Part shown: positions 1-64,000 of the stretch, in pieces
Position numbering within the stretch: the first letter of the stretch is position 1
How the letters are laid out: the number at the start of each line of letters is the position of its first letter
Assembly (NCBI RefSeq): GCF_032191775.1
Contig: NZ_CP132507.1
Location: forward strand, 1,389,001-1,453,000
DNA length: 64,000 nucleotides
Source of the DNA: Rhodoferax mekongensis
Lineage (GTDB): Bacteria; Pseudomonadota; Gammaproteobacteria; Burkholderiales; Burkholderiaceae_C
Reading direction: 5' to 3'
Translations under genes and position numbers: made by a program
Notes under the pieces: generated by a model
Databases searched by the model: none
What the model was told of the DNA's origin: nothing
The model's input: the letters and a program-made list of their open reading frames with translations, nothing else

Positions 1-376
1 CGTCAAACAGCTTGAGCACGCGGCGCAGCACGCCGCGTGGCGAGATTTGCACTGGGCTGCCATCCCACTCCTGGCAGTCGTGGATCACCACCGCCACCGG
101 CTCGGCCGCCCAGGGCACCACGCGGGCGGTGCTCACGTCGGGCAGGCACACCATGTCGGGGTCGGTGTCGCCCACATAGGGGCCGTTGTCCGGCTGCTGG
201 CCATTCACCGTGTTGAGCAGCACGCTTTTGGGAATGCGCATTTCCCCCGCCGCCAAAAACAGGTTGCGCGGCAGGATCTTGCCGCGTGCAATGCCCGTCA
301 TGTCGGGGATGACGCACTCCACCTCGTGGATGCGGTGCTGGGTCAAAAAAGCTTCAATGGCGCTGGGTGTAGACAT
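1..376 (-). CDS. Glutamine synthetase family protein (PuuA-like), 3' part beyond window
   Basis: This gene reads leftwards off the window edge; only the first 125 codons are present. The product starts MSTPSAIEAFLTQHRI and contains IPDMTGIARGKILP, a pattern typical of the N-terminal beta-grasp domain of glutamine synthetase-like gamma-glutamylpolyamine synthetases, which ligate glutamate to putrescine or other amines in the cytoplasm. The catalytic domain is not visible, so the substrate cannot be assigned. The ATG lies at 374-376 and is the only sensible start. The gene is divergent from the MFS transporter gene, and a 16-bp perfect palindrome sits between them, so the two may be co-regulated. 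The family call is fairly safe; the PuuA subfamily is an inference. Confidence 0.75.
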   Translation of the reverse strand, partial: MSTPSAIEAFLTQHRIHEVECVIPDMTGIARGKILPRNLFLAAGEMRIPKSVLLNTVNGQQPDNGPYVGDTDPDMVCLPDVSTARVVPWAAEPVAVVIHDCQEWDGSPVQISPRGVLRRVLKLFD

Positions 377-424
377 GCGAATGGCCGGGAGTGGAGATGG
401 CCAAATTCTAGTGCGTCAAAGTCA

Positions 425-440
425 ATTTGTGATCACAAAT
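425..440. promoter_or_regulatory. 16-bp perfect palindrome, probable operator
   Basis: ATTTGTGATCACAAAT is a perfect inverted repeat in the 177-bp divergent gap between the glutamine-synthetase-like gene and the MFS gene. A related partial copy, GATCATCTGTGATC, follows at about 472-485. The TGTGATCACA core resembles operators of GntR/FadR-type or CRP-type dimers. No regulator gene is adjacent in the window, so the binding protein is unknown. Confidence 0.55.
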
Positions 441-553
441 AGTAGAATTAGCCGAAATTTAGATTTAAATTGATCATCTGTGATCGAAAAATCCATGAGT
501 CAGCCCGGCTTTTGAACCGGCTAGACTCCCAACCCCGCCTTCGGTTTCGTTCC

Positions 554-1741
554 ATGTCCAGCAACAATCCCACCCAGAGCGCCTACGACTGGCACACCAT
601 CACCGCGCTCAACATCGTGTCTACCCTGGCCCAGATCGGTCAGTTCGGCATCATCTTTGTCATCGTGCCGGTGTGGCTGGCCCTGCAGGGTTTGAGCGCC
701 GCGCAGCTGGGCTTTTTTGCGGCTTCGTTGTGGATGGGGCAAATGCCCGGTCTGGTTCTGGCGCCCTGGCTGTGCCGCCACTGGGGTGCGCGCACCGTGG
801 TGGTGGCGGGGCTGGCCTGCTCGGTGGTGGCGCTGGTGGGCATTGCTTGGGTGCCCATGGCGTCTTTGCCCTGGCCTGCATATCTGGCCTGCGGCGTGCT
901 GGCCGGCTTGGGCATGGGACTGCGCTGGGTGGGGCTGGAGCCCTGGCTCTACAACATTGCCCCCGCTCATGCGCGCGGGCGCCTGGTGGGTTTTCATGAA
1001 ACGCTGATTGCCGCGGCCCCCGTAGTGGCCCCGGCCATTGCCGCCTGGGTGGGTGTGCAAGGTCACACCATTTTGTGGGTGGGCGTGGGCTTTACCGTGT
1101 CAGCACTGGTGCCGCTGGCATTTGCCCGCACACCGCCCGTGGAGGAGGCACACCACGTCAACAGTTGGCGCCAGTCCGCCCAAGCGGCGTGGCCGCACCG
1201 CATCTTCCGGCAGGGGCTGCTGATCGCGCTGTGCGGTGGCATGCTGGAGTCGGCGCTGGCCGGTTTGTTTGCCGTGTTCGCGGGCGACCGCGGGTTTGAG
1301 GCAGAAGGCATTGCCCATTTGCTCACGGCTTTCGGGTTGGGTGGCCTGCTGCTGCAATACCCCGTAGGCTGGATGGCCGACCATTGGGGCCTGCGCGCCG
1401 CCGGCGCACTGGCCGCGCTGGGTACCGCCTTGGCTGCTGCGCTGTTGGCCCTTGCTTCGCAAGTCCCGGGCTTGCCCGGTGTGACTGTGGCGTTTGCCAC
1501 CATGTTTGTGCTGGGCGGGTTGATCACCGCCTTCCTCACCCTGGCACTCATTTCCGCCACCAAGACCCCTACACCCGACATGGCCTGGAACGTCAGCAGC
1601 CTATCGATGGCCTATTCGCTCAGCGCCGTCGTCGGCCCGGTGGTAGCCGGGGGCGCCATGACCGCGACCAGCAGCGTTGCGCTGATGTGGTTTGCGGTAG
1701 CGGTGGGTGTGGTGATGATGGGTTTGCTATTGAAAAGATAG
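554..1741 (+). CDS. MFS transporter
   Basis: The product is a 395-aa hydrophobic protein with about twelve membrane segments and a central break near residue 200, as expected for the major facilitator superfamily. LYNIAPAHARGRLVGFHETL resembles the cytoplasmic loop of drug or sugar efflux members. The ATG at 554 (MSSNNPTQ) is preferred; an upstream ATG at 470 would add 28 polar residues before the first membrane helix. The substrate is unknown. Divergence from a glutamine-synthetase-like amine ligase hints at an amine or amino acid, but that is inference only. The last codons and the TAG stop lie inside a 60-bp dispersed repeat. A diverged copy of the last 70 codons is found at 10251-10467. 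Confidence 0.8.
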   Translation: MSSNNPTQSAYDWHTITALNIVSTLAQIGQFGIIFVIVPVWLALQGLSAAQLGFFAASLWMGQMPGLVLAPWLCRHWGARTVVVAGLACSVVALVGIAWVPMASLPWPAYLACGVLAGLGMGLRWVGLEPWLYNIAPAHARGRLVGFHETLIAAAPVVAPAIAAWVGVQGHTILWVGVGFTVSALVPLAFARTPPVEEAHHVNSWRQSAQAAWPHRIFRQGLLIALCGGMLESALAGLFAVFAGDRGFEAEGIAHLLTAFGLGGLLLQYPVGWMADHWGLRAAGALAALGTALAAALLALASQVPGLPGVTVAFATMFVLGGLITAFLTLALISATKTPTPDMAWNVSSLSMAYSLSAVVGPVVAGGAMTATSSVALMWFAVAVGVVMMGLLLKR

Positions 1742-1783
1742 CTGGTTGCGCATATTCGGTGGGTGCTGGAGTCGAATTTGATG
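1724..1783 (+). repeat. 60-bp dispersed repeat, copy A
   Basis: The unit starts TTGCTATTGAAAAGATAGCT, continues with TTGCGCATATT and a GGGTGCTGGAG core, and ends TTTGATG. Copies B (10450) and G (59327) have exactly the same length and ends. Here the repeat overlaps the MFS gene and supplies its TAG stop codon. Confidence 0.85.
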
Positions 1784-2250
1784 CTTGCTTTCGACCCCAA
1801 GCGGTCCTCCGCACTCCTTGAGTAGCTGCCCAAAAGCGGACATCCGATCTGTTAAAAATGAGGCGGGCTTACCGAGGTCCCCTTTGCAGCGGAAGCCGAC
1901 GTTTCCTTCGGCTTGCCAACGTGTCTTCTGGCGAGCGAGTTTGCGTGGTTTGCAAGATTGTTATTTGTGAACCACCCTCGCAAAACGGGAAAATACCCAT
2001 ACAGATCAAACGCTTAGCGGACTGACACTGAAACAGCGGTCTGCGGCCCGCCATGTTATTCGGCGCTTTTGCCGGGTTACACGGTTTGTTAATGAATTGC
2101 ATAGCAGGCCATATACTGGCAAAAATCCAGTGATAACAATCACTTAGCTGCTGCAAGGGAGGCGCGCACCATGACACATCAGCCATGTTATTCCGCACTT
2201 TTGCGGTCTATATCAAGTTAGCCTGCTCACTTCCCGATGTGACACCGAAC
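1784..2250. other. Gene-free stretch with two hairpin-forming direct repeats
   Basis: I find no convincing gene here. The left part (about 1785-1830) looks like degenerate mobile-element debris. The right part has two near copies of one motif, at 2051-2074 and 2183-2206. Both start CCATGTTATTC and run into a short hairpin with a CTTTT loop (CGGC/GCCG in the first, CCGC/GCGG in the second). The second stem base pair is G-C in one copy and C-G in the other, so pairing is kept. GTTAGCC at 2217-2223 follows the second copy. Confidence 0.6.
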
Positions 2251-2625
2251 ATGCACGACAAAAACATCTCGCCTGTCGGTTGGTATGTGTGCTCGTATTT
2301 GCTCCGATTTGTGGAGTTAGCTTGGCCTCACAAGGAAGATATCGAAGCAAAATTCCTTTCTTGGGAAAACACAGTCTTGGTCCGAGCCAACTCAATCGAT
2401 GAGGCCTATGACAAAACCGTTGCTATTGCCAAAGAAGCTTCTCATCCTTACAAAGGCGGCACAGAGGGAGTTGACGTGCAATGGGTATTTGAAGGCATAA
2501 CTCAGGTTCTGCCGATTTACGAAGAAATTGAAGACGGTGCTGAAATCATGTGGCGTGAACGAACTCCACGTAAGTTAAAAAATTTGCGCACGCTCGTTCG
2601 CCAGAGGCATGAATTTGCGCGATAG
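2251..2625 (+). CDS. DUF4288-like hypothetical protein
   Basis: The product is 124 aa from the ATG at 2251. An upstream in-frame start at 2185 would lie within the second hairpin repeat and is less likely. The protein has the layout I associate with DUF4288: an N-terminal beta strand (GWYVCSYLLRF), a block around SIDEAYDKTVAIAKEA, and an acidic WVFEGITQVLPIYEEIEDG stretch ending in an ERTPRKL tail. The function is unknown; members often sit in accessory regions. Codon usage is more AT-rich than in the core genes, it has no operon partner, and an insertion sequence begins 31 bp after its stop, all of which point to acquired DNA. A GCCCAAC heptamer starts one base after the stop codon. Confidence 0.6.
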   Translation: MHDKNISPVGWYVCSYLLRFVELAWPHKEDIEAKFLSWENTVLVRANSIDEAYDKTVAIAKEASHPYKGGTEGVDVQWVFEGITQVLPIYEEIEDGAEIMWRERTPRKLKNLRTLVRQRHEFAR

Positions 2626-2656
2626 AGCCCAACCCAGCAGGTCTAACTCTGCGTAT

Positions 2657-4119
2657 ATGGACTCCCCCACAAGCGCAAGAAACTGATCGATAGTTTGGCT
2701 GTTGGGGAAGCGCCTGCAGTCGTATATCCGGCATCTAAAGTGGACTCTGTTGTGGTCCGTGCCGACATGGAATCTGCGTCACCGATGCGCCACACGCTAC
2801 AAGCGGCAGGCAAGCTGCCGGAAGAGTTATCGGCGTCTATCGGTGTGGGGTGAACCCGGTTGGCCATGATGGTCGATCAATCTCGTCGCAACGCGTGATG
2901 GGTTTTCAAAGCTTCTTCTTGTTGACGGCTGTTTTGGATGTTGGCAGTCAAACCGGCATCACGAAAGTCTCCCTGTTGACCTTCTTGGATAGCCGCACGG
3001 TTTGTTCGCCAAACGGCTCCTTGTCTCTGAGCGTGGCATAACAAATCCGCGCCAGCTTGTTGGCCAGCGCGCACGCAGCCTTGTTGTGATTGCTTCTGAA
3101 CTGCACATCCAGCGCCCAGCGACGGACCCCACACACCTCCTTGCCTGCGCCTTCGGCTACCTTGGCTGAGCGCAGTACACTCCTGGCCCCGTGCGTGAGC
3201 AGCATGCGCAGGTAGCGGTCCCCCTTCTTGGAGATGCGTCCCAGATAACGGCTATTGCCCGAGCTGTACTCCTTGGGCGTCAGGCCAAACCAACTGGAGA
3301 AATGCCGCGCATCCTGAAAGTGGCTCACATCACCTGATGTTGCCGCCACCAGCGCAGTAGCCGTAAGCAATCCAATGCCAGGAATCGACAGCAACGTGGT
3401 GCAAGCTGGGCTGAGCTTGGCCAGACGAGCCAGTTCGCGTTCCAGTTGGGCAATGCGTGCCTCCAGCAAATGAATTTCTTCCACCAGCAGTTTGGCAGTA
3501 CCCCGGATCAGCTCGGGCACCGCCGTGTTGGGATCGGCCAGTACCCGGCTGATTGACTCCACGCCAGTGCGCGCGCCCACAGGAATCGCAATCCCGAATT
3601 CCCGGCAGAAGCCCCGTAAAGCATTGATACGGGAAGTGCGCGTTCCCATCCACAGACTGCGGATGCGGTGCATGCCTTGCAGTGCTTGTTGTTCAACAGA
3701 CTTCACCCGAACCGGGCGAATATCGGCGCAGCGAGCAGCTTCCAGTAACGCCGCAGCATCGGTGGCATCAGTCTTGTTGCGTTTGACGTAGGCACGGATG
3801 TACTGAGCAGGCAGAAGGCGAACTTCAATGCCTAGGCCATTGAGCCAGCGGGCCCAGTGGTGGGCTGAGCCGCAGGCTTCCATGACAACGAGGTTCACTT
3901 CCCGGTTGAGAAACCAGCGCTCGAACTGGGTGCGCGTGAGGCGCTGGGTTTCCACCACGCACCAGTGCTCATCGGCAACTGCGAGTTGAAAGACGGACTT
4001 TGCAAGATCGACTGCAACGGTAGTAGCATTCATGTCGGACTCCTTACGTTGAAAGATCTGATCCCCATCCCCATGACGACCAGTACGCAACTCTTGCGCA
4101 AAAAGACGGGGGAGTCCAT
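2657..4119 (-). mobile_element. IS110 family, IS1111 group insertion sequence
   Basis: A 12-bp inverted repeat marks the approximate ends: ATGGACTCCCCC at 2657-2668 and its complement at 4108-4119. A second matched block, GCGCAAG, lies just inside each end. In the IS1111 group such repeats are usually slightly subterminal, so the true boundaries may differ by several bases. The element contains one transposase on the minus strand and about 290 bp of non-coding sequence beyond its 3' end (2657-2947). Confidence 0.75.
2948..4033 (-). CDS. IS110/IS1111-type transposase (DEDD recombinase)
   Basis: The product is 361 aa from the ATG at 4031-4033, preceded by AAGGAG. The N-terminal RuvC-like DEDD domain shows VAVDLAKSVFQ (Asp), VVMEACGSAHHW (Glu) and KRNKTDATDAAAL (two Asp). 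The C-terminal Transposase_20 domain starts at IPGIGLLTATALVA and carries the YSSGNSRYLGRISKKGD segment with the conserved serine. The length is normal for the family, and no frameshift is seen, so the element may be active. IS110-family enzymes insert DNA through a bridge RNA encoded in the element's non-coding end. The gene runs opposite to the DUF4288-like gene. Confidence 0.92.
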   Translation of the reverse strand: MNATTVAVDLAKSVFQLAVADEHWCVVETQRLTRTQFERWFLNREVNLVVMEACGSAHHWARWLNGLGIEVRLLPAQYIRAYVKRNKTDATDAAALLEAARCADIRPVRVKSVEQQALQGMHRIRSLWMGTRTSRINALRGFCREFGIAIPVGARTGVESISRVLADPNTAVPELIRGTAKLLVEEIHLLEARIAQLERELARLAKLSPACTTLLSIPGIGLLTATALVAATSGDVSHFQDARHFSSWFGLTPKEYSSGNSRYLGRISKKGDRYLRMLLTHGARSVLRSAKVAEGAGKEVCGVRRWALDVQFRSNHNKAACALANKLARICYATLRDKEPFGEQTVRLSKKVNRETFVMPV

Positions 4120-4274
4120 CCCATCACTCAAGCAGACCCGCATTCTGCGGGCCGCTTACCTTGGCAGTTAACGACTGCTTTCAGCCTTACTCGGACTCTC
4201 GGTCTAGTGGAATGAGCGAAGTTTCAGCTTAGATCGCACCGCTCCGAAGCAGTCACTCGCCAATACCCGCATCT

Positions 4275-5509
4275 GGCGGCGGATTCAACCGGTCGATGCA
4301 ACACATTCGCTGAACATTTCAGCGGGTGTATGGAAGCCGAGCGTTTTGCGCGGCCTCTCATTCAATTGTCTGGCAATTGCATTGAGTTGAACCTGAGAGA
4401 AACCCGAGAGGTTCATGCCCTTTGGCATGTACTGTCTTAGCAACCCATTCGTGTTCTCGTTGCTTCCACGTTGCCATGGGCTTTGCGGATCGCAGAAGTA
4501 GACTTGGATGTCGGTGGCTACGGTGAACTTCTTGTGTCCATGCATTTCCGTACCCCTGTCCCAAGTCAATGACTTATAGAGCTCTTGCGGCAGTTTTTGA
4601 GCGTTCTTGATTAGCGCGCTGACAACTGTTTGCGAGTCTTTTCCATCGAGTTTGACTAGCATCACGTACCGCGTCTGACGCTCAACCAGTGTTGCGATCT
4701 GGCTATTGCCACTGCCAAAGACTAAGTCCCCTTCCCAGTGACCAGGTACTGCTCGATCCTCAACGCCGAGTGGCCGCTCACTGATCGAGACAGCGTCGAT
4801 GATCTGTCCGTGGATTGCCGTCTTCTGCGTGTAGTGACGAGACCGACGCATGCCACGAGTACGCCTCAGATGGGCCAAAAGCTCCTTCTTCAAGGCGCCA
4901 CGTGCTTGGATGAACAGGCTGCGGTAGATGGTCTCGTGTGACACGTGATGGCTTTCGTCGCACGGATAAGTATGCTTGAGCCAGCCTGCGATCTGTTCCG
5001 GTGACCAGAGCATCCGCAGCTTCATTGCCACGATGCGAGCCAAGGCACGGTTATGCACTAACTTGCAGACCTTGGGGCGATGCCCCCGATTCCATGCAGC
5101 TTGGTCGGCTTGATTCGCGCGGTAGTTCTCTTGGCCGCCGTTACGCTTAATTTCACGACTGACAGTCGAAGGGGCACGTCCGAGCGTCGTCGCTATCGCT
5201 CGAATCGACAAGCCAGCCACCACCGCACGCGAAATCTCCTCACGCTCTGCCAACGTCAGTGCAAGACAGGAACGGCGACGCTCTGGTGGGCGGATTCCAC
5301 CTGTCTCTGCCAGGATTTGGCGCACCGATCCATGGTGGCGATCAAATAGCTTGCCAATCTCGTGCAGCGTCCACCCTTGCTTCCAGCGCTCCCACATGAG
5401 CGCCTTCTGACTGTCTGTGTAGTAGGTTCGCGTTCGATACTTCATCTGCAACACTCCTTCTGCTCGCGCAGGTTTTAGTGTGTTGCATCGACCGGTTGAA
5501 TCCGCCGCC
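4275..5509 (-). mobile_element. IS30-family insertion sequence
   Basis: Perfect 30-bp inverted repeats bound the element: GGCGGCGGATTCAACCGGTC... at 4275-4304 and its complement at 5480-5509. The single transposase gene fills the interior. The left repeat overlaps the 3' end of that gene. I could not identify a clear target-site duplication: the flanking bases differ. The right end stops 17 bp before the terminator stem of xylA, and the left end is 155 bp from the IS1111 element. Confidence 0.9.
4285..5445 (-). CDS. IS30-family transposase
   Basis: The product is 386 aa. An N-terminal helix-turn-helix region (GWTLHEIGKLFDRHHGSVRQ, then SIRAIATTLGRAPSTVSREI) binds the element ends. The C-terminal integrase-like core carries the DDE triad in EGDLVFGSG, TWDRGTEMHG and NENTNGLLRQY. 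The ATG at 5443-5445 follows AAGGAG at good spacing; a GTG nine bases upstream is less likely. All motifs are intact, so the copy is probably functional. It is oriented the same way as the xyl operon to its right. Confidence 0.95.
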   Translation of the reverse strand: MKYRTRTYYTDSQKALMWERWKQGWTLHEIGKLFDRHHGSVRQILAETGGIRPPERRRSCLALTLAEREEISRAVVAGLSIRAIATTLGRAPSTVSREIKRNGGQENYRANQADQAAWNRGHRPKVCKLVHNRALARIVAMKLRMLWSPEQIAGWLKHTYPCDESHHVSHETIYRSLFIQARGALKKELLAHLRRTRGMRRSRHYTQKTAIHGQIIDAVSISERPLGVEDRAVPGHWEGDLVFGSGNSQIATLVERQTRYVMLVKLDGKDSQTVVSALIKNAQKLPQELYKSLTWDRGTEMHGHKKFTVATDIQVYFCDPQSPWQRGSNENTNGLLRQYMPKGMNLSGFSQVQLNAIARQLNERPRKTLGFHTPAEMFSECVASTG

Positions 5510-5526
5510 CAAAGCAGACAAAAAAA

Positions 5527-5558
5527 GCCCCGCAGGCATGCACCTGCGGGGCCTTTTT
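5527..5558 (-). terminator. Rho-independent terminator of the xyl operon
   Basis: A 10-bp perfect GC-rich stem (GCCCCGCAGG with its complement) closes a 6-nt loop. It has A6 on the left and T5 on the right, so it can work in both directions. It lies 25 bp past the xylA stop. Confidence 0.88.
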
Positions 5559-5582
5559 GTTTCCGCTGTCTAGCGGCTCAAC

Positions 5583-6899
5583 TCAGATGTAGCTGTTCAG
5601 CAAGTTCTCAATCCGCTCCTGGCGGCCGGAGACGGGTTGCACGTCCACGTTCTGGTCCAGCACGCGTTGGGCCACGGCGTCCAGGCCGAGTTTGCCGGTC
5701 AGCACGTCTTGGCCGAAGCTGCCTTTCCAGCCGGCGTAGCGGTCTTCGGTCACTTGGGCGAACTTGCCGTCGGTGATCATCTTCTCGGCGATCAGCAGGG
5801 CGCGGGCCGATACATCCATGCCGCCGATGTGGCCGTGGAAGATGTCTTCGGGGTCGATGCTCTGGCGGCGCACTTTGGCGTCAAAGTTCAGGCCGCCAGT
5901 GGTGAAGCCGCCGCCTTTCAAGATCAGGTACATCGCCAGCGCGGTTTCGGGGATGTTGTTGGGAAACTGGTCGGTGTCCCAGCCGCACTGCATGTCGCCA
6001 CGGTTCATGTCGATGGAGCCGAAGATGCCCAGGTCAATGGCCGTGGCAATTTCGTGCTCAAAGCTATGGCCCGACAAGGTGGCGTGGTTGGCTTCGATGT
6101 TGACCTTGATTTCTTTCTCCAGGCCGTAGCGGCACAGGAAGCCGTATACGGTTGCGGTGTCAAAGTCGTACTGGTGCTTGGAGGGTTCGCGGGGCTTGGG
6201 TTCGAGCAGGATGGTGCCCTTGAAGCCGATCTTGTGCTTGTACTCCACCACCATGTTCAGGAAGCGGCCCATCTGGTCCAGCTCGTGGCCCATGCGGGTG
6301 TTGAGCAGGGTTTCGTAGCCTTCGCGGCCGCCCCACAGCACGTAGTTTTCGCCGCCCAGCTTCAGGGTGGCGTCCATGGCTTCTTTCACCTGCAGGGCGC
6401 CCATGGCAAAAATTTCGGGGTTGGGGTTGGTGGCCGCGCCCGACATGAATCGGCGGTGGCTGAACAGATTGGCCGTGCCCCACAGCAGCTTCATGCCGGT
6501 GGCTTGCTGCTTGGCACCCAGGATGTCGACCATTTCGCGCAGGTTGTTCACGCTCTCACGCGGGGTGGCGCCTTCGGGGGCCACGTCGCGGTCGTGGAAG
6601 CAGTAGTAGGGCGCGCCCAGCTTGGCAAAAAACTCAAACGCCACGTCGGCCTTGGCCTTGGCAGCGGCCATGGGGTCGGTCATGGAGTGCCAGGGGCGCT
6701 GGAAGGTGTCGCCACCAAACGGGTCCAGCCCGTTCCAGCAGAAGGTGTGCCAGTAGCAGCTGGCAAAGCGCAGGTGCTCTTCCATGCGCTTGCCCAGGAC
6801 CATGCGGTCTTTGTCGTACCACTTGAAGGCCAGCGGGTTGGTGGACTGCGGGCCTTCATAGGCAACGGGCGCCGCGACGGTGGGGAAGTAATTGCTCAT
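5583..6899 (-). CDS. xylA: Xylose isomerase
   Basis: Converts D-xylose to D-xylulose in the cytoplasm. The product is 438 aa, the normal length for class II xylose isomerases. Catalytic and metal-binding motifs are intact: [10 protein letters not shown] (His102, Asp105), [19 protein letters not shown] (Glu233), [14 protein letters not shown] (Glu269, His272) and [20 protein letters not shown] (Asp297, Asp308, Asp310). It is the last gene of xylR-xylB-xylA; an 81-bp gap separates it from xylB and contains its own possible operator motif, so it may have a separate promoter. Conserved [13 protein letters not shown] near the C-terminus also fits. No xylose transporter gene lies in the window. Confidence 0.97.
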
Positions 6900-6929
6900 G
6901 GCGTTTCCTCGGGGTTGTTTAGTTGTGTG

Positions 6930-6941
6930 GTCGAATTAAAT
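6930..6941. promoter_or_regulatory. Candidate XylR operator upstream of xylA
   Basis: GTCGAATTAAAT lies 31 bp before the xylA start. A near copy, GTCGAATTATTT, lies 47 bp before the xylR start at 9651-9662. Ten of the 12 bases match, and both are at the same side of their genes. This fits a shared ROK-repressor site, but it is only two sequences. Confidence 0.4.
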
Positions 6942-6980
6942 CATGAAAGGGCGCCCTTGTGGATCAAGGGCTTACCCGTA

Positions 6981-8423
6981 TCAGCGGTACAGGCTGCGGA
7001 AGGTGGCGTAGCGTTCCAGCAGCAGGGGCTGCTCGGCGGCATCGGGGCGGTAGGTGGCGTCCACTTCGGGGCTCAGGCACACATCGGCCTGCGCAGCGCC
7101 TGTGGCCAGCCAGCCCAGGCGGGCTGCACCCAGGGCGCCGCCTACGGCCGAGCTGCCATGGGTGACGATTTCCACATCCAGCGCGGTGGCCAGCTGCTGT
7201 GCCCAGAAGGTGCTGCGCGCGCCGCCGCCCACCAGCGAGAGGCGGTTCACGGTGCTGCCAGCCGCGTTAAGGGCGGCCAGGCCGTCTTTGAGGCCGAAAG
7301 TCACGCCTTCAATGACGGCGTAGCCCAGGCGGGCGGCGTCGGTGTCGAAGCTCAGGCCGTGGAAGCTGCCGCGCACATTGGCGTCGTTGTGCGGGGTACG
7401 CTCGCCACCCAGGTAGGGCAAAAACAGGGGCGCTGCGGCGCGCTGCGCCGCGCTCAAGGCTCCGGCTTTTTCGGCCACCACACCGGCGTTGGGCGCGCCC
7501 AGCAGGTCGGTCACCCACTGCAGGCTGCTGGCGGCTGAGAGCATTACGCTCATCTGGTGCCAGCGGCCGGGTACCGCGTGGCAAAACGCGTGGGTTGCGC
7601 TGGCCGCGTTGGGTTGGTAGCTGGGCGTTACCACAAACAGCACGCCGCTGGTGCCCAACGACAAGAAGCCCTGGCCGCTGTCCACCGCGCCCATGCCCAC
7701 GGCGCTGGCGGCGTTGTCGCCCGCGCCACCTGCTACCACGATGCCGGGGTGCAGGCCCAGCAGGCGGGCTACATCGTTTTTGAGCAGTCCGCCGGGGGCG
7801 CTGCCTTCTACCAGTCGGGGCATGTGGCTGCGGTTCAGGTTGGTCAGGGCGAGCAGTGCGTCAGACCAGTCGCGCTTTTGCACATCCAGCCAGAGGGTGC
7901 CGCTGGCGTCGGACATGTCGCAGGCGTATTCGCCGGTGAGCATGAGGCGCACATAGTCTTTGGGCAGCAGCACTTTGGCCACTTGTTGGAAGACTTCGGG
8001 CTCGTGCTTGGCCACCCAGCGCAGTTTGGGCGCGGTAAAGCCGGGCATGGCCAGGCTGCCGGCCAGGTCGGTGAGGCCGGGCAGGGCGTCCATCATCTCG
8101 GTGCACTCCAGGGCGCAGCGGGTGTCGTTCCACAAAATGGCGGGGCGCAGCACGCGGTCTTGCGCGTCCAGCAGCACGGCGCCGTGCATCTGGCCCGACA
8201 GGCCGATGGCGCGCACCGCAGCGTAGTCGGCAGGGTGGGCTGCTTGCAGTTTGAGCAGGGCGCTTTGGGTGGCAGACCACCAGTCGGCCGGGTTTTGCTC
8301 GCTGTGGCCGGGGTGCGGGCGCGACACGCTGAGCGATGTGCCGGCCGAGCCGATGATGCGATGGTCATCGGAGAGCAAAAGGGCCTTCACCTCGGAGGTG
8401 CCGATATCAATTCCAAGAAACAT
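6981..8423 (-). CDS. xylB: Xylulokinase
   Basis: Phosphorylates D-xylulose to xylulose 5-phosphate with ATP, feeding the pentose phosphate pathway. The 480-aa FGGY-family protein starts MFLGIDIGTSEVKALLL, the N-terminal ATP-binding phosphate loop. It contains SGQMHGAVLLD, the substrate loop typical of xylulokinases, ILWNDTRC with the likely catalytic-region Asp, and the C-terminal ATPase motif VGGGARSTFWAQQLA. The start ATG (8421-8423) is two bases after the xylR TAA, so the two genes are translationally coupled. A longer in-frame extension upstream overlaps xylR and is not credible. Confidence 0.95.
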   Translation of the reverse strand: MFLGIDIGTSEVKALLLSDDHRIIGSAGTSLSVSRPHPGHSEQNPADWWSATQSALLKLQAAHPADYAAVRAIGLSGQMHGAVLLDAQDRVLRPAILWNDTRCALECTEMMDALPGLTDLAGSLAMPGFTAPKLRWVAKHEPEVFQQVAKVLLPKDYVRLMLTGEYACDMSDASGTLWLDVQKRDWSDALLALTNLNRSHMPRLVEGSAPGGLLKNDVARLLGLHPGIVVAGGAGDNAASAVGMGAVDSGQGFLSLGTSGVLFVVTPSYQPNAASATHAFCHAVPGRWHQMSVMLSAASSLQWVTDLLGAPNAGVVAEKAGALSAAQRAAAPLFLPYLGGERTPHNDANVRGSFHGLSFDTDAARLGYAVIEGVTFGLKDGLAALNAAGSTVNRLSLVGGGARSTFWAQQLATALDVEIVTHGSSAVGGALGAARLGWLATGAAQADVCLSPEVDATYRPDAAEQPLLLERYATFRSLYR

Positions 8424-8425
8424 AG

Positions 8426-9604
8426 TTAGTCCGCGGTTGTCGTTGTGGTGTGAGAAAGGGGTTCGCTGTCGGCCTGGCGCGCAGCGGCCAAAGGGGTGCC
8501 GGTGTGCATGGGGCGCAGCTCGTGGTGCAGCACCAGCGCGGCAGCGCCCACGGCGGATGCCAGCAGGCCGTAACGCGCAGGGCGCACGGTGGGGGCAGCC
8601 ATGCCGGCTGCATCGGCGTAGCGCTGCAGGGTGTCTTGCGCGGCTTTGACGATGCCGGGGTAGGTGTCGCACGAGGGGCCGCCCACCACCAGGGTGCTGG
8701 GGTTGAAGGTGGTCCAAAGGTTTTGCAACACCACGCCCAGGTAGTGGCCGCCTTGGGTGGGGTCTGGCAGCTTGGCCAGGGTGCGGGCACCGAAGAAAGT
8801 TTCGGCACAACCCCGACGCCCGCAGGAGCACAAGGGGCCGTCGATCTGCAGAATGTTGTGGCCGATTTCGCCGGCCATGCCTTGCACGCCGGTAAACAGC
8901 CGGTCATTGAGCACAATGCCGGCGCCCACGCCCACGCCGCAGGTCACAAAGATCAGCGAGTCTTTGGCATCGCCATCAGAAAACTCGTATTCGCTCAGCG
9001 CCGCGGTGTCGGCCTCGTTTTGCAGGTGCACCTTGAGCTCGGGCAGTTTGGCTTTGGCCAGCGCCTCGGCAATGGGGGGCATGAGGTCCACATTGCGCCA
9101 GCCGAGGTTGGGGGCAAAGCGCAGCATGCCGGTGGCCTCGTCAAATGCGCCGGGCAAGCCCACGCCCACGCCCAGCGCCTCGATATTGCGCTGCTGCAGT
9201 TGCTTGTAGGTGCGGGCAATCAGCCGGGCGGCCTGGCGGCACACGTCTTCAGGCTTGGTGCCGTTGAGTGCCTCTTCGGCTGCGCACAGCACCTGGCCGG
9301 TGAGCGATACGCCCACCACGCGCAGGGCCTCCACTGCGACTTCCACCCCGATCAGCCCGCGCGAGCGGGTGTCGATGTGCAGGGGCGTGGAGGGGCGACC
9401 CTGGCTTTGGGTGGTGGTGACGTCGGTCTCGGTGACCCAGCCTTCGTCAATCAGCTCGCGCACCAGCAGGCTGACGGTGGACTTGGTGAGCCCGCTTTCC
9501 GTGGCCAGTTGGGCACGCGAGAGGCCGGGTTGCGCCCGCAGCTGCCGCAGCAGCACACTGCGGTTGATGCGCTTGACTAGCTGTTGGTCGCCTGTTGTTT
9601 TCAT
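8426..9604 (-). CDS. xylR: ROK-family transcriptional repressor of xylose genes
   Basis: Probable xylose-responsive repressor. The product is 392 aa from the ATG at 9602-9604; a TTG 63 bases further up is possible but has no better context. The N-terminal winged helix (SRAQLATESGLTKSTVSLLV) is followed by a ROK sugar-binding domain with the zinc motif CSCGRRGCAETFFG. No kinase-type ATP motif is expected in this class, and VTCGVGVGAGIVL remains. It is the first gene of the xyl operon. Its own upstream region carries one of the two candidate operators, so autoregulation is likely. Confidence 0.88.
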   Translation of the reverse strand: MKTTGDQQLVKRINRSVLLRQLRAQPGLSRAQLATESGLTKSTVSLLVRELIDEGWVTETDVTTTQSQGRPSTPLHIDTRSRGLIGVEVAVEALRVVGVSLTGQVLCAAEEALNGTKPEDVCRQAARLIARTYKQLQQRNIEALGVGVGLPGAFDEATGMLRFAPNLGWRNVDLMPPIAEALAKAKLPELKVHLQNEADTAALSEYEFSDGDAKDSLIFVTCGVGVGAGIVLNDRLFTGVQGMAGEIGHNILQIDGPLCSCGRRGCAETFFGARTLAKLPDPTQGGHYLGVVLQNLWTTFNPSTLVVGGPSCDTYPGIVKAAQDTLQRYADAAGMAAPTVRPARYGLLASAVGAAALVLHHELRPMHTGTPLAAARQADSEPLSHTTTTTAD

Positions 9605-9650
9605 GATCTGGGGAGCCGCTCGCACAGGATGCGAAGGCTTTTGTTGAACC

Positions 9651-9662
9651 GTCGAATTATTT
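9651..9662. promoter_or_regulatory. Candidate XylR operator upstream of xylR
   Basis: GTCGAATTATTT, partner of the site before xylA. The location fits autoregulation of the operon. It rests on the two-site similarity only. Confidence 0.38.
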
Positions 9663-9762
9663 ACCAACGGCGATCATGCCAACAACTAGGGTTTTCACAC
9701 CGCCTGTGGTGCGAGAAATGCCTACTTATTTGCCGCCCAGGGGCGGCCGGGGGCAAAAAGGT

Positions 9763-10250
9763 TCAGGCTTCGCCCACGCCAATGGGCGCAGGTGCCCGCA
9801 TCACGATGCGGGTGAACAGCCGGTCGTACACCGGATCGCGCTGGCCTTTGGTGGCCAGAGGGTCGCGGTTGGCCTCAAACGCGGCGTCCAGTTCGGCCCA
9901 ATCCTGGTCGGTGAGGGTGGTCTGGGCAATCGGCAAGATGGCGGTTTCTTCCAGCTGCATATGGGCCAGGTAGGCCTGCACGTAGCGGCGCACTGCGGTG
10001 TCAAAAGCGGCGCGGCGGCTCTCGCCGATCAGCTCCCAGCCCAGCAGCAGGTGCTGCAGGTCGCGCACAGATGCTTCGCTGTGCGCGTGGTCTTCTTCGA
10101 GCTGGACGATGGCTTCCATGGCCTGCGGGGCCAGCCGCGCCACGCGCGGGAACAGCAGGTTGGACTCTTTGGGGTGGTGCAGCTTTTCGGGGAATTCGTC
10201 GATGTAGAAGAGCATGGCGCGCACCACGTCAAAAAAGCCTTCGGGCTCAT
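9763..10250 (-). pseudogene. 5'-truncated copy of the hemerythrin-domain gene
   Basis: This segment is nearly identical to 17870-18350, the 3' part of the intact hemerythrin gene; inside the aligned body I see only two differences, near 10195-10202. It lacks the first ~34 codons, including His13, one expected iron ligand, and has no start or ribosome site. The break falls at about 10250, where a truncated MFS copy begins on the other strand. The stop region differs, giving a two-residue longer tail. The near identity means a recent copy or gene conversion. Confidence 0.88.
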
Positions 10251-10467
10251 CACCGCCTTCCTCACGCTGTCACTCATTGCCGCCACCAAGACCCCCACGC
10301 GCGACATGGCCTGGAACGTCAGCAGCCTATCGATGGCCTATTCACTCAGCGCCGTCGTCGGCCCGGTGGTGGCCGGCAGCGCCATGATCGCGACCAGCAG
10401 CGTGGCGCTGATGTGGTTTGCGGCGGGGGTGGGTGTGGTGATGGTGGGGTTGCTATTGAAAAGATAG
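10251..10467 (+). pseudogene. 5'-truncated copy of the MFS transporter gene
   Basis: This matches the last ~72 codons of the MFS gene at 554-1741 at roughly 90% identity, including the stop codon and the repeat that follows. Only the last two membrane helices remain. It joins the hemerythrin fragment at an ATC shared by both parents, which suggests a microhomology junction. It is more diverged than the hemerythrin copy, so the two pieces did not arise from this window's genes at the same time, or the hemerythrin copies were later homogenised. Confidence 0.88.
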
Positions 10468-10509
10468 CTGTTCGCTCATATTCCATGGGCGCTGGAGTCT
10501 GATTTGATG
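10450..10509 (+). repeat. 60-bp dispersed repeat, copy B
   Basis: Same 60-bp unit as copy A, from TTGCTATTGAAAAGATAGCT to TTTGATG, with a GGGCGCTGGAGT core. It overlaps the truncated MFS tail exactly as copy A overlaps the intact MFS gene, so it was copied along with it. Confidence 0.85.
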
Positions 10510-10635
10510 GTTCTTAAAGGTGCATGAATGCGTCCCTCTCTTGACTCACTGTCGAGCCTACAAAAGCAACTACACTGCTCGGCATCGTTGGAACTGTTCA
10601 GCTCAAACAAACTACCTATAAGACAGGAAAAAATC

Positions 10636-11202
10636 ATGCAGCGTTCTCACTCTTTGGCGTTGGCCTCTCTCTTCGCTGCCTTGATGGCCGTGTTGGGTTT
10701 AATTCCAAAAATTGATCTTGCATTTGGTGTACCCATTACGCTTCAAACCTTGGGTGTCATGCTGGCAGGTTGTTTGTTGGGGCCCCGACTAGCGTTCCAG
10801 GCTTTAGTGCTTTTCTTGGCAGCTGTAGCCATCGGCCTGCCGTTGCTTTCTGGCGGGCGTGGTGGATTCGGGGTCTTTTTGACACCGTCAGCGGGGTATC
10901 TCTTGGCTTGGCCTGTTGGTGCTTTCGTGACTGGTTGGTTCATGCGCGCACTTTCCGGTGACACGCCCCATCGTATTGCCATCAAAGCAGGTATTGCTTC
11001 TCTGGCTGGTGGACTTGTTGTAGTACATGCCAGTGGCGTGATCGGTCTGATGAAGATCGCGGGAATGACGGCAACCCAAGCACTCGTAGCGACCAGCACT
11101 TTTGTTCCGGGCGATTTAGTGAAGTGTGTGTTGTGCGCCTTGGTTTGCCATACGGTGGCAAGGGGTCTACCCGACTGGCGGTTCGCCAAAACAAGCGGCT
11201 AA
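10636..11202 (+). CDS. bioY: Biotin transporter BioY (ECF S component)
   Basis: Membrane-embedded biotin-binding component of an energy-coupling-factor transporter. The 188-aa protein has about six hydrophobic segments, and it shows the BioY hallmarks GVPITLQTLGVMLAGCLLG and GRGGFGVFLTPSAGYLLAWP near residues 32-90. The ATG at 10636 follows AGGAAA; an in-frame extension upstream is polar and unlikely. No bioMN partner genes are near, so it may act alone or share a module elsewhere. It is the first gene of an AT-richer block that starts right after the chimeric duplication. TATAAG at 10616-10621 may be part of its promoter. Confidence 0.92.
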   Translation: MQRSHSLALASLFAALMAVLGLIPKIDLAFGVPITLQTLGVMLAGCLLGPRLAFQALVLFLAAVAIGLPLLSGGRGGFGVFLTPSAGYLLAWPVGAFVTGWFMRALSGDTPHRIAIKAGIASLAGGLVVVHASGVIGLMKIAGMTATQALVATSTFVPGDLVKCVLCALVCHTVARGLPDWRFAKTSG

Positions 11203-11275
11203 TTTTTTGGGGCTCGCAGGCTCCACATCGGGGTCTGTAGATGCCACAGTTGCCAAGTTTTTTCTGCTTGCGGTG

Positions 11276-13282
11276 TCAACCTGCGGTGGATTTGTACAGC
11301 GCAACGGTTCCTCTTTCGAGTTCTTTTGCCGTGTAACAGGCTTGGTCTGCGCAGGCCATCCAATCAGCAAATTCCGTTACTTCTTCTAACAGTGGCGCGA
11401 CCCCGACGCTGATGCCAACCTCTAGGTTCAAGCCGCCCCAAGGGATTTTTTGGTTCTTTATGGTCTCGCAAATTGACGAGGCCACACGCAGCGCAACCTC
11501 GGTTGTGCAGTCGCGGAGCAAAACTGCGAATTCGTCACCGCCAAGTCGAGCGACAAGATCACCTCCACGTACGCATGACACCAAGGCAAGCGCAACACCT
11601 TTCAGAACTGCATCACCCGCAGCATGTCCATGCTGGTCGTTGACAGGCTTAAAGCGATCCAAATCCATCAGGAGTAATGCAGAGGGCCTTTGCATTCCCC
11701 TGTCTACGATGTGCCGTTCGAGTTGGCGGATAAGAGCTGCCCTGTTCGCCAGCCCAGTCAGTGCATCGTGATTTGCTTTCCACTCCAAGGCTTCTCGCTC
11801 CCGTTTTTCATCGGATATGTCAAAGACGGTCCAGATGGTTCCGGCTGAAGAATCGCTCCAGCTCACAGGTCTGCCAATCAAGCGTCCCCAGAATGTGGTG
11901 CTATCTCCACGAATGAATTCCAACTCGCCTTCAAATTCGCGTTGGTTTGAAAATGCCTCACCGACCAGCGGCCCGAGCTTTTCGTATTCCCAATTGGAGA
12001 AGTAGATCACTCTGGCCAGTTGACCAACAAGTTCATTCTCTGTGCGTCTCAGAATGCGACATGCCGCAGGGCTCACCAGCTCAAAGCAACGATTTCGTGT
12101 CAGCAGGATGGCGATGGGCGCTGCCCCCAGGACCGACTGAAGTTGAGCCGCCTTGATATCAGCCTGCAGATCAATGGCCGCTTTTTCCCGAAGAACTCGC
12201 TGGATGAGAGAGCCCAGTTCTCCTATTTCGCCAACTGGTTTTGGCCACCCTTCCTCAATACTTAACTGAGTGTCAAACATCTTGGATGCTCTCAATTGAA
12301 GTAGGCGAAGAGGAGCAAGAAGCCACCAAAGAAGGATAGCCAAACCCACAGTGAGAGTCAGGGTCACAAATGCGCCTGCCCGCAGGGCTATCCACCTTGC
12401 TTGGTTGATGGGCTCCAATACGCTAGCCTTTGATTGGATCCGCCAAACAATCCAGTTAGCCGTAGTCATTCCCGCATAAGCACCTAACTGTTCAGGCAAA
12501 GAAACGGCTGTTCCAATCGCGTTGATAGGTCCCCCTGACCTAGTCCAATCTGCCATCAGTGCGGCAACAACAGGCTCCTGATCTATGCCCCGGCCTACTT
12601 TTTGTGCATCCGGATGCCAAACAATATTGGCTTGGGAATCGGTCACCATGACGAGCTGGGCAGTGTTGTCGCGCTGATAGTCTGCGACTGACCCACGCCC
12701 TTGTAGCCCATTTAATAAAGGGTGAGTCCTAACTCGAATACCACCCCCGAGCACTCCGACCACTCGGCTTTCGTGCACGACGGGGACTGCAATAACAACT
12801 ACGGGTTCCCCACTCAGCCGGCCCATGACCGGTTCAGAAATAGCGGGGCGGCCGGAGTACAACACCTCGGTAAAGTACGAGCGATCTTGAAGCGATATCT
12901 CTGTAGTGCGGAATCCTCGATCGTCATGAACAACCCGCATGCGACCGTCTTTGCTCGCAAAAAAAACGGTGTCAAAAGCAGCAATCAATAGGGGACGCTG
13001 AGCTAAAAGCGATTGAACTTCTTGAAATTGATTCAGTGATTGCATCGGTAGTTGACCGGCCACTATCTCCAACATGCCGATTAACTGACGAGTTTTCTCG
13101 TTCAGCAGTGCTGCCGTCCGCTCAGCTTCTAAAACTTCCAACGCTTGCCGCTGCTTTAATGTGTCCTCTTCTGCAAGTGCAACCAGTACGGCAACGGTCC
13201 AGAGTACCGAGAAAGTCACAGCCAAGGTACCCAAGATGACCAGCCTGACGGCCAGTTTTTGATGCCATTTAGTGCGTGTCAT
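11276..13282 (-). CDS. Membrane diguanylate cyclase with Cache, PAS and GGDEF domains
   Basis: Probably makes c-di-GMP in response to an extracellular signal. The 668-aa protein has a first membrane helix at about residues 14-36, a periplasmic dCache-like sensor (about 40-290, with DRSYFTEVLYSGRPAISEP), a second helix near 300-320, a PAS domain (about 375-490) and a C-terminal GGDEF domain. The active-site motif is intact (LGGDEF), and RGGD five residues before it is a good product-inhibition I-site. LMDLDRFKPVND is the usual metal-binding strand. No EAL domain is present. It lies downstream of and in the same direction as the FixL/FixJ-like pair, 42 bp after it, so it may be in the same operon and could be its output. 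Confidence 0.9.
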   Translation of the reverse strand: MTRTKWHQKLAVRLVILGTLAVTFSVLWTVAVLVALAEEDTLKQRQALEVLEAERTAALLNEKTRQLIGMLEIVAGQLPMQSLNQFQEVQSLLAQRPLLIAAFDTVFFASKDGRMRVVHDDRGFRTTEISLQDRSYFTEVLYSGRPAISEPVMGRLSGEPVVVIAVPVVHESRVVGVLGGGIRVRTHPLLNGLQGRGSVADYQRDNTAQLVMVTDSQANIVWHPDAQKVGRGIDQEPVVAALMADWTRSGGPINAIGTAVSLPEQLGAYAGMTTANWIVWRIQSKASVLEPINQARWIALRAGAFVTLTLTVGLAILLWWLLAPLRLLQLRASKMFDTQLSIEEGWPKPVGEIGELGSLIQRVLREKAAIDLQADIKAAQLQSVLGAAPIAILLTRNRCFELVSPAACRILRRTENELVGQLARVIYFSNWEYEKLGPLVGEAFSNQREFEGELEFIRGDSTTFWGRLIGRPVSWSDSSAGTIWTVFDISDEKREREALEWKANHDALTGLANRAALIRQLERHIVDRGMQRPSALLLMDLDRFKPVNDQHGHAAGDAVLKGVALALVSCVRGGDLVARLGGDEFAVLLRDCTTEVALRVASSICETIKNQKIPWGGLNLEVGISVGVAPLLEEVTEFADWMACADQACYTAKELERGTVALYKSTAG

Positions 13283-13324
13283 TGTTCACTTTCTGGTCAA
13301 TTGGCTGACGGCAGACCGTCAATT

Positions 13325-13966
13325 TCAGATGGCTGAAGTGCGATTTTTTGAGTTCGGAGTCGTGTTTTGGGGTGCCAAGGTCGTCATGAGTCCATGCAAG
13401 GTATTTGTGCCCAGCTTGCGCATTCCGTTGGCCCTGTGAATCTCCACCGTTCTTGGGCTAATGCCTAACAAAGAGGCAATCATTTTGTTGGATTCGCCAG
13501 CGACAACAAGATTGATGACCTCGCTCTCACGACGGCTTAGTTGTAATGAGGCACGCTGACCGTTTTCTTGCGCATCAAGGCTCGGCGAGGCCGACTCATC
13601 CAGCTCGAACGCCTCCCTGATTGCTGAGAGCAAGTCAGTAATCCTCGCAGGCTTGATAAGAAAGTTCACTGCACCCGTTTTCATGGCTCGTACCGCTGCA
13701 GGTACATCGCTGTAGCCAGTCAAAAAAATGACTGGCATTGACGATTGAAGCTTGCGCAGTGTCACAAACAAGTCAATGCCAGTCATTCCAGGTGGCATCC
13801 TCACATCTGAGACAACGCAACCGGTCATTGTGCTTTCGAACTTCTTAAGGAATGACTCCGCTGAATTGAAAGATCGCACCGCATAGCCTTCCAGGCGCAA
13901 TAGCCGTTCCATGGCAGTCAGAACAGCCTCATCGTCATCAACCAGATAAATGATCTTAGTGTTCAT
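13325..13966 (-). CDS. FixJ-like response regulator, LuxR-type output
   Basis: Two-component transcription factor of 213 aa. The receiver domain has the acidic pocket DDDEA (10-14), the phospho-acceptor Asp54 in VVSDVRMPPG and the lysine in FLIKPA. The C-terminal helix-turn-helix (LSRRESEVINLVVAGESNKM, then ISPRTVEIHRANGMRKLG) is of the LuxR/FixJ type. The start at 13964-13966 overlaps the end of the sensor kinase gene by 11 bp, which indicates translational coupling. Targets are unknown; the next gene encodes a diguanylate cyclase, and an inverted-repeat-like TACG motif sits before the opposite-strand chemoreceptor unit. Confidence 0.9.
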   Translation of the reverse strand: MNTKIIYLVDDDEAVLTAMERLLRLEGYAVRSFNSAESFLKKFESTMTGCVVSDVRMPPGMTGIDLFVTLRKLQSSMPVIFLTGYSDVPAAVRAMKTGAVNFLIKPARITDLLSAIREAFELDESASPSLDAQENGQRASLQLSRRESEVINLVVAGESNKMIASLLGISPRTVEIHRANGMRKLGTNTLHGLMTTLAPQNTTPNSKNRTSAI

Positions 13967-15446
13967 CGGCGAGTGGTAGCTCCATCCTGAATTCCGCACC
14001 AGGGCTCAGGTTTCCGTGAAACCAAATCTTGCCACCTTGATCCTCAAAAAGACTTTTGGCAATACTCAAGCCAAGCCCCAGCCCATTCTTTTTGGTCGAT
14101 GCGAATTCAGTAAACAACGCAGCCTTGGCTTCTTCACTCAATCCAGCGCCCGTGTCACAGACATGTATGAACAGCTTCGATAGTTTGCTGGCGCTCATCA
14201 CATAGATTTTTGGGGGCTTTATGGCATGTGGGCCCAAGGACTCAGCTGCATTGGCAAGCACATTCAAAAGCGCTTTTTCAATCTTGATTTGATCTCCAGC
14301 AGCGTGGTGCTGGGTTGCGCTCAGATCCAAGTGAATGTGCGTGTCAGGGAACCGCGCCATAGTCGCTCGGGTGCAGGCTTCAATGAGCGCATGAACATCG
14401 TAATGTGCCTCGACTTTTTGAGTGTTCCGCCAACCACTAATTTTGACGACTAGGTCTTTAAAAATGTCGCCAGCTCTTTTAGTTTGCTTTTCATTTTCCA
14501 AAATGATGGCGCGAACGTCACGATTGATTTCTTTGTCATTGAGTAAACGGGCCAGGCTCGACGAATTAGCCTCCAAAACCATGAGGGGTTGGTTGAGTTC
14601 ATGCGCCAATGCCGCCACAGTTTGTGCTGCCACGCTTGTTTGATCAACCAGAGCTTTGTGCTCTGCCGCTTGCCTTGCTTGTTCAGCATGCTTCTTGTCA
14701 GTGATGTCCTGAAATACAACGGTGACACCACCGGTTGCAGACTTTGAGCAGTAGTTTCCGAACCACCGATTCCAGGGTTCATAAAAGTGCTCATAAAAAG
14801 TGTGTTCGCCTGCCATCGCAGCCCTGAAGACTTTTTCGAGCGGGCTACCCAAGACTTCGGGAAATACATCCCAGAACACTTTCCCGATCAATTGTTCGGC
14901 GCTTCGCCCGAGAAGTTTTTCAGCGTTCTTGTTGACATAGACATACGCCCAGTCGCTGTTAAACGAAACGACCCCCTCGCCAATGCTCTCAAATATGACG
15001 TGGTACTGATCGATTTTCGAGTAAAGGTCGGTCACGTCGTCTACTACGCCGCGTAAATGTATGGGGCGCCTGCGCACGGTGTCATCGGTGAACACAATCT
15101 GACCTCGAATCCGTAGCCATACAAAATGTCCATCCACCTGTTTGCATTTCAGGTAACGGTCAAAGGCAGCTATTCCATTAAATGAAGGAATCCTCGCAAG
15201 GAGCAACACCAACCAATCTGAGTGTGGTTCAAGCGATTGCGGAAACAACCCATCAAGGAGTCGCCGTTTGGTCTTTGTTGGCAAGCCCATGTCATTGGCT
15301 ATGGCTCCAGCGAAAGTGAGGTCTTCGGTCAGTAAATTCCAATCAAACGATCCAGAGCCCGGAAGCTCCAGAGCGAGTCGTGCCAGTTCACTCGGCGCGT
15401 CATGTATTTCCGGCATTTGCATGGGATTGGGTACTTGGTTCGTCAT
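13956..15446 (-). CDS. FixL-like PAS sensor histidine kinase
   Basis: A 496-aa soluble kinase with no clear membrane helix. Two PAS-like regions occupy about residues 30-140 and 145-260 (ESIGEGVVSFNSDWAYVYVN, then VVFQDITDKK). The H-box ALAHELNQPL has the phospho-acceptor histidine near residue 285. The ATPase domain shows NVLANAAES (N-box), DTGAGLSEE (G1) and GLGLGLSIAKSL (G2). I do not see a clear FixL haem-binding histidine motif, so the signal could be redox, a ligand or something else. It is the first gene of the kinase-regulator-cyclase set and is divergent from a small gene and a chemoreceptor. Confidence 0.9.
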   Translation of the reverse strand: MTNQVPNPMQMPEIHDAPSELARLALELPGSGSFDWNLLTEDLTFAGAIANDMGLPTKTKRRLLDGLFPQSLEPHSDWLVLLLARIPSFNGIAAFDRYLKCKQVDGHFVWLRIRGQIVFTDDTVRRRPIHLRGVVDDVTDLYSKIDQYHVIFESIGEGVVSFNSDWAYVYVNKNAEKLLGRSAEQLIGKVFWDVFPEVLGSPLEKVFRAAMAGEHTFYEHFYEPWNRWFGNYCSKSATGGVTVVFQDITDKKHAEQARQAAEHKALVDQTSVAAQTVAALAHELNQPLMVLEANSSSLARLLNDKEINRDVRAIILENEKQTKRAGDIFKDLVVKISGWRNTQKVEAHYDVHALIEACTRATMARFPDTHIHLDLSATQHHAAGDQIKIEKALLNVLANAAESLGPHAIKPPKIYVMSASKLSKLFIHVCDTGAGLSEEAKAALFTEFASTKKNGLGLGLSIAKSLFEDQGGKIWFHGNLSPGAEFRMELPLADEH

Positions 15447-15502
15447 ATCAAGGAATTAGCTTCGCACCTTTTTGGGGCCGATAGAGCGATGTCGATTGAA
15501 AG

Positions 15503-15518
15503 TACGCATCGGTACGTA
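15503..15518. promoter_or_regulatory. TACG-type imperfect repeat in divergent promoter region
   Basis: TACGCATCGGTACGTA lies in the 127-bp gap between the divergent sensor kinase and the small gene before the chemoreceptor. TACG occurs at both ends of a near-palindrome. FixJ/NarL-type regulators often bind sites of this kind, so the adjacent FixJ-like regulator is the natural candidate. This is inference. Confidence 0.35.
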
Positions 15519-15573
15519 TTGAAATTTGCCATCGTTCAATAAAACATCACAGTTCTCAAAGAGGCAATCAGAC

Positions 15574-15774
15574 ATGAACGAAGAAGATCTATCGGCAGCT
15601 TCCACCCAACAAGCTCAGCAGTTTTCGGAGTTGTTGTTTGGGTTGAGGGACAGTCTCACTAGGTTGTCTCTCGCCCTCAAGGATGCGCGATTTGATGAAT
15701 CCGTTGAAAGTGGCAACGACAACAATAAAGTTGTTTCTGATTTGCTAATGGCCTCCAAATCAAAAACTAAATAG
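15574..15774 (+). CDS. Small hypothetical protein before the chemoreceptor
   Basis: A 66-aa acidic, mostly helical protein that I do not recognise. It begins MNEEDLSAASTQQAQ and contains an amphipathic stretch around LFGLRDSLTRLSLALKDAR, with a polar lysine-rich tail. The ATG at 15574 follows AGAGG. The gene ends 59 bp before the chemoreceptor start on the same strand, so the two are probably co-transcribed. The helix could bind the receptor or be a small coiled-coil adaptor, but nothing in the sequence proves that. Confidence 0.6.
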   Translation: MNEEDLSAASTQQAQQFSELLFGLRDSLTRLSLALKDARFDESVESGNDNNKVVSDLLMASKSKTK

Positions 15775-15833
15775 CGTGAATTTTGTTGGGAAATATCACG
15801 GCACTGCGACCCGCGAACGAAGGACCACTGAAT

Positions 15834-17858
15834 ATGAAAATCATGATGACAACACGCCAAGCTTCAACAGAGCAGATTTTGGATGTTCCCCCTGTCAGCG
15901 CTAAGGCAAGTGTCAGTTTATTTGGGGCTCACGGCGTGTGGGCACCCGGAGTTTTGATGATGCGGCGCATAGGGTTTCAGTCCAAAGCGCTGATTATTTC
16001 CGCTATCTTTTTACTCCCTATTCTCTGGCTTATGTGGAGTTATTACAGTCTGCAGAACGCCAACATTGAATTTTCTAGGCAAGAGAGACTGGGCATTCGA
16101 TATGTTCAAGCGGCCTACCCGGTGCTCTTGGCATCACTGGAGCTACGTAGGGACGCCACCCAAGCTGCCCAAGGAAATGTTCCTGCTACGTATGAAGATG
16201 TCAAAACGCGGCTTAGCGCAGCTATTTCGGCTTTGAGTAAGGTAGAGCAAGAACTTGGAAGCCAAATTAGTACGGACAAGGCCTTTAAGGCGCTTGATCA
16301 GACATACCGATCTACGCTGGAATTTAAGGGGGATCCCAAAGCGGTTTTTGCTAAAAATACCCAAAATGCCCAAGCTGTAATTGCCCTAATTGTGGCTGCT
16401 GCCGACGGCTCTAACCTGACGCTGGATCCGGAGCTGGAGAGCTACTACGTCATGGACGCGATTGCATTCCGCATACCAGAAATGCTGGAGCGAACAGGCA
16501 TGCTCAGAGGGGCTGGCCTAGCGGCGATGAAAAGCGGCAGCATGGACAGCACCACCCGGCAAGCCTTGAGCGAGGCGATGGCTATCGTCAGATTCCACAG
16601 CGACTCGATGGATAGCGGCTTGGGCAAAGTGATTGGCAAAGAGCCATCACTTTCAAAATCGTTCAATTTGGGTAAGGTGGATTTAGCCGACAAAGCGTTT
16701 TTTGAAGCCGCCCAATCCAAGTTGTTGGCGGCGACCGAATACCCGCAAGAGGCCCAGAGCGAACTTTTATCCTTGGGCAACGCTGCCGTTGCGGCACAGT
16801 TTGAGTTATCCAAGAATTTGATTCCAGTTCTTGAAGGCATGCTGGATCAGCGCATTGACAAATTGCTTTGGCAACGCAATGTGTCAACTGCTGTGATTGT
16901 ATTTACAGTTGGTAGTGCCTTTTATTTGTTTTTTTGCTTCTACTTGGTGACCAAGGGCGGGCTGAACCTGATTCGCCAGCACCTGCAGGAGATGGCCGCG
17001 GGCGACTTGCGACGTGCGCCTAGCCAACCTTGGGGGCGTGATGAGCCCGCCGAGGTTATTGCGGATCTACGTAAAGCTTACGACGCATTACACCTTCTGA
17101 TCCGCAAGGTCCGTCACTCCGCCAGAGACCTCAGTGGCACCAGCAGTGAAATTGCGAGGGCCAGCCTTGATCTTTCCGGACGCACAGAATCCGCCGCCGC
17201 TGCACTTGAAGAGCAAGCTGCAACCATGGAAGAAATCGGTACGTCGGTACAGGCCATGGCAGATAACTCCAAAGATGCAGCGCTACTCGCCCAAGAAAAC
17301 GCAAATGTGGCGCAAAAGGGCGGTGTAGTGATCGCAGACGTGGTCAACGTGATGAGTGCTATCAATAGTTCATCTCAAAAGATCAGTGACATCATCTCGG
17401 TGATTGACGGCATAGCGTTTCAAACCAACATACTTGCACTCAACGCTGCGGTAGAGGCTGCACGTGCAGGTGAACAAGGTCGTGGCTTTGCGGTCGTGGC
17501 GAGCGAGGTTCGTGTGTTGGCACAAAGGTCAGCGGGCGCCGCCAAAGAGATCAAGGATTTGATTGATGCAAGCGTGCAAAACGTCGAGCAGGGAACGCGC
17601 GTGGTGAGCGGCGCTGGCATGACAATGGGAGAAATCCTGTCAAACGCTCAGAAGATCAACGGCTTGCTTAACGAAATTGCTGTCGGCTCGCGAGAGCAGG
17701 CAGATGGTGTTACCCAGACCGTTCACGCGATACAACTGCTGGAGCAAAACACGCAACAAAACGCGGCGCTAGTGGAGCAAACAAGTGCGGCAGCTGGTGC
17801 ACTTAACGAACAGTCAGAAAGTTTGATGCGCGAAATCGCCAACTTTAGGGTGGCCTAA
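15834..17858 (+). CDS. Methyl-accepting chemotaxis protein
   Basis: Transmembrane chemoreceptor, 674 aa from the ATG at 15834 (AAGGA upstream). Membrane helices lie at about residues 49-68 and 347-367, and the region between is a large helical ligand domain. A short cytoplasmic linker precedes the signalling domain, whose hairpin tip IDGIAFQTNILALNAAVEAA is intact; Q/E-rich methylation helices flank it. An unusual 45-residue segment precedes the first membrane helix; an internal ATG at 15957 (MMRRIGF) would remove it and is a plausible true start. No che genes are nearby, so it must feed a pathway encoded elsewhere. Confidence 0.93.
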   Translation: MKIMMTTRQASTEQILDVPPVSAKASVSLFGAHGVWAPGVLMMRRIGFQSKALIISAIFLLPILWLMWSYYSLQNANIEFSRQERLGIRYVQAAYPVLLASLELRRDATQAAQGNVPATYEDVKTRLSAAISALSKVEQELGSQISTDKAFKALDQTYRSTLEFKGDPKAVFAKNTQNAQAVIALIVAAADGSNLTLDPELESYYVMDAIAFRIPEMLERTGMLRGAGLAAMKSGSMDSTTRQALSEAMAIVRFHSDSMDSGLGKVIGKEPSLSKSFNLGKVDLADKAFFEAAQSKLLAATEYPQEAQSELLSLGNAAVAAQFELSKNLIPVLEGMLDQRIDKLLWQRNVSTAVIVFTVGSAFYLFFCFYLVTKGGLNLIRQHLQEMAAGDLRRAPSQPWGRDEPAEVIADLRKAYDALHLLIRKVRHSARDLSGTSSEIARASLDLSGRTESAAAALEEQAATMEEIGTSVQAMADNSKDAALLAQENANVAQKGGVVIADVVNVMSAINSSSQKISDIISVIDGIAFQTNILALNAAVEAARAGEQGRGFAVVASEVRVLAQRSAGAAKEIKDLIDASVQNVEQGTRVVSGAGMTMGEILSNAQKINGLLNEIAVGSREQADGVTQTVHAIQLLEQNTQQNAALVEQTSAAAGALNEQSESLMREIANFRVA

Positions 17859-17869
17859 CAAGAGCGAGC

Positions 17870-18448
17870 TCAGCCCACCCCGATAGGCGCAGGTGCCCGC
17901 ATCACGATGCGGGTGAACAGCCGGTCGTACACCGGATCGCGCTGGCCTTTGGTGGCCAGAGGGTCGCGGTTGGCCTCAAACGCGGCGTCCAGTTCGGCCC
18001 AATCCTGGTCGGTGAGGGTGGTCTGGGCAATCGGCAAGATGGCGGTTTCTTCCAGCTGCATATGGGCCAGGTAGGCCTGCACGTAGCGGCGCACTGCGGT
18101 GTCAAAAGCGGCGCGGCGGCTCTCGCCGATCAGCTCCCAGCCCAGCAGCAGGTGCTGCAGGTCGCGCACAGATGCTTCGCTGTGCGCGTGGTCTTCTTCG
18201 AGCTGGACGATGGCTTCCATGGCCTGCGGGGCCAGCCGCGCCACGCGCGGGAACAGCAGGTTGGACTCTTTGGGGTGGTGCAGCTTTTCGGGGAACTCGT
18301 CAATGTAGAAGAGCATGGCGCGCACCACGTCAAAAAAGCCTTCGGGCTCATCGCCCGGGCCGCGGTCCAGCATCATGGTGAGTGACTGCAACATGGCGCG
18401 CAACGCGGCGTGCTCGTCTTTGATGATTTGAAGGCTGCTTTGTTTCAT
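17870..18448 (-). CDS. Hemerythrin-domain protein (HHE cation-binding)
   Basis: A 192-aa helical protein with the His/Glu pattern of a diiron hemerythrin domain: His13 (KDEHAALRA), His57/His58 and Glu61 (HHPKESNLLF), His87 and His89 (EEDHAHSE), His129 and Glu133 (HMQLEETAILP). Such proteins bind oxygen, NO or iron, or help repair iron clusters. The ATG at 18446-18448 follows GAGGAG. Its promoter side holds a good FNR-type box at 18501-18514, which fits a low-oxygen role. It converges with the chemoreceptor gene. A truncated near-identical copy exists at 9763-10250. Confidence 0.85.
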   Translation of the reverse strand: MKQSSLQIIKDEHAALRAMLQSLTMMLDRGPGDEPEGFFDVVRAMLFYIDEFPEKLHHPKESNLLFPRVARLAPQAMEAIVQLEEDHAHSEASVRDLQHLLLGWELIGESRRAAFDTAVRRYVQAYLAHMQLEETAILPIAQTTLTDQDWAELDAAFEANRDPLATKGQRDPVYDRLFTRIVMRAPAPIGVG

Positions 18449-18500
18449 GGGGTGCTCCTCAGGCTGGGCGCGAGCTTCCCATGGCGGGGGCTGTGGCAGC

Positions 18501-18514
18501 TTGATGCAAGTCAA
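18501..18514. promoter_or_regulatory. FNR/Anr/Dnr-type box between hemerythrin and DUF748 genes
   Basis: TTGATGCAAGTCAA differs from the FNR consensus TTGAT-N4-ATCAA at one base (A to G), a form also common for Dnr/NnrR-type regulators. Its centre is about 60 bp before the hemerythrin start and 77 bp before the divergent DUF748 start. The hemerythrin gene is the more natural target. Confidence 0.6.
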
Positions 18515-18584
18515 CAGGGCGCTGCTTTGCCACAGTGGCTTGGGTACCATCAGGGGGCACGCTACTCCACGAACTTGCTGTCCT

Positions 18585-21500
18585 ATGAATCCACGCGCTC
18601 TTGTTTCTTCCCCTTGGTTTCGCCGACTGGCCTGGGGGCTTGGCAGTTTGCTGGCTTTGTGGGCGCTGGCCTGGGCCGCGGTGCCACCGCTGGCCAAAAG
18701 CCAGGCGCAAAGCCGCCTGAGCGAGCTGCTGGGCCGGCAAGTGACCATCGGGAGCATTGCGTTTTCGCCCTGGTCGCTGGAGCTCACGGTGCGCGAATTT
18801 GCGGTGGCCACCGCGGACGGCAAGGGCGTGCAGGTCTCGCTGGACCGGGTGTATGTGGATGCCGAGGCGCAGTCGCTGTTCCGGCTGGCACCGGTGATTG
18901 ACGCAGTCACCGTGGATGCGCCCAAGGTGCAGCTTACCCACCTGGGCGCGGGCCGCTACGACATTGACGACATCATCCAGCGCCTGAACAAGCCCGACGA
19001 CACACCTGCCGGACCTACGCCAAAGTTTGCGGTCTACAACCTCACCCTGAACCAGGGCAGTGTGGACTACACCGACCGCGCCGGCGGCGCTGAGCGTGTG
19101 CACACCCTGCGGGACTTGCAGATCAGCCTGCCGTTTTTGAGCAGCTTCGATTCCAAGCGCGATGCGCTGGTGTCGCCCCGACTGGCCTTTGTGCTCAATG
19201 GCAGCCATTTCGACTCGGAGGCCGAAGGTACGCCGTTCGCGCAAAGCCGCAAGGGGGATGCGGAGCTCAAGATCAGCCAGCTGGACCTGGCGCCTTATTT
19301 GCCTTATCTGCCGGCCAACTTGCCGGTCAAGCCCCAAAGCGCGGTGGTGGATGCGGACATCAAACTGGGCTTTGTGCAGAGCCCGCAAACCGCAGTGACT
19401 TTGTCCGGCTCAGTCACCGTGAGCCGCTTGGCTGTGCAAGACACCAAGGGCAAGCCGCTGTTCTCGGCTGACAGCCTGCAGGTGGGCCTGGCAGATGTGC
19501 GCCCGCTGGAGCGCAGCGTGAAGCTCTCGGGCATCACCCTGAATGCGCCCGTGCTCAACGTGGTGCGCGCCGCGGATGGCAGCCTGAATCTTTTGCCGCC
19601 TGCGCCGGCAAAACAAACCGCTCCTGATAACGTAGCTGCTCGCGCAGATTCCACGGGCGCTGGTGGTCAAAAAGATGCTGAAATACCAGCGCCGACGCCT
19701 TGGGCCTTGCAGCTGGATACGCTGGCACTGAAGGACGCTTCGGTGGATTGGATAGATCAGGTCACCGCGCCGGCCACGCGCCTGGGGCTGCGGGACTTCC
19801 AGGTCACCATCTCCAAGTTGCAGTGGCCCATGAAGGAAGCCGCCACGCTGGACCTGAAGGCGCGTTTGCAAAGCCTTGCTGCGGGCGCCAAAGCACCCGC
19901 TACCCAGATCAGCTTGCAAGGCGAAGGCACGGTGGACGCCGGCAGAGCCGAGGCCAGCGTGTCGGACTTCGGGCTGGGGCTGGTGTCGGGCTATGTGTCG
20001 CCCTACCTGGTGCCAAGCTTGCGCGGGCAGGCGGACACCCGTATGAACATCACCTGGGACGGCCAGCGCCAGACGGCCGTGGTGCAAAAGCTGGCCTTGC
20101 GGGATGTGGCTTTGATCAGCGACAAGCCGGCCGCAGAACCCCGTGCGAACAGGAGCGTGGATGGGAACGCGAATGCCACCAACAACGGGCCCAGCTCGGC
20201 GGACATGCCGCAGTTCAAGCTGCTGGAAGTGAGCGATGTGCGGGTAGACACGCTGGCGCGCAGTGCGACGGTGAGCAAGGTGCTGCTGCAAAAGCCCAGC
20301 AGCGGCGTGCGCCGCGATGCAGATGGCCACTGGATGTTTGAAAGCTGGCTCAAGCCCACCGAGGCTGCAGCTGCACCGGTGGCAGAGGCTGCTGCCGGCA
20401 AACCTGCCGGCACCAAGGCTGAGGTGGCCAAGTCACCCGCACCCTGGAAGCTGAATGTAGGTGAGTTCAAGCTCGAAGAAGGCCACGTGGTGTTTGCAGA
20501 CCGCTTGCCTGAGCGCCCGGTGCGGGTGGAGCTGAGCGGCCTGCAGGTACAAGCCAAAAACATACAACCCGACGGCAAAAAGCCCATGCCGCTGCAAGTA
20601 GCCGCCAAGCTGAAATCCGGCCAGGCCGAGGCCGGCAGCCTGCGCTACACCGGCAACGTGATGTGGGACCCGGTGGTCGCCCAAGGCGAGGTGGACATCA
20701 CCGACTTGCCTGCCCACGCCTTTGCCGCCTACGCCGGCGGCGTCCTGAAACTTGATGTGTTGCGCGCTGACACCAGCTTCAAGGGCCAGGTGCGGTATGC
20801 CGCGCTGCCCAATGGCCCCGAGGTGAGCGTGAAGGGCGATGCCGCGCTGGAAGACTTCAAGGCCAACACCACCGGCAAAGGCGCAGAGAGCCTGGGCGAA
20901 GAACTACTGAGCTGGAAGGCGCTGAATGTGCCGGGCATCGACTTCAACATGGCGCCCGGCACCGCCACCAAAGTGCAGGTGCGCGAGGCTGCACTGTCCG
21001 ACTTTTATGCCCGCCTGATCGTGAGCCCGCAGGGCCGCCTGAACCTGCAAGATTTGGGGCAGACCGCCCCGCCAGCTGCAGATGGCGCCAAGCCTGCAAC
21101 GGCGGCGGCCAGTGCCGCGGCTCCTGCGGCCGCTGCGTCTGCCACCAGCACGACACTGGCCGGCCCGGCCGCCATCATCCAGATGGGGCCCATCAGCATG
21201 GTCAACGGCCGGGTGCTGTTCTCGGACCGCTTTATCCAGCCCAACTACACGGCCAACTTGACCGACCTGACCGGTAAGCTCAGCCGCTTCTCCAACCAGC
21301 CCACCGGTGGCGTGGTGCAACTGGCCGACCTGGAACTGCGGGGCCGTGCGGAGGGCACCGCGTCGCTGGAGATTCTGGGCAAGCTCAATCCGCTGGCGCA
21401 GCCGCTGGCCCTGGATGTGAAGGGGCTGGTGCGCGATCTGGAGCTCTCGCCTTTGTCACCTTACGCGGTCAAGTACGCCGGCTACGGCATCGAGCGCGGC

Positions 21501-22373
21501 AAGCTGAGTGTGGATGTGCACTACACCGTACAGCCCGATGGCCAGCTCACCGCGACCAACAAACTGGTGCTCAACCAATTGACCTTTGGTGACAAGGTGG
21601 AGGGTGCGCCCGCCAGCCTGCCGGTGAAGCTGGCGGTGGCCTTGTTGGCAGACCGCAATGGCGTGATTGATTTGGACTTGCCCATTAGCGGCTCGCTCAA
21701 CGACCCGCAGTTCCGCATCGGCCCGGTGATCTGGAAGGTGATCACCAACCTGGTGACCAAGGCGATTACCGCGCCCTTCAGCTTGCTGGCCAATGCCTTC
21801 GGGGGCGGGGCCGGTGGCTCCGAGCTCAGCAGCGTGGCGTTTGCGCCAGGCAGTGCAGGCTTGAGTGATTCAGCCCGAGCCGGCCTGGACAAGGTGGCGC
21901 AGGCCCTGCAAGACCGGCCGGCACTCAAACTCACGGTGGTGGGCTCCGCCAACCTGGAGGCCGAACGCGAAGCCGCCAAGCGTGAGAAGCTCAAGGCTTT
22001 GCTGCTGGCAGAAAAGCGCCGCACCACCAGCGCACAGGGCAAAGATGCCGCTGCGGTCGCCAGCTACACCACTGAAGAAATGCCGGTGTTGCTGCGCTCG
22101 GTGTACCGCCGCTCCGACATCACCAAACCCCGCAACCTGGTGGGCCTGACCAAAGACATCGCGGTGGCCGACATGGAGGCCTTGTTGTTGGCCAACCTGA
22201 GCGCCAATGAGGATGACATCCGCAACCTGGCATTGCAGCGAGCGGTAACGGTGAAGGAGTATCTCGCCGGCAAAAAGCTGGCCGCCGAGCGCCTGTTCCT
22301 GGGCGCGGTGAAGACCGGCGGCCCCGCGTCGGAAGCCAAACCGCAAGCCGAGCTGGAGATCGGTGGCAACTAA
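18585..22373 (+). CDS. Large AsmA-like DUF748 protein with OmpA-like C-terminus
   Basis: A 1262-aa envelope protein. One membrane helix near residues 14-33 anchors it, and the rest is periplasmic beta-rich sequence of the DUF748/AsmA-like type, related to bridge-like proteins thought to move phospholipids between membranes. Repeated modules include HLGAGRYDIDDIIQRL and LELRGRAEGTASLEILGKL. The last ~180 residues look OmpA-like (VAFAPGSAGLSDSARAGLDK). Alanine/proline-rich linkers occur near residues 340-365, 675-695 and 830-870; the first coincides with a copy of the 60-bp dispersed repeat, in frame. The ATG at 18585 gives a compact signal anchor; upstream in-frame sequence overlaps the hemerythrin promoter. 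Confidence 0.85.
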   Translation: MNPRALVSSPWFRRLAWGLGSLLALWALAWAAVPPLAKSQAQSRLSELLGRQVTIGSIAFSPWSLELTVREFAVATADGKGVQVSLDRVYVDAEAQSLFRLAPVIDAVTVDAPKVQLTHLGAGRYDIDDIIQRLNKPDDTPAGPTPKFAVYNLTLNQGSVDYTDRAGGAERVHTLRDLQISLPFLSSFDSKRDALVSPRLAFVLNGSHFDSEAEGTPFAQSRKGDAELKISQLDLAPYLPYLPANLPVKPQSAVVDADIKLGFVQSPQTAVTLSGSVTVSRLAVQDTKGKPLFSADSLQVGLADVRPLERSVKLSGITLNAPVLNVVRAADGSLNLLPPAPAKQTAPDNVAARADSTGAGGQKDAEIPAPTPWALQLDTLALKDASVDWIDQVTAPATRLGLRDFQVTISKLQWPMKEAATLDLKARLQSLAAGAKAPATQISLQGEGTVDAGRAEASVSDFGLGLVSGYVSPYLVPSLRGQADTRMNITWDGQRQTAVVQKLALRDVALISDKPAAEPRANRSVDGNANATNNGPSSADMPQFKLLEVSDVRVDTLARSATVSKVLLQKPSSGVRRDADGHWMFESWLKPTEAAAAPVAEAAAGKPAGTKAEVAKSPAPWKLNVGEFKLEEGHVVFADRLPERPVRVELSGLQVQAKNIQPDGKKPMPLQVAAKLKSGQAEAGSLRYTGNVMWDPVVAQGEVDITDLPAHAFAAYAGGVLKLDVLRADTSFKGQVRYAALPNGPEVSVKGDAALEDFKANTTGKGAESLGEELLSWKALNVPGIDFNMAPGTATKVQVREAALSDFYARLIVSPQGRLNLQDLGQTAPPAADGAKPATAAASAAAPAAAASATSTTLAGPAAIIQMGPISMVNGRVLFSDRFIQPNYTANLTDLTGKLSRFSNQPTGGVVQLADLELRGRAEGTASLEILGKLNPLAQPLALDVKGLVRDLELSPLSPYAVKYAGYGIERGKLSVDVHYTVQPDGQLTATNKLVLNQLTFGDKVEGAPASLPVKLAVALLADRNGVIDLDLPISGSLNDPQFRIGPVIWKVITNLVTKAITAPFSLLANAFGGGAGGSELSSVAFAPGSAGLSDSARAGLDKVAQALQDRPALKLTVVGSANLEAEREAAKREKLKALLLAEKRRTTSAQGKDAAAVASYTTEEMPVLLRSVYRRSDITKPRNLVGLTKDIAVADMEALLLANLSANEDDIRNLALQRAVTVKEYLAGKKLAAERLFLGAVKTGGPASEAKPQAELEIGGN
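19620..19683 (+). repeat. 60-bp-type dispersed repeat inside the DUF748 gene, copy C
   Basis: The segment matches the core GTAGCTGCTCGCGCA, then TTCCACGGGCGCTGG, and shares a GCTCCTG start with copy D. It is read in frame as part of a linker between two envelope domains (AARADSTGAGG). Its tail (TCAAAAAGATGCTGAAAT) is not shared by copies A, B and G in the window. Confidence 0.75.
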
Positions 22374-22412
22374 GTCTTTCGCTTACCGACAGCTCACTCC
22401 AGAGAACAAAAA

Positions 22413-22444
22413 AGCCCCGGCAGCCGAAACTGCCGGGGCTTTTT
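22413..22444. terminator. Bidirectional terminator between DUF748 and fasciclin genes
   Basis: A 10-bp perfect stem (AGCCCCGGCA with its complement) closes an 8-nt loop, with A-rich sequence on the left and T5 on the right. It sits between the converging DUF748 gene and fasciclin gene and can serve both. Confidence 0.88.
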
Positions 22445-22463
22445 GTTGAGGCCTGCGAAGGTC

Positions 22464-22919
22464 TTACTTGGGCATGATCACGGAGTCGATCACGTGGATC
22501 ACGCCGTTGTCAGCCACGATGTCGGTCTTGATCACGTTGGCGGCATCTACCTTCACACCACCGGTGGTGCTGACGGTGATTTCGCTGCCTTGCACGGTCT
22601 TGACCTTGCCGGCTTTCACATCAGCCGCCATCACTTTGCCGGGGACCACGTGGTAGGTCAGCACGGCAGTCAGCTTGGCCTTGTCCTTGAGCAGGGCTTC
22701 CAGGTCGGCCTTGGGCACTTTTGCAAATGCTTCGTCAGTCGGTGCGAAAACCGTGAAGGGGCCCTTGCCCTTGAGCGTATCGACCAGACCGGCTGCGCCC
22801 AGCGCGGTAGCCAGGGTCTTGAAGTTGCCCGCGCCTACGGCGGTGTCAACGATGTCTTTAGCTTGTGCAGAAACAGCCACACCCAGTGCCAGAACGGAAG
22901 CAATCAACAGTTTTTTCAT
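22464..22919 (-). CDS. Secreted fasciclin-domain protein
   Basis: A 151-aa exported protein: a cleavable signal peptide ([20 protein letters not shown]) is followed by a single FAS1 domain. [17 protein letters not shown] and [15 protein letters not shown] are the two conserved fasciclin boxes, and the ending [12 protein letters not shown] is also typical. Such proteins act in adhesion or envelope stress in the periplasm or outside. The ATG at 22917-22919 follows GGAG. A 7-bp inverted repeat (ACGTCAG/CTGACGT, 22952-22971) lies in its leader, and a tandem operator-like pair is further up. Confidence 0.93.
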
Positions 22920-23001
22920 TGGAATCTCCAAGAGGTTGAATTCGATGTTTAACGTCAGAAAATACTGACGTGACCGAAATATAGCCCATTTAGTATCCCT
23001 T

Positions 23002-23035
23002 TGAACTGTACGGTATTTAAACTGAACTGATCGGT
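23002..23035. promoter_or_regulatory. Tandem 13-bp repeats between fasciclin and paiB genes
   Basis: TGAACTGTACGGT (23002-23014) and TGAACTGATCGGT (23023-23035) match at 11 of 13 bases and are 21 bp apart, two helical turns. The gap between them is AT-rich (ATTTAAAC). They sit about 82 bp before the fasciclin start and 70 bp before paiB. This is typical of an operator for a dimeric regulator, which I cannot name. Confidence 0.5.
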
Positions 23036-23104
23036 AATGTTTGTCAAATCTGTTGATTTATCGGCGGCTACACTGAGGCCACTCTTCCTACGTCGGAGCC
23101 TGTG

Positions 23105-23734
23105 ATGTACCAACCCTCCCACTTCATTGAGAACCGCCCCGAGGTACTGCATGCACTAGTGCAAAGCCACCCCTTGGCGACGCTGGTGACCCTGTCCGAC
23201 AAGGGCATGGATGCGAACCACATCCCCTTGCTGCTGCGGGTGGCGGCGGATGGCCGCACATCGCTGGTGGGGCATGTAGCCCGGGTCAATCCGATCTGGA
23301 AAGACACGGACCTGAGCGTGCCGGTACTGGCCATCTTCCAGGGGCCGCAGCACTACATCAGCCCCGGCTGGTATGCCACCAAGGCGGAGCACGGGAAGGT
23401 GGTGCCCACGTGGAACTACGCGGTGGTCCATGCCAAAGGCCTGCTGACCGTGCACGACGATGCGGCATGGGTCCGCAGCCAGATGCAACAGATCACGACC
23501 CAACAGGAAGCGCCCATGGACAAGCCATGGGCCGTGGACGATGCGCCGCGCGACTACACCGACAAGATGATTTCAGCGGTGGTCGGCATTGAGATCGTGG
23601 TGGACGAATGGGTGGGCAAATGGAAGGTCAGCCAGAACCAGCCGCCCGCCAACCAGACCACTGTGCGCGAAGGGTTGGAGCATCAGGCAACCGACGCTGC
23701 CCGCACCATGGCGGGACTGATTCCACGCTCCTGA
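23105..23734 (+). CDS. PaiB-family FMN-binding protein
   Basis: A 209-aa protein of the PaiB family, whose Bacillus member is a negative regulator and whose fold is a flavin-binding split barrel. It starts MYQPSHFIENRPE, the family's usual opening, and contains DANHIPLLL, WKDTDLSVPVLAIFQGPQHYISPGWY and VPTWNYAVVHAKG, the characteristic signature segment. The ATG at 23105 is preferred to the overlapping GTG three bases earlier. The biochemical role in this organism is not known; it could be a flavin-dependent enzyme rather than a regulator. Its downstream side carries a GC-rich dispersed repeat. Confidence 0.85.
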   Translation: MYQPSHFIENRPEVLHALVQSHPLATLVTLSDKGMDANHIPLLLRVAADGRTSLVGHVARVNPIWKDTDLSVPVLAIFQGPQHYISPGWYATKAEHGKVVPTWNYAVVHAKGLLTVHDDAAWVRSQMQQITTQQEAPMDKPWAVDDAPRDYTDKMISAVVGIEIVVDEWVGKWKVSQNQPPANQTTVREGLEHQATDAARTMAGLIPRS

Positions 23735-23743
23735 ACAGGGGTT

Positions 23744-23818
23744 TTGCCGCCGGGCCGCCCCAAGGCAAAACACGGCCCCACGGGGGTAGCGACCCGCGTA
23801 GCGGTGGAGCGTGGGGCG
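23744..23818 (+). repeat. GC-rich dispersed repeat, family 2 copy 1
   Basis: Contains GGGCCGCCCCAAG and, after a variable part, GCGACCCGCGTAGCGGTGGA followed by GCGTGGGG. The same arrangement occurs at 36526-36604. It fills the gap between the converging paiB and pirin genes. Its arms can pair, so it could also act in transcript ending. Confidence 0.75.
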
Positions 23819-23835
23819 CAAAGTGCTTCGGAGAA

Positions 23836-24855
23836 TTAGCCTCTTTCTTCGACTTTCCCGTCCGCGTGCTTGGCGAAGCGGCCTTTCTCGCGCGGGTGTA
23901 CCGGGTCGTTGGCGCCCCAGGGCCAGCCGCCGAATTCGGTGCGGCGATAGTCCGCAAAGGCCTGGTGGATTTCGGCCTGGGTGTTCATCACAAACGGGCC
24001 GTACTGCGCGACCGGCTCGCCAATGGGGCGGGCCTGCAGCACCAGCAGCTCGCTCTCGGCATCGCCATTCGCCAAAGTGCAGTCGTGGTCGGCTTGCACC
24101 ACCATCACGGACTTCACAGGCACGTCTTCTCCTGCCACTTGCAAAGCGCCGCCTTTGAAGAAATACAGCACCCGCCGGGTGTCCGCGCTCTGGGCGGCGG
24201 GCAGCGTCCACTTTGCTCCCGGGCTGAGTTTGATGGTGTAGATGCCGAGGTCACTGCCGGGCTCGCTCGCCCACGAATCGGGGGGCGGTGGCAGGCCTTG
24301 CCTGTCGTCCAGCTTACCGGCGATGCAAACCACTTCGGTGGTCTTGCCCAGCGCGTCGGTGGCAGTGAGGCGGGGGATGTCTTCATGCCAAAACATGGTG
24401 AAGTGCGGCTCGGCCATTTTGTTTTTGGCCGGCAAGTTCACCCAGATCTGGAACAGCTCGGTGGGGTTGGGCGCATCGGTATGCAGCAGTGGAAACATTT
24501 CACAGTGCACGATGCCTTTGCCCGCCGTGAGCCACTGCACATCGCCGCCGCCAAAGCGGGCGGTGGCGCCCAGCGAGTCAGAGTGGTCGATGCGGCCATT
24601 GCGCACGATGGTGACTGTCTCGAAGCCCCGGTGCGGGTGTGAGGGAAAGCCCGGCACCGTATCGCCGTGGTACATGCTCCAGCCGTCTTTGCCGGCAAAG
24701 TCCTGGCCGATGTGGCGCCCGGCAAGCAGCGCCGGGTCCGGCGCCAGCTGTGCGTTGCCTGCAGGATAGGCGTCGTTGTGGTGCACGCAAAACAAGAAGG
24801 GGTCCAGGGTCTGCCAGGGGAAACCCAAGGGGGCGATGGAGAGCAAGGTTTTCAT
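23836..24855 (-). CDS. Pirin-family protein
   Basis: A 339-aa bicupin protein. The N-terminal cupin holds the metal-ligand motifs HPHRGFETVTIV (two His) and IVHCEMFP (His, Glu), as in pirins that act as quercetinase-like dioxygenases or redox regulators. The C-terminal ending WGANDPVHPREKGRFA is a typical pirin tail. The ATG at 24853-24855 follows weak purine-rich sequence; an 18-codon upstream extension overlaps the next gene's promoter. Length is somewhat larger than the common ~290 aa, owing to loops in the middle. The physiological substrate is unknown. It is divergent from the sialidase-like gene, with 59 bp between them. Confidence 0.88.
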   Translation of the reverse strand: MKTLLSIAPLGFPWQTLDPFLFCVHHNDAYPAGNAQLAPDPALLAGRHIGQDFAGKDGWSMYHGDTVPGFPSHPHRGFETVTIVRNGRIDHSDSLGATARFGGGDVQWLTAGKGIVHCEMFPLLHTDAPNPTELFQIWVNLPAKNKMAEPHFTMFWHEDIPRLTATDALGKTTEVVCIAGKLDDRQGLPPPPDSWASEPGSDLGIYTIKLSPGAKWTLPAAQSADTRRVLYFFKGGALQVAGEDVPVKSVMVVQADHDCTLANGDAESELLVLQARPIGEPVAQYGPFVMNTQAEIHQAFADYRRTEFGGWPWGANDPVHPREKGRFAKHADGKVEERG

Positions 24856-24914
24856 AAGGGCGCATTGTCGCGCCAGTTCCAAGGCCTTGCCGGCGCCCAC
24901 TAAGATCACCCCCC

Positions 24915-26084
24915 ATGTTGTTTTCTTCTTTCACCGCACGTGCAGGCCTGGCGGCTGCCCTGGTAGTCGGCCTCTGGGCGTTGGATGCGCGGGTGCGTCC
25001 GGCTCCCATGCCGCCGGCCCAGGCTGTCATGCCGGCCATCAGTGTGCAAGGCCAGCCGGTGGAGGCGGCTAAATTACAGCGTGTGGCGATGGGCGACGTG
25101 CCCATGCCGCCCGGTACGACGGCGGCGCACGCCAGCAGCTTGCTGCCCATGCCTGCCGGAAGTCCGTCAACGCTGAGCCTGTTCTGGTTTTCTGGTGAGC
25201 GCGAAAGCGGCCCCTTGGTGCAGATTGCCGCGACGCAATGGGACCGCGCGGACGGCCGCTGGCGTGAGCCGCGCTTTGTGGTCAACCGCCACACCATGGG
25301 CGATGTGCTGGGCCACGGCTTGCGGCGCTTGGGCAACCCGGTGGCATGGATGGACGGACAAGGCTGCATGCACCTGTTTGTGGTGGCGACCGGCTGGGGC
25401 GGCTGGGCTGCGAGCCGCGTGCTGCACCTGCGCCAGAGCAGTGCCTCGCAAGACCTGAATGACCTGGCGTTTGAGCCGGTGCGGGTGCTGCCCCTGTCGT
25501 GGTTGTGGAACACCAGCTTTCTGGCGCGCAACGCGGTCATGCCCTTGCAGGATGGCGGCGCGGTTCTGCCTGTTCACTTTGAGCTGGGGCTCAAGTACCC
25601 CAGCGCGGTGCGGCTGGATGCGAACGGTGAGTTCGCTGGCTTGACGCGCATGTCGCAACTCGCCTACCAACTGCAGCCTTCTCTGCTGGCGCGCAGCCCT
25701 TCTGAATGGATAGCGCTCATGCGTGACGAACGCCATAACGGCAAAGTAACTGCTGTGCGCACCGAGGACGGTGGCGCCCATTGGCAGGACCTGCCGGACC
25801 TTGCGCTGGGTAACCCGGACTCTGCGGTAGCCGCCTTCGGGCTGGGGCCGCAACAAATGCTGCTGGCCCACAACCCGACGCCGGAAGGGCGCGCCAAGCT
25901 GGAGTTGAGCCGTAGCCAGGATGGCCAGCAATGGACCCCGCAACAAACCTTGCGGCAGGGCAGCGAGGAAGCCGAGTTTTCTTACCCCGCCATGGCTTGG
26001 GCGGATGACGCGCTGTGGATCGCATACACCGTAGACCGGGCTACCTTGTCGTGGCAGCGCTTCGCGGTGGGAGGCAAACCATGA
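24915..26084 (+). CDS. Sialidase/BNR-repeat-like exported protein
   Basis: A 389-aa protein with an N-terminal membrane anchor or signal (residues 6-24) and a beta-propeller-like body. FWFSGERESGPLVQI is a typical blade start in sialidase-like (BNR_2) proteins, and Asp-box sequences are visible in TEDGGAHWQDL and SQDGQQWTP. Arg and Glu residues of a sialidase active site cannot be assigned with confidence, so actual glycan cleavage is uncertain. The stop overlaps the start of the next membrane protein gene (ATGA), so the two are made together, probably as an envelope pair acting on an exported polymer. An upstream ATG gives no alternative. Confidence 0.65.
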   Translation: MLFSSFTARAGLAAALVVGLWALDARVRPAPMPPAQAVMPAISVQGQPVEAAKLQRVAMGDVPMPPGTTAAHASSLLPMPAGSPSTLSLFWFSGERESGPLVQIAATQWDRADGRWREPRFVVNRHTMGDVLGHGLRRLGNPVAWMDGQGCMHLFVVATGWGGWAASRVLHLRQSSASQDLNDLAFEPVRVLPLSWLWNTSFLARNAVMPLQDGGAVLPVHFELGLKYPSAVRLDANGEFAGLTRMSQLAYQLQPSLLARSPSEWIALMRDERHNGKVTAVRTEDGGAHWQDLPDLALGNPDSAVAAFGLGPQQMLLAHNPTPEGRAKLELSRSQDGQQWTPQQTLRQGSEEAEFSYPAMAWADDALWIAYTVDRATLSWQRFAVGGKP

Positions 26085-26722
26085 GCGCACCGGCTTTGCC
26101 TGATCTGGTGGTGATGCAGCTGTGGCTGCATGTGGGCTGGGCGCTGGTGCTCGCTGGCGGTGGTGCTGCAGTGCTGGCGCAACTTTCTATGCCTCTGTTG
26201 TTCCGTCGTGTGATTGCGCTAGTGCTGGGGCTGTGGGTGCTAATGCCCGGAAACCTGTCTCCGGCCTTTTGGCTGGGCCTGGCCTTTCAGGCACCCAGTG
26301 TGTTGGGTGCGCTGGCGTGCGCGTATGTGGGCTGGGCGGCACTGCGTCCAACGGTGGCACGCGCTGCGGAAACCGCAGCTCGCCCTCTGCGCTGGGAGGC
26401 CGGGCTGGTGGTGTGCGGCGTGCTGTTGGGCTGGGCGTTACTGCTCGATACTTTTGCGCAGTTGCCGTCGGCCTTGTACCCGCTGGGTTTCGGGCAAGCG
26501 GTATTGCTGGCCTTGTCGGTAGTGGCGGTGCTGCCGCTGCTGCAAGTGGGTGCCGTTCGACGGGTGGGTGCCTGGTTGGCGCCGGTGGCATTGGCGCTGT
26601 TTGTGTTGCTGCGTCTGCCCACAGGCAATGCATTTGATGCGGTGCTGGACCCATGGCTGTGGGTAGCCTTGCACGCGGTGGCTTTGCGCTGGCTGTATTG
26701 CCACTGGAAAATTAAGGGTTAA
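26081..26722 (+). CDS. Polytopic membrane protein partnered with sialidase-like gene
   Basis: A 213-aa hydrophobic protein with about six membrane helices, from VVMQLWLHVGWALVLAGG to the final WLYCHWKIKG. I do not recognise a family. The ATG at 26081 overlaps the previous stop by four bases, which is the main evidence for a real start and a joint function. It lacks charged motifs that would suggest a transporter or enzyme. The gene is followed by a small inverted repeat (CCTACTG/CAGTAGG, 26724-26747) without a T-run. Confidence 0.65.
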   Translation: MSAPALPDLVVMQLWLHVGWALVLAGGGAAVLAQLSMPLLFRRVIALVLGLWVLMPGNLSPAFWLGLAFQAPSVLGALACAYVGWAALRPTVARAAETAARPLRWEAGLVVCGVLLGWALLLDTFAQLPSALYPLGFGQAVLLALSVVAVLPLLQVGAVRRVGAWLAPVALALFVLLRLPTGNAFDAVLDPWLWVALHAVALRWLYCHWKIKG

Positions 26723-26865
26723 CCCTACTGTTGAACGCCACAGTAGGCGTGGAGGGGTGGGCGCCGTATCGTTGCGCCCTGTTTTGAAGCCTGCGGCGCG
26801 CCCTGGCGCGTGCCCGCTTCGTGCTCATTGCATCGGCAAATCAACCCCTCTCCAGAAGACCCCTC

Positions 26866-28212
26866 ATGTCATCCACTCCCGGGCGCAAACCGCTCTACAA
26901 ATCCCTTTACGTCCAAGTGCTCACCGCGGTGGCACTGGGCGTGTTCCTTGGCCACTTTTTTCCCCAAACCGGGGCAGACATGAAGCCGCTGGGCGATGCC
27001 TTCATCAAGTTGATCAAGATGATCATTGCCCCCATCATTTTCTGCACGGTGGTGGTGGGTATTGCCGGCATGGAAGACATGAAAAAAGTCGGCAAGACCG
27101 GCGGTCTGGCGCTCCTGTACTTTGAAGTGGTTTCTACGGTGGCGCTCATCATCGGTCTGGTGGTGGTCAACTTGTTGCAGCCCGGTTCCGGCATGCATGT
27201 AGACCCCGCGTCGCTGGATACCAAGGGCATTGCGGCCTACACCGCACCGGGCAAGATGCAGGGCACCGTGGACTTTTTGCTCAACATCATTCCGACCTCG
27301 GTGATCGATGCTTTCGCCAAGGGTGAAATCCTGCAGGTGCTGCTGTTCTCGGTGTTGTTCGGCTTTGCGTTGCACAAGTTCGGCGGCCGGGGCACCATGG
27401 TGTTTGACTTGATCGAAAAGACATCGCATGTGCTGTTCGATATCGTGGCCATCATCATGAAGGTCGCGCCCATCGGTGCTTTCGGTGCCATGGCGTTCAC
27501 CATCGGCAAGTACGGCGTGGATTCGTTGTTTTCGTTGGGCAAATTGATGGGCGCGTTCTACGTGACATGCCTGGTTTTTGTGTTCGGCGTGCTGGGCATC
27601 ATTAGCCGCCTGCATGGCTTCAGCATCGTGAAGTTTGTGCGCTACATCAAGGAAGAGTTGCTCATTGTGTTGGGCACCTCGTCGTCTGAATCGGTGCTAC
27701 CCCGCATGATGGAAAAGCTGGAAAACCTGGGTGCCCGCAAGTCGGTGGTCGGCTTGGTGATCCCCACCGGTTACTCCTTCAATCTCGATGGCACTTCCAT
27801 TTACCTGACCATGGCGGCGGTGTTCATCGCCCAAGCGACTGATACCCCCATGGACCTGACCCAGCAGCTGACCTTGCTGGCGGTGTTGTTGCTCACCTCC
27901 AAGGGCGCGGCGGGCATTACCGGCAGCGGCTTCATTGTGCTGGCAGCCACCTTGTCTGCCGTGGGCCATGTGCCGGTGGCGGGCCTGGCGCTGATCCTGG
28001 GCATAGACCGTTTCATGTCCGAAGCCCGTGCGCTGACCAATCTGGTGGGCAACGGTGTGGCGACCCTGGTGGTGGCCAAGTGGACTGGCGACCTCGACAT
28101 GGAACGCCTGACCCAAGGATTGGCGAACCCCACGACCATCGAAGTCCAGGAGCCTGAAGTGCTGCTGGACCAGAAGGTGGCCACCATGGCGGTGCCTGCA
28201 GACGCTCGCTGA
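26866..28212 (+). CDS. dctA: C4-dicarboxylate transporter DctA
   Basis: Sodium- or proton-coupled uptake of succinate, fumarate and malate across the inner membrane (DAACS family). The 448-aa protein has the family's serine-rich reentrant loop [13 protein letters not shown], the NLDGTSIYL substrate and cation site in [15 protein letters not shown], and the [17 protein letters not shown] loop. The ending [17 protein letters not shown] is standard. The ATG at 26866 is chosen because the upstream 15 codons have no family match. No DctB/DctD regulator is nearby. A terminator follows 22 bp after the stop. Confidence 0.96.
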
Positions 28213-28234
28213 TGGCGACCTGACAGCAAAGCAA

Positions 28235-28258
28235 AAGGGCCCGGAGGGGCCCTTTTTT
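28235..28258. terminator. Terminator after dctA
   Basis: AAGGGCCC pairs with GGGCCCTT around a GGAG loop, followed by T6. It also serves as the 3' end of the converging small membrane gene, whose TGA begins where the T-run ends. Confidence 0.85.
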
Positions 28259-28407
28259 CATAGCGGCTTGCGGCCGTTGATGAGGTTCACCAGGATCATC
28301 ACCACAGCAACCACCAGAAGGATGTGGATAAATCCCCCCATGGTGTAGGCACTGACCAGCCCTAGAAGCCACAAAACGATGAGTACAAGAGCGATGGTGT
28401 AGAGCAT
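28258..28407 (-). CDS. Small lmo0937-like membrane protein
   Basis: A 49-aa two-helix membrane protein read on the minus strand: starts MLYTIALVLIVLWLLGLVSA, then a short YTMGGFIH loop, then LLVVAVVMILVNLINGRK. This is the layout of the lmo0937 / DUF5670 family of tiny membrane proteins, common in proteobacteria and often stress-linked; the function is unknown. The ATG is at 28405-28407 after GGGGAG-like sequence (rc of CTCCCC at 28408-28413 region). It lies between the dctA terminator and the dioxygenase gene. Confidence 0.75.
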   Translation of the reverse strand: MLYTIALVLIVLWLLGLVSAYTMGGFIHILLVVAVVMILVNLINGRKPL

Positions 28408-28575
28408 GGGGAGCTTTCAAATGGCGTGCGCTACTGCGCGGCATTCCAGTGTCCAACTCCCCGGACTGGCTGGCTGTGTGGCAGGGCACAGAGTGAGTTG
28501 CTGGGCGGAATGTCATTCGCAAGGAACTCAGGCCCGAGGAAAGACTCCATCACTGCCATCGCTCAACATTTCTTT

Positions 28576-29481
28576 ATGCACCGCAGATCCGCCCTGGCAA
28601 CGCTTGCCGCTTTCTCCGCCCTTTTTCGCAGCAGTCTGGCAGGTGCTGCCACCCAGCCTTTGTTGCAGTCGCTCAAACCTTCGCCGCGCATGCCGGTGCT
28701 GTTTGTCGGTCATGGCAGCCCGATGAATGTGATCGAAGACAACGCATGGCGCCGGGGCTGGCAGGCCATGGGCAAAGAGCTGTTGGCGCGGCAGGCGGCG
28801 CCGCAACTGATTGTTTGCATTTCGGCCCACTGGTTGACCCAGGGCTGGCAGGTCACGGCCATGGCACAGCCGCAGACGATCCATGATTTCGGCGGCTTTC
28901 CGCAGGCGCTGCAGGACGTGCAGTACCCCGCACCCGGTGCGCCGGCGGTGGCCCGCGCTCTGGCACAAGAGATCAAGGTGCCCTCGGGTGACAAACTGGC
29001 GCTGGACCCGGACCACTGGGGCTTGGACCACGGGGCATGGTCCGTACTCAAGCCCATGTTTCCCAAAGCGGACATACCGGTGCTGCAGCTCAGCATGGAT
29101 TACAGCCGCCCGCCGGTTGAGCACTTTGCCTTGGGGTGGCAGCTGCATGCCCTGCGCAGCCGCGGGGTGTTGGTGGTGGGCAGCGGCAACATCGTGCACA
29201 ACCTGGGTGCCACGCGCAACGGCAGCGGCCCGAACGAAACCTACGACTGGGCCCGCGAGTTCGATACGGTGGTCCAGGACCAGATCAAAAAGGGCCAGCT
29301 CGACCAGCTGCACAAATTCCAGTCGCTGGGTGCGGTCGCGCAGCAGTCGCACCCCTCGCATGACCACTATCTGCCCTTGCTGGTAGCCGCCGGGGCCGCG
29401 CGTCCGGACGAGATGCCCCGGTTTTTCAACACCGGGTTTCAGTCCGCATCCATCTCCATGCGTTCGGTGATCTGGGGTTAA
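28576..29481 (+). CDS. LigB-type extradiol dioxygenase (YgiD-like), exported
   Basis: A 301-aa member of the class III extradiol ring-cleavage dioxygenases, closest in style to 4,5-DOPA dioxygenase YgiD. Probable metal ligands are the histidines in VLFVGHGSPMN, CISAHWLTQGW and HPSHDHYLP; DHWGLDHGAWSVL and MDYSRPP are further family marks. The N-terminus MHRRSALATLAAF, with a twin-arginine-like start and a hydrophobic run, suggests a Tat signal, which is unusual for YgiD and would put the enzyme in the periplasm. The ATG at 28576 is preferred over a longer form starting at 28426. The substrate is unknown. Confidence 0.82.
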   Translation: MHRRSALATLAAFSALFRSSLAGAATQPLLQSLKPSPRMPVLFVGHGSPMNVIEDNAWRRGWQAMGKELLARQAAPQLIVCISAHWLTQGWQVTAMAQPQTIHDFGGFPQALQDVQYPAPGAPAVARALAQEIKVPSGDKLALDPDHWGLDHGAWSVLKPMFPKADIPVLQLSMDYSRPPVEHFALGWQLHALRSRGVLVVGSGNIVHNLGATRNGSGPNETYDWAREFDTVVQDQIKKGQLDQLHKFQSLGAVAQQSHPSHDHYLPLLVAAGAARPDEMPRFFNTGFQSASISMRSVIWG

Positions 29482-29490
29482 TCCGAAAAC

Positions 29491-29545
29491 GCTCCTGTTT
29501 TGATAGCTGCTTGCGCATATTCCACGGGCGCCAGGCACTGATTAA
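29491..29545 (+). repeat. 60-bp-type dispersed repeat, copy D
   Basis: Contains GATAGCTGCTTGCGCATATT followed by CCACGGGCGCC, the clearest match to the family core in the window. It starts GCTCCTG like copy C and has a different tail from copies A, B and G. It lies 10 bp after the dioxygenase stop. Confidence 0.85.
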
Positions 29546-29618
29546 ATACATAAGTCCGGTGACGGTGGCCGGAATCGCCGCACTTGTAGCAGCGCTGTGC
29601 TCCCTCCTATACTGGCTG

Positions 29619-29638
29619 AATGAACGAGTTAGTACATT
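29619..29638. promoter_or_regulatory. Candidate TetR operator over the tetR start codon
   Basis: AATGAACGAGTTAGTACATT is an imperfect palindrome (14 of 20 positions agree with its own complement) that spans the tetR ATG. It matches the site before dctQ at 16 of 20 bases. Binding here would block the gene's own translation start region and transcription. Confidence 0.6.
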
Positions 29639-30342
29639 CCAATAAAGAGACAGACAAACCCACCCGTCGCAAAGCTGCTGCGAGTGCTGCTCCGGCAGCC
29701 AGCAAGGCCAGCGGTGCCAAGGCCCCCACCCGCACCAACGACCCGGCGCGCACCATGGCCGGGATACTGGAAGTGGCGACCAAAGAGTTTGCCGACAAGG
29801 GCTTGAGCGGCGCCCGCATCGACGCGATTGCCGAGGCTACCCACACCAGCAAGCGCATGATTTACTACTACTACGGCAGCAAAGAGGGCTTGTACCTCGC
29901 TGTGCTGGAGGAGTCGTACCGACGCATGCGGCAGATCGAGGCGGAGCTGCACCTGGAAGATTTGGAGCCCGAGGCGGCCTTGCGGCGGCTGGTGGAGTTC
30001 ACCTTCGACCGGCACGCCGACAACGAAGATTTCATCCGCCTGGTGATGAACGAAAACATCGAGCAAGGCACCTATCTGGCCCAAAGCACGTCCATCCAGC
30101 AGCTCAACGTGCCGGCCATCGAGTCCATTCGCCGGCTTTACCAAAGGGGCGTGGAGCAGGGTGTGTTCCGCGAGGGGCTGGACCCGGTGGATATTCACGC
30201 CTCCATCTCCGCGCTCACGTTCTTCAATGTGTCCAACCGCCACACTTTCGGGCTGATCTTCAAGGACAAAGCCCGCAACGCCCGCTCTGCAGACCGGCGC
30301 GCGAGCATCACCGACATGGTGGTGCGCTTCGTGCGCAAGTAA
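29620..30342 (+). CDS. TetR-family regulator of the TRAP operon
   Basis: A 240-aa repressor-like protein. A 40-residue Ala/Lys-rich, low-complexity N-terminal extension precedes the DNA-binding domain, where GLSGARIDAIAEATHTSKRMIYYYYGSK holds the helix-turn-helix. The rest is the helical ligand-binding domain with DRHADNEDFIRLVMNENIEQG, typical of the TetR_C subgroup common in Burkholderiales. It sits 116 bp before, and in the same direction as, the TRAP genes. The start codon lies within a predicted operator, so autoregulation is likely. The ligand is probably the transported aromatic-precursor acid or a product. Confidence 0.88.
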   Translation: MNELVHSNKETDKPTRRKAAASAAPAASKASGAKAPTRTNDPARTMAGILEVATKEFADKGLSGARIDAIAEATHTSKRMIYYYYGSKEGLYLAVLEESYRRMRQIEAELHLEDLEPEAALRRLVEFTFDRHADNEDFIRLVMNENIEQGTYLAQSTSIQQLNVPAIESIRRLYQRGVEQGVFREGLDPVDIHASISALTFFNVSNRHTFGLIFKDKARNARSADRRASITDMVVRFVRK

Positions 30343-30409
30343 TTCCTTTCCGGCATAACAGCTTTCCCGGTTATGCCCGACCGGTTTAGGGAAAACCCGC
30401 AAACTTAAA

Positions 30410-30429
30410 AACTAACTAGTTCGTACATT
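30410..30429. promoter_or_regulatory. Candidate TetR operator upstream of dctQ
   Basis: AACTAACTAGTTCGTACATT lies 30 bp before the dctQ GTG and agrees at 16 of 20 positions with the site over the tetR start. The AACTAGTT centre is itself palindromic. It is the natural control point for the TRAP-aroQ-aroE unit. Confidence 0.6.
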
Positions 30430-30458
30430 ATTGAAGGTACGACCCTGAGGAGCTTTCT

Positions 30459-30977
30459 GTGTTGAAAAAATTCATCGATGCCTACTGCCGTTGGATCGGC
30501 TACGTCATCGCCGCCGCGCTAGCGCTGATGGTGGTGCTGGTGTTCGGCAACGTGTTCATGCGCTATGCGTTCAACTCCGGCTTGACCGTGTCCGAAGAGC
30601 TGTCGCGCTGGCTGTTTGTGTGGGTGACTTTCCTGGGCGCAGTGATCGCATTGCGCGATAACGCCCACCTTGGCACCGACATGCTGGTGAGCAAGTTTGG
30701 CCCGACCGGCAAGCGCATCTTCATGGGCATCTCGCTCTTGTTGATGATCTATTGCCTGTGGCTCATCTTCAAAGGCACCTACGACCAATTTCTGGTGAAT
30801 AAGGACTCTGAGAGCCCGGTGATGGAAGTGTCCATGGGCTGGTTCTATGCGGGTGGCATGGTGTTCTCGGCCTTGAGCTTCCCGATCCTGGCACTGGAGC
30901 TGTTCCGCCTGGTGACCGGCCAGATCGCCGACCAAGACCTGATGCTGATCCAGGAATCTGAAGAAGCCCCTCACTAA
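30459..30977 (+). CDS. dctQ: TRAP transporter small membrane subunit DctQ
   Basis: Small inner-membrane subunit of a tripartite ATP-independent periplasmic transporter. The 172-aa protein has four membrane helices and the family signature NSGLTVSEELSRWLFVWVTFLG, in which the EE and the aromatic tract are conserved. It starts with GTG at 30459, with GAGGAG nine bases upstream; a TTG follows directly. It is the first structural gene of dctQ-dctM-dctP, an order in which the binding protein comes last. The 18-bp gap to dctM indicates one operon. Confidence 0.93.
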   Translation: MLKKFIDAYCRWIGYVIAAALALMVVLVFGNVFMRYAFNSGLTVSEELSRWLFVWVTFLGAVIALRDNAHLGTDMLVSKFGPTGKRIFMGISLLLMIYCLWLIFKGTYDQFLVNKDSESPVMEVSMGWFYAGGMVFSALSFPILALELFRLVTGQIADQDLMLIQESEEAPH

Positions 30978-30995
30978 GCCCCGGAGCCCTTTGAC

Positions 30996-32273
30996 ATGAC
31001 GATCATTATTTTTCTGGGTTCCTTGCTGGCGGCCATGGCTGTCGGCGTGCCCATCGCTTTCTCTCTGCTCTTGTGCGGTGCTGCCTTGATGTGGCACCTC
31101 AACATGTTCGATGCGCAAATCCTCGCGCAGAACCTGCTGGAAGGTGCCAATAGCTTCCCGTTGCTGGCGGTGCCCTTTTTCATGCTGGCCGGTGAAATCA
31201 TGAACGCAGGCGGTTTGTCCCGCCGCATCGTGAACTTTGCCATGGCACTGGTGGGCCACGTCAAAGGCGGCCTGGGCTATGTGACCATTGTGGCCGCGGT
31301 GATCATGGCCTCGCTCTCCGGCTCCGCAGTAGCAGATGCGGCAGCGCTCACCGCCTTGTTGCTGCCCATGATGGTGGCGGCCGGCCACGACAGAGCGCGC
31401 TCTGCTGGCTTGATTGCCTCTGCCGGCATCATCGCCCCCATCATCCCGCCGAGCATCGGATTTGTGATCTTCGGTGTGGCAGCCAATGTCTCCATTTCCA
31501 AGCTGTTCATGGCGGGCATTTTTCCCGGCCTGATGTTGGCTCTGTCTTTGGTCGGGACGTGGTGGTGGCTGGCTCGCAAAGAGCACATCACACCTCCGCC
31601 CCGAAAAAACCTGGCCGAAGTTCTGGAGGCCATGCGTCTGGCCACCTGGGCGCTGGTGCTGCCTTTCATCATCGTGTTCGGCCTGAAGTTCGGCGTCTTC
31701 ACCCCCACGGAAGCGGCGGTAGTGGCGGCGGTGTACTCGCTGTTTGTGTCCACCGTGATTTATCGTGAGTTGAACTTCAAGAAGCTGGTGCCTTTGTTCA
31801 TCACAGCCGCCAAGACCAGTGCCGTGGTGATGTTCCTGGTCGCAGCTGCCATGGTGTCTGCCTGGTTGATTACCGTGGCCAACCTGCCCGCTCAAGTGGT
31901 GGCCTTGCTGGAACCCCTGCTGGACAGTCCCAAGCTGCTGATGTTTGCGATCATGGTGCTGGTGATCGTAGTCGGTACAGCACTGGACATGACTCCGACC
32001 ATTCTGTTGCTGACCCCTGTGCTGATGCCAGTGGTCAAAGCGGCAGGCATAGACCCGGTGTACTTCGGCGTGCTGTTCATCATCAACAACGCCATCGGCC
32101 TGATCACGCCGCCGGTGGGCACGGTGCTCAATGCAGTGGCCGGTGTGGGCAAGGTCAGCATGGACGAGGTGACCAAAGGCGTGGTGCCTTTCATGATTGC
32201 CCAGTTCGCCATCATGTTTTTGATGGTGCTGTTCCCGCAGCTGGTGATGGTGCCGGCCCGCTGGTTCTATTGA
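30996..32273 (+). CDS. dctM: TRAP transporter large membrane subunit DctM
   Basis: Channel-forming subunit of the TRAP transporter, 425 aa with about twelve membrane helices. Marks of the family are GVPIAFSLLLCGAALMW at the start, MASLSGSAVADAAALTALLLP, and IIAPIIPPSIGFVIFG. It uses the sodium gradient to move the acid delivered by DctP. The protein has a normal length and no break. A strong hairpin separates it from dctP. Confidence 0.96.
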   Translation: MTIIIFLGSLLAAMAVGVPIAFSLLLCGAALMWHLNMFDAQILAQNLLEGANSFPLLAVPFFMLAGEIMNAGGLSRRIVNFAMALVGHVKGGLGYVTIVAAVIMASLSGSAVADAAALTALLLPMMVAAGHDRARSAGLIASAGIIAPIIPPSIGFVIFGVAANVSISKLFMAGIFPGLMLALSLVGTWWWLARKEHITPPPRKNLAEVLEAMRLATWALVLPFIIVFGLKFGVFTPTEAAVVAAVYSLFVSTVIYRELNFKKLVPLFITAAKTSAVVMFLVAAAMVSAWLITVANLPAQVVALLEPLLDSPKLLMFAIMVLVIVVGTALDMTPTILLLTPVLMPVVKAAGIDPVYFGVLFIINNAIGLITPPVGTVLNAVAGVGKVSMDEVTKGVVPFMIAQFAIMFLMVLFPQLVMVPARWFY

Positions 32274-32285
32274 CCCCATTCCAAG

Positions 32286-32315
32286 CCTGTGCGTGATGGG
32301 TACGCCACGCACAGG
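32286..32315 (+). promoter_or_regulatory. Intercistronic hairpin before dctP
   Basis: CCTGTGCGTG pairs perfectly with CACGCACAGG over a 10-nt loop. There is no T-run, so it is unlikely to be a plain terminator. Together with the hairpin after dctP it could protect a processed dctP transcript and raise binding-protein levels. Confidence 0.6.
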
Positions 32316-32372
32316 ATTCTTATTCACCGCGTACGCCTGTTTTTACCCAACTAACTGTCCAGGAGACAACTC

Positions 32373-33377
32373 ATGAAGCGACTGTTTATCAAATCCGTCT
32401 TGGCAACCGTGGCATTGGCCGCGTGTGGGCTGGCATCTGCCCAGGACATCAAGGAACGCACGATCAAGTTCGGCCTGAACAGCCCTGAAGGTCACCCCGC
32501 TGTGGCCGGCATGCGTAAGTTCGCATCTGCCGTGGAAGCCAAATCCGGCGGCAAGATGAAGGTGCAGTTGTTCCTGAACGGCGCGCTCGGCAGCGACCAG
32601 GCGACCCTTTCTGCTCTGAAGGGCGGCACCGTGGAAATGGCCGTGATGAACTCCGGCATTCTGGCCAGCGAAGTGAAAGCCCTCGAAGTGTTCGACTTCC
32701 CATTCATGTTTGCCAATGAAAAAGAAGCGGATGCCATCGTGGACGGCCCCATCGGCCAGAAGATGCACGCCGCTTTGGCCGACAAGGGCATCATCGGTTT
32801 GTCGTATTGGGAACTGGGCTTCCGCAACATCACGACGGGCAAAAAGCAGATCACCAAAGTGGACGACATTGCCGGCCTCAAGCTGCGCGTGATTCCCAAC
32901 GCGATCAACGTGGACTGGGTGAAAGCACTGGGCGCGAACCCCACACCCCTGCCGTTCCCTGAGGTGTACGCCGCATTGGAGCAGGGCGCGATTGACGGCC
33001 AAGAGAACCCGATTGCCGTGATTGCGGCCAACAAGTTCTGGGAAGTGCAGAAGAACGTGGCCCTGACCAACCACCAGTACAACCCCCAGTCTGTGATCTT
33101 CAGCAAGAAGGTGTGGGACACCATGTCTCCCGCTGAAAAGAAAATCATCGACGACTCCGCAGACGAAGCCGTGAAGGCGCAGCGCGAGGCCAACCGTGCT
33201 GCCTTGAACAACAACCTCGAGTTGCTCAAGAAGAACGGCATGACGATTACGACCCTGCCTGCGGCCGAAATCGCCAAGCTGCGTGAGAAGATGAAGCCCG
33301 TGATTGACAAGCACAGCGCTGCCCTGGGCACCGTGGTGGCTGATGTGCAGGCCGAGTTGGCCAAGATGCGCAAGTAA
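32373..33377 (+). CDS. dctP: TRAP transporter periplasmic substrate-binding protein DctP
   Basis: A 334-aa periplasmic solute-binding protein. A cleavable signal peptide (about 24 residues, ending GLASAQD) precedes the mature DctP domain. RVIPNAINVDWVKALGANPTPLPF contains the conserved arginine that binds the substrate carboxylate in this family, and VYAALEQGAIDGQENP is the second signature. The ligand should be an organic acid; the aroQ and aroE-like genes downstream suggest quinate, shikimate or a related cyclic acid. GGAG precedes the ATG at 32373. Confidence 0.94.
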   Translation: MKRLFIKSVLATVALAACGLASAQDIKERTIKFGLNSPEGHPAVAGMRKFASAVEAKSGGKMKVQLFLNGALGSDQATLSALKGGTVEMAVMNSGILASEVKALEVFDFPFMFANEKEADAIVDGPIGQKMHAALADKGIIGLSYWELGFRNITTGKKQITKVDDIAGLKLRVIPNAINVDWVKALGANPTPLPFPEVYAALEQGAIDGQENPIAVIAANKFWEVQKNVALTNHQYNPQSVIFSKKVWDTMSPAEKKIIDDSADEAVKAQREANRAALNNNLELLKKNGMTITTLPAAEIAKLREKMKPVIDKHSAALGTVVADVQAELAKMRK

Positions 33378-33386
33378 TCACACCGT

Positions 33387-33414
33387 GTGGAGCGGCCCGC
33401 GAGGGGCGCTCCAC
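33387..33414 (+). promoter_or_regulatory. Intercistronic hairpin between dctP and aroQ-like gene
   Basis: GTGGAGCG pairs with CGCTCCAC across 12 nt that can extend the stem (GCCC with GGGG). No T-run follows. It begins 9 bp after the dctP stop and probably protects the upstream transcript's 3' end. Confidence 0.6.
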
Positions 33415-33443
33415 GTTTGATTCCATCTTCTCTAGAGGTTTGT

Positions 33444-33890
33444 ATGAAAGTCCTGATGCTCCACGGCATTAACCACAACATGTTCGGCAAGCGCGATCCG
33501 GTGCAGTACGGCACCATCACGCTCGATGAAATCAACGCCGACCTGACGGCCTTGGGCCGCGAATTGGGTGTGGACGTGGAGACCTTTCAAACCAACCATG
33601 AAGGCGCCATGTGCGAGCGCATTCACCAGGGCTATACCGATGGTGTGGACGCGGTCCTCATCAACGCCGGTGCCTGGACGCATTACAGCTACGGCATCCG
33701 CGACGCGCTGGCCATCCTGACCTGCCCTATCGTGGAATTGCACATGTCCAATATTCATGCCCGTGAGGAATTCCGCCACAAGTCAGTGTTCGCGGAAATC
33801 GTCAAGGGCCAGATCGCAGGCTTCGGCGTGGACAGCTATCTGCTGGCCCTGCGCGCCGGGGTATCTGCGGCGAAAGCTGCGAAAAAATGA
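33444..33890 (+). CDS. Type II 3-dehydroquinate dehydratase-like enzyme
   Basis: A 148-aa protein of the AroQ family, which converts 3-dehydroquinate to 3-dehydroshikimate. Compared with the Mycobacterium enzyme as I remember it, the catalytic Asn (GIN), Arg (GKRDP), Tyr (VQYGTITL), the Asn of LINAGAWTH and its His, the His of VELHMSN, and the Arg of HAREEFRHKS all appear present. The usual opening GPNLNLLG is replaced by GINHNMFG, so it is a diverged paralogue, not the housekeeping type. The ATG at 33444 follows TAGAGG. Its stop overlaps the aroE-like start, which points to a joint catabolic role. Confidence 0.85.
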   Translation: MKVLMLHGINHNMFGKRDPVQYGTITLDEINADLTALGRELGVDVETFQTNHEGAMCERIHQGYTDGVDAVLINAGAWTHYSYGIRDALAILTCPIVELHMSNIHAREEFRHKSVFAEIVKGQIAGFGVDSYLLALRAGVSAAKAAKK

Positions 33891-34726
33891 TCATCAACGG
33901 CAATACAGAGCTCATTGTTCATCTCGGTTACCCGACCCACGCCTTCAAGGCGCCCATGATCTACAACCCCTGGTTTGAAAAAGCCGGGGTCAATGCCGTG
34001 GTGGTCCCCATGGGCTCCAAGCCCGAAGACTTCCCCGGCTTTTTGCGCAGCGTGTTCCAGCTCTCCAACATCCGGGGCGCTTTGATCACCATGCCGCACA
34101 AGGTGGTGACGACCACGTTGGTGGATGAACTGTCCCCCACGGCGCAGATTGCAGGAGCCTGTAACGCCGTGCGCCTGGGGCCCCAAGGCCAGTTGCAAGG
34201 CGACATGTTCGATGGCGCCGGCTTCGTGCGCGGGGTGCTGCGTAAAGGCTTGGTTCTTAAGGGCGCTCGTGCCTTGGTGGTGGGAAGCGGTGGCGTGGGC
34301 TGTGCGATTGCCGCATCCCTGGCAGCCGAGGGCTTGTCGGCGTTGGCGCTGTTCGATGTGAATGCAGAGGCCGCGGAGGGGTTGGCGGCACGTTTGCGCC
34401 AGCACTACCCACAGATTGACGTCAGCACCGGGTCGACCGATCCGGCAGGATTTGACCTGGTCGTGAACGCCACGCCTCTGGGCATGAACGAGGGCGACCC
34501 CATGCCCCTGGATGTGTCACGCCTGTCGGCCAGCACCTTTGTGGGTGAAGTGGTCATGAAATCCGAAACTACGGCGTTTCTCGCTGAAGCCATTCTGCGC
34601 GGATGCAAAGTGCAGGTGGGCTCGGACATGCTGTTTGAGCAGATTCCGGCGTATCTGGAGTTCTTCGGCCTGCCGAGCACCAGCGCCGATGAGCTGCGTT
34701 TGCTGGCAACGCTGCAATACCAGTAG
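33887..34726 (+). CDS. Shikimate dehydrogenase-like protein, noncanonical substrate site
   Basis: A 279-aa NAD(P)-dependent enzyme of the AroE family, overlapping the dehydroquinase gene by four bases. Kept features: the lysine in MPHK, the Asp in GDMFDGAGFVRG, the nucleotide fold VVGSGGVGCAIA, NATPLGM, and GSDMLFEQIPAYLEFFG near the end. However, the substrate-carboxylate motif that normally reads HSxSP is HAFKAP here, with both serines lost. The NTD motif is also changed (GACNAV, then MFD). So it probably acts on a different acid, for example a quinate- or dehydroshikimate-related one, perhaps in reverse of biosynthesis. The neighbours are the TRAP transporter and TetR regulator. Confidence 0.83.
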   Translation: MIINGNTELIVHLGYPTHAFKAPMIYNPWFEKAGVNAVVVPMGSKPEDFPGFLRSVFQLSNIRGALITMPHKVVTTTLVDELSPTAQIAGACNAVRLGPQGQLQGDMFDGAGFVRGVLRKGLVLKGARALVVGSGGVGCAIAASLAAEGLSALALFDVNAEAAEGLAARLRQHYPQIDVSTGSTDPAGFDLVVNATPLGMNEGDPMPLDVSRLSASTFVGEVVMKSETTAFLAEAILRGCKVQVGSDMLFEQIPAYLEFFGLPSTSADELRLLATLQYQ

Positions 34727-34746
34727 GCCTGCACGCGGGCCTTTTT
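34725..34746 (+). terminator. Terminator of the TRAP-aroQ-aroE unit
   Basis: AGGCC pairs with GGCCT around TGCACGCG, followed by T5. The stem begins inside the aroE-like stop codon. It is short but well placed, 9 bp before the converging glycosyltransferase gene end. Confidence 0.6.
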
Positions 34747-34754
34747 GCAGTTGG

Positions 34755-36524
34755 TTATCGGGTGGCTGTGAGCAGCCACTCGCGGCGGAACAGCCAGTCC
34801 TGTACCTGCCAGAGGTTGTCCAGCGTGACTTCGCCGTCCTTGTGCCGGCTCTTCACGTGCCAGCGCTGCGCCAGCAGGGTGCACTGGGGCAGGCAAGACG
34901 GAGGCTCGTTCAAGTCCTCCTGCAGCCAGATCACGGCATCAAATTCATTCAGTAAGCGTGCCAAGCGTTCCTTGGGCGGCATCTCGGGATAGAGCGCCCC
35001 GGTGTTGCGGCCTTCAGCGTCATAGGGCGTGATGCGGGCGCCATGCAACTGGAAGTGATAGCGCTCGTACTGCCCGGTAAAGCCGTTGGGCACAGCGACC
35101 CGCTGGCTTTTCATCTGCGCTTCGATGGCGGAGCTGTAGCCTGCTTCGTCTTTAGATATCGGTTGCACCATCAGCGTGAAGCAGCCATACACCGCCAGCA
35201 CGGCCACCAAGCTGGCGTTGGCAGCCCATGATTTACGATAAAAACCTGAGATAGCGCCCGCGATACCTGCGCCAGCAGCTATCAAAGTAATAGCAACTTC
35301 AGTGGTCGAGGCCATTCCCAGCGAGCCCATGACCCAGCTGATACGCCCCAGCATCACCAGTGCGGGCAGGGTAATCAGCAACGTCAGCCAGAACCAGACG
35401 CGCGGTAGCCGATCCCACACCAGCGCCATGGCTATGGCCACCGCAGGCATGGCCGGAATCACATAGCGCTCCGAGCGCTGGTTGGGGATGGTGAACACCA
35501 CCAGCCACACCACCGCCCAGGCCAGCAAGATCCAAAGCGCCGGGCTCAGGCGGGCGGGTTGTAGCAGCTTGCCGGTGTGACGCAAGGCCAGCAGGCAAAA
35601 GCCCAACACCGGCAGAGCCAGCAGGCCGCCGTTGGCCGGGTAAGCCAGCAACTGGGTCCACATGGGGTAAGGGCCGGAGAGGGCAGCTTGCCAGTAGCCC
35701 ATGCTGCTGGACATCTTGCCCGCGTTCTCGGCCACGACAAATTCCTGCCAGACGCTGGCCGGGTCCGGGTCCAGCACGAACCACAAGGCAAAGATGCCAA
35801 CGCCAATCAGCGTGCTCCAGCCTGCGCCTATGGTCGTGCGAATGGCCGTGCGCCAGCTCCAGGGCGTGCTTAGCAGCACGGCACACCACAAAGCGGCAGC
35901 AGCGGGCGCGACCAGGGCAAAAGACTTGTAGGCTGCACCCAAGCCCATCGCGATGCCGAACAAGGTGTAGGCGAGCGGGCCGGGCGTGGCGTCTGCCGGG
36001 TGCCCCATGCCCGTGGTGCTGTCACGCAAGCGCAGCCAAAGCACCCACCACATGGGCAAGGCCAGCCAGAAGGTTTCGGGTGCGGAAGTGAGGTACACCC
36101 GCCCGTAGCGGAAGGTGCAGAAAAACAGCAGATACAAGGCAGCCGCCACGCAGGCAGTGCGCAGGCGGTTGGATGCCTCGCTCATGCGATAGGCAAAAAA
36201 CGCCAGCAAGGCGGTGGTGGCGAAGGTGTAAATGATGCTGGGCAAGCGCAGTGCGAACAGACTCCAGGTTTGGCCCCAGCCACCTGCCACCATGGCCTGC
36301 CAGATCAGCAAGGGCGGCTTGGTATTGCGGGTGCCCACCAGTTCGGACTGCAGTGGCAGCCAGTGGCCGCTCTCGGCCGTCATGCGCGCGATGTGGATGT
36401 ACACCATCTCGTCGCCGTTGGTGGGCGCATAGCTGCTGCCCAAGCCCAACAGGTAGAGCAAGGCGACGAGCGCGACCAGCAGCAGCCAGGGCCAGTGCGC
36501 AGTGCTGGAGCGCGGGCGCATCAT
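34755..36524 (-). CDS. ArnT-like glycosyltransferase, GT39 type
   Basis: A 589-aa integral membrane glycosyltransferase of the GT-C fold, which uses a polyprenyl-phosphate sugar donor. About twelve membrane helices are seen; the first extracytoplasmic loop has YAPTNGDEMVY with the acidic DE pair, and GTRNTKPPLLIW is typical of the ArnT/PMT group. The C-terminal ~140 residues form a soluble domain. An intragenic copy of the 60-bp repeat codes for VAITLIAAGAGIAGAISG, one membrane helix near residues 410-427. It is the last gene in metK-GT9-gtrA-GT39, so it may decorate lipid A or another envelope glycan. Confidence 0.85.
   Translation of the reverse strand: MMRPRSSTAHWPWLLLVALVALLYLLGLGSSYAPTNGDEMVYIHIARMTAESGHWLPLQSELVGTRNTKPPLLIWQAMVAGGWGQTWSLFALRLPSIIYTFATTALLAFFAYRMSEASNRLRTACVAAALYLLFFCTFRYGRVYLTSAPETFWLALPMWWVLWLRLRDSTTGMGHPADATPGPLAYTLFGIAMGLGAAYKSFALVAPAAAALWCAVLLSTPWSWRTAIRTTIGAGWSTLIGVGIFALWFVLDPDPASVWQEFVVAENAGKMSSSMGYWQAALSGPYPMWTQLLAYPANGGLLALPVLGFCLLALRHTGKLLQPARLSPALWILLAWAVVWLVVFTIPNQRSERYVIPAMPAVAIAMALVWDRLPRVWFWLTLLITLPALVMLGRISWVMGSLGMASTTEVAITLIAAGAGIAGAISGFYRKSWAANASLVAVLAVYGCFTLMVQPISKDEAGYSSAIEAQMKSQRVAVPNGFTGQYERYHFQLHGARITPYDAEGRNTGALYPEMPPKERLARLLNEFDAVIWLQEDLNEPPSCLPQCTLLAQRWHVKSRHKDGEVTLDNLWQVQDWLFRREWLLTATR
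35247..35296 (-). repeat. Dispersed repeat inside the GT39 gene, copy E (diverged)
   Basis: On the coding strand it reads TTGCTATTACTTTGATAGCT, then GCTGGCGCAG and GCGGGCGCT, aligning end to end with the 60-bp family core at about three quarters of positions. It is translated in the same frame as copy C and forms part of a membrane helix. It is the least conserved copy, so descent from the repeat is probable but not certain. Confidence 0.5.
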
Positions 36525-36525
36525 A

Positions 36526-36604
36526 GGTTTTTGCGCTGGGCCGCCCCAAGCAAAAACGCGCCCCCTAGGGGGGCAGCGACCCGCGCAGCGGCGGAGCGTG
36601 GGGG
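36526..36604 (+). repeat. GC-rich dispersed repeat, family 2 copy 2
   Basis: Contains GGGCCGCCCCAAG, a GC-rich middle and GCGACCCGCGCAGCGGCGGA followed by GCGTGGGG, as at 23744-23818. It lies between the gtrA-like gene end and the GT39 start, so it forms the leader of the GT39 gene. Confidence 0.78.
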
Positions 36605-36606
36605 CA

Positions 36607-37080
36607 TCATTTTTTGAAGGTCCAACGGTCGTTGGCTAGAAAGTTGCTGACGCTGGCGGCCACGATGGCGATGATGTTCGCCAAGCGGTAATCCATGCTG
36701 CCAGACAGCAACAGGGTCAGCACATATTGCATGCCGCTTCCGAATGCCGAAGCGGTGACGTACTGTCCGAATTCCATGCCCAAGAGGCGCAGACTCACCG
36801 GTTGCACCTCGCCCGCTTCCAGGGTCTTGACCCGGTCGGACCAGGTCCACAGCCGGTTCCAGGTGAAGTTGTTCAGGGTGGCCAGTGCGATGGCCAGAGC
36901 CAGCGAGAAGTAGGGCTTGTTGTAGCCGGCTTCAATGTGGTTGAACAGGTACTCGTGCCCGAAGTGCAAGACTGCCAAGTTCACCACCGTGCCGCTGGCG
37001 CCCACGATGCCGAACTTGATGTAGCGGTAGCGCTCCAGAAGCCCGAGTGCCCAGAGCACCAAACGTTGCGTAGCGCTCAT
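36607..37080 (-). CDS. GtrA-like flippase-type membrane protein
   Basis: A 157-aa protein of the GtrA family with four membrane helices; YIKFGIVGASGTVVNLAVLHFG is the typical first helix and NNFTWNRLWTW and NFLANDRWTFKK the family end marks. Members help move or bind polyprenyl-linked sugars for glycosylation. The start (37078-37080) overlaps the preceding glycosyltransferase stop (TCA on the plus strand), and the GT39 gene follows, so this is an envelope glycosylation operon. The specific sugar is unknown. Confidence 0.88.
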   Translation of the reverse strand: MSATQRLVLWALGLLERYRYIKFGIVGASGTVVNLAVLHFGHEYLFNHIEAGYNKPYFSLALAIALATLNNFTWNRLWTWSDRVKTLEAGEVQPVSLRLLGMEFGQYVTASAFGSGMQYVLTLLLSGSMDYRLANIIAIVAASVSNFLANDRWTFKK

Positions 37081-38324
37081 GCTGCGGCACCTGCACTCGC
37101 AGACGCGCTATTCAAAAATGCCAGCGCCTGGTCCAGCACCGGATCGGGCGCGATGCGCTTGAGGCACTGGTTGTCGCCATCGCAAAAAGTCAGGCGGTGG
37201 TTGTAGGCGGTCAGGCACGGGGAGCAGGCAATGCCGCTTTCCAGAATGATGGTGCGATGCCCCAAGGGACCATACAGCTTGCCGGTTTCCGGCCCGAAGA
37301 ACACCATGGTCTGGATGGGAGTGACCGTGGCGAAGTGGCTGGGGCCGCCGTCATTGGTGATCAGCAGGGCACTGGCGTGCATGAGCATAAGCAGCTCGCG
37401 GATGCTCTTGGTGTAGCCGGTCAGGTTCAGGCAGGCCGCGTCGCCCACTTGGGCTTGCAGGTCACGCGCCAGCACGGCGTCGTCTTTCAGACCGATCAGG
37501 CCCACCGCATAGCCGGCGTTGCACAGCCCTTGCGCCACGCGCGCATAGTGGCTGGCAGGCCAGGCCCGCTCGGGCAGGATGCCGCCGCCGGCATAGACCA
37601 GCACCAGGCGCCGTTCGCGGGTCACAGGGTGGTCGCTCTCCAGCTTGCTGCGGTAAGTTTCCAGCTCGGTATCGGTGAACTTGACGGAAAGCTCGGTGTC
37701 CACCGGTGTGTTCCGGATCGCAGCGGCGCGGTTGCGCGGCATGCTGTCCGGTGCATCCAAAGCATCGACTAGGGACAAAAACTGTTTGCTGATGTGCTGG
37801 TAGGGGTTGTACGGAATGCTGTAGTTGATGAAGCTGCCGCGGTACAGGCCTTCCTGCGTGTGCGGGGTGAACCCCACCCGCACCGGCGCACCGGTGCTGA
37901 AAGACAGCAGGGCGCTCACCCGCGAAAACAGCTCACAGTCGATCACCGCATCCAGCCCGATGCCGCGAAACTTCAGGCTGACTTTGAGAATGTCCGAAAT
38001 CAGCGAGCCGCCGGAACTGTCGTCCAGCGTGTGCATGTGCTCCACGTCCGTGAGCGACAGCAGCTTGGAGACTTCCTGGTTCTTTTTAAGCTGCAGGATG
38101 TGGATGGCAGCACCGGGATACTTGCGGCGCAACTCCGCAAACATGGGGCCTGCCAGCACGATGCTGCCCATCTCAGACAGCAGGATGACCAGGATATTTT
38201 TCGGCGCAGCCGGCATACGGGCCGGTGTGCCGAAAAGCCCTGTCAAGCGAACCCATGCAGACACACCGCCGCAGAGTAGCTGGCCGGCCCAGCGGTCAAT
38301 GAAGCGTTGTGTCTGGATGTTCAT
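37077..38324 (-). CDS. Glycosyltransferase family 9 (heptosyltransferase-like)
   Basis: A 415-aa protein with GT9 features: ILVILLSEMGSIVLAGPMFA at the N-terminus and LITNDGGPSHFATVTPIQTMVFFGPE, the nucleotide-sugar binding motif, near residue 320. Related enzymes add heptose or other sugars to the LPS core. It lies 9 bp after metK on the same strand and overlaps the gtrA-like gene. A cysteine pair near the C-terminus (SGIACSPCLTAYNHRLTFC) recalls sequences in related heptosyltransferase-like proteins. Exact acceptor unknown. Confidence 0.88.
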   Translation of the reverse strand: MNIQTQRFIDRWAGQLLCGGVSAWVRLTGLFGTPARMPAAPKNILVILLSEMGSIVLAGPMFAELRRKYPGAAIHILQLKKNQEVSKLLSLTDVEHMHTLDDSSGGSLISDILKVSLKFRGIGLDAVIDCELFSRVSALLSFSTGAPVRVGFTPHTQEGLYRGSFINYSIPYNPYQHISKQFLSLVDALDAPDSMPRNRAAAIRNTPVDTELSVKFTDTELETYRSKLESDHPVTRERRLVLVYAGGGILPERAWPASHYARVAQGLCNAGYAVGLIGLKDDAVLARDLQAQVGDAACLNLTGYTKSIRELLMLMHASALLITNDGGPSHFATVTPIQTMVFFGPETGKLYGPLGHRTIILESGIACSPCLTAYNHRLTFCDGDNQCLKRIAPDPVLDQALAFLNSASASAGAAA

Positions 38325-38333
38325 GGGCCGTGC

Positions 38334-39518
38334 TTACTTCAGGCCGGCAGCGGCGCGCAGCGCAGCTGCCTTGTCAGTGCGCTCCCAGGTGAACTCGGGC
38401 TCTTCGCGGCCGAAGTGGCCGTACGCCGCGGTCTTTTCGTAGATGGGGCGCAGCAGGTCCAGCATCTGGATGATGCCCTTGGGACGCAGGTCGAAGTGTT
38501 CGTTCACCAGGGCGGCGATCTGGTCGTCAGGGATGACGCCGGTGCCTTCGGTGTACACGGTCACGTTCATGGGCTTGGCCACGCCGATGGCGTAGGCCAC
38601 TTGCACCTGGCACTGACGCGCCAGACCGGCGGCCACCACGTTCTTGGCCACATAGCGGGCTGCATAGGCGGCAGAACGGTCCACCTTGGACGGGTCTTTG
38701 CCGGAGAATGCGCCACCGCCGTGGGGGCAGGCGCCACCGTAAGTGTCCACAATGATTTTGCGACCGGTCAGGCCGCAATCACCCTGGGGTCCGCCGATCA
38801 CAAAACGGCCGGTGGGGTTGATCAGGTAGCGGGTGTTTTGCAGCCACTCTTTGGGCAATACCGGCTTGATGATTTCTTCAATGATGGCTTCGGTGAACGA
38901 GGCCTTCATCTTGTGCTGGGTTTCGGACTGGTCAGGGCTGTGCTGGGTAGACAGCACCACGGTGTCAATGCTGTGGGGCTTGCCGTCCACATAGCGCATG
39001 GTCACCTGGCTCTTGGCATCCGGGCGCAGGAAGGGCAGGCGGCCATCTTTGCGCAGCTGCGCCTGGCGTTCTACCAAGCGGTGGGCGTAGTAGATGGGTG
39101 CAGGCATCAACTCGGGCGTCTCATCGCAGGCGTAGCCGAACATCAGGCCTTGGTCGCCGGCTCCGATGTTGAGGTGATCGTCAGACGCGTGGTCCACGCC
39201 TTGGGCGATGTCGTTGGACTGCTTGTCGTACGCCACCAGCACGGCGCAACCCTTGTAGTCGATGCCGTATTCGGTGTTGTCGTAGCCGATGCGCTTGATG
39301 GTGTCGCGCGCCACCTGGATGTAGTCCACATGCGCGTTGGTGGTGATTTCACCTGCGAGCACCACCAGACCGGTATTGGTCAGGGTCTCGGCAGCTACGC
39401 GGGAGCGGGGGTCTTGTTTGAAAATTGCATCCAGAATTGCATCGGAAATCTGGTCTGCCACCTTGTCAGGGTGACCTTCAGATACGGATTCAGAGGTAAA
39501 GAGGAAATCGTTCGCCAT
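38334..39518 (-). CDS. metK: S-adenosylmethionine synthetase
   Basis: Makes S-adenosylmethionine from methionine and ATP in the cytoplasm. The 394-aa protein has all usual motifs: [20 protein letters not shown] at residues 6-25, [12 protein letters not shown] and [16 protein letters not shown]. Length and sequence are those of a normal housekeeping enzyme. The start ATG is followed upstream by GGAGAA. The ~180-bp gap to the divergent acyltransferase gene holds several short stem-loops, but I could not match them to a known riboswitch. The next genes downstream belong to envelope glycosylation. Confidence 0.98.
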
Positions 39519-39698
39519 AGTAGTTCTCCAAAATAAACATCAAGACGCGTTGCTTGAGCTTTGGAGCTTTCAGCGAACGCTTTAGCAGATACGCCGGAAT
39601 CGGCGAGGCACAATGGCTTCTTTTTGATCAGTTGCCCCTGTGAAGTCACCCTGCAAGTAGTTCTATAACTCGGTGACGTTGTGAATTTTAGCCCACCC

Positions 39699-40559
39699 AT
39701 GGCCTTTGTATTTCAATTCCTGTCCCGCTGGCCTTTGTGGTTGTTGCACCGCCTGGGGACTGTGTGCGGTTGGCTGGTTTACGTGCTGTCCCCTGGCTAC
39801 CGCAAACGCTTGCAGGACCACGCCCGTCAAGCAGGTGTCCACGAAGCTGACCGGCGTAATGCAGTGGCAGCTGCCGGTCGAATGGTGATGGAGCTTCCCC
39901 GGCTATGGCTGGGTGCCCTAGTGCCGGTGATGTGGGACGGTGCCCATCACATTGAGCAAGCGCTGGCTGAGCAACGCGGCATCATTTTTTTGACGCCGCA
40001 TTTGGGCAGTTTTGAGGTGACGGCACAGGCCTATGCGAGCCGCTTTGGCTCATCCGGCGCTCCCATGACGGTACTTTACCGGCCCGCCCGCCAGCTTTGG
40101 TTGCGCCGGATTATTGAGGCCAGTCGTGCGCGACCGGGTCTGCACACGGCCCCAGCCAACCTGGCAGGGGTGAAGCAACTGATCAAAGCCCTGCGGTCAG
40201 GGCAGTGCGTGGGTCTGTTGCCCGACCAGGTGCCCCCGGAGGGGCAGGGCGCTTGGGTTCCTTTTTTTGGGCGCGATGCCTACACCATGACGTTGGCCGC
40301 GAGGTTGGCTCAGCAAACCGGTGCTCGACTGGTCTTGGCTTGGGGTGAGCGTTTGCCGGCCGGCGCAGGTTACAAGGTCTGTGTGCGGCCCTACGAACTG
40401 GTTTTGTCACTGGACTTGACGGAAGCCACCGCCCAGATCAATGCCGCCATGGAGCAGGTCATCAGGGAATTGCCTTCTCAATACCTGTGGGGCTACGCGC
40501 GCTATAAACAACCCCGGCGGCCGGACCTGGCAGTCGGACAGGAAAGCAAAAAAGAATGA
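39699..40559 (+). CDS. Lipid A acyltransferase, first of two
   Basis: A 286-aa LpxL/LpxM/HtrB-family lauroyl-type acyltransferase at the inner membrane, adding a secondary acyl chain to lipid A. The catalytic HX4E motif is HLGSFE, and LLPDQVPPEGQGAWVPFFGR and QYLWGYARYK are family marks. The ATG at 39699 is chosen; a GTG at 39681 would add six residues. The stop overlaps the next acyltransferase gene start (ATGA), so both are made together. Confidence 0.9.
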   Translation: MAFVFQFLSRWPLWLLHRLGTVCGWLVYVLSPGYRKRLQDHARQAGVHEADRRNAVAAAGRMVMELPRLWLGALVPVMWDGAHHIEQALAEQRGIIFLTPHLGSFEVTAQAYASRFGSSGAPMTVLYRPARQLWLRRIIEASRARPGLHTAPANLAGVKQLIKALRSGQCVGLLPDQVPPEGQGAWVPFFGRDAYTMTLAARLAQQTGARLVLAWGERLPAGAGYKVCVRPYELVLSLDLTEATAQINAAMEQVIRELPSQYLWGYARYKQPRRPDLAVGQESKKE

Positions 40560-41416
40560 GTCGTTGGATATTGCGTTGCATGGAGGTACTGGGCCGGTTG
40601 CCGCTGCCTTTGCTTCGGGGCTTGGGGGTCGTGCTTGGTTGGGCTTTGTACCTGCTGGTTCGCTCACGGCGGAGGGTGGTGGATATCAACCTGACAATCT
40701 GCTTCCCCGAATGGACACCCTCATTCCGTCGCAGGCAATCGATCCGCACTTTTGTCGCGTTCGCCCAAGCGTGGCTGGATCGCGGCTGGTTATGGCATGC
40801 AAGTCCTGAGGTACTCCAGGCGCGCTTACGCTTGTGCGGAGCGCTCGAAGAATTGGCAGGTGAAGCACCCACTGTTTTGTTCGCCCCGCATTTCGTCGGC
40901 TTGGATGCCGGATGGACAGCCTTGACCCAGCAGGGCAAGCGCAGTTTTACGACCATCTATACCGACCAGGCCAACAGAGTTGCTGACGCTTGGATATTGG
41001 CCGGGCGCAAGCGATTCGGCGGACGGTTGTTCGGGCGGATTGAGGGGGTGAAGCCCATCATTGCGGGACTGAAGGCGGGAGAGCCGCTGTATCTCTTGCC
41101 CGATATGAATTTCGGTCCGGAAGAGTCCTTGTTCGTACCGTTTTTTGGTCGCCCGGCTGCCACCGTTCCATCCCTGTCGCGCTTTGCCCGTTTGTCGCGG
41201 GCAAAGGTGGTGCCCATTCTTTGCCGACTGACGTCCACCGGCTATGAGATCGAAGTACTGCCAGCGTGGATGGATTTTCCCAGTGGGGACATGGAGGCAG
41301 ATACGGCCCACATGAACCGCACGCTGGAAACTTACATCAAACAGATGCCCGAGCAGTATTACTGGGTGCACAAACGGTTTAAAGACCAGCCTTTGGGCAT
41401 GACGCCGCCTTACTGA
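40556..41416 (+). CDS. Lipid A acyltransferase, second of two
   Basis: A second 286-aa LpxL-family acyltransferase coupled to the first. The catalytic motif is HFVGLD, with Asp in place of the more usual Glu (HX4D), as in several known lipid A acyltransferases. PLYLLPDMNFGPEESLFVPFFG and PEQYYWVHKRFKDQP are present. Two enzymes side by side suggest that each adds a different secondary chain. The gene converges with engB, overlapping its frame-corrected end by a few bases. Confidence 0.9.
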   Translation: MSRWILRCMEVLGRLPLPLLRGLGVVLGWALYLLVRSRRRVVDINLTICFPEWTPSFRRRQSIRTFVAFAQAWLDRGWLWHASPEVLQARLRLCGALEELAGEAPTVLFAPHFVGLDAGWTALTQQGKRSFTTIYTDQANRVADAWILAGRKRFGGRLFGRIEGVKPIIAGLKAGEPLYLLPDMNFGPEESLFVPFFGRPAATVPSLSRFARLSRAKVVPILCRLTSTGYEIEVLPAWMDFPSGDMEADTAHMNRTLETYIKQMPEQYYWVHKRFKDQPLGMTPPY

Positions 41417-42143
41417 GCGTCGGTGGCAGGGATTGCTGGTGCCTCCGGGGAGGGGGTATCGGGGTGCGCCCAGTCCCACAGCAGCGTTGCCACTTCGTCG
41501 ATACCGGTGCGTTTGGTCGCAGAAAACAAGCGAACTTCCCCCCGCCTGCTTGCAGCTTGGTAATGGACAGCACTTTGGCGCCTTCGGAGCGGGTCAGCTT
41601 GTCGGCCTTGGTCAAAACCACCAGGAATTTCAAGCCTTCTGCTACGCGGGGGCGAATAACGTCGAGTAGGATTTCATCCAATTCCGTCATGCCATGTCGC
41701 GGATCGCACATGAGCACAATGCCTTTCAAGTTCTTGCGCGTGACCAGGTAATTGGCCATCACCTGTTGCCATCGGATTTTGTCCTGCTTGGGAACGGCCG
41801 CATAGCCATAACCCGGCAAGTCGGTCAGCACGGCGTCGGTAGCGCCTTGTTTGCCGAGGGCAAACAAGTTGATGTGCTGGGTGCGCCCGGGCTTCTTGGA
41901 GGCGAATGCCAGCTGTTTTTGCTGTGTCAATGTGTTGATGCAGGTGGACTTGCCCGCGTTGGAGCGTCCGACAAACGCAATTTCAGGTACGTCCAGCTCG
42001 GGCAAAAAGTGCAGCTGGGGAGCCGTGGTCAGGAATCGGGCGGTGTGAAGCCAGCCCAGTGCGATGGTGGCTGCGCTTTTTTCAGGAGAGGCCGGAATCG
42101 TTTTGGATGGGCCCGTGCCCTTTGGGTTTTGTGTTGTGGTCAT
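41410..42143 (-). CDS. engB: Ribosome biogenesis GTPase EngB/YsxC, frameshifted near 3' end
   Basis: A GTPase needed for 50S ribosome assembly in many bacteria. From the ATG at 42141-42143, GRSNAGKST (G1), TDLPGYGYA (G3) and LTKADKL (G4) are intact. At a run of six C on the plus strand (41538-41543) the frame breaks: as sequenced, the last ~50 residues are unrelated and run to a stop at 41379. Adding one base to the run restores AGGGEVRLFSATKRTGIDEV and the usual C-terminus ending at 41410. Because the gene is normally essential, a sequencing error or a slipped homopolymer is more likely than a real knockout. Confidence 0.88.
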
Positions 42144-42213
42144 TGATTTGGAAGGTAAACCCAGAGCTGCATTGTAGAATGGGGCCGTTCCGCCCACCAG
42201 ACACAACATCCCT

Positions 42214-42852
42214 ATGAAGTTGATTGCTCAATTGATCTTCGCAGCCTCCGTGGCTACGCTCGCTGTTTCTTCCTTTGCGGAAGAGCCGAAAAAAGAGGCT
42301 GCTGCAGTTGCAAAGCCCGATCTGGCCAAGGGTGAGGCAAGCTATGGCGCCGTCTGCGCCGCTTGTCACGGCGCCGACGGCAACTCCGGTACGCCCGCCT
42401 ACCCCAAGCTGGCCCAACAGCACCCCGAATACCTGGTGAAGCAACTGCAGGAATTCAAGTCCGACAAACGCAACAACGCGGTCATGAAAGGCTTTGCGTC
42501 TGCGTTGAGTGACGAGGACATGAAAAACATTGCCTACTGGGTGACCAGCAAGAAAGCCAAGCCCGGCTTCGCGAAAGACAAAGAGCTCGTGACTTTGGGT
42601 GAGCGGATTTACCGTGGTGGCATTGCAGACCGTCAGGTCGCTGCCTGTGCCGGTTGCCACAGCCCGAACGGAGCCGGTATTCCCTCCCAATACCCCCGCT
42701 TGAGCGGCCAGCATGCTGATTACACCGTGGCCCAACTGACAGCATTCCGCGACGGAGTCCGCAAGAACAACCTGCAAATGACACAAGTGGCTGCGAAGCT
42801 GAATGACCGCGAAATCAAGGCAGTGGCCGACTACATCGCCGGGCTGCGTTAA
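42214..42852 (+). CDS. Cytochrome c4, dihaem
   Basis: A 212-aa periplasmic electron carrier with a signal peptide (about 22 residues, ending SSFAEE) and two c-type haem sites, CAACH and CAGCH, near residues 48 and 150. The methionine ligands probably lie in NAVMKGFAS and NLQMTQVA. It transfers electrons to terminal oxidases, such as cbb3. The neighbouring ResB/ResC genes form the cytochrome c maturation system that attaches its haems, so this is a functional cluster. A terminator follows. Confidence 0.95.
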   Translation: MKLIAQLIFAASVATLAVSSFAEEPKKEAAAVAKPDLAKGEASYGAVCAACHGADGNSGTPAYPKLAQQHPEYLVKQLQEFKSDKRNNAVMKGFASALSDEDMKNIAYWVTSKKAKPGFAKDKELVTLGERIYRGGIADRQVAACAGCHSPNGAGIPSQYPRLSGQHADYTVAQLTAFRDGVRKNNLQMTQVAAKLNDREIKAVADYIAGLR

Positions 42853-42909
42853 GACGTCGGCTTTCTGGGGTTCTTGAGGGAACCAAAGAGAGCGCAGACA
42901 ACCCAACAG

Positions 42910-42943
42910 GCGGGACCATCAACTTGATGGCCCGCTTTTTTTT
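42910..42943 (+). terminator. Terminator after cytochrome c4 gene
   Basis: GCGGGACCATCAA and TTGATGGCCCGC form a long stem with one mismatch, followed by T8. It separates cytochrome c4 from resB, 12 bp before the resB start. Confidence 0.88.
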
Positions 42944-42955
42944 GATGACCTCCCC

Positions 42956-45076
42956 ATGACTGTTTCAACCCAAGGCATTGAGCTCCATGTCGGTTCCCGG
43001 GCCTGGCGTGCCACCGTGGAACTGCTGTCCTCCATGCGGTTTGCCATCTCACTTTTGACGGTGATTTGCATTGCTTCGATCATCGGAACTGTTCTCAAAC
43101 AGCATGAACCGGTGGGGAACTACGTCAACCAGTTCGGCCCGTTTTGGGCCGAAGTGTTTCAGCGCGCCAGTTTGTTCAATGTGTACAGCGCTTGGTGGTT
43201 TTTGCTGATTCTGGCGTTTCTGGTGGTGAGCACTTCGCTCTGCGTAGCTCGCAACACCCCCAAAATCCTAGCGGATCTGCGCTCCTACAAGGAAAACATC
43301 CGGGAGCAAAGTCTGAAGGCTTTCGGACACAAGGCGCAGGCGCAGCTGCAAGAGTCGCCGGAGGCAGCCGCCCGTCGTTTGGGAGGCTTGCTGGCAGGTG
43401 GTGGCTGGAAGGTCAAGCTCCAGTCCCGCGAGACTTCCAAGGGCACTGGGTGGATGTTGGCCGCCAAAGCGGGCGCTGCCAACAAACTGGGATACATCGC
43501 TGCCCACAGTGCCATCGTGCTGGTGTGCCTGGGGGGCTTGCTGGATGGTGATCTGGTGGTGCGTGCGCAAATGCTGTTTGCCGGCAAAGTTCCTTTCAAG
43601 GGCGGCGGGATGATTGCGGATGTACCGCCTGAGCACCGCCTGAGCGAACGCAACCCGACATTCCGGGGTAACCTGATGGTGGCGGAAGGGACCCAGTCCA
43701 GCACTGCCATCCTGAGCCAGTCCGACGGCATTCTGTTGCAGGAGCTCCCCTTCGCAGTAGAGCTCAAAAAATTCATTGTGGAGTACTACTCCACCGGCAT
43801 GCCCAAGCTGTTTGCCAGTGACATCGTCATTCACGATAAAGCCACTGGAGAAAAGATCCCTGCCCGCGTGGAAGTGAATCATCCGGCGAGCTACAAGGGC
43901 GTTGAAATTTACCAGTCCAGTTTTGATGACGGTGGTTCGGCCCTGAAGTTCAAAGCACAACCTCTGCGTGCCGCAGGTGCTGCGTTTGACCTGCAGGGTA
44001 TTGTGGGGGGCAGCAGCGCCATTGCCAGCCGCGACAGCGGCAATACAGATGACTTGACGGTGGAATACACGGGGCTGCGCGTGATCAACGTTGAAAACCT
44101 GTCTGCGGATGCCGGTGCCAAAACGGATGTGCGAGGTGTGGACTTGCGCTCGGCGGTAGATGCCCAGCTGGGCGCTGCCAACAAACACAAAGAGAACAAG
44201 AGCCTGCGCAATGTCGGCCCAAGCTTCAGCTACAAGCTTCGTGACAATGCGGGACAGGCGCGGGAATTTAACAACTACATGCTGCCGGTGGATCTGGGTG
44301 ATGGCACGTCGGTGTTCTTGCTGGGGATGCGGGAGAGCCCTGCGGAACCATTCCGTTATCTCCGGGTCCCTGCCGATGCGGATGGCAGCATGGATGGATT
44401 CCTGCGTTTGAGCCGTGCCTTGGCAGACACTGACCTGCGCAAGGAAGCAGTCAGGCGCTATGCGACCAAAGCAATCGACTCCAAGCGTCCGGACTTGGTG
44501 GAGCAGCTCGCCGGCTCGGCGAATCGCGCGTTGACCTTGTTTGCCGGCACAGACAAGTCGACTGCAGGTTTACAAGCGATTTCTGACTTTATTGAGGGGA
44601 ATGTGCCGGAAACCGAGCGCAACAAGGCCGGCGAAGTATTGGTGCGCATATTGAATGGTGTCCTTTATGAGCTGGCTCAACTCAGCCGTGAAAAAGCGGG
44701 GTTAAAGCCCTTGCCTGCTGATGCCGCGACGCAGACCTTCATGACCCAAGCCGTGCTGGCCCTGAGTGATGTGCCTCTGTACCCGGCGCCATTCGTGCTC
44801 TCGTTGACCGATTTCACGCAAGTCCAGGCCAGCGTGTTTCAGGTGGCCCGGGCGCCGGGCAAGACCGTGGTGTATCTGGGGTGTGCACTCTTGATTCTCG
44901 GGGTCTTTGCCATGTTGTATGTGCGTGAGCGCCGTTTGTGGATATGGTTGGAACCTGCAGAAACAGGCTCCGGCGTGACTGCGGCCACGATGGCCCTGTC
45001 GACCAACAGAAAAACCATGGATGGCGACAAAGAGTTCGACCACCTGAAACGTCGCCTGTTAGCCTGGAAGGAATAA
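42956..45076 (+). CDS. resB: Cytochrome c biogenesis protein ResB (CcsB)
   Basis: System II cytochrome c maturation component, 706 aa. Membrane helices occur near residues 25-45, 80-100, 170-190 and close to the C-terminus (about 645), with a large periplasmic domain between. SMRFAISLLTVICIASIIGT and AWWFLLILAFLVVSTSLC are typical of ResB. It works with ResC to deliver haem to apocytochromes in the periplasm. The stop is 3 bp before the resC start, so they form one operon. Confidence 0.94.
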   Translation: MTVSTQGIELHVGSRAWRATVELLSSMRFAISLLTVICIASIIGTVLKQHEPVGNYVNQFGPFWAEVFQRASLFNVYSAWWFLLILAFLVVSTSLCVARNTPKILADLRSYKENIREQSLKAFGHKAQAQLQESPEAAARRLGGLLAGGGWKVKLQSRETSKGTGWMLAAKAGAANKLGYIAAHSAIVLVCLGGLLDGDLVVRAQMLFAGKVPFKGGGMIADVPPEHRLSERNPTFRGNLMVAEGTQSSTAILSQSDGILLQELPFAVELKKFIVEYYSTGMPKLFASDIVIHDKATGEKIPARVEVNHPASYKGVEIYQSSFDDGGSALKFKAQPLRAAGAAFDLQGIVGGSSAIASRDSGNTDDLTVEYTGLRVINVENLSADAGAKTDVRGVDLRSAVDAQLGAANKHKENKSLRNVGPSFSYKLRDNAGQAREFNNYMLPVDLGDGTSVFLLGMRESPAEPFRYLRVPADADGSMDGFLRLSRALADTDLRKEAVRRYATKAIDSKRPDLVEQLAGSANRALTLFAGTDKSTAGLQAISDFIEGNVPETERNKAGEVLVRILNGVLYELAQLSREKAGLKPLPADAATQTFMTQAVLALSDVPLYPAPFVLSLTDFTQVQASVFQVARAPGKTVVYLGCALLILGVFAMLYVRERRLWIWLEPAETGSGVTAATMALSTNRKTMDGDKEFDHLKRRLLAWKE

Positions 45077-45079
45077 GAA

Positions 45080-46429
45080 ATGAGCGCACTACCCGCCAAC
45101 GAAACAGTAGGTACCGATGGGTCGGTGACCTTGGAATTGAACGCCAGCTATTTCAAGCGCTCGGTGTGGGAATGGCTGTTTGCAGTGCTGGTCATTGCAG
45201 GCGGTGTGTTTGCCTTTGTGCAATACCAGTCCGCCATGGACGTGTACGAAAAAGGCATCTTGTTGGGGGCCATGCCTGCTGCCATCTGGCTGGGATGGCT
45301 TTGGAAGCCACTGCAACGACTTATGCTGGTGGTTGCCGCTTTCTCTTTGCTAGGAATTAACACTTACCAGAACGACCTTGCACGCGCAGAGACGGTGTTC
45401 TGGCTGAAGTACTTCTTGTCCAGCCAGTCGGCGATATTGTGGATGAGCATGTTGTTTTTTATGGCGACGCTCTTCTATTGGATTGGTGTGTTCGCCAAGG
45501 GGCGGGCTGACGGTTTGGAGCTGGTCGCTTCCCGCTTGGTATGGGCCGCGGTGACTATGGCACTCATCGGCACCATGGTGCGTTGGTACGAGAGCTATCT
45601 GCTGGGTGCAGATATCGGCCACATTCCGGTGAGTAACCTCTACGAAGTATTTGTGATGTTCTGCTGGATGACAGCGGTGTTTTACTTGTATTTCGAGGCG
45701 CAATACAACACCCGCGCGCTGGGTGCCTTCGTCATGCTGGTGGTGAGTGCTGCGGTCGGTTTCTTGCTCTGGTACACCGTGGAGAGGCAAGCCCAAGAAA
45801 TCCAGCCTTTGGTTCCGGCCTTGAAAAGCTGGTGGATGAAACTGCACGTCCCTGCCAACTTCATTGGCTACGGTACCTTTGCTTTGGCCGCGATGGTGGC
45901 TTTTGCCTACCTGATCAAGCAGCAAGCGTCTGAGACCAAGTGGTACCGGATGGCGCCACTCTGGCTCTTAGGCGTGGTCTTGTGCTTTGAGCCCATCGTG
46001 TTTCGCAAGTCTTCGGTCACCGGCTTGAGTGACTACTGGGCCATGTACTTCGGCATTTCTGCCTTGATCGTCGCCGGCATATTGCTGGGGCGCAAAGCAA
46101 TCGCAGCCAAGTTGCCCGATTTCGAGGTGCTGGACGACGTGATGTACAAGTCCATCGCGGTCGGATTCGCATTTTTCACGATCGCTACCGTGCTGGGCGC
46201 CTTGTGGGCTGCAGAGGCCTGGGGTGGCTATTGGAGCTGGGATCCCAAAGAAACCTGGGCCCTGATCGTCTGGCTGAACTACGCCGCTTGGTTACATATG
46301 CGGCTGATGAAAGGCCTGCGTGGCACGGTAGCCGCCTGGTGGGCACTGGCGGGGCTGGCAGTCACCACCTTCGCCTTTATCGGGGTGAACATGTTCCTTA
46401 GCGGGTTGCACAGCTACGGAACTTTGTAA
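45080..46429 (+). CDS. resC: Cytochrome c biogenesis protein ResC (CcsA)
   Basis: Haem-handling integral membrane protein of system II maturation, 449 aa with about eight membrane helices. The tryptophan-rich WWD motif is WGGYWSWDPKETWALIVWL near residue 380. External histidines that could ligand haem are in KLHVPANFIGYG and near the C-terminus. It pairs with ResB. The next gene, msrP, begins 45 bp further and may be read through. Confidence 0.95.
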   Translation: MSALPANETVGTDGSVTLELNASYFKRSVWEWLFAVLVIAGGVFAFVQYQSAMDVYEKGILLGAMPAAIWLGWLWKPLQRLMLVVAAFSLLGINTYQNDLARAETVFWLKYFLSSQSAILWMSMLFFMATLFYWIGVFAKGRADGLELVASRLVWAAVTMALIGTMVRWYESYLLGADIGHIPVSNLYEVFVMFCWMTAVFYLYFEAQYNTRALGAFVMLVVSAAVGFLLWYTVERQAQEIQPLVPALKSWWMKLHVPANFIGYGTFALAAMVAFAYLIKQQASETKWYRMAPLWLLGVVLCFEPIVFRKSSVTGLSDYWAMYFGISALIVAGILLGRKAIAAKLPDFEVLDDVMYKSIAVGFAFFTIATVLGALWAAEAWGGYWSWDPKETWALIVWLNYAAWLHMRLMKGLRGTVAAWWALAGLAVTTFAFIGVNMFLSGLHSYGTL

Positions 46430-46474
46430 GAAAACACGGTCTCCCACGACCAAACTGGAAACAAGGAAGTCACC

Positions 46475-47482
46475 ATGCATATCAAGTCCTCCTCTAACGG
46501 GTTCGAACATCCGGTTTCCAGCGAAATCACACCGCAGGTGGTCTATCAAGACCGGCGCCGCCTGCTCAAACACATGGCAACGGGCGTCGCAGGCGCAGGT
46601 TTGGCGACCTGGGCTTCTCGCAAAGCCATCGCTCAAGGTGCAGGGTGGGGCGCAAAGCCCGGCAAGCTGGCTGCGCTCAACACCAAAGCCACGTCGGTAG
46701 ACGGGGCGGTCACGTCCGAGAAGGTCACGCTCTACAAAGACGCCAGCACCTACAACAATTTCTACGAATTCGGTACCGACAAGGCGGACCCTGCGGTCAA
46801 CGCCCATACCCTCAAAACTACGCCGTGGACGGTGGAGGTGGAGGGCCTCGTCAAAAAACCGGGCAAGTTTGCGATGGAAGACCTGCTCAAACTCAGCCCC
46901 ATGGAAGAGCGGATTTATCGCTTGCGTTGCGTTGAGGGCTGGTCCATGGTGATCCCCTGGGTGGGCTATTCACTGGCTGAGCTGATCAAGAAGGTCGAGC
47001 CTTTGGGGAGTGCCAAGTATGTGGAGTTCGTGACGCTGGCAGACCCCAAAACCATGCCTTTTGTAGGTTCCAGAGTCCTGGATTGGCCTTACGTGGAGGG
47101 TCTGCGTTTGGATGAAGCCCAGCATCCACTGACTTTGCTGACCTTTGGCATGTACGGTGAGATATTGCCGAACCAGAGCGGGGCTCCGGTGCGCTTGGTG
47201 GTGCCATGGAAATACGGTTTCAAGAGCGGCAAGAGCATCGTGAAGATCCGTTTCACCGAGAAGCCACCGGCCACCGCTTGGAACAAGGCTGCGGCGAATG
47301 AATATGGCTTCTATTCCAACGTCAACCCGAACGTGGATCACCCACGTTGGAGCCAGGCCACCGAGCGTCGCATTGGCGAAGATGGCTTGTTTGCCAAAAA
47401 GCGCAAGACCTTGATGTTCAACGGCTATGAGGCCCAAGTGGGTCAGTTGTATGCCGGCATGGACTTGAAGAAGTTTTTCTAA
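46475..47482 (+). CDS. msrP: Periplasmic methionine sulfoxide reductase catalytic subunit MsrP
   Basis: A 335-aa molybdoenzyme (formerly YedY) that repairs oxidised methionines of periplasmic proteins. A Tat signal is visible ([17 protein letters not shown]), so the folded, cofactor-loaded protein is exported. The molybdenum-binding cysteine is in [15 protein letters not shown], near residue 153, and [17 protein letters not shown] is another family mark. MsrQ follows 15 bp later. Placing it beside cytochrome c maturation genes fits a periplasmic redox cluster. Confidence 0.96.
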
Positions 47483-47497
47483 ATCCGGCAGACGTTG

Positions 47498-48112
47498 ATG
47501 AATACGTGGTTGCTACACCGCGGTGCCAAACCGTGCCTGCTTTTGGCGCTTTGCGCTCCCGTAGCCTACTTGGTATGGGCAGCGGTGGCCGATCAGTTGG
47601 GTGCAAACCCGGCTGAAGCTTTGATTCGATCCACCGGGGATTGGACCTTGCGTTTGCTTTGCCTGACGCTGTTGATCACCCCACTGCGGGTCATCACTGG
47701 CTGGACCGGATTAGCCCGCATTCGCCGCATGGTGGGCGTGTCGACTTTTTGCTACGGACTTCTCCACTTGGCTGCTTACAGTTGGCTGGACATGGGGATG
47801 GAGATTGCTGACATCGTTGCCGACATCGTAAAGCGGCCATTTATTCTGGTCGGATTTGCAGGGATGGTGTTGCTCACTGCCTTGGCTGCCACCTCCTTCA
47901 ACCGGGCGATCAAAGCGATGGGGGCAAGGCGGTGGCAGGCATTGCACCGCAGTGTGTACGCGATTGCTGTATTCGCCATCCTCCACTTCTTCTGGATGCG
48001 CGCTGGCAAAAACAACTTTGCCGAGGTGGCGGTGTATGCCGCCATTCTGAGTGCTTTGCTCGGGTGGCGTGCCCGGAATTTTTGGATAAAAAGGACTGCT
48101 GGCGCCCGTTGA
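47498..48112 (+). CDS. msrQ: Haem-binding membrane subunit MsrQ
   Basis: A 204-aa membrane b-type cytochrome that passes electrons from the quinone pool to MsrP. About six membrane helices; STGDWTLRLLCLTLLITPLR and GLLHLAAYSWLDMG are conserved, and the histidines in LLHLA and ALHRSVYAIAVFAILHF are probable haem ligands. An ATG at 47498 is preferred over an overlapping TTG three bases earlier. The 3' end overlaps copy F of the dispersed repeat. Confidence 0.93.
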   Translation: MNTWLLHRGAKPCLLLALCAPVAYLVWAAVADQLGANPAEALIRSTGDWTLRLLCLTLLITPLRVITGWTGLARIRRMVGVSTFCYGLLHLAAYSWLDMGMEIADIVADIVKRPFILVGFAGMVLLTALAATSFNRAIKAMGARRWQALHRSVYAIAVFAILHFFWMRAGKNNFAEVAVYAAILSALLGWRARNFWIKRTAGAR

Positions 48113-48142
48113 ATATGCGCGAGCAGCTATTCTTTTTATAGC
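48094..48142 (-). repeat. 60-bp-type dispersed repeat, copy F
   Basis: On the minus strand it reads GAATAGCTGCTCGCGCATATT, then CAACGGGCGCCAGCAG. It overlaps the last codons of msrQ, and the TGA stop lies within it. It separates convergent msrQ and lysA, which end 32 bp apart. Confidence 0.82.
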
Positions 48143-48144
48143 GT

Positions 48145-49428
48145 TTAGAGCAGCTTTTCGCCGCGGATCTGGTCGGCAAAGCTGTCGCGTTGACGGATCA
48201 AGTGGCTGTGCGCACCGTCCACCAACACCTCGGCTGCTTTGGGGCGGGAGTTGTAGTTGCTCGACATGCTCATGCAGTAAGCGCCTGCCGACAGAACGGC
48301 CAGCTTGTCGCCTGACTGCACTTGCAGCGTGCGGTCGTGACCGATCCAGTCCCCGCTTTCGCACACGGGCCCCACTACGTCAAACACTTCAGCCCCCGAT
48401 GATTGAGAGGCCGCCTGCTTCACAGGCACGATGGAGTGAAAGGCCTGGTACATGGCCGGGCGGGGCAGGTCGTTCATGGCCGCGTCCACGATGCAGAAGT
48501 TCTTCTGCTCACCGGGCTTCATGTAAAGCACCTCCGTCACGCAGACGCCAGCGTTACCTACCAGGGAGCGCCCGGGCTCAATCATGAGCTGCCGCTGGCC
48601 GAAGCCACGTGCGTCGAGCTTGCCGAGCAGCTTGTGCCACAGGGCGTCGGCTGCCGGAGGTGTGTCTCCGTTGTAGTTGATACCCAAGCCCCCACCGAAG
48701 TCGATGTGGTGAATGGGGATGCCTGCGGCTTCAATCGACTCCACCAGATCCAGCATGCGGTCCATGGCGTCGAGGTAAGGCGTTTCTTCCGTGATCTGGG
48801 AGCCGATGTGGCAGTCGATACCCACGACCTTCAGGCCGGGCAGCGCCGCAGCCCGCTGGTAGGTCATCAGCGTGCGTTCGTGCGCGATACCGAATTTATT
48901 GCCTTTGAGACCGGTGGAGATGTAGGGGTGCGTCTTGGGGTCGACGTTGGGGTTGACGCGGATGCTGATAGGGGCCTGCTTGCCCATGCCGAGCGCGACC
49001 TCGTTCAAGACATCGATCTCGGCTTCGCTTTCCACGTTAAAGCAGCCGATGCCTGCCTCCAGGGCGCAGGCCATTTCAGCACGTGTTTTTCCCACGCCAG
49101 AAAAGATGACCTTGCTGGCATCTGCGCCGGCAGCCAGGACGCGCGCTAATTCGCCTTCGGACACGATGTCGAAGCCGCATCCGGCTTTGGCGAACAATTG
49201 CAGAATGGCCAAGGAAGAGTTGGCTTTCATCGCATAGCAGATGCGGGCATTGCGCCCTGCAAAGCCGCGCTGGTAGGCCGCGAGTGCGTCCAGCATGGAG
49301 GCCTTGGAATACACAAACAGCGGCGTACCATGGGTGATGGACAACGCATCCAGCGAGCAGCCCTCCACGTGGAGCTGGCTGTTCTCGTAATGAACGTGGG
49401 GCTGGCCGGGTAGAAGAGTGGCGCTCAT
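48145..49428 (-). CDS. lysA: Diaminopimelate decarboxylase
   Basis: Converts meso-diaminopimelate to lysine, the last step of lysine synthesis, using PLP. The 427-aa protein has the PLP-lysine motif CYAMKANSSLAIL, IDCHIGSQI and DFGGGLGINY, and the C-terminal CESGDW and GAYCMSMSSNYNSRP, all typical of LysA. The ATG at 49426-49428 overlaps the lptM stop. A 44-codon upstream extension is only the lptM gene read in another frame. Confidence 0.96.
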   Translation of the reverse strand: MSATLLPGQPHVHYENSQLHVEGCSLDALSITHGTPLFVYSKASMLDALAAYQRGFAGRNARICYAMKANSSLAILQLFAKAGCGFDIVSEGELARVLAAGADASKVIFSGVGKTRAEMACALEAGIGCFNVESEAEIDVLNEVALGMGKQAPISIRVNPNVDPKTHPYISTGLKGNKFGIAHERTLMTYQRAAALPGLKVVGIDCHIGSQITEETPYLDAMDRMLDLVESIEAAGIPIHHIDFGGGLGINYNGDTPPAADALWHKLLGKLDARGFGQRQLMIEPGRSLVGNAGVCVTEVLYMKPGEQKNFCIVDAAMNDLPRPAMYQAFHSIVPVKQAASQSSGAEVFDVVGPVCESGDWIGHDRTLQVQSGDKLAVLSAGAYCMSMSSNYNSRPKAAEVLVDGAHSHLIRQRDSFADQIRGEKLL

Positions 49429-49607
49429 GGTGCAGGTGTGGTGTCTGAAGCTTTGGTGGCGGGAAGGGGCGTTGTGCTGCTGGCCGGCGACACTTTGGGT
49501 GGAACTTTGGGCAGAAATAGCGGGCCTGTTTGGCCGCATGCCCCCAAAGTAAGCACACAAGTCAGCGGGATCAAGCCTCTGACTAGAATTCGCGTTCGAT
49601 TCAACAT
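49425..49607 (-). CDS. lptM: LptM-like small lipoprotein
   Basis: A 60-aa lipoprotein. A short signal peptide runs into the lipobox LGAC, and the mature protein starts [10 protein letters not shown], the conserved opening of LptM (YifL), which stabilises the LPS translocon LptDE in the outer membrane. The proline-rich tail is typical. The stop overlaps the lysA start by four bases, the usual lptM-lysA arrangement in proteobacteria. Confidence 0.9.
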
Positions 49608-49619
49608 AGTGAAATTGTA

Positions 49620-49952
49620 ATGACCGACCCAGAATTCATGAGCCTTGCCGAGTCTTTGTTGCGTGCTTTGGAGTTGTCATGCGATCGCATCAACGACGAA
49701 TCGGATGCTGATGTGGACAACCAGCGGGTCGGGAGCATGGTGACACTGACCTTCGCCAATCGCTCACAGATCATCGTGAATTTGCAGAAACCCCTGCATG
49801 AAGTCTGGATGGCGGCCAAGTCCGGCGGCTACCATTACAAATGGTCTGGCACCGAATGGCTGGACACCAAAGGGCAGGGTGAATTTTTTGCAGCTTTGAG
49901 CGCCAACGCCAGCCAGCAGGCTGGCATGACATTGGTGTTCAAACCTGTCTAG
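49620..49952 (+). CDS. cyaY: Frataxin-like iron donor CyaY
   Basis: A 110-aa CyaY protein that tunes iron-sulfur cluster assembly. It has an acidic N-terminal helix ([12 protein letters not shown], then DESDADVD) that binds iron, and a beta-sheet with [28 protein letters not shown], the frataxin signature. It is divergent from lptM with a 12-bp gap, an arrangement common in Betaproteobacteria. Its stop overlaps the converging mrcA stop. Confidence 0.95.
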
Positions 49953-52309
49953 TTCTTGAAAAGATCGAGGATTTTTTTCTTTTCGTCCGCCGCGGCAGGA
50001 GCCTCAGCAGGTGTCTCCGGTTTATCACTCAATCCCAGAGTACTGACGCCAGCTCCGTGTATGAATTCCTCGTAATACCACTCATTTCCCAATCTCACGA
50101 CGCCTTCCGGTGCCGTGGGCTCTGAAACAGGTACGCCTTTCAATGCAGTTTCCATGAAACTGATCCAGACCGGCAGGCTCAGGCCACCACCGGTTTCGCG
50201 GTCACCCAGCTTACGGGGCGTGTCGTAACCTATCCAGGTGACGGCCGTAAGGGTGGGCTGATAGCCAGCGAACCACGCGTCCATGGAGTCGTTGGTCGTG
50301 CCGGTTTTGCCGTACAAATCTGGTCGCTTTAAGGTGGCCTGTGCACGCGCAGCAGTTCCGGAACGGGTTATTTCCTGCAAAAAGCTGCTCATCATGAAGG
50401 CATTGCGTTCGTCAATGGCACGCTCTGTGTCTGCCAAAACCGGCGGCGCTGTTTCTACCAACACTTTGCCACGTTGTTCGCTAATTTTGGTAATGAGCCA
50501 TGGGTTCACTCTGTAGCCACCGTTTGCAAACACAGAGTAAGCGCTTGCCATTTGTATCGGTGTCACCGCGCCGGCACCCAGAGCCATGGTGAGATACGCA
50601 GGGTGCTTGTCTGCTTCAAAGCCGAAACGGGTGATCCACTCTTGGGCGTAGGGTGCGCCTATGGAGTTGAGAACCCGGATGGAAATCATGTTCTTGGATT
50701 TGGCCAGGCCGCGTCGCAGGGTCATGGGACCTTCAAAAGTACCATCGTAGTTTTTGGGTTCCCAAGGCTGACCGCCGGTTACGCCTGCATCAAAAAATAG
50801 CGGCGCGTCGTTGACAACGGTTGCCGGACCAAAACCCTTCTCCAAGGCTGCAGAGTAAATAAAGGGTTTGAAGCTGGAGCCGGGTTGGCGCCACGCTTGT
50901 GTGACGTGATTGAATTTGTTTTTGTTGAAGTCAAAGCCGCCGACCAAGGCTTTGATCGATCCATCACGGGGATCCAGGGCGACGAATGCCCCTTCCACTT
51001 CGGGTAGTTGGGTAATTTCCCAAGTTCCTTTGGCCGTTTTTGCAACCCGGATTAACGCTCCTTTACGCAGTTTGATGTTAGGGGGCGCTTTGTCGGAAAG
51101 GCCGGACTGTGCTGGCTTCAGGCCGTCACCAGTGATCTCCACAATCTCTCCACCTTGACGCTGTGCTTTGATGTGCTTTGCGTCTGCCTCCAGCACGACG
51201 GCAGCCATCACGTCTCCGTTGTCGGGGTGTTCGTCCAAGGCTTCATCAATTGCATCTTCCAGTTCCTGGCCCTTTGCGGGTAGTTCCAGAAACTTCTCAG
51301 GGCCGCGGTAAACCTGACGACGCTCAAAGTCCATGATGCCTCGCCGAAGCGCGCGATAGGCTGCGATTTGCTGTTCCGATTTGAGAGTGGTGAAGACATT
51401 CAGTCCACGTGTGTATGTCTCGTCACCGTATTGCGAGAACACCAGTTGCCTGACCATCTCTGCCACGTATTCCGCATGAATCGGATTGGCTGCTTGGCCG
51501 TTCTTCACTTTGAGTTCTTCGTTCCGGGCAGCTTCAGCTTCCGCCTCTGTGATGAATCCGTTTTCCAGCATCCGGTCGATGATGTACTGCTGGCGTGCTT
51601 TCGCGCGTTTCGGATTGCTGATCGGGTTATAGGCCGAGGGAGCCTTGGGAAGTCCCGCCAACATGGCAGCCTCCGCAATTGAAATGTCCTTCAGTGGTTT
51701 CCCGAAGTAGGTCTCAGCGGCGGCTGCAAAACCGTAAGCCCGATTCCCCAGGAAGATCTGATTCATGTAAATCTCGAGAATCTGGTCCTTGGTCAGCAGA
51801 TGTTCCAGCTTGAACGTGAGCAATATTTCGTAAATCTTGCGGGTGAATGTTTTCTCTGAAGTCAGGTAGACGTTGCGGGCTACCTGCATGGTGATAGTGG
51901 ATGCCCCCTGACTTTTGACGCGCCCCACGTTTGCCAAACCTGCCCGGATCACACCGATGTAGTCCACGCCACCATGCTGATAAAACCGGGCATCCTCGAC
52001 AGCCAGAATCGCATCCGTCATGGCTTTGGGTATCTCTTTGATGGGGGTGAGCTTTCGTCTCTCTTCTCCGAACTCTCCTATGAGGTCACTCTCGGCGGAG
52101 TAGATTCTCAAAGGCAGCTTGGGGCGGTAATCAGAAAGGTCGCTGATGTCCGGCAGATTGGGGTAGGCCATGGCCAGAGCGAGGGCGACCAAGGCAAGGA
52201 CGGAAACAACACCAGCGGCGGTGAGCCCCACAAGCCAAAAGAGACTGACCAATGCCCAATGCCGTTTTTGGGGTTTGGTGGTTTTGACGGCGTCTTGTGG
52301 ATCTGACAT
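49949..52309 (-). CDS. mrcA: Penicillin-binding protein 1A
   Basis: Bifunctional peptidoglycan synthase, 786 aa. A membrane anchor near residues 20-45 is followed by the GT51 transglycosylase (catalytic Glu in [12 protein letters not shown]), an OB-like insert (about 330-440) and the transpeptidase with PGSSFKPF (active Ser), SKNM and KTGTT. A lysine/acidic C-terminal tail ends the protein. The ATG at 52307-52309 gives a compact cytoplasmic N-terminus. It is divergent from the pilus operon, as in many Betaproteobacteria. Confidence 0.96.
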
Positions 52310-52582
52310 AGAACTCAGGGATGTTCGGCCCATTATAAAAATGACACCGTTGAGGGGTAGTGGGCTGGGATCGATGGCGGTCCACATCCTGCATTCTGAA
52401 ATGCCAGTGACGCCGCAAAGGTGAAATCGTAGCCGAAAGGTGGCGTTTAACGTCTGCTTTTGGCAACGTTATAAATTGTCAGAAAGTGAAAAAACCTTTG
52501 CCGCTCAATACTCTTGCTGATAGCATTCAAGTGAATTCTTAAGTTTGACTGGCCTGTTGTCAGTCCGTTTCAGGGGACCATT

Positions 52583-53662
52583 TTGATCTCATTGGGGTCT
52601 TTATTCAGCCGGCAACCCGCTCCGATGCTGGGGTTGGACATCAGCTCATCCAGCGTAAAGTTGGTCGAGTTGGGGCGAGACAAAGCCGGCAATCTGGTTC
52701 TGGAGCGCTGCGCCATCGAACCATTGGAGCGCGGTTGGATTACGGATGGCAACGTCGAAAAATTCGACGAAGTCGCAGACGCTGTGAGGAAGCTGGTCAA
52801 AAAGAGTGGAACCAAGACCAAAAATGTGGCGATGGCACTGCCGCCCTCCGCGGTCATCACTAAAAAGATCATTTTACCGGGTGGTATGTCTGACCTGGAG
52901 CTTGAGCAGCAGGTCGAGTCTGAGGCCAATCAATACATTCCCTTCCCGCTGGATGAGGTGAGCTTGGATTTTTGTGTGATCGGGCCGAGTGCAGCGTCGG
53001 CGGGTGATATAGAGGTACTGATCGCCGCATCCCGTCGTGAAAAAGTGCAAGACATCCAGGGGTTGGCAGAGGCCGCCGGTCTGACTCCGGTGATTGTGGA
53101 TGTGGAGTCCTATGCCTCACGCTTGGCGGCGGGTCGGCTCATTGAAAACCTGCCCAGCAAAGGTGCTGGCTTGATCGTGGCGCTTTTTGAAATTGGCGCA
53201 ATGACCACCAGCATGCAGGTGATGCGGGATGATGAGGTCTTGTACGATCGTGATCAGGCGTTTGGTGGCGCGCAACTGACGCAACTTATTGTTCGGCAGT
53301 ATGGTTTTTCGCAAGAAGAAGCTGAGACTAAAAAACGCAGCGGGGAACTACCGGATGATTACGAATCCACGGTTTTGAAGTCATTTATTGACACCATGGT
53401 TCAAGAACTGGGTCGAGCCCTGCAATTCTTTTTTACCAGTACTCCTCATAATAAAGTGGACTACATCATGCTGGCCGGTGGGTCTGCAGCGTTACCGGGT
53501 TTGACCAATGCGGTTACTCAGCACACCACTTTCCCCTGTAGTTTATTGAACCCATTCGACGGAATGGAAATCGGAGACGGCGTCCGGCTGAAGCGGATGA
53601 CAAGGGAAGCGCCGTCCTACTTGACTTCGTGCGGATTGGCATTGCGGAGGTTTTCGCAATGA
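52583..53662 (+). CDS. pilM: Type IV pilus assembly protein PilM
   Basis: Cytoplasmic actin-like ATPase of the type IV pilus alignment complex, 359 aa. LGLDISSSSVKLVELG is the phosphate loop and MLAGGSAALPGL the second nucleotide motif. The best start is TTG at 52583, with GGGG eight bases upstream; translation begins MISLGSLFSRQPAP, the normal PilM opening and binding site for PilN. The stop overlaps pilN. Confidence 0.95.
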   Translation: MISLGSLFSRQPAPMLGLDISSSSVKLVELGRDKAGNLVLERCAIEPLERGWITDGNVEKFDEVADAVRKLVKKSGTKTKNVAMALPPSAVITKKIILPGGMSDLELEQQVESEANQYIPFPLDEVSLDFCVIGPSAASAGDIEVLIAASRREKVQDIQGLAEAAGLTPVIVDVESYASRLAAGRLIENLPSKGAGLIVALFEIGAMTTSMQVMRDDEVLYDRDQAFGGAQLTQLIVRQYGFSQEEAETKKRSGELPDDYESTVLKSFIDTMVQELGRALQFFFTSTPHNKVDYIMLAGGSAALPGLTNAVTQHTTFPCSLLNPFDGMEIGDGVRLKRMTREAPSYLTSCGLALRRFSQ

Positions 53663-54321
53663 TCTTGATTAACCTTTTGCCTCATCGCGAGGCGGCTCGT
53701 AAGCGACGCAAGGATTTATTCAACGTTTCCTTGGGGGTGTCAGCGCTACTGGGAGGTATTGTTGCCGGCACCATATTCCTGTGGTACCAGGCGGCGATTA
53801 CCCAGCAGCAAGGGAATAATCTGGTCTTGGAGACCGAAATTAAAAAATTAGAGGGGCAGATTAAAGATATCGCAGGCTTGGAAGCCGAAATCGCTGCATT
53901 GAGAGCTCGGCAGCAAGCCGTTGAAGATTTGCAGTCCGACAGAAATTTGCCAGTGCATTTAATGACAGAACTGGTAAATCAGCTGCCGGACGGGGTTTAC
54001 ATCAACAAGATGACTCAGTTGGAGCAGCAAGTATCCCTTACCGGCGTGGCGCAGTCTAATGAGCGCGTATCCGAACTGCTTCGTAATCTGGCAAATAACA
54101 CCCCCTGGTTCAGCAAGCCGGAATTGATTGAAATCACGTCGGGATCAGCGAACATATCCCCCAAAGAGCAGAAAAGAGTTTACAACTTCACCATCAAAGT
54201 GAAGTTGATGCGTGCCAGTGAGGCTGAAAAGCTGGGTGCCAAAACCGCCGAAGCCGCGGCACCTCCCAGCAGTGGTCCGGCTATCGCTGCTTCTGGTACC
54301 AAAGCGAAATCTCCGATATAG
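53659..54321 (+). CDS. pilN: Type IV pilus assembly protein PilN
   Basis: Inner-membrane alignment protein, 220 aa. It starts MILINLLPHREAARKRR, whose INLLP peptide binds PilM; a membrane helix near residues 22-43 and a periplasmic coiled coil (residues 50-100) follow. The ATG at 53659 overlaps the pilM stop by four bases. The C-terminal Ala/Pro tail is variable. Confidence 0.95.
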   Translation: MILINLLPHREAARKRRKDLFNVSLGVSALLGGIVAGTIFLWYQAAITQQQGNNLVLETEIKKLEGQIKDIAGLEAEIAALRARQQAVEDLQSDRNLPVHLMTELVNQLPDGVYINKMTQLEQQVSLTGVAQSNERVSELLRNLANNTPWFSKPELIEITSGSANISPKEQKRVYNFTIKVKLMRASEAEKLGAKTAEAAAPPSSGPAIAASGTKAKSPI

Positions 54322-54327
54322 GTATTT

Positions 54328-54993
54328 ATGGCCACTAGCCTCAACCCTTCATTTGATTTTGCAGCGATTCAACAAAAGTTGGCATCGCAGTTTCGTGATT
54401 TGGATCCCAAGGATCCTTCACTCTGGCCGTCTGCCCCGCGTTACGCATTGTTTGTCTTTGCCGCAGTTGCGATCGTTGTTGTACTTTGGTTTACGTGGCT
54501 TACAGGATCTCAAGAGGCTTTGCAACAGGAACAAGACAAGGAAGTAAAGCTTCGCGAAGATTACAAAACCAAGTTAACCAAGGCGGTTAATCTTGATGTT
54601 CTCAAAAAGCAGCGTGAGCAGGTCCAGCAGTATGTGACACAGTTGGAAAAACAATTGCCGAGCAAGGCAGAAATGGATGCCCTGCTTTCGGATATTAATC
54701 AAGCTGGTTTGGGTCGGAGTCTGCAGTTCGAATTGTTCCGACCCGGGCAAGTTGCAGTCAAAGAATATTACGCTGAACTTCCCATTACCATACGCGTCAC
54801 GGGCAAGTATCACGACATAGGTAGTTTTGCGTCGGATATTGCAAACCTCTCGCGCATTGTTACTTTGAACAATCTTGCGCTTGGGCCTCGGCAAGACGGA
54901 ACGCTTACATTGGATGCCACAGCGAAGACCTTTAGGTATCTGGATCCGGACGAAGTTCAGGCTCAACGCAAAGCGACTGGAGCCAAAAAGTGA
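54328..54993 (+). CDS. pilO: Type IV pilus assembly protein PilO
   Basis: Partner of PilN in the periplasmic alignment complex, 221 aa. A membrane helix near residues 42-62 is followed by a coiled coil and the PilO ferredoxin-like domain (LPSKAEMDALLSDINQAGLG, then FELFRPG). It follows pilN after 6 bp, and its stop overlaps the pilP start. Coding sequence here is slightly AT-richer than the core. Confidence 0.95.
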   Translation: MATSLNPSFDFAAIQQKLASQFRDLDPKDPSLWPSAPRYALFVFAAVAIVVVLWFTWLTGSQEALQQEQDKEVKLREDYKTKLTKAVNLDVLKKQREQVQQYVTQLEKQLPSKAEMDALLSDINQAGLGRSLQFELFRPGQVAVKEYYAELPITIRVTGKYHDIGSFASDIANLSRIVTLNNLALGPRQDGTLTLDATAKTFRYLDPDEVQAQRKATGAKK

Positions 54994-55532
54994 TTAGATT
55001 TCTGGGTTTGTTTGCTTTGACTTTGGGTGCTTTGCTCTCCGGTTGTGGTTCGAGCAGTGAGGACGAGCTCCGTCAATGGATTGTCGAGGAGCGAAACCAA
55101 ACGCGCCCCAAAGTTGCTCCGATACCTGCTCCAAAACAGTTTGTGCCCGAGGCTTATACCAACACAGCGGCTATTGAACCCTTCAGTAATGTCAAATTGA
55201 CTCAAGCGCTAAAACGGGAGTCTTCACAGGCCGTCACAAACGGAGCCTTGGTGGCTCCTGAGTTGGCAAGGCGCAAAGAGCCACTGGAAGCTTTTCCTCT
55301 TGATGCCATGTCTCTGGTTGGAAATCTCACAAAAGCGGGGCAACCGGTCGCTTTGGTGAAGGTTGATAACTTGCTGTATCAGGTGAAATTAGGCAGTTAC
55401 TTGGGGCAGAACTACGGCAAGGTGACCAAGATTACAGAAACGCAAGTTCTGCTACGGGAAATTGTGCAAGATGCAGTGGGCGAATGGATAGAGCGTAGCG
55501 CGACTCTTGAGTTGCAAGAGAGGGCGAAATGA
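54990..55532 (+). CDS. pilP: Type IV pilus lipoprotein PilP
   Basis: Inner-membrane lipoprotein linking PilNO to the PilQ secretin, 180 aa. The lipobox is LLSGC (residues 15-19), and the C-terminal beta domain includes KVDNLLYQVKLGSYLGQNYG. The start is GTG at 54990, overlapping the pilO stop (GTGA). The stop overlaps the pilQ start in the same way, so the five pil genes are tightly coupled. Confidence 0.94.
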   Translation: MIRFLGLFALTLGALLSGCGSSSEDELRQWIVEERNQTRPKVAPIPAPKQFVPEAYTNTAAIEPFSNVKLTQALKRESSQAVTNGALVAPELARRKEPLEAFPLDAMSLVGNLTKAGQPVALVKVDNLLYQVKLGSYLGQNYGKVTKITETQVLLREIVQDAVGEWIERSATLELQERAK

Positions 55533-57619
55533 CAAACCGAAATAATTTAATTGGAATGCGCATGTTGAAACAAATCGGCTTTGTATTGTCCATGTTGCTT
55601 GGTCATACGGTTTTTGCCCAAGGGTCTATCGAAGCCGTGTCTGGGTCCGTTCAGGGCGGAAGTGAGGTGGTGAGAATAGACTTGTCTCAGGCGCTCACTA
55701 CACTTCCAACGGGATTTGCGATTCAGTCGCCTGCACGTATTGCGTTGGATTTTCCCGGTGTGACCAACGCTATGGGCCGCTCCACCGTGGAGATAAACCA
55801 AGGCAACCTGAAGTCGGTGAGCGTGGTTCAAGCGGGAGAGCGTACCCGCGTAGTTTTGAACTTGAAGCAGGCTGCTGCGTACAAGGCTGAAATCCAGGGG
55901 AAATCTCTTCTGGTTTCGTTGGAAGCCACAGAGTCCGCCAACGCCAAACCCGTCAATGCGTTTTCTGAAACGACCAGCAGGGTGTCAGCGCCTTTGAAGG
56001 ATATTGACTTCAGGCGCGGTAACGATGGCTCGGGCCGGGTGGTGGTGACTTTGCCCAACAATCAAGTGGGGGTAGACATCCGTCAGCAAGGCCAAGGACT
56101 GGTTGTTGAATTCATGAAGTCCAGTTTGCCTGATGGCTTGCGCCGGAAACTGGATGTCGCGGACTTTGGAACCCCAGTAAAGACTGTCTCTACAACGCAG
56201 TCGGGTGATCGGGTCCGGATGGTCATCGAACCCAAAGGAGATTGGGAGCACAGCGCCTATCAGAGCGACGAGCAGTTCGTCGTTGAAATCAAGGAAGTGA
56301 AGGTTGATCCCAAGAAGCTGACGCAGGGTGTTGGTTACAACGGTCAGAAGCTTTCCTTGAACTTCCAAAACATTGAAGTGCGGTCTCTCCTGCAAGTGAT
56401 TGCTGATTTCACCAACTTCAATATCGTTACGTCTGACTCCGTATCTGGGTCCGTAACCTTGCGACTGCAAGATGTGCCTTGGGATCAAGCACTGGATATC
56501 ATTTTGCAGGCTAAGGGCCTAGGTATGCGCAAGACGGGCAATGTTCTGTGGGTTGCCCCGAAGGATGAGATTGCGGCCAAAGAAAAGTTAGATCTTGAAA
56601 CCGTTGTTGCAGTACAGAATCTTGAACCCCTGCGTACCCAAGCATTCCAAATCAATTATGGCAAAGCAGCAGATATTGCGGCGGGCCTGATTGCAGCTGG
56701 TTCCGGACCGGGCCAAGGCGTTACTGCAAGTCGAATTCTAAGTTCTCGAGGGAGCGTGATTTTTGAAACACGCACAAATCAACTATTCGTAACGGATATT
56801 CCTAGTAAATTGGAGCAAGTTCAACAGTTGATTGCAAAGATCGATATTGCTGTTCGACAAGTTTTGATCGAGGCGCGAATCGTTGAGGCCTCCGATAGTT
56901 TCGGAAAATCGCTGGGTGTCAAATTGGGTGGAGGCGGCACTGCAGCTGCTTCCGGCGATAAGCCCGGATTTGCACTGGGCTCAAGTTATGTGGTGGGTTC
57001 GGCAGCGACAACTTCTGGCAACTTTGTAAATCTCCCGTCTACGGGTGCACTTGGCTCCAGTACCCCTGGACAATTTGCTGTTTCCATTTTTGGCGCTGGC
57101 GCGGACAGGTTCTTGAACCTCGAGATTTCCGCTCTCGAGGCTGAAGGCAAAGGCAAGGTGGTGTCCAGTCCTCGAGTCGTGACTGCAGACCAGATCAAGG
57201 CGCTGATTGAACAGGGCACGGAATTGCCATATCAAGTGGCCTCGTCTAGCGGTGCTACTTCGATCGCGTTCCGGAAGGCTAACTTGAAACTGGAAGTACT
57301 GCCGCAGATCACCCCTGAAGGAAACATCATCCTCACCTTGGATGTGACCAAAGACACTGTCGGCCAAAGCACTCCAGCAGGATTTGCAATTGATACCAAG
57401 CACGTGCAAACGCAAGTACTGGTTGAGAACGGCGGCACCGTGGTTATCGGCGGCATCTTTACAGAAAGCTCGACCGACAGCGAAACCAAGGTTCCATTCT
57501 TCGGTGACCTGCCTGGATTGGGCGTCTTGTTTCGCAACCGGGCAAAGGAAATCACCAAGCGTGAAATGCTGGTGTTCATCACACCTAAGGTCATTGCAGA
57601 CAAGGTGGTTGGCCGGTAA
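55529..57619 (+). CDS. pilQ: Type IV pilus secretin PilQ
   Basis: Outer-membrane secretin ring through which the pilus passes, 696 aa. A signal peptide (ending GHTVFAQGS) precedes AMIN domains (about 45-250), an N0/N1 region (SLNFQNIEVRSLLQVIADFTNFN) and the secretin domain, whose marks are VGQSTPAGFAIDTKHVQTQVLVENGGTVVIGGIF and the ending LVFITPKVIAD. A start at 55556 (MRMLKQ) would give a tidier signal peptide. It ends the pil operon; aroK follows in 28 bp. Confidence 0.96.
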   Translation: MTNRNNLIGMRMLKQIGFVLSMLLGHTVFAQGSIEAVSGSVQGGSEVVRIDLSQALTTLPTGFAIQSPARIALDFPGVTNAMGRSTVEINQGNLKSVSVVQAGERTRVVLNLKQAAAYKAEIQGKSLLVSLEATESANAKPVNAFSETTSRVSAPLKDIDFRRGNDGSGRVVVTLPNNQVGVDIRQQGQGLVVEFMKSSLPDGLRRKLDVADFGTPVKTVSTTQSGDRVRMVIEPKGDWEHSAYQSDEQFVVEIKEVKVDPKKLTQGVGYNGQKLSLNFQNIEVRSLLQVIADFTNFNIVTSDSVSGSVTLRLQDVPWDQALDIILQAKGLGMRKTGNVLWVAPKDEIAAKEKLDLETVVAVQNLEPLRTQAFQINYGKAADIAAGLIAAGSGPGQGVTASRILSSRGSVIFETRTNQLFVTDIPSKLEQVQQLIAKIDIAVRQVLIEARIVEASDSFGKSLGVKLGGGGTAAASGDKPGFALGSSYVVGSAATTSGNFVNLPSTGALGSSTPGQFAVSIFGAGADRFLNLEISALEAEGKGKVVSSPRVVTADQIKALIEQGTELPYQVASSSGATSIAFRKANLKLEVLPQITPEGNIILTLDVTKDTVGQSTPAGFAIDTKHVQTQVLVENGGTVVIGGIFTESSTDSETKVPFFGDLPGLGVLFRNRAKEITKREMLVFITPKVIADKVVGR

Positions 57620-57647
57620 CTCTGGCTTTGGTTGAGATGGGCCTCAC

Positions 57648-58178
57648 TTGAGTATCAGTCTTGTTGGTCTTCCCGGTTCAGGGAAGACCACAGTGGGGCG
57701 TCAGTTGGCGCGCCGCTTGCGCATCCCTTTCGTAGATTCGGATCACGCCATTGAGGCGCGTATCGGTTGCTCGATTCGTGAGTTTTTTGACCGCGAGGGA
57801 GAGTCTCGTTTTCGCGATATCGAAGAAGAGGTTCTTGATACCCTCTCGGCAGATGTGAATTGCGTGCTCTCCACCGGAGGCGGCGCAGTCCTAAGACCGA
57901 ACAATCGGCATCATTTGCATTCGCGAGGTAAAGTGATCTATCTCAAATCCACACCCGAAGAGTTGTTTCGTCGCCTCCGGCACGATGTGAGTCGACCACT
58001 GCTCCAGGTTGCTGATCCATTGTCTCGAATGCGGGAGCTGTTTTCAGTTCGTGATCCTTTGTACCGTGAAACTGCACACTTTGTATTGGAGACCGGTCGT
58101 CCCTCAGTGGCGACCTTGGTGAACATGATCGTCATGCAGCTTGAGCTTTCAGGGGCGCTTCCTTCCGCTGACGTTTAG
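57648..58178 (+). CDS. aroK: Shikimate kinase
   Basis: Phosphorylates shikimate in aromatic amino acid synthesis, 176 aa. The Walker A is GLPGSGKTT, DSDHAIEAR holds the substrate-binding Asp, and LSTGGGAVL and RPLL are family marks. Translation must start at TTG 57648, because there is an in-frame stop 15 bases upstream and no ATG before the Walker A motif; the protein starts MSISLVGLPG, as is usual. It lies between pilQ and aroB, the standard proteobacterial order. Confidence 0.95.
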   Translation: MSISLVGLPGSGKTTVGRQLARRLRIPFVDSDHAIEARIGCSIREFFDREGESRFRDIEEEVLDTLSADVNCVLSTGGGAVLRPNNRHHLHSRGKVIYLKSTPEELFRRLRHDVSRPLLQVADPLSRMRELFSVRDPLYRETAHFVLETGRPSVATLVNMIVMQLELSGALPSADV

Positions 58179-58219
58179 CGTCACTATTCCAGCACCTGAA
58201 AGCCCTAAACTAAGCGGCT

Positions 58220-59326
58220 ATGACAATTCAGGCGCACCAAACCGTAAATATTTCATTGGCCGAACGCAGCTACCTGATTCACATCGGTGGCGAACTCATT
58301 GGCAACCCAGAGATCTTCGCTGGCTTGCCGAATGGCAGCACAGCAGTCATTGTGAGTAACACTACTGTGGCCCCGTTGTACGCGGAGAAGCTAAAGGTCG
58401 CTCTTGCTGGAAAATATTCCAAAGTGCTGGCCATGGAACTCCCTGATGGAGAGTCCTACAAGCATTGGGAAACTTTGAACTTGATTTTCGATGTGCTGTT
58501 GCAGAACACCTGCGATCGAAAAACTGTCTTGTTTGCTTTGGGGGGCGGGGTCGTCGGAGACATGACAGGATTCGCCGCCGCAAGCTATATGCGCGGCGTG
58601 CCTTTTGTTCAGGTGCCGACCACCCTCTTGGCACAAGTGGACTCCTCAGTGGGCGGAAAAACCGGAATAAACCATCCACTTGGCAAAAACATGGTGGGTG
58701 CCTTTTACCAACCCCAAATGGTGGTGTGTGACCTTGACGCGTTGAAAAGTCTGCCGTCAAGGGAGGTCAGCGCTGGACTGGCGGAAGTTATCAAATACGG
58801 TCCCATCGCCGATATGGAGTTTCTGTCTTGGATAGAGAGCCATATGGAGAGTTTGGTGCGACTGGATACGCAGGCGCTAGCGCACGCAGTAAAGCGCAGC
58901 TGTGAGTTGAAGGCCTGGGTTGTGGGGCAAGATGAGCGTGAGTCCGGGTTGCGTGCCATTTTGAATTTCGGCCACACCTTCGGGCATGCAATCGAGGCGG
59001 GCTTGGGTTATGGCGAATGGTTGCACGGCGAGGCCGTTGGCTGTGGCATGGTCATGGCTGCTCACCTGTCACAGCGCCTGGGCTTGGTGGATATAGCCTT
59101 TGTCGAACGGCTTACCCGGATCATTGCATCGGCCGGATTACCAATCTGTGGCCCCAGCTTGGATGCCTCCGACAACGCCGGTCGCTATCTTGAACTCATG
59201 CGCCATGACAAGAAGTCCGAGGCCGGTGAAATCCGGTTCGTCTTGATTGACGGCCCTGGTCGCGCGGTCATGCGAGCAGCGCCTGATGCCTTGGTGCGTG
59301 AAGTGATCGATGTATGTTGCGCCTGA
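58220..59326 (+). CDS. aroB: 3-Dehydroquinate synthase
   Basis: Second step of the shikimate pathway, an NAD- and metal-dependent enzyme of 368 aa. [46 protein letters not shown] and [13 protein letters not shown] carry the nucleotide- and metal-binding residues. It follows aroK by 41 bp and is probably co-transcribed. Copy G of the dispersed repeat begins the base after its stop codon. Confidence 0.97.
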
Positions 59327-59386
59327 TTGCTATCGAAAACATAGCTGTTCGCGCATATTGAGCGGGCGTTGGCGAATGATTTGATG
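59327..59386 (+). repeat. 60-bp dispersed repeat, copy G
   Basis: From TTGCTATCGAAAACATAGCT to TTTGATG, exactly 60 bp, like copies A and B. It fills the whole gap between aroB and dgt: the aroB TGA ends at 59326, and the last three repeat bases are the dgt ATG. Confidence 0.87.
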
Positions 59387-60556
59387 TCTAAGTTACAACC
59401 ATATGCTTGCCAACCGGACCAGAGTCGAGGCCGGCGGTTTGCTGAGGCGGCAGCCCCCACGCGTACGCCGTTTCAGCGCGACAGAGACCGCATCGTTCAC
59501 TCCACGGCCTTTCGTCGGCTGGTCTACAAAACCCAAGTCTTCATTAATCATGAAGGAGACCTGTTCAGAACCCGCTTGACCCACTCGCTGGAAGTCGCTC
59601 AGCTGGGCAGGTCCATGGCGCGAACCCTAGGCTTGAATGAGGATCTGGTGGAAACCATTGCTTTGGCGCATGACTTGGGCCACACGCCTTTCGGCCACGC
59701 CGGACAAGACGCGCTACATGAATGCATGGCCTCATACGGTGGCTTTGAGCACAATCTCCAGAGTCTGCGCGTAGTGGATCATCTGGAGGCCCGATACCCG
59801 GGTTTTGACGGGTTGAATCTCTGTTTTGAGTCCCGCGAAGGCATTTTGAAGCATTGCTCCAAAAACAATGCGATGTCCTTGGAGCTATGGGAAGCTGACT
59901 TCCCCGGGCAAAGTGGCGGGGTCGCCAAGCGATTCTTGCAAGGTGGGCAACCGAGCCTGGAAGCGCAACTGTGCAATTTGGCTGACGAGATTGCCTACAA
60001 CTGCCACGATATTGATGACGGAGTCCGATCGGGACTGCTCAGCATGGACCAGATGTTGGAAGTGCCCTTGTTTCGGAAGTATGCGGACCAAGCGGCAAGT
60101 CAACAGTCGGATTTCGCGCATGCCAATAAACAGCGGCGTTGGCTCTACGAGACCATACGACTCATGCTCAGTGACATGGTGTACGACGTGTTGGCTGCAA
60201 CCCGCGCTCAATTGGAAGATCTAAGGCCCCAAAGCGTGAACGATGTACGTGCAGCGCCGGCGCTAGTGCTGTTCAGTGCCGAGATGCGCGCGCAAACCCA
60301 GGAGCTCAAGCACTTCTTGTTCAAGCACCTGTATCGGCATGAGCAAGTGATGGACACCATGGGGAAGGCCAAGTGTGTTGTGGGGGAGTTGTTCAATGCC
60401 TATGTCGCTTCACCCGCCGAAATGCACCAGGATGACGAGGCAATCAATGACATCTCTCTTCAACGCCAGGTCAGTGACTACATCGCGGGTATGACAGACC
60501 GATTTGCCTTGCGGGAGCATGAGCGGCTCACTGGGCAGAGGTTGTTCCATGTCTGA
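59384..60556 (+). CDS. dgt: Deoxyguanosinetriphosphate triphosphohydrolase-like protein
   Basis: An HD-superfamily dNTP triphosphohydrolase, 390 aa. RLTHSLEVAQ (first His) and AHDLGHTPFGHAG (HD pair and His) form the metal site, and DEIAYNCHDIDDG is the fourth ligand region. It cuts dNTPs to nucleosides and triphosphate. The ATG at 59384 is supplied by the end of the upstream repeat; an in-frame TTG at 59369 would also lie within it. The stop overlaps the DUF1415 gene by 8 bp. Confidence 0.92.
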   Translation: MSKLQPYACQPDQSRGRRFAEAAAPTRTPFQRDRDRIVHSTAFRRLVYKTQVFINHEGDLFRTRLTHSLEVAQLGRSMARTLGLNEDLVETIALAHDLGHTPFGHAGQDALHECMASYGGFEHNLQSLRVVDHLEARYPGFDGLNLCFESREGILKHCSKNNAMSLELWEADFPGQSGGVAKRFLQGGQPSLEAQLCNLADEIAYNCHDIDDGVRSGLLSMDQMLEVPLFRKYADQAASQQSDFAHANKQRRWLYETIRLMLSDMVYDVLAATRAQLEDLRPQSVNDVRAAPALVLFSAEMRAQTQELKHFLFKHLYRHEQVMDTMGKAKCVVGELFNAYVASPAEMHQDDEAINDISLQRQVSDYIAGMTDRFALREHERLTGQRLFHV

Positions 60557-61133
60557 ATTGAGCAATCAGCAACCCAGTGCAGATGACGCAGTGGTCAAGT
60601 CTATGCAACGGTGGTTGGAGCGGGCCGTCATCGGTCTCAACCTGTGTCCTTTCGCCAAAGCCGTGCACGTCAAGAATCAGGTGCACTATGTGGTTTGTCG
60701 TGCGACCGAGCCAGCTGATGTGCTGGATGTGCTGCGCGAAGAGCTTCTGGGACTCGCTCAAGCGGACCCGCAGGTGCGCGACACGACGCTCCTGATCCTT
60801 CCGGATGCATTCCGGGAATTTGTGAACTTCAACGATTTTTTGTATTCCGCGGACAAAGCACTCCGCAAATTGAAGCTCGATGGGGAGCTGCAAATTGCCA
60901 GCTTCCACCCTCAATTCCAGTTTGCAGACGCGGAGCCCGATGACATCGGCAACTTCACCAACCGGGCACCGTATCCGACACTTCATCTCCTGCGTGAAGC
61001 CAGTATCGATAAGGCGGTAGAAGCATTCCCCGCTGCTGAGCAGATTTACGAAAAGAACATTGCCACACTGCAGCGGCTGGGCCCCGAAGGGTGGGCAGCA
61101 CTGCAAGTCGGTCCTCACATTGCGCCCTTGTGA
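60549..61133 (+). CDS. DUF1415 family protein
   Basis: A 194-aa protein of unknown function, common in Proteobacteria. It begins with a helix containing WLERAVIGLNLCPFAKAVH (the conserved NLCPFA) and includes ADPQVRDTTLLILPDAFREFVNFNDFL and the characteristic IASFHPQFQFADAEPDDIGNFTNRAPYPTLHLLRE stretch. The start overlaps dgt and the stop overlaps the following methyltransferase start (TGATG). This is strong support for co-expression, but the role is unknown. Confidence 0.9.
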   Translation: MSELSNQQPSADDAVVKSMQRWLERAVIGLNLCPFAKAVHVKNQVHYVVCRATEPADVLDVLREELLGLAQADPQVRDTTLLILPDAFREFVNFNDFLYSADKALRKLKLDGELQIASFHPQFQFADAEPDDIGNFTNRAPYPTLHLLREASIDKAVEAFPAAEQIYEKNIATLQRLGPEGWAALQVGPHIAPL

Positions 61134-62064
61134 TGGGGCAAAAACATTCAATGAAAAAAAACAAAGCACAGCCTGCGCATGTCGCCGGCGCCGAACCCTC
61201 CGGGCAAATCGCGCCTGAAATCCGCCCCGGTCAGTCGGCGGAATTGCTCAAAGAGCTGCATATCCTCACGCGCGACGGAAGGTTGAACCAGGACTCCCGC
61301 CGCAAGCTCAAGCAGGTTTATCACCTGTACCAGTTCATTGAAAAACTGATGAATGAACTGCAGGTAACAGAAGGGCGCAGTTTCACGTTGGCGGACCATG
61401 GCGCAGGAAAGTCTTATCTCGGGTTCATTTTGTACGACCTGTACTTCAAGAACCTCCCGCACAGTCACTTGTACGGAATTGAAACCCGCGCTGAACTGGT
61501 GGAGAAATCCAGAGCCTTGGCCACCAAGCTTCACTTTGAACGCATGAGTTTTCTGAATGTGAGTGTGGCGGAATCCACCAGCTTGCAAGAGCTTCCCCCA
61601 GCTTCGATGTCGTCACTGCTTTACATGCTTGCGATACCGCGACGGACGATGCCATTGCGTTCGGACTGGAGAAGAAGGTGAGGGCGTTTGTACTTGTACC
61701 GTGCTGCCAGGCTGAGCTTGCCCGCCACTTGAACCAAAACAAGGCCATGAACCTGACGCGCACACCGCTGGCCGAGCTCTGGCGCCATCCTTTGCACACC
61801 CGTGAGATGGGTAGCCAGCTCACCAATGTGCTGCGTTGCCTGTATCTGGAGGCTCACGGCTACCAGGTGACCGTGACTGAACTGGTGGGCTGGGAGCACA
61901 GCATGAAAAATGAGTTGATTCTGGCGCGCTACACGGGTCAGAAAAAACGTGCTGCTGCGGAGCGTTTGCGCGCGATTTTGGGCGAATTCGGGCTCACATC
62001 CCTGCTTGACACGCGGTTTACCTTGCCGGTTGACAATACGGCTGACAACGGAGCGGTGGTCTAA
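61133..62064 (+). CDS. SAM-dependent methyltransferase, frameshifted
   Basis: As sequenced the gene is split into 61133-61681 and 61678-62064. The first part has ADHGAGKSYLGFILYDLYF, a SAM-binding-like motif I; the second has FVLVPCCQAELARHL, resembling RNA- or small-molecule methyltransferase motif IV/post-IV. At a run of five C (61595-61599) the frame changes; adding one C gives LPPSFDVVTALHACDTATDD, the expected continuous sequence, and a 310-aa protein. So this is probably one methyltransferase (Methyltransf_32-like) with a one-base deficit. It overlaps the DUF1415 gene start-to-stop. The substrate is unknown. Confidence 0.8.
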
Positions 62065-62110
62065 AGCGTTAGCTGGGCTGAGGTGAACCGTTCCAGAACC
62101 GGAGAGAAAT

Positions 62111-62578
62111 ATGCAACAGATCATGAAATGGGCAAGCATTGCCCTGGTAGTAGCCACTTTGGGTGCATGCGCGAGCAGCAGCCCAGATGTCATCCAGCGC
62201 GGTGATGCGCAGCGAATGGCCCAGGTGCAAGACGGGGTCATCCTATCCGTGCGCAATGTGGTGGTGGATGGAAATCAGTCCGGGGTAGGTGCAGCGGTAG
62301 GCGGCGTAGTGGGCGCCATTGGCGGCTACGGCGGCAGTGGTGTGCAGCGCGAAGCCCAAGTTCTGGGTGTATTGGCCGGTGTGGCGGGCGCCGCAGCGGG
62401 CAATGCATTGGAGCGTTTGGCAACCAAAGAAGATGCGGTCGAAATCCTTGTTCAGCTCAAAGGCGGCGATCGCCGTGCCATCGTTCAAGCCAAGGGTGGA
62501 GAGCAATTGGCAGCGGGTGATGCCGTGATTATTGTCACCACCGGTGGCAAAGTTCGAGTGACCAAAGCGCCCAAATAA
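62111..62578 (+). CDS. Glycine-zipper outer-membrane lipoprotein
   Basis: A 155-aa lipoprotein. A signal peptide ends in the lipobox LGAC, and a glycine-zipper region (GVGAAVGGVVGAIGGYGG, then VLAGVAGAAAGNALE) follows, as in SlyB/Pcp-type proteins that respond to envelope stress and shield the outer membrane. The C-terminal half is beta-rich (VEILVQLKGGDRRAIVQAKG). GGAGAG precedes the ATG at 62111. An FNR box begins immediately after its stop codon. Confidence 0.87.
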   Translation: MQQIMKWASIALVVATLGACASSSPDVIQRGDAQRMAQVQDGVILSVRNVVVDGNQSGVGAAVGGVVGAIGGYGGSGVQREAQVLGVLAGVAGAAAGNALERLATKEDAVEILVQLKGGDRRAIVQAKGGEQLAAGDAVIIVTTGGKVRVTKAPK

Positions 62579-62592
62579 TTGATGTGAATCAA
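62579..62592 (+). promoter_or_regulatory. FNR/Anr box before the diiron MBL gene
   Basis: TTGATGTGAATCAA is a perfect match to TTGAT-N4-ATCAA. Its centre (62585.5) is 41.5 bp before 62627, and GACAAT at 62615-62620 is then in the -12 to -7 window. This is classical class II FNR activation geometry for the gene starting at 62670. Confidence 0.75.
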
Positions 62593-62630
62593 AGCCCGGT
62601 TGTCGGGCTGATTTGACAATCGGGGTTCAT

Positions 62631-62650
62631 GTGGGCGCATAGGCGCCCAC
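62631..62650 (+). promoter_or_regulatory. Perfect hairpin in leader of MBL gene
   Basis: GTGGGCGC and GCGCCCAC pair across ATAG. It lies just after the predicted transcription start and 20 bp before the ATG, so it would be in the 5' UTR. It could affect translation or be a relic terminator of the upstream lipoprotein gene (TTTG follows). Confidence 0.5.
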
Positions 62651-62669
62651 TTTGCATAAGGGCCCCGCC

Positions 62670-63446
62670 ATGGCTGTTGAACTCTACAAAGACGCCCATC
62701 ACTGCTGTGTGATGTTCACGGATCTCGTGTCCGACGAAACCGAAGCGGTGCAGGCCAATCAGTTTCTTATCGTCGACCATGGAGAAGGGGTGATCCTGGA
62801 CCCGGGCGGCAATATGACCTACAACGAGTTGAATCTGACGATGCGCAAGTACATAGCGCCTCAGCACCTCGACTACATCATCGCCTCCCACGCCGACCCG
62901 GACATCATTGCCTCCCTGGACCGCTGGATGACCTCCACCCAGGCCAAGTTGTTGATTTCTCAGCTTTGGGCCCGTTTCGCCCCCCACTTCTGCAAAATCG
63001 GCAAGACGGAGGATCGCATCATTCCCATTCCGGATGAGGGGGGCAAACTCCGCTTCGGCAAAACCGAGCTGTGGCTGTTACCCGCGCACTTTCTGCATGC
63101 CGAGGGCAATTTTCAGTTTTATGACCCCGTGAGCAAGATCCTGTTTTCCGGCGACCTAGGTGTTTCCATGCTCAGTGGACAGGACGCGCGCAAACCCATC
63201 ACCAACTTGATGCCTATGCCTCATGGCATGGAGGCGTTTCACCGCCGCTACATGGTCAGCAACAAAATCCTCAAGCTGTGGGTGCGCATGGTTCGTGGGC
63301 TGGAGATTTCAATGATCGTTCCGCAGCATGGCGCGCCCTTGCAAGGGGCTGCCATTGCCCAGTTGTTGGATTGGCTGGATAACCTGTCATGCGGCATTGA
63401 TCTCATGGGCACGCCTCAATACCAATTGCCGGTGACGGGTCTGTAA
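62670..63446 (+). CDS. Oxygen-binding diiron protein-like MBL-fold protein
   Basis: A 258-aa metallo-beta-lactamase-fold protein related to flavodiiron proteins and ODP-type oxygen sensors. Putative iron ligands: HADPD (His74, Asp76, Asp78), His140/His143 in LPAHFLHAEGNFQFYD, Asp162 in FSGDLGVS and the His in IVPQHGAP. The order H-x-D-x-D fits ODP or flavodiiron proteins, but there is no flavodoxin domain, so it is not a complete NO reductase. Oxygen or NO sensing is likely. The ATG at 62670 (MAVELYKD) is preferred. An FNR box controls the promoter. Confidence 0.82.
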   Translation: MAVELYKDAHHCCVMFTDLVSDETEAVQANQFLIVDHGEGVILDPGGNMTYNELNLTMRKYIAPQHLDYIIASHADPDIIASLDRWMTSTQAKLLISQLWARFAPHFCKIGKTEDRIIPIPDEGGKLRFGKTELWLLPAHFLHAEGNFQFYDPVSKILFSGDLGVSMLSGQDARKPITNLMPMPHGMEAFHRRYMVSNKILKLWVRMVRGLEISMIVPQHGAPLQGAAIAQLLDWLDNLSCGIDLMGTPQYQLPVTGL

Positions 63447-63482
63447 GCGGTTTGGTGCTGTGATCCGCTACCATCGCGGCCC

Positions 63483-64000
63483 ATGGCACGACTTCCCCGC
63501 TTGGCAATTGCCGGATATCTGCACCACGTTTTGCAGCGCGGTGCGCATGGCCAGTCCATCTGCTCGGCCACGGAGGATTACGAAGAGCTGCTGAATGCGA
63601 TACACCTCGCGGCACGGCAACATCAGGTCGCTGTGCATGGCTATGTGCTGTTGCAAGATCACTTCCATCTGTTGTTGACGCCTGCCAACGAGCAGGGCTT
63701 GGCGCTCATGATGCAGTCTTTGGGGCGTACTTATGTGCGCTACTTCAACCGCAAATACGACCGCAAAGGTACCTTGTGGGAGGGGCGCTTCAAATCCGCG
63801 GTTTTGCAGCCACGCCACGCCTTGGCGGTACTGACCTTTATGGACCTGCATCCGTCGCGCGCCGGTATCGGATTGCCGCCTTCAGGCTATCCGTGGTCCA
63901 GCTACTCGCATTACAGCGGCGTCATCACCGACAAGCGTATCGTGACCCACCCCGCCTATTGGGCATTGGGCAATACGCCCTTTGCGCGCGAGGCAGCCTA
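63483..64000 (+). CDS. REP-associated tyrosine transposase-like protein, cut by window end
   Basis: A Y1-transposase family member that starts MARLPRLAIAGYLHHVLQRG and runs out of the window after 172 codons. The HUH motif is present (QDHFHLLLTPA), and RYFNRKYDRKGTLWEGRF-type sequence follows, as in RAYT proteins of Burkholderiales. Where family members have the catalytic Tyr in RYIELNPVRAG, this protein reads TFMDLHPSRAG, so the tyrosine seems replaced by Phe. It may be a domesticated or inactive protein. No flanking REP elements are evident. The true length is unknown. Confidence 0.85.
   Translation, partial: MARLPRLAIAGYLHHVLQRGAHGQSICSATEDYEELLNAIHLAARQHQVAVHGYVLLQDHFHLLLTPANEQGLALMMQSLGRTYVRYFNRKYDRKGTLWEGRFKSAVLQPRHALAVLTFMDLHPSRAGIGLPPSGYPWSSYSHYSGVITDKRIVTHPAYWALGNTPFAREAA

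Follow-up and report, generated by a model that had tools for sequence, protein, structure and literature searches.

In the shikimate dehydrogenase family, the substrate of an enzyme is usually inferred from its Ser-x-Ser clamp. Among described catabolic systems, the closest are the qsuABCD operon of Corynebacterium glutamicum, presented in PMC7442255 as a quinate/shikimate utilisation operon, and the qui genes of Pseudomonas putida; in R. leguminosarum another TRAP system carries protocatechuate, as reported in PMC3333776. The window analysed here (64,000 nucleotides of the Rhodoferax mekongensis contig NZ_CP132507.1) holds at 29620-34726, on the + strand, a unit made of a TetR gene, dctQMP, the class II dehydroquinase gene aroQ and a gene for an AroE-like protein, hereafter AroEL. 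From its sequence we lean, by a modest degree, towards an operon that imports and degrades quinate or a ring acid closely resembling it, via a remodelled NAD-type dehydrogenase.

Operon layout and candidate regulation

The features in and around the unit are as follows (window coordinates).

28426-29481: LigB-type gene
29620..30342, + strand: TetR-family regulator (TetR_N PF00440, 48.8 bits; TetR_C_29 PF17938, 150.2 bits)
30352..30377, no strand: inverted repeat GGCATAAC...GTTATGCC between TetR and dctQ, from a palindrome scan
30411..30429, + strand: operator candidate ACTAACTAGTTCGTACATT before dctQ, conserved across TetR-dctQ intergenic stretches
30459..30977, + strand: dctQ, TRAP small permease (PF04290, 100.9 bits)
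30996..32273, + strand: dctM, TRAP large permease (PF06808, 414.9 bits; TIGR00786, 487.2, cut-off 268.45)
32373..33377, + strand: dctP, TRAP solute-binding protein (DctP, 293.4 bits; TIGR00787, 256.9, cut-off 175.05)
33432..33890, + strand: aroQ, class II 3-dehydroquinate dehydratase (DHquinase_II, 177.5; TIGR01088, 173.7, cut-off 169.85)
33887..34726, + strand: AroEL, AroE-like, an NAD-type dehydrogenase by sequence (Shikimate_dh_N PF08501, 59.4 bits, cut-off 27)

Family scores bear out all six genes, on one strand, in agreement with the single unit behind TetR that an earlier note had read from the DNA. The intergenic gaps from TetR through AroEL are, in order, 116, 18, 99, 54 and -4 bases, and no sigma-70-type promoter was found inside the unit, where 1.6 were expected by chance. 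The LigB-type gene adjoins the operon with strong scores at loci L063-L066 and with a weak score at L075, and was therefore not assigned to the pathway.

The DctP, DctQ and DctM components are all over their cut-offs, which places the importer among TRAP transporters of the DctP type. The structures nearest to DctP are 4p47 and 7bbr; its relatives bind polyhydroxy monocarboxylates, and the carboxylate residues are retained in the window protein. Protocatechuate as the cargo was rejected, because AroQ and AroEL would then be without a role.

The TetR protein matches no NCBIfam equivalog at or above its cut-off. The inverted repeat possibly marks the end of the TetR transcript. A degenerate form of the operator candidate occurs in 29 of 41 TetR-dctQ intergenic stretches, as opposed to 0.0 in mononucleotide shuffles, which keep single-base content only, and a search of the whole genome at up to three mismatches returned a single match (control, 0). 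The operon is probably switchable.

The AroE-like protein and its family

In an alignment with the AroE of the same genome (PVAHSRSPIIHN), AroEL has Phe20 in place of Ser14 and Ala22 in place of Ser16 (E. coli numbering), in agreement with the earlier observation that HAFKAP, here residues 18-23, stands for HSxSP with the loss of both serines. The NTD motif is likewise altered, reading MFD with its Asp retained, and two further changes, absent from the earlier note, are Asn59 to Leu66 and Tyr215 to Met224. All three carboxylate contacts of AroE (Ser14, Ser16, Tyr215) are thus replaced, and on these residues the textbook grip on shikimate's carboxylate is predicted to be one that AroEL cannot make, while catalytic Lys65 and Asp102 are present as Lys72 and Asp109. 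The protein belongs to the shikimate dehydrogenase superfamily by PF08501, and none of the listed NCBIfam shikimate dehydrogenase models reaches its cut-off (TIGR00507, 130.2 of 200.2 bits); NF009390, the model for YdiB-type quinate/shikimate dehydrogenase, gives 89.9 bits for a cut-off of 349.

The classes compared were AroE, YdiB, Ael1 and SDH-L, no RifI-titled entry being among the structure matches listed. The nearest structure is 4k28, a P. putida KT2440 protein of the SDH family for which no function is stated (34% identity, TM 0.88), which like AroEL lacks Ser14 (Val), Asn59 (Val) and Tyr215 (Thr) and has Asp at the cofactor site, but which retains the second serine and lies on a separate tree branch; the gene contexts of its relatives (L053-L060) differ from those of AroEL loci. 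YdiB of E. coli (1npd, 1o9b; 27-28% identity) has the fold and the catalytic Lys and Asp in common with AroEL but retains Ser, Ser and Tyr. Ael1 of P. putida and the SDH-L protein HI0607 share the fold; AroEL is unlikely to be an Ael1, as the titled structure 3pwz came only 46th at 24% identity, behind 4k28, YdiB and many AroE structures, and SDH-L was set aside with HI0607 (1npy) at ranks 47 and 49 and 22-23% identity.

Conservation was followed in 98 sources, namely the window, 17 of 30 long loci and 80 loci among the matches listed in a pattern scan, 69 of the 98 being flanked on each side by 4 kb or more; the 13 remaining long loci (L049-L061) were mapped separately and one on a 3.8 kb contig (L006) was excluded. 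The scan peptides favour Tyr26, Asn27, Leu66, Thr68 and His71, which are invariant also in 19 A1 sequences chosen without patterns. Phe occupies the first-serine position in 97 of the 98 members and Leu the Asn59 position in all, the second-serine position is divided between Ser (49) and Ala (49), and the catalytic Lys and Asp are universal. An acidic residue at the cofactor site in 98/98 suggests NAD as the cofactor. The remodelling seen in AroEL is for the most part a family trait, and this fingerprint, together with a gene order repeated in many loci, makes the observation more than chance.

The family is large, at least 583 stretches being confirmed in one scan. Matches occur in 120 plasmid records, three of which were looked into for context; the 15 plasmid rows listed are mixed (six named shikimate dehydrogenase, two ThiF-family, seven without annotation), so current names for this clamp-less family, often found in protocatechuate-bound clusters, may mislead.

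The neighbourhood search for TRAP-aroQ-aroE clusters that the earlier note had proposed showed, in a domain map of the 98 sources, dctM near AroEL in 54, a variant AroQ in 41, another AroQ in 18 and a QuiC-like dehydroshikimate dehydratase (TIM) in 49, with AroQ or TIM in 80. Some rhizobial clusters run on to protocatechuate dioxygenase and beta-ketoadipate (pca) genes.

Dehydroquinase supply and the predicted route

AroQ passes the class II dehydroquinate dehydratase cut-off, and the claim that its active site is kept stands for the residues that we take to be catalytic, all present, but not for the pocket neighbours, which depart from the canonical pattern (GPNLN to GINHN, NAGAYTHTSVAL to NAGAWTHYSYGI). 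Its nearest structure, the 3-dehydroquinate dehydratase 6cv6 (E 3.3e-74), has by sequence match the same variant pocket rim; we know of no assay of it. Genome-wide, the window AroQ is the one class II match and class I gives none; the aroC locus, which in another genome of the genus carries a dehydroquinase, yielded no second one here. Chorismate synthase is encoded in the genome. As the only dehydroquinase found, the window AroQ should act on ordinary dehydroquinate, and a canonical AroQ replaces the variant in some related operons; together these indicate that the product of AroEL should be normal dehydroquinate or dehydroshikimate. This arrangement raises the question of how aromatic amino-acid synthesis continues if TetR shuts the operon.

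A split QuiC-type pair lies elsewhere in the genome (3086583-3088375), as two genes with the HPPD-like part first, whereas QuiC1 of P. putida (5hmq), to which the TIM protein is 38% identical over the aligned part, is one gene. The halves score 173.7 and 87.7 bits with NF042435, below its cut-off of 1200, as do fused rhizobial and roseobacterial proteins (669 and 676 bits). Nine of the ten QuiC active-site residues listed in PMC7442255 are retained in the TIM protein, the exception being Ser206 (Ala), in keeping with a QuiC-type enzyme. Membership of the pair in the same TetR regulon was dismissed, no operator copy being present there at up to three mismatches. A ligA gene is also encoded outside the window. 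Given the neighbour genes of relatives and the genome's own split QuiC and ligA, protocatechuate is the most likely end point of the route.

Under the quinate reading, DctPQM would take up a plant ring acid such as quinate; AroEL with NAD+ would oxidise a ring hydroxyl, in the simplest case converting quinate to 3-dehydroquinate; AroQ would dehydrate this to 3-dehydroshikimate; the split QuiC-type dehydratase would yield protocatechuate, to be opened by LigAB; and TetR would repress the operon via the candidate site before dctQ. The sequence itself gives the genes and their order, the remodelled site, the sole dehydroquinase, the split QuiC pair, LigA and the conserved operator-like site, whereas substrate, cofactor, direction and repression are what we infer here.

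Substrate alternatives and comparison with known systems

Quinate is the simplest substrate, the novelty then lying in its mode of binding, and AroQ inside the operon counts in its favour because a shikimate-only route would not need it. Several observations speak against quinate: YdiB uses it yet retains Ser-Ser-Tyr, so that clamp loss is unexpected in a quinate enzyme; Gln244 is Met in 15 of the 98 members; TRAP, AroQ, TIM and Gfo are all missing near AroEL in 13 sources, and a Terrarubrum plasmid copy sits among unrelated genes; the QuiC pair is outside the window and has no operator copy; and variant AroQ is not confined to the operon (G234).

An acid other than quinate or shikimate (epimeric, deoxy or substituted), or turned-over quinate oxidised at another hydroxyl, with unchanged downstream steps, is a less probable but serious contender. 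The site's polyol side is kept, and its acid side would be rebuilt around Phe20, His12 and Tyr26, the last two present in every member and absent in 17 canonical rows; the loss of all three contacts plus Asn59, the three different AroE-like genes together at locus L036, as if for different acids, and a Gfo/Idh oxidoreductase beside AroEL in 19/98 fit this, but AroQ must act on ordinary dehydroquinate, and the AroQ of some such operons is canonical. Rather improbable is the reading of AroEL as a shikimate dehydrogenase of catabolism whose carboxylate site, though remodelled, does the same job, and which passes dehydroshikimate straight to QuiC: AroEL retains the fold of AroE and its catalytic residues, and at 15 loci TRAP and TIM are present but no AroQ lies within 6 kb, which also tells against quinate, but a same-strand AroQ lies within 6 kb in 57/98 (41 variant, 16 other AroQ only), and a canonical AroE whose motif is intact is also found near 14 of the 98. 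A decayed or non-catalytic AroE relative, as the lost substrate-binding residues might imply, is a very improbable reading of AroEL, with catalytic Lys and Asp universal, many columns invariant and the matched frames open, free of stops.

Import and breakdown of a cyclic acid, as first suggested, thus fits the ring-acid unit, its TetR neighbour, the operator-like site and a non-textbook dehydrogenase; an acid other than plain shikimate stays plausible, but an unusual acid at the AroQ step finds no support, given the sole dehydroquinase in a genome with chorismate synthase, the canonical AroQ of some operons and the neighbour genes of relatives, which lead to protocatechuate. Tentatively, AroEL might represent a further, uncharacterised SDH class, with no Ser-Ser-Tyr clamp and a His12/Tyr26-rebuilt site, oxidising a quinate-like acid or ring position handled by no described member, in a host that leaves its only biosynthetic dehydroquinase to a TetR-linked catabolic operon.

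With qsuABCD and with the qui genes of P. putida, the system shares its chemistry: dehydrogenase, class II dehydroquinase, QuiC-type dehydratase and protocatechuate. It differs from both in its TRAP importer, its TetR neighbour, its clamp-less dehydrogenase and a split dehydratase encoded elsewhere.

Gene unit and upstream region

The source genome is a single contig of 3889336 bases (completeness 99.99%), of which the window covers 1389001-1453000, and in the window gene calls and profile matches outline one forward-strand unit ending in AroEL, the AroE-like dehydrogenase gene, whose reading frame overlaps that of aroQ by 4 bases.

29620-34726, + strand: TetR, dctQ, dctM, dctP, aroQ and AroEL, six genes
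30411-30429: operator candidate ACTAACTAGTTCGTACATT, 29 bases 5' of dctQ

A degenerate form of ACTAACTAGTTCGTACATT is found in 29 of 41 TetR-dctQ intergenic stretches (mean 0.0 in mononucleotide shuffles), and a genome-wide search for the site allowing up to 3 mismatches gives a single match, against none for the backward control; positions 30411-30429 appear to be a conserved, putative operator-like site. A scan for sigma-70 promoters found nothing. An inverted repeat, GGCATAAC...GTTATGCC, lies in the TetR-dctQ gap as well (30352-30410), and many relatives share blocks such as GGCATAACAGC and TAGGGAAA 5' of the operator-like site. Among the matches listed with names, the closest AroEL relatives belong to Comamonadaceae, including Rhodoferax and Curvibacter (85-96% identity). 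A LigB-family gene (28426-29481) lies just 5' of TetR and is common to the closest relatives, loci L063-L066.

Active site and family placement of AroEL

AroEL was aligned to the genome's own AroE.

3099152-3099994: the genome's own AroE, motif HSRSP, reference for the AroEL alignment

In E. coli numbering, Ser14 is replaced by Phe, Ser16 by Ala, Asn59 by Leu and Tyr215 by Met, while Thr61, Lys65, Asn86, Asp102 and Gln244 are unchanged: the alignment shows a site altered on its acid side and conserved on its catalytic and polyol side. Across 98 members (the window, 17 of 30 long loci, and 80 loci among the matches listed in a scan), position 14 is Phe in 97 and Val in one, position 59 is Leu in all, and position 215 is Met in 90, Leu in seven and Ile in one; position 16 is evenly divided between Ala (49) and Ser (49), so that the second serine is gone in only half of the family. 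Thr61, Lys65, Asn86 and Asp102 are each invariant, and position 244 is Gln in 83 and Met in 15. All 98 also have His12 and Tyr26; in 17 canonical rows the first of these positions is Val or Leu and the second His or Gln. The set was partly picked by peptide patterns covering some of these positions, and the 19 members of alignment A1, found without patterns, agree with the same residue picture. An Asp ending the second Rossmann strand favours NAD, and its presence in 98/98 members favours NAD as the probable AroEL cofactor.

According to PMC4892741, a plant SDH binds the C1 carboxylate by two Ser and one Tyr, and in two plant groups Gly replaces one of these Ser, which offers a precedent for partial loss; PMC2789096 has Ser14 and Ser16 hydrogen-bonded to a carboxyl oxygen.

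The top PDB match of AroEL is 4k28, a P. putida SDH-family protein (E 1.3e-42). Named classes of SDH are AroE, YdiB, SDH-L, Ael1 and RifI. A structure model built from 19 sequences (mean pLDDT 93.0) likewise comes closest to 4k28 (34% identity, TM 0.88), identities being 27-28% to YdiB entries, 24% to 3pwz (titled Ael1) and 22-23% to the SDH-L HI0607. A FastTree phylogeny of 137 sequences places the 98 members in a single clade (support 0.951), with which four Burkholderiales proteins at 42-45% identity group (support 0.997); all four (L049-L052) are encoded between QuiC-like VOC and TIM genes, and their residues at positions 14, 16 and 215 are Val, Ala and Met. The 4k28 relatives L053-L060, likewise without the serine clamp, adjoin GMC-type or FAD-dependent oxidoreductase genes (read from the sequences) and not QuiC-like genes, and are therefore likely to have other functions.

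Neighbourhoods in relatives and protocatechuate genes

Among the 98 sources, dctM lies on the same strand within 6 kb of AroEL in 54, and within the same limits a variant AroQ (a class II dehydroquinase with the altered pocket rim of the window protein) in 41 and another AroQ in 18. TIM and VOC, the two halves of a QuiC-like dehydroshikimate dehydratase, lie within 9 kb in 49 and 50, respectively, TetR is near AroEL in 52, and an intact-motif AroE in 14. AroQ or TIM is present in 80, TRAP and TIM without AroQ in 15, and a domain map places no TRAP, AroQ, TIM or Gfo gene near AroEL in 13. A Gfo/Idh oxidoreductase, with a weak likeness to inositol 2-dehydrogenase, occurs in 19 (L120, L128, L155, L156 and others). 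TetR-dctQ-dctM-dctP-(Gfo)-aroQ-AroEL-VOC-TIM is an arrangement that recurs; the transporters at other loci are of the branched-chain-type ABC, MFS or amino-acid-type ABC kind.

Several loci extend to protocatechuate genes. Bosea L120 has AroQ, Gfo, AroEL, a fused QuiC-like gene and a PcaH-like gene, and in Bradyrhizobium L129 PcaH (352.8 bits, cut-off 296.4) and PcaG (by reading) precede AroQ and AroEL. PcaB-like genes lie near AroEL in L037 (below cut-offs), L082 and L115. Plasmid contexts were read in three of 120 matched records. That of Rhizobium leguminosarum CB782 carries a QuiC-like gene (annotated otherwise; 669 bits against a cut-off of 1200), ABC genes, AroQ, Gfo and AroEL, followed by PcaB (above its own cut-off), PcaG, PcaH, PcaC and PcaD, on the opposite strand as annotated; Marinovum pMaD4 has another SDH, QuiC-like, Gfo, AroQ, TRAP, a regulator and AroEL; and, counter to the pattern, a Terrarubrum plasmid copy lies amid unrelated genes.

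Individual loci show further variation: L036 has three different AroE-like genes, and L092 both a fused QuiC-like gene and a split VOC/TIM pair. In L065, L066 and L081 a third AroQ-like protein, encoded beside a dctP gene 5' of the TetR gene, carries TQHG and SNIAARE in place of the THTS and SNIHARE of other AroQ; the two missing His are presumably active-site residues.

In the own genome a split QuiC pair is located behind branched-chain-type ABC genes.

3086583-3087467: VOC, HPPD-like half
3087473-3088375: TIM half

Of the ten active-site residues that PMC7442255 lists for QuiC1 and QsuB, the TIM protein retains nine, Ser206 being replaced by Ala. LigA (PF07746) was also found, so that protocatechuate ring opening at 4,5 is probably possible.

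Dehydroquinase, transport and the predicted route

The window AroQ is the single PF01220 match in its genome, which gave no match to PF01487 (class I) and has chorismate synthase; the enzyme should thus serve aromatic synthesis as well. PDB 6cv6 has the same altered pocket rim. A canonical aroQ adjoins aroC in G370, a genome of the same genus, and the matching own-genome aroC region holds homologues of several neighbours and no aroQ. A match to the window AroQ was found in 143 of 150 family genomes, full-length with at least 70% identity in 32; this is the only AroQ match in 19 of the 32. Among the 19, G288 and G358 are less than 80% complete; the match in G359 has a TAA inside it. No class I dehydroquinase was found in 21 genomes searched, 16 of them from these 19. 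The only AroQ adjoins AroEL in G049, and lies about 209 kb from it in G234.

The structures closest to DctP are 4p47 and 7bbr. PMC11668362 describes 4p47 without ligand, 7bbr with bound 2-keto-3-deoxy-D-gluconate, and Arg152, Arg173 and Asn213 as the carboxylate binders of 4p47; DctP has Arg, Arg and Asn at the corresponding motifs, and a polyhydroxy monocarboxylate, not further specified, would fit as its cargo.

That the AroEL route ends in protocatechuate is well supported because of the neighbouring genes. Dehydroquinate as an intermediate is also well supported, because AroQ must use it and some such operons carry canonical AroQ. Quinate is the simplest inference for the imported acid, with the chances about evenly balanced. 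The accessible parts of open-licence papers gave no description of the AroEL family or of a TRAP-aroQ-aroE operon, subscription papers being mostly outside the scope of the search. The main difficulty for quinate comes from YdiB, a quinate enzyme that retains the clamp, whereas the AroEL family is without it.
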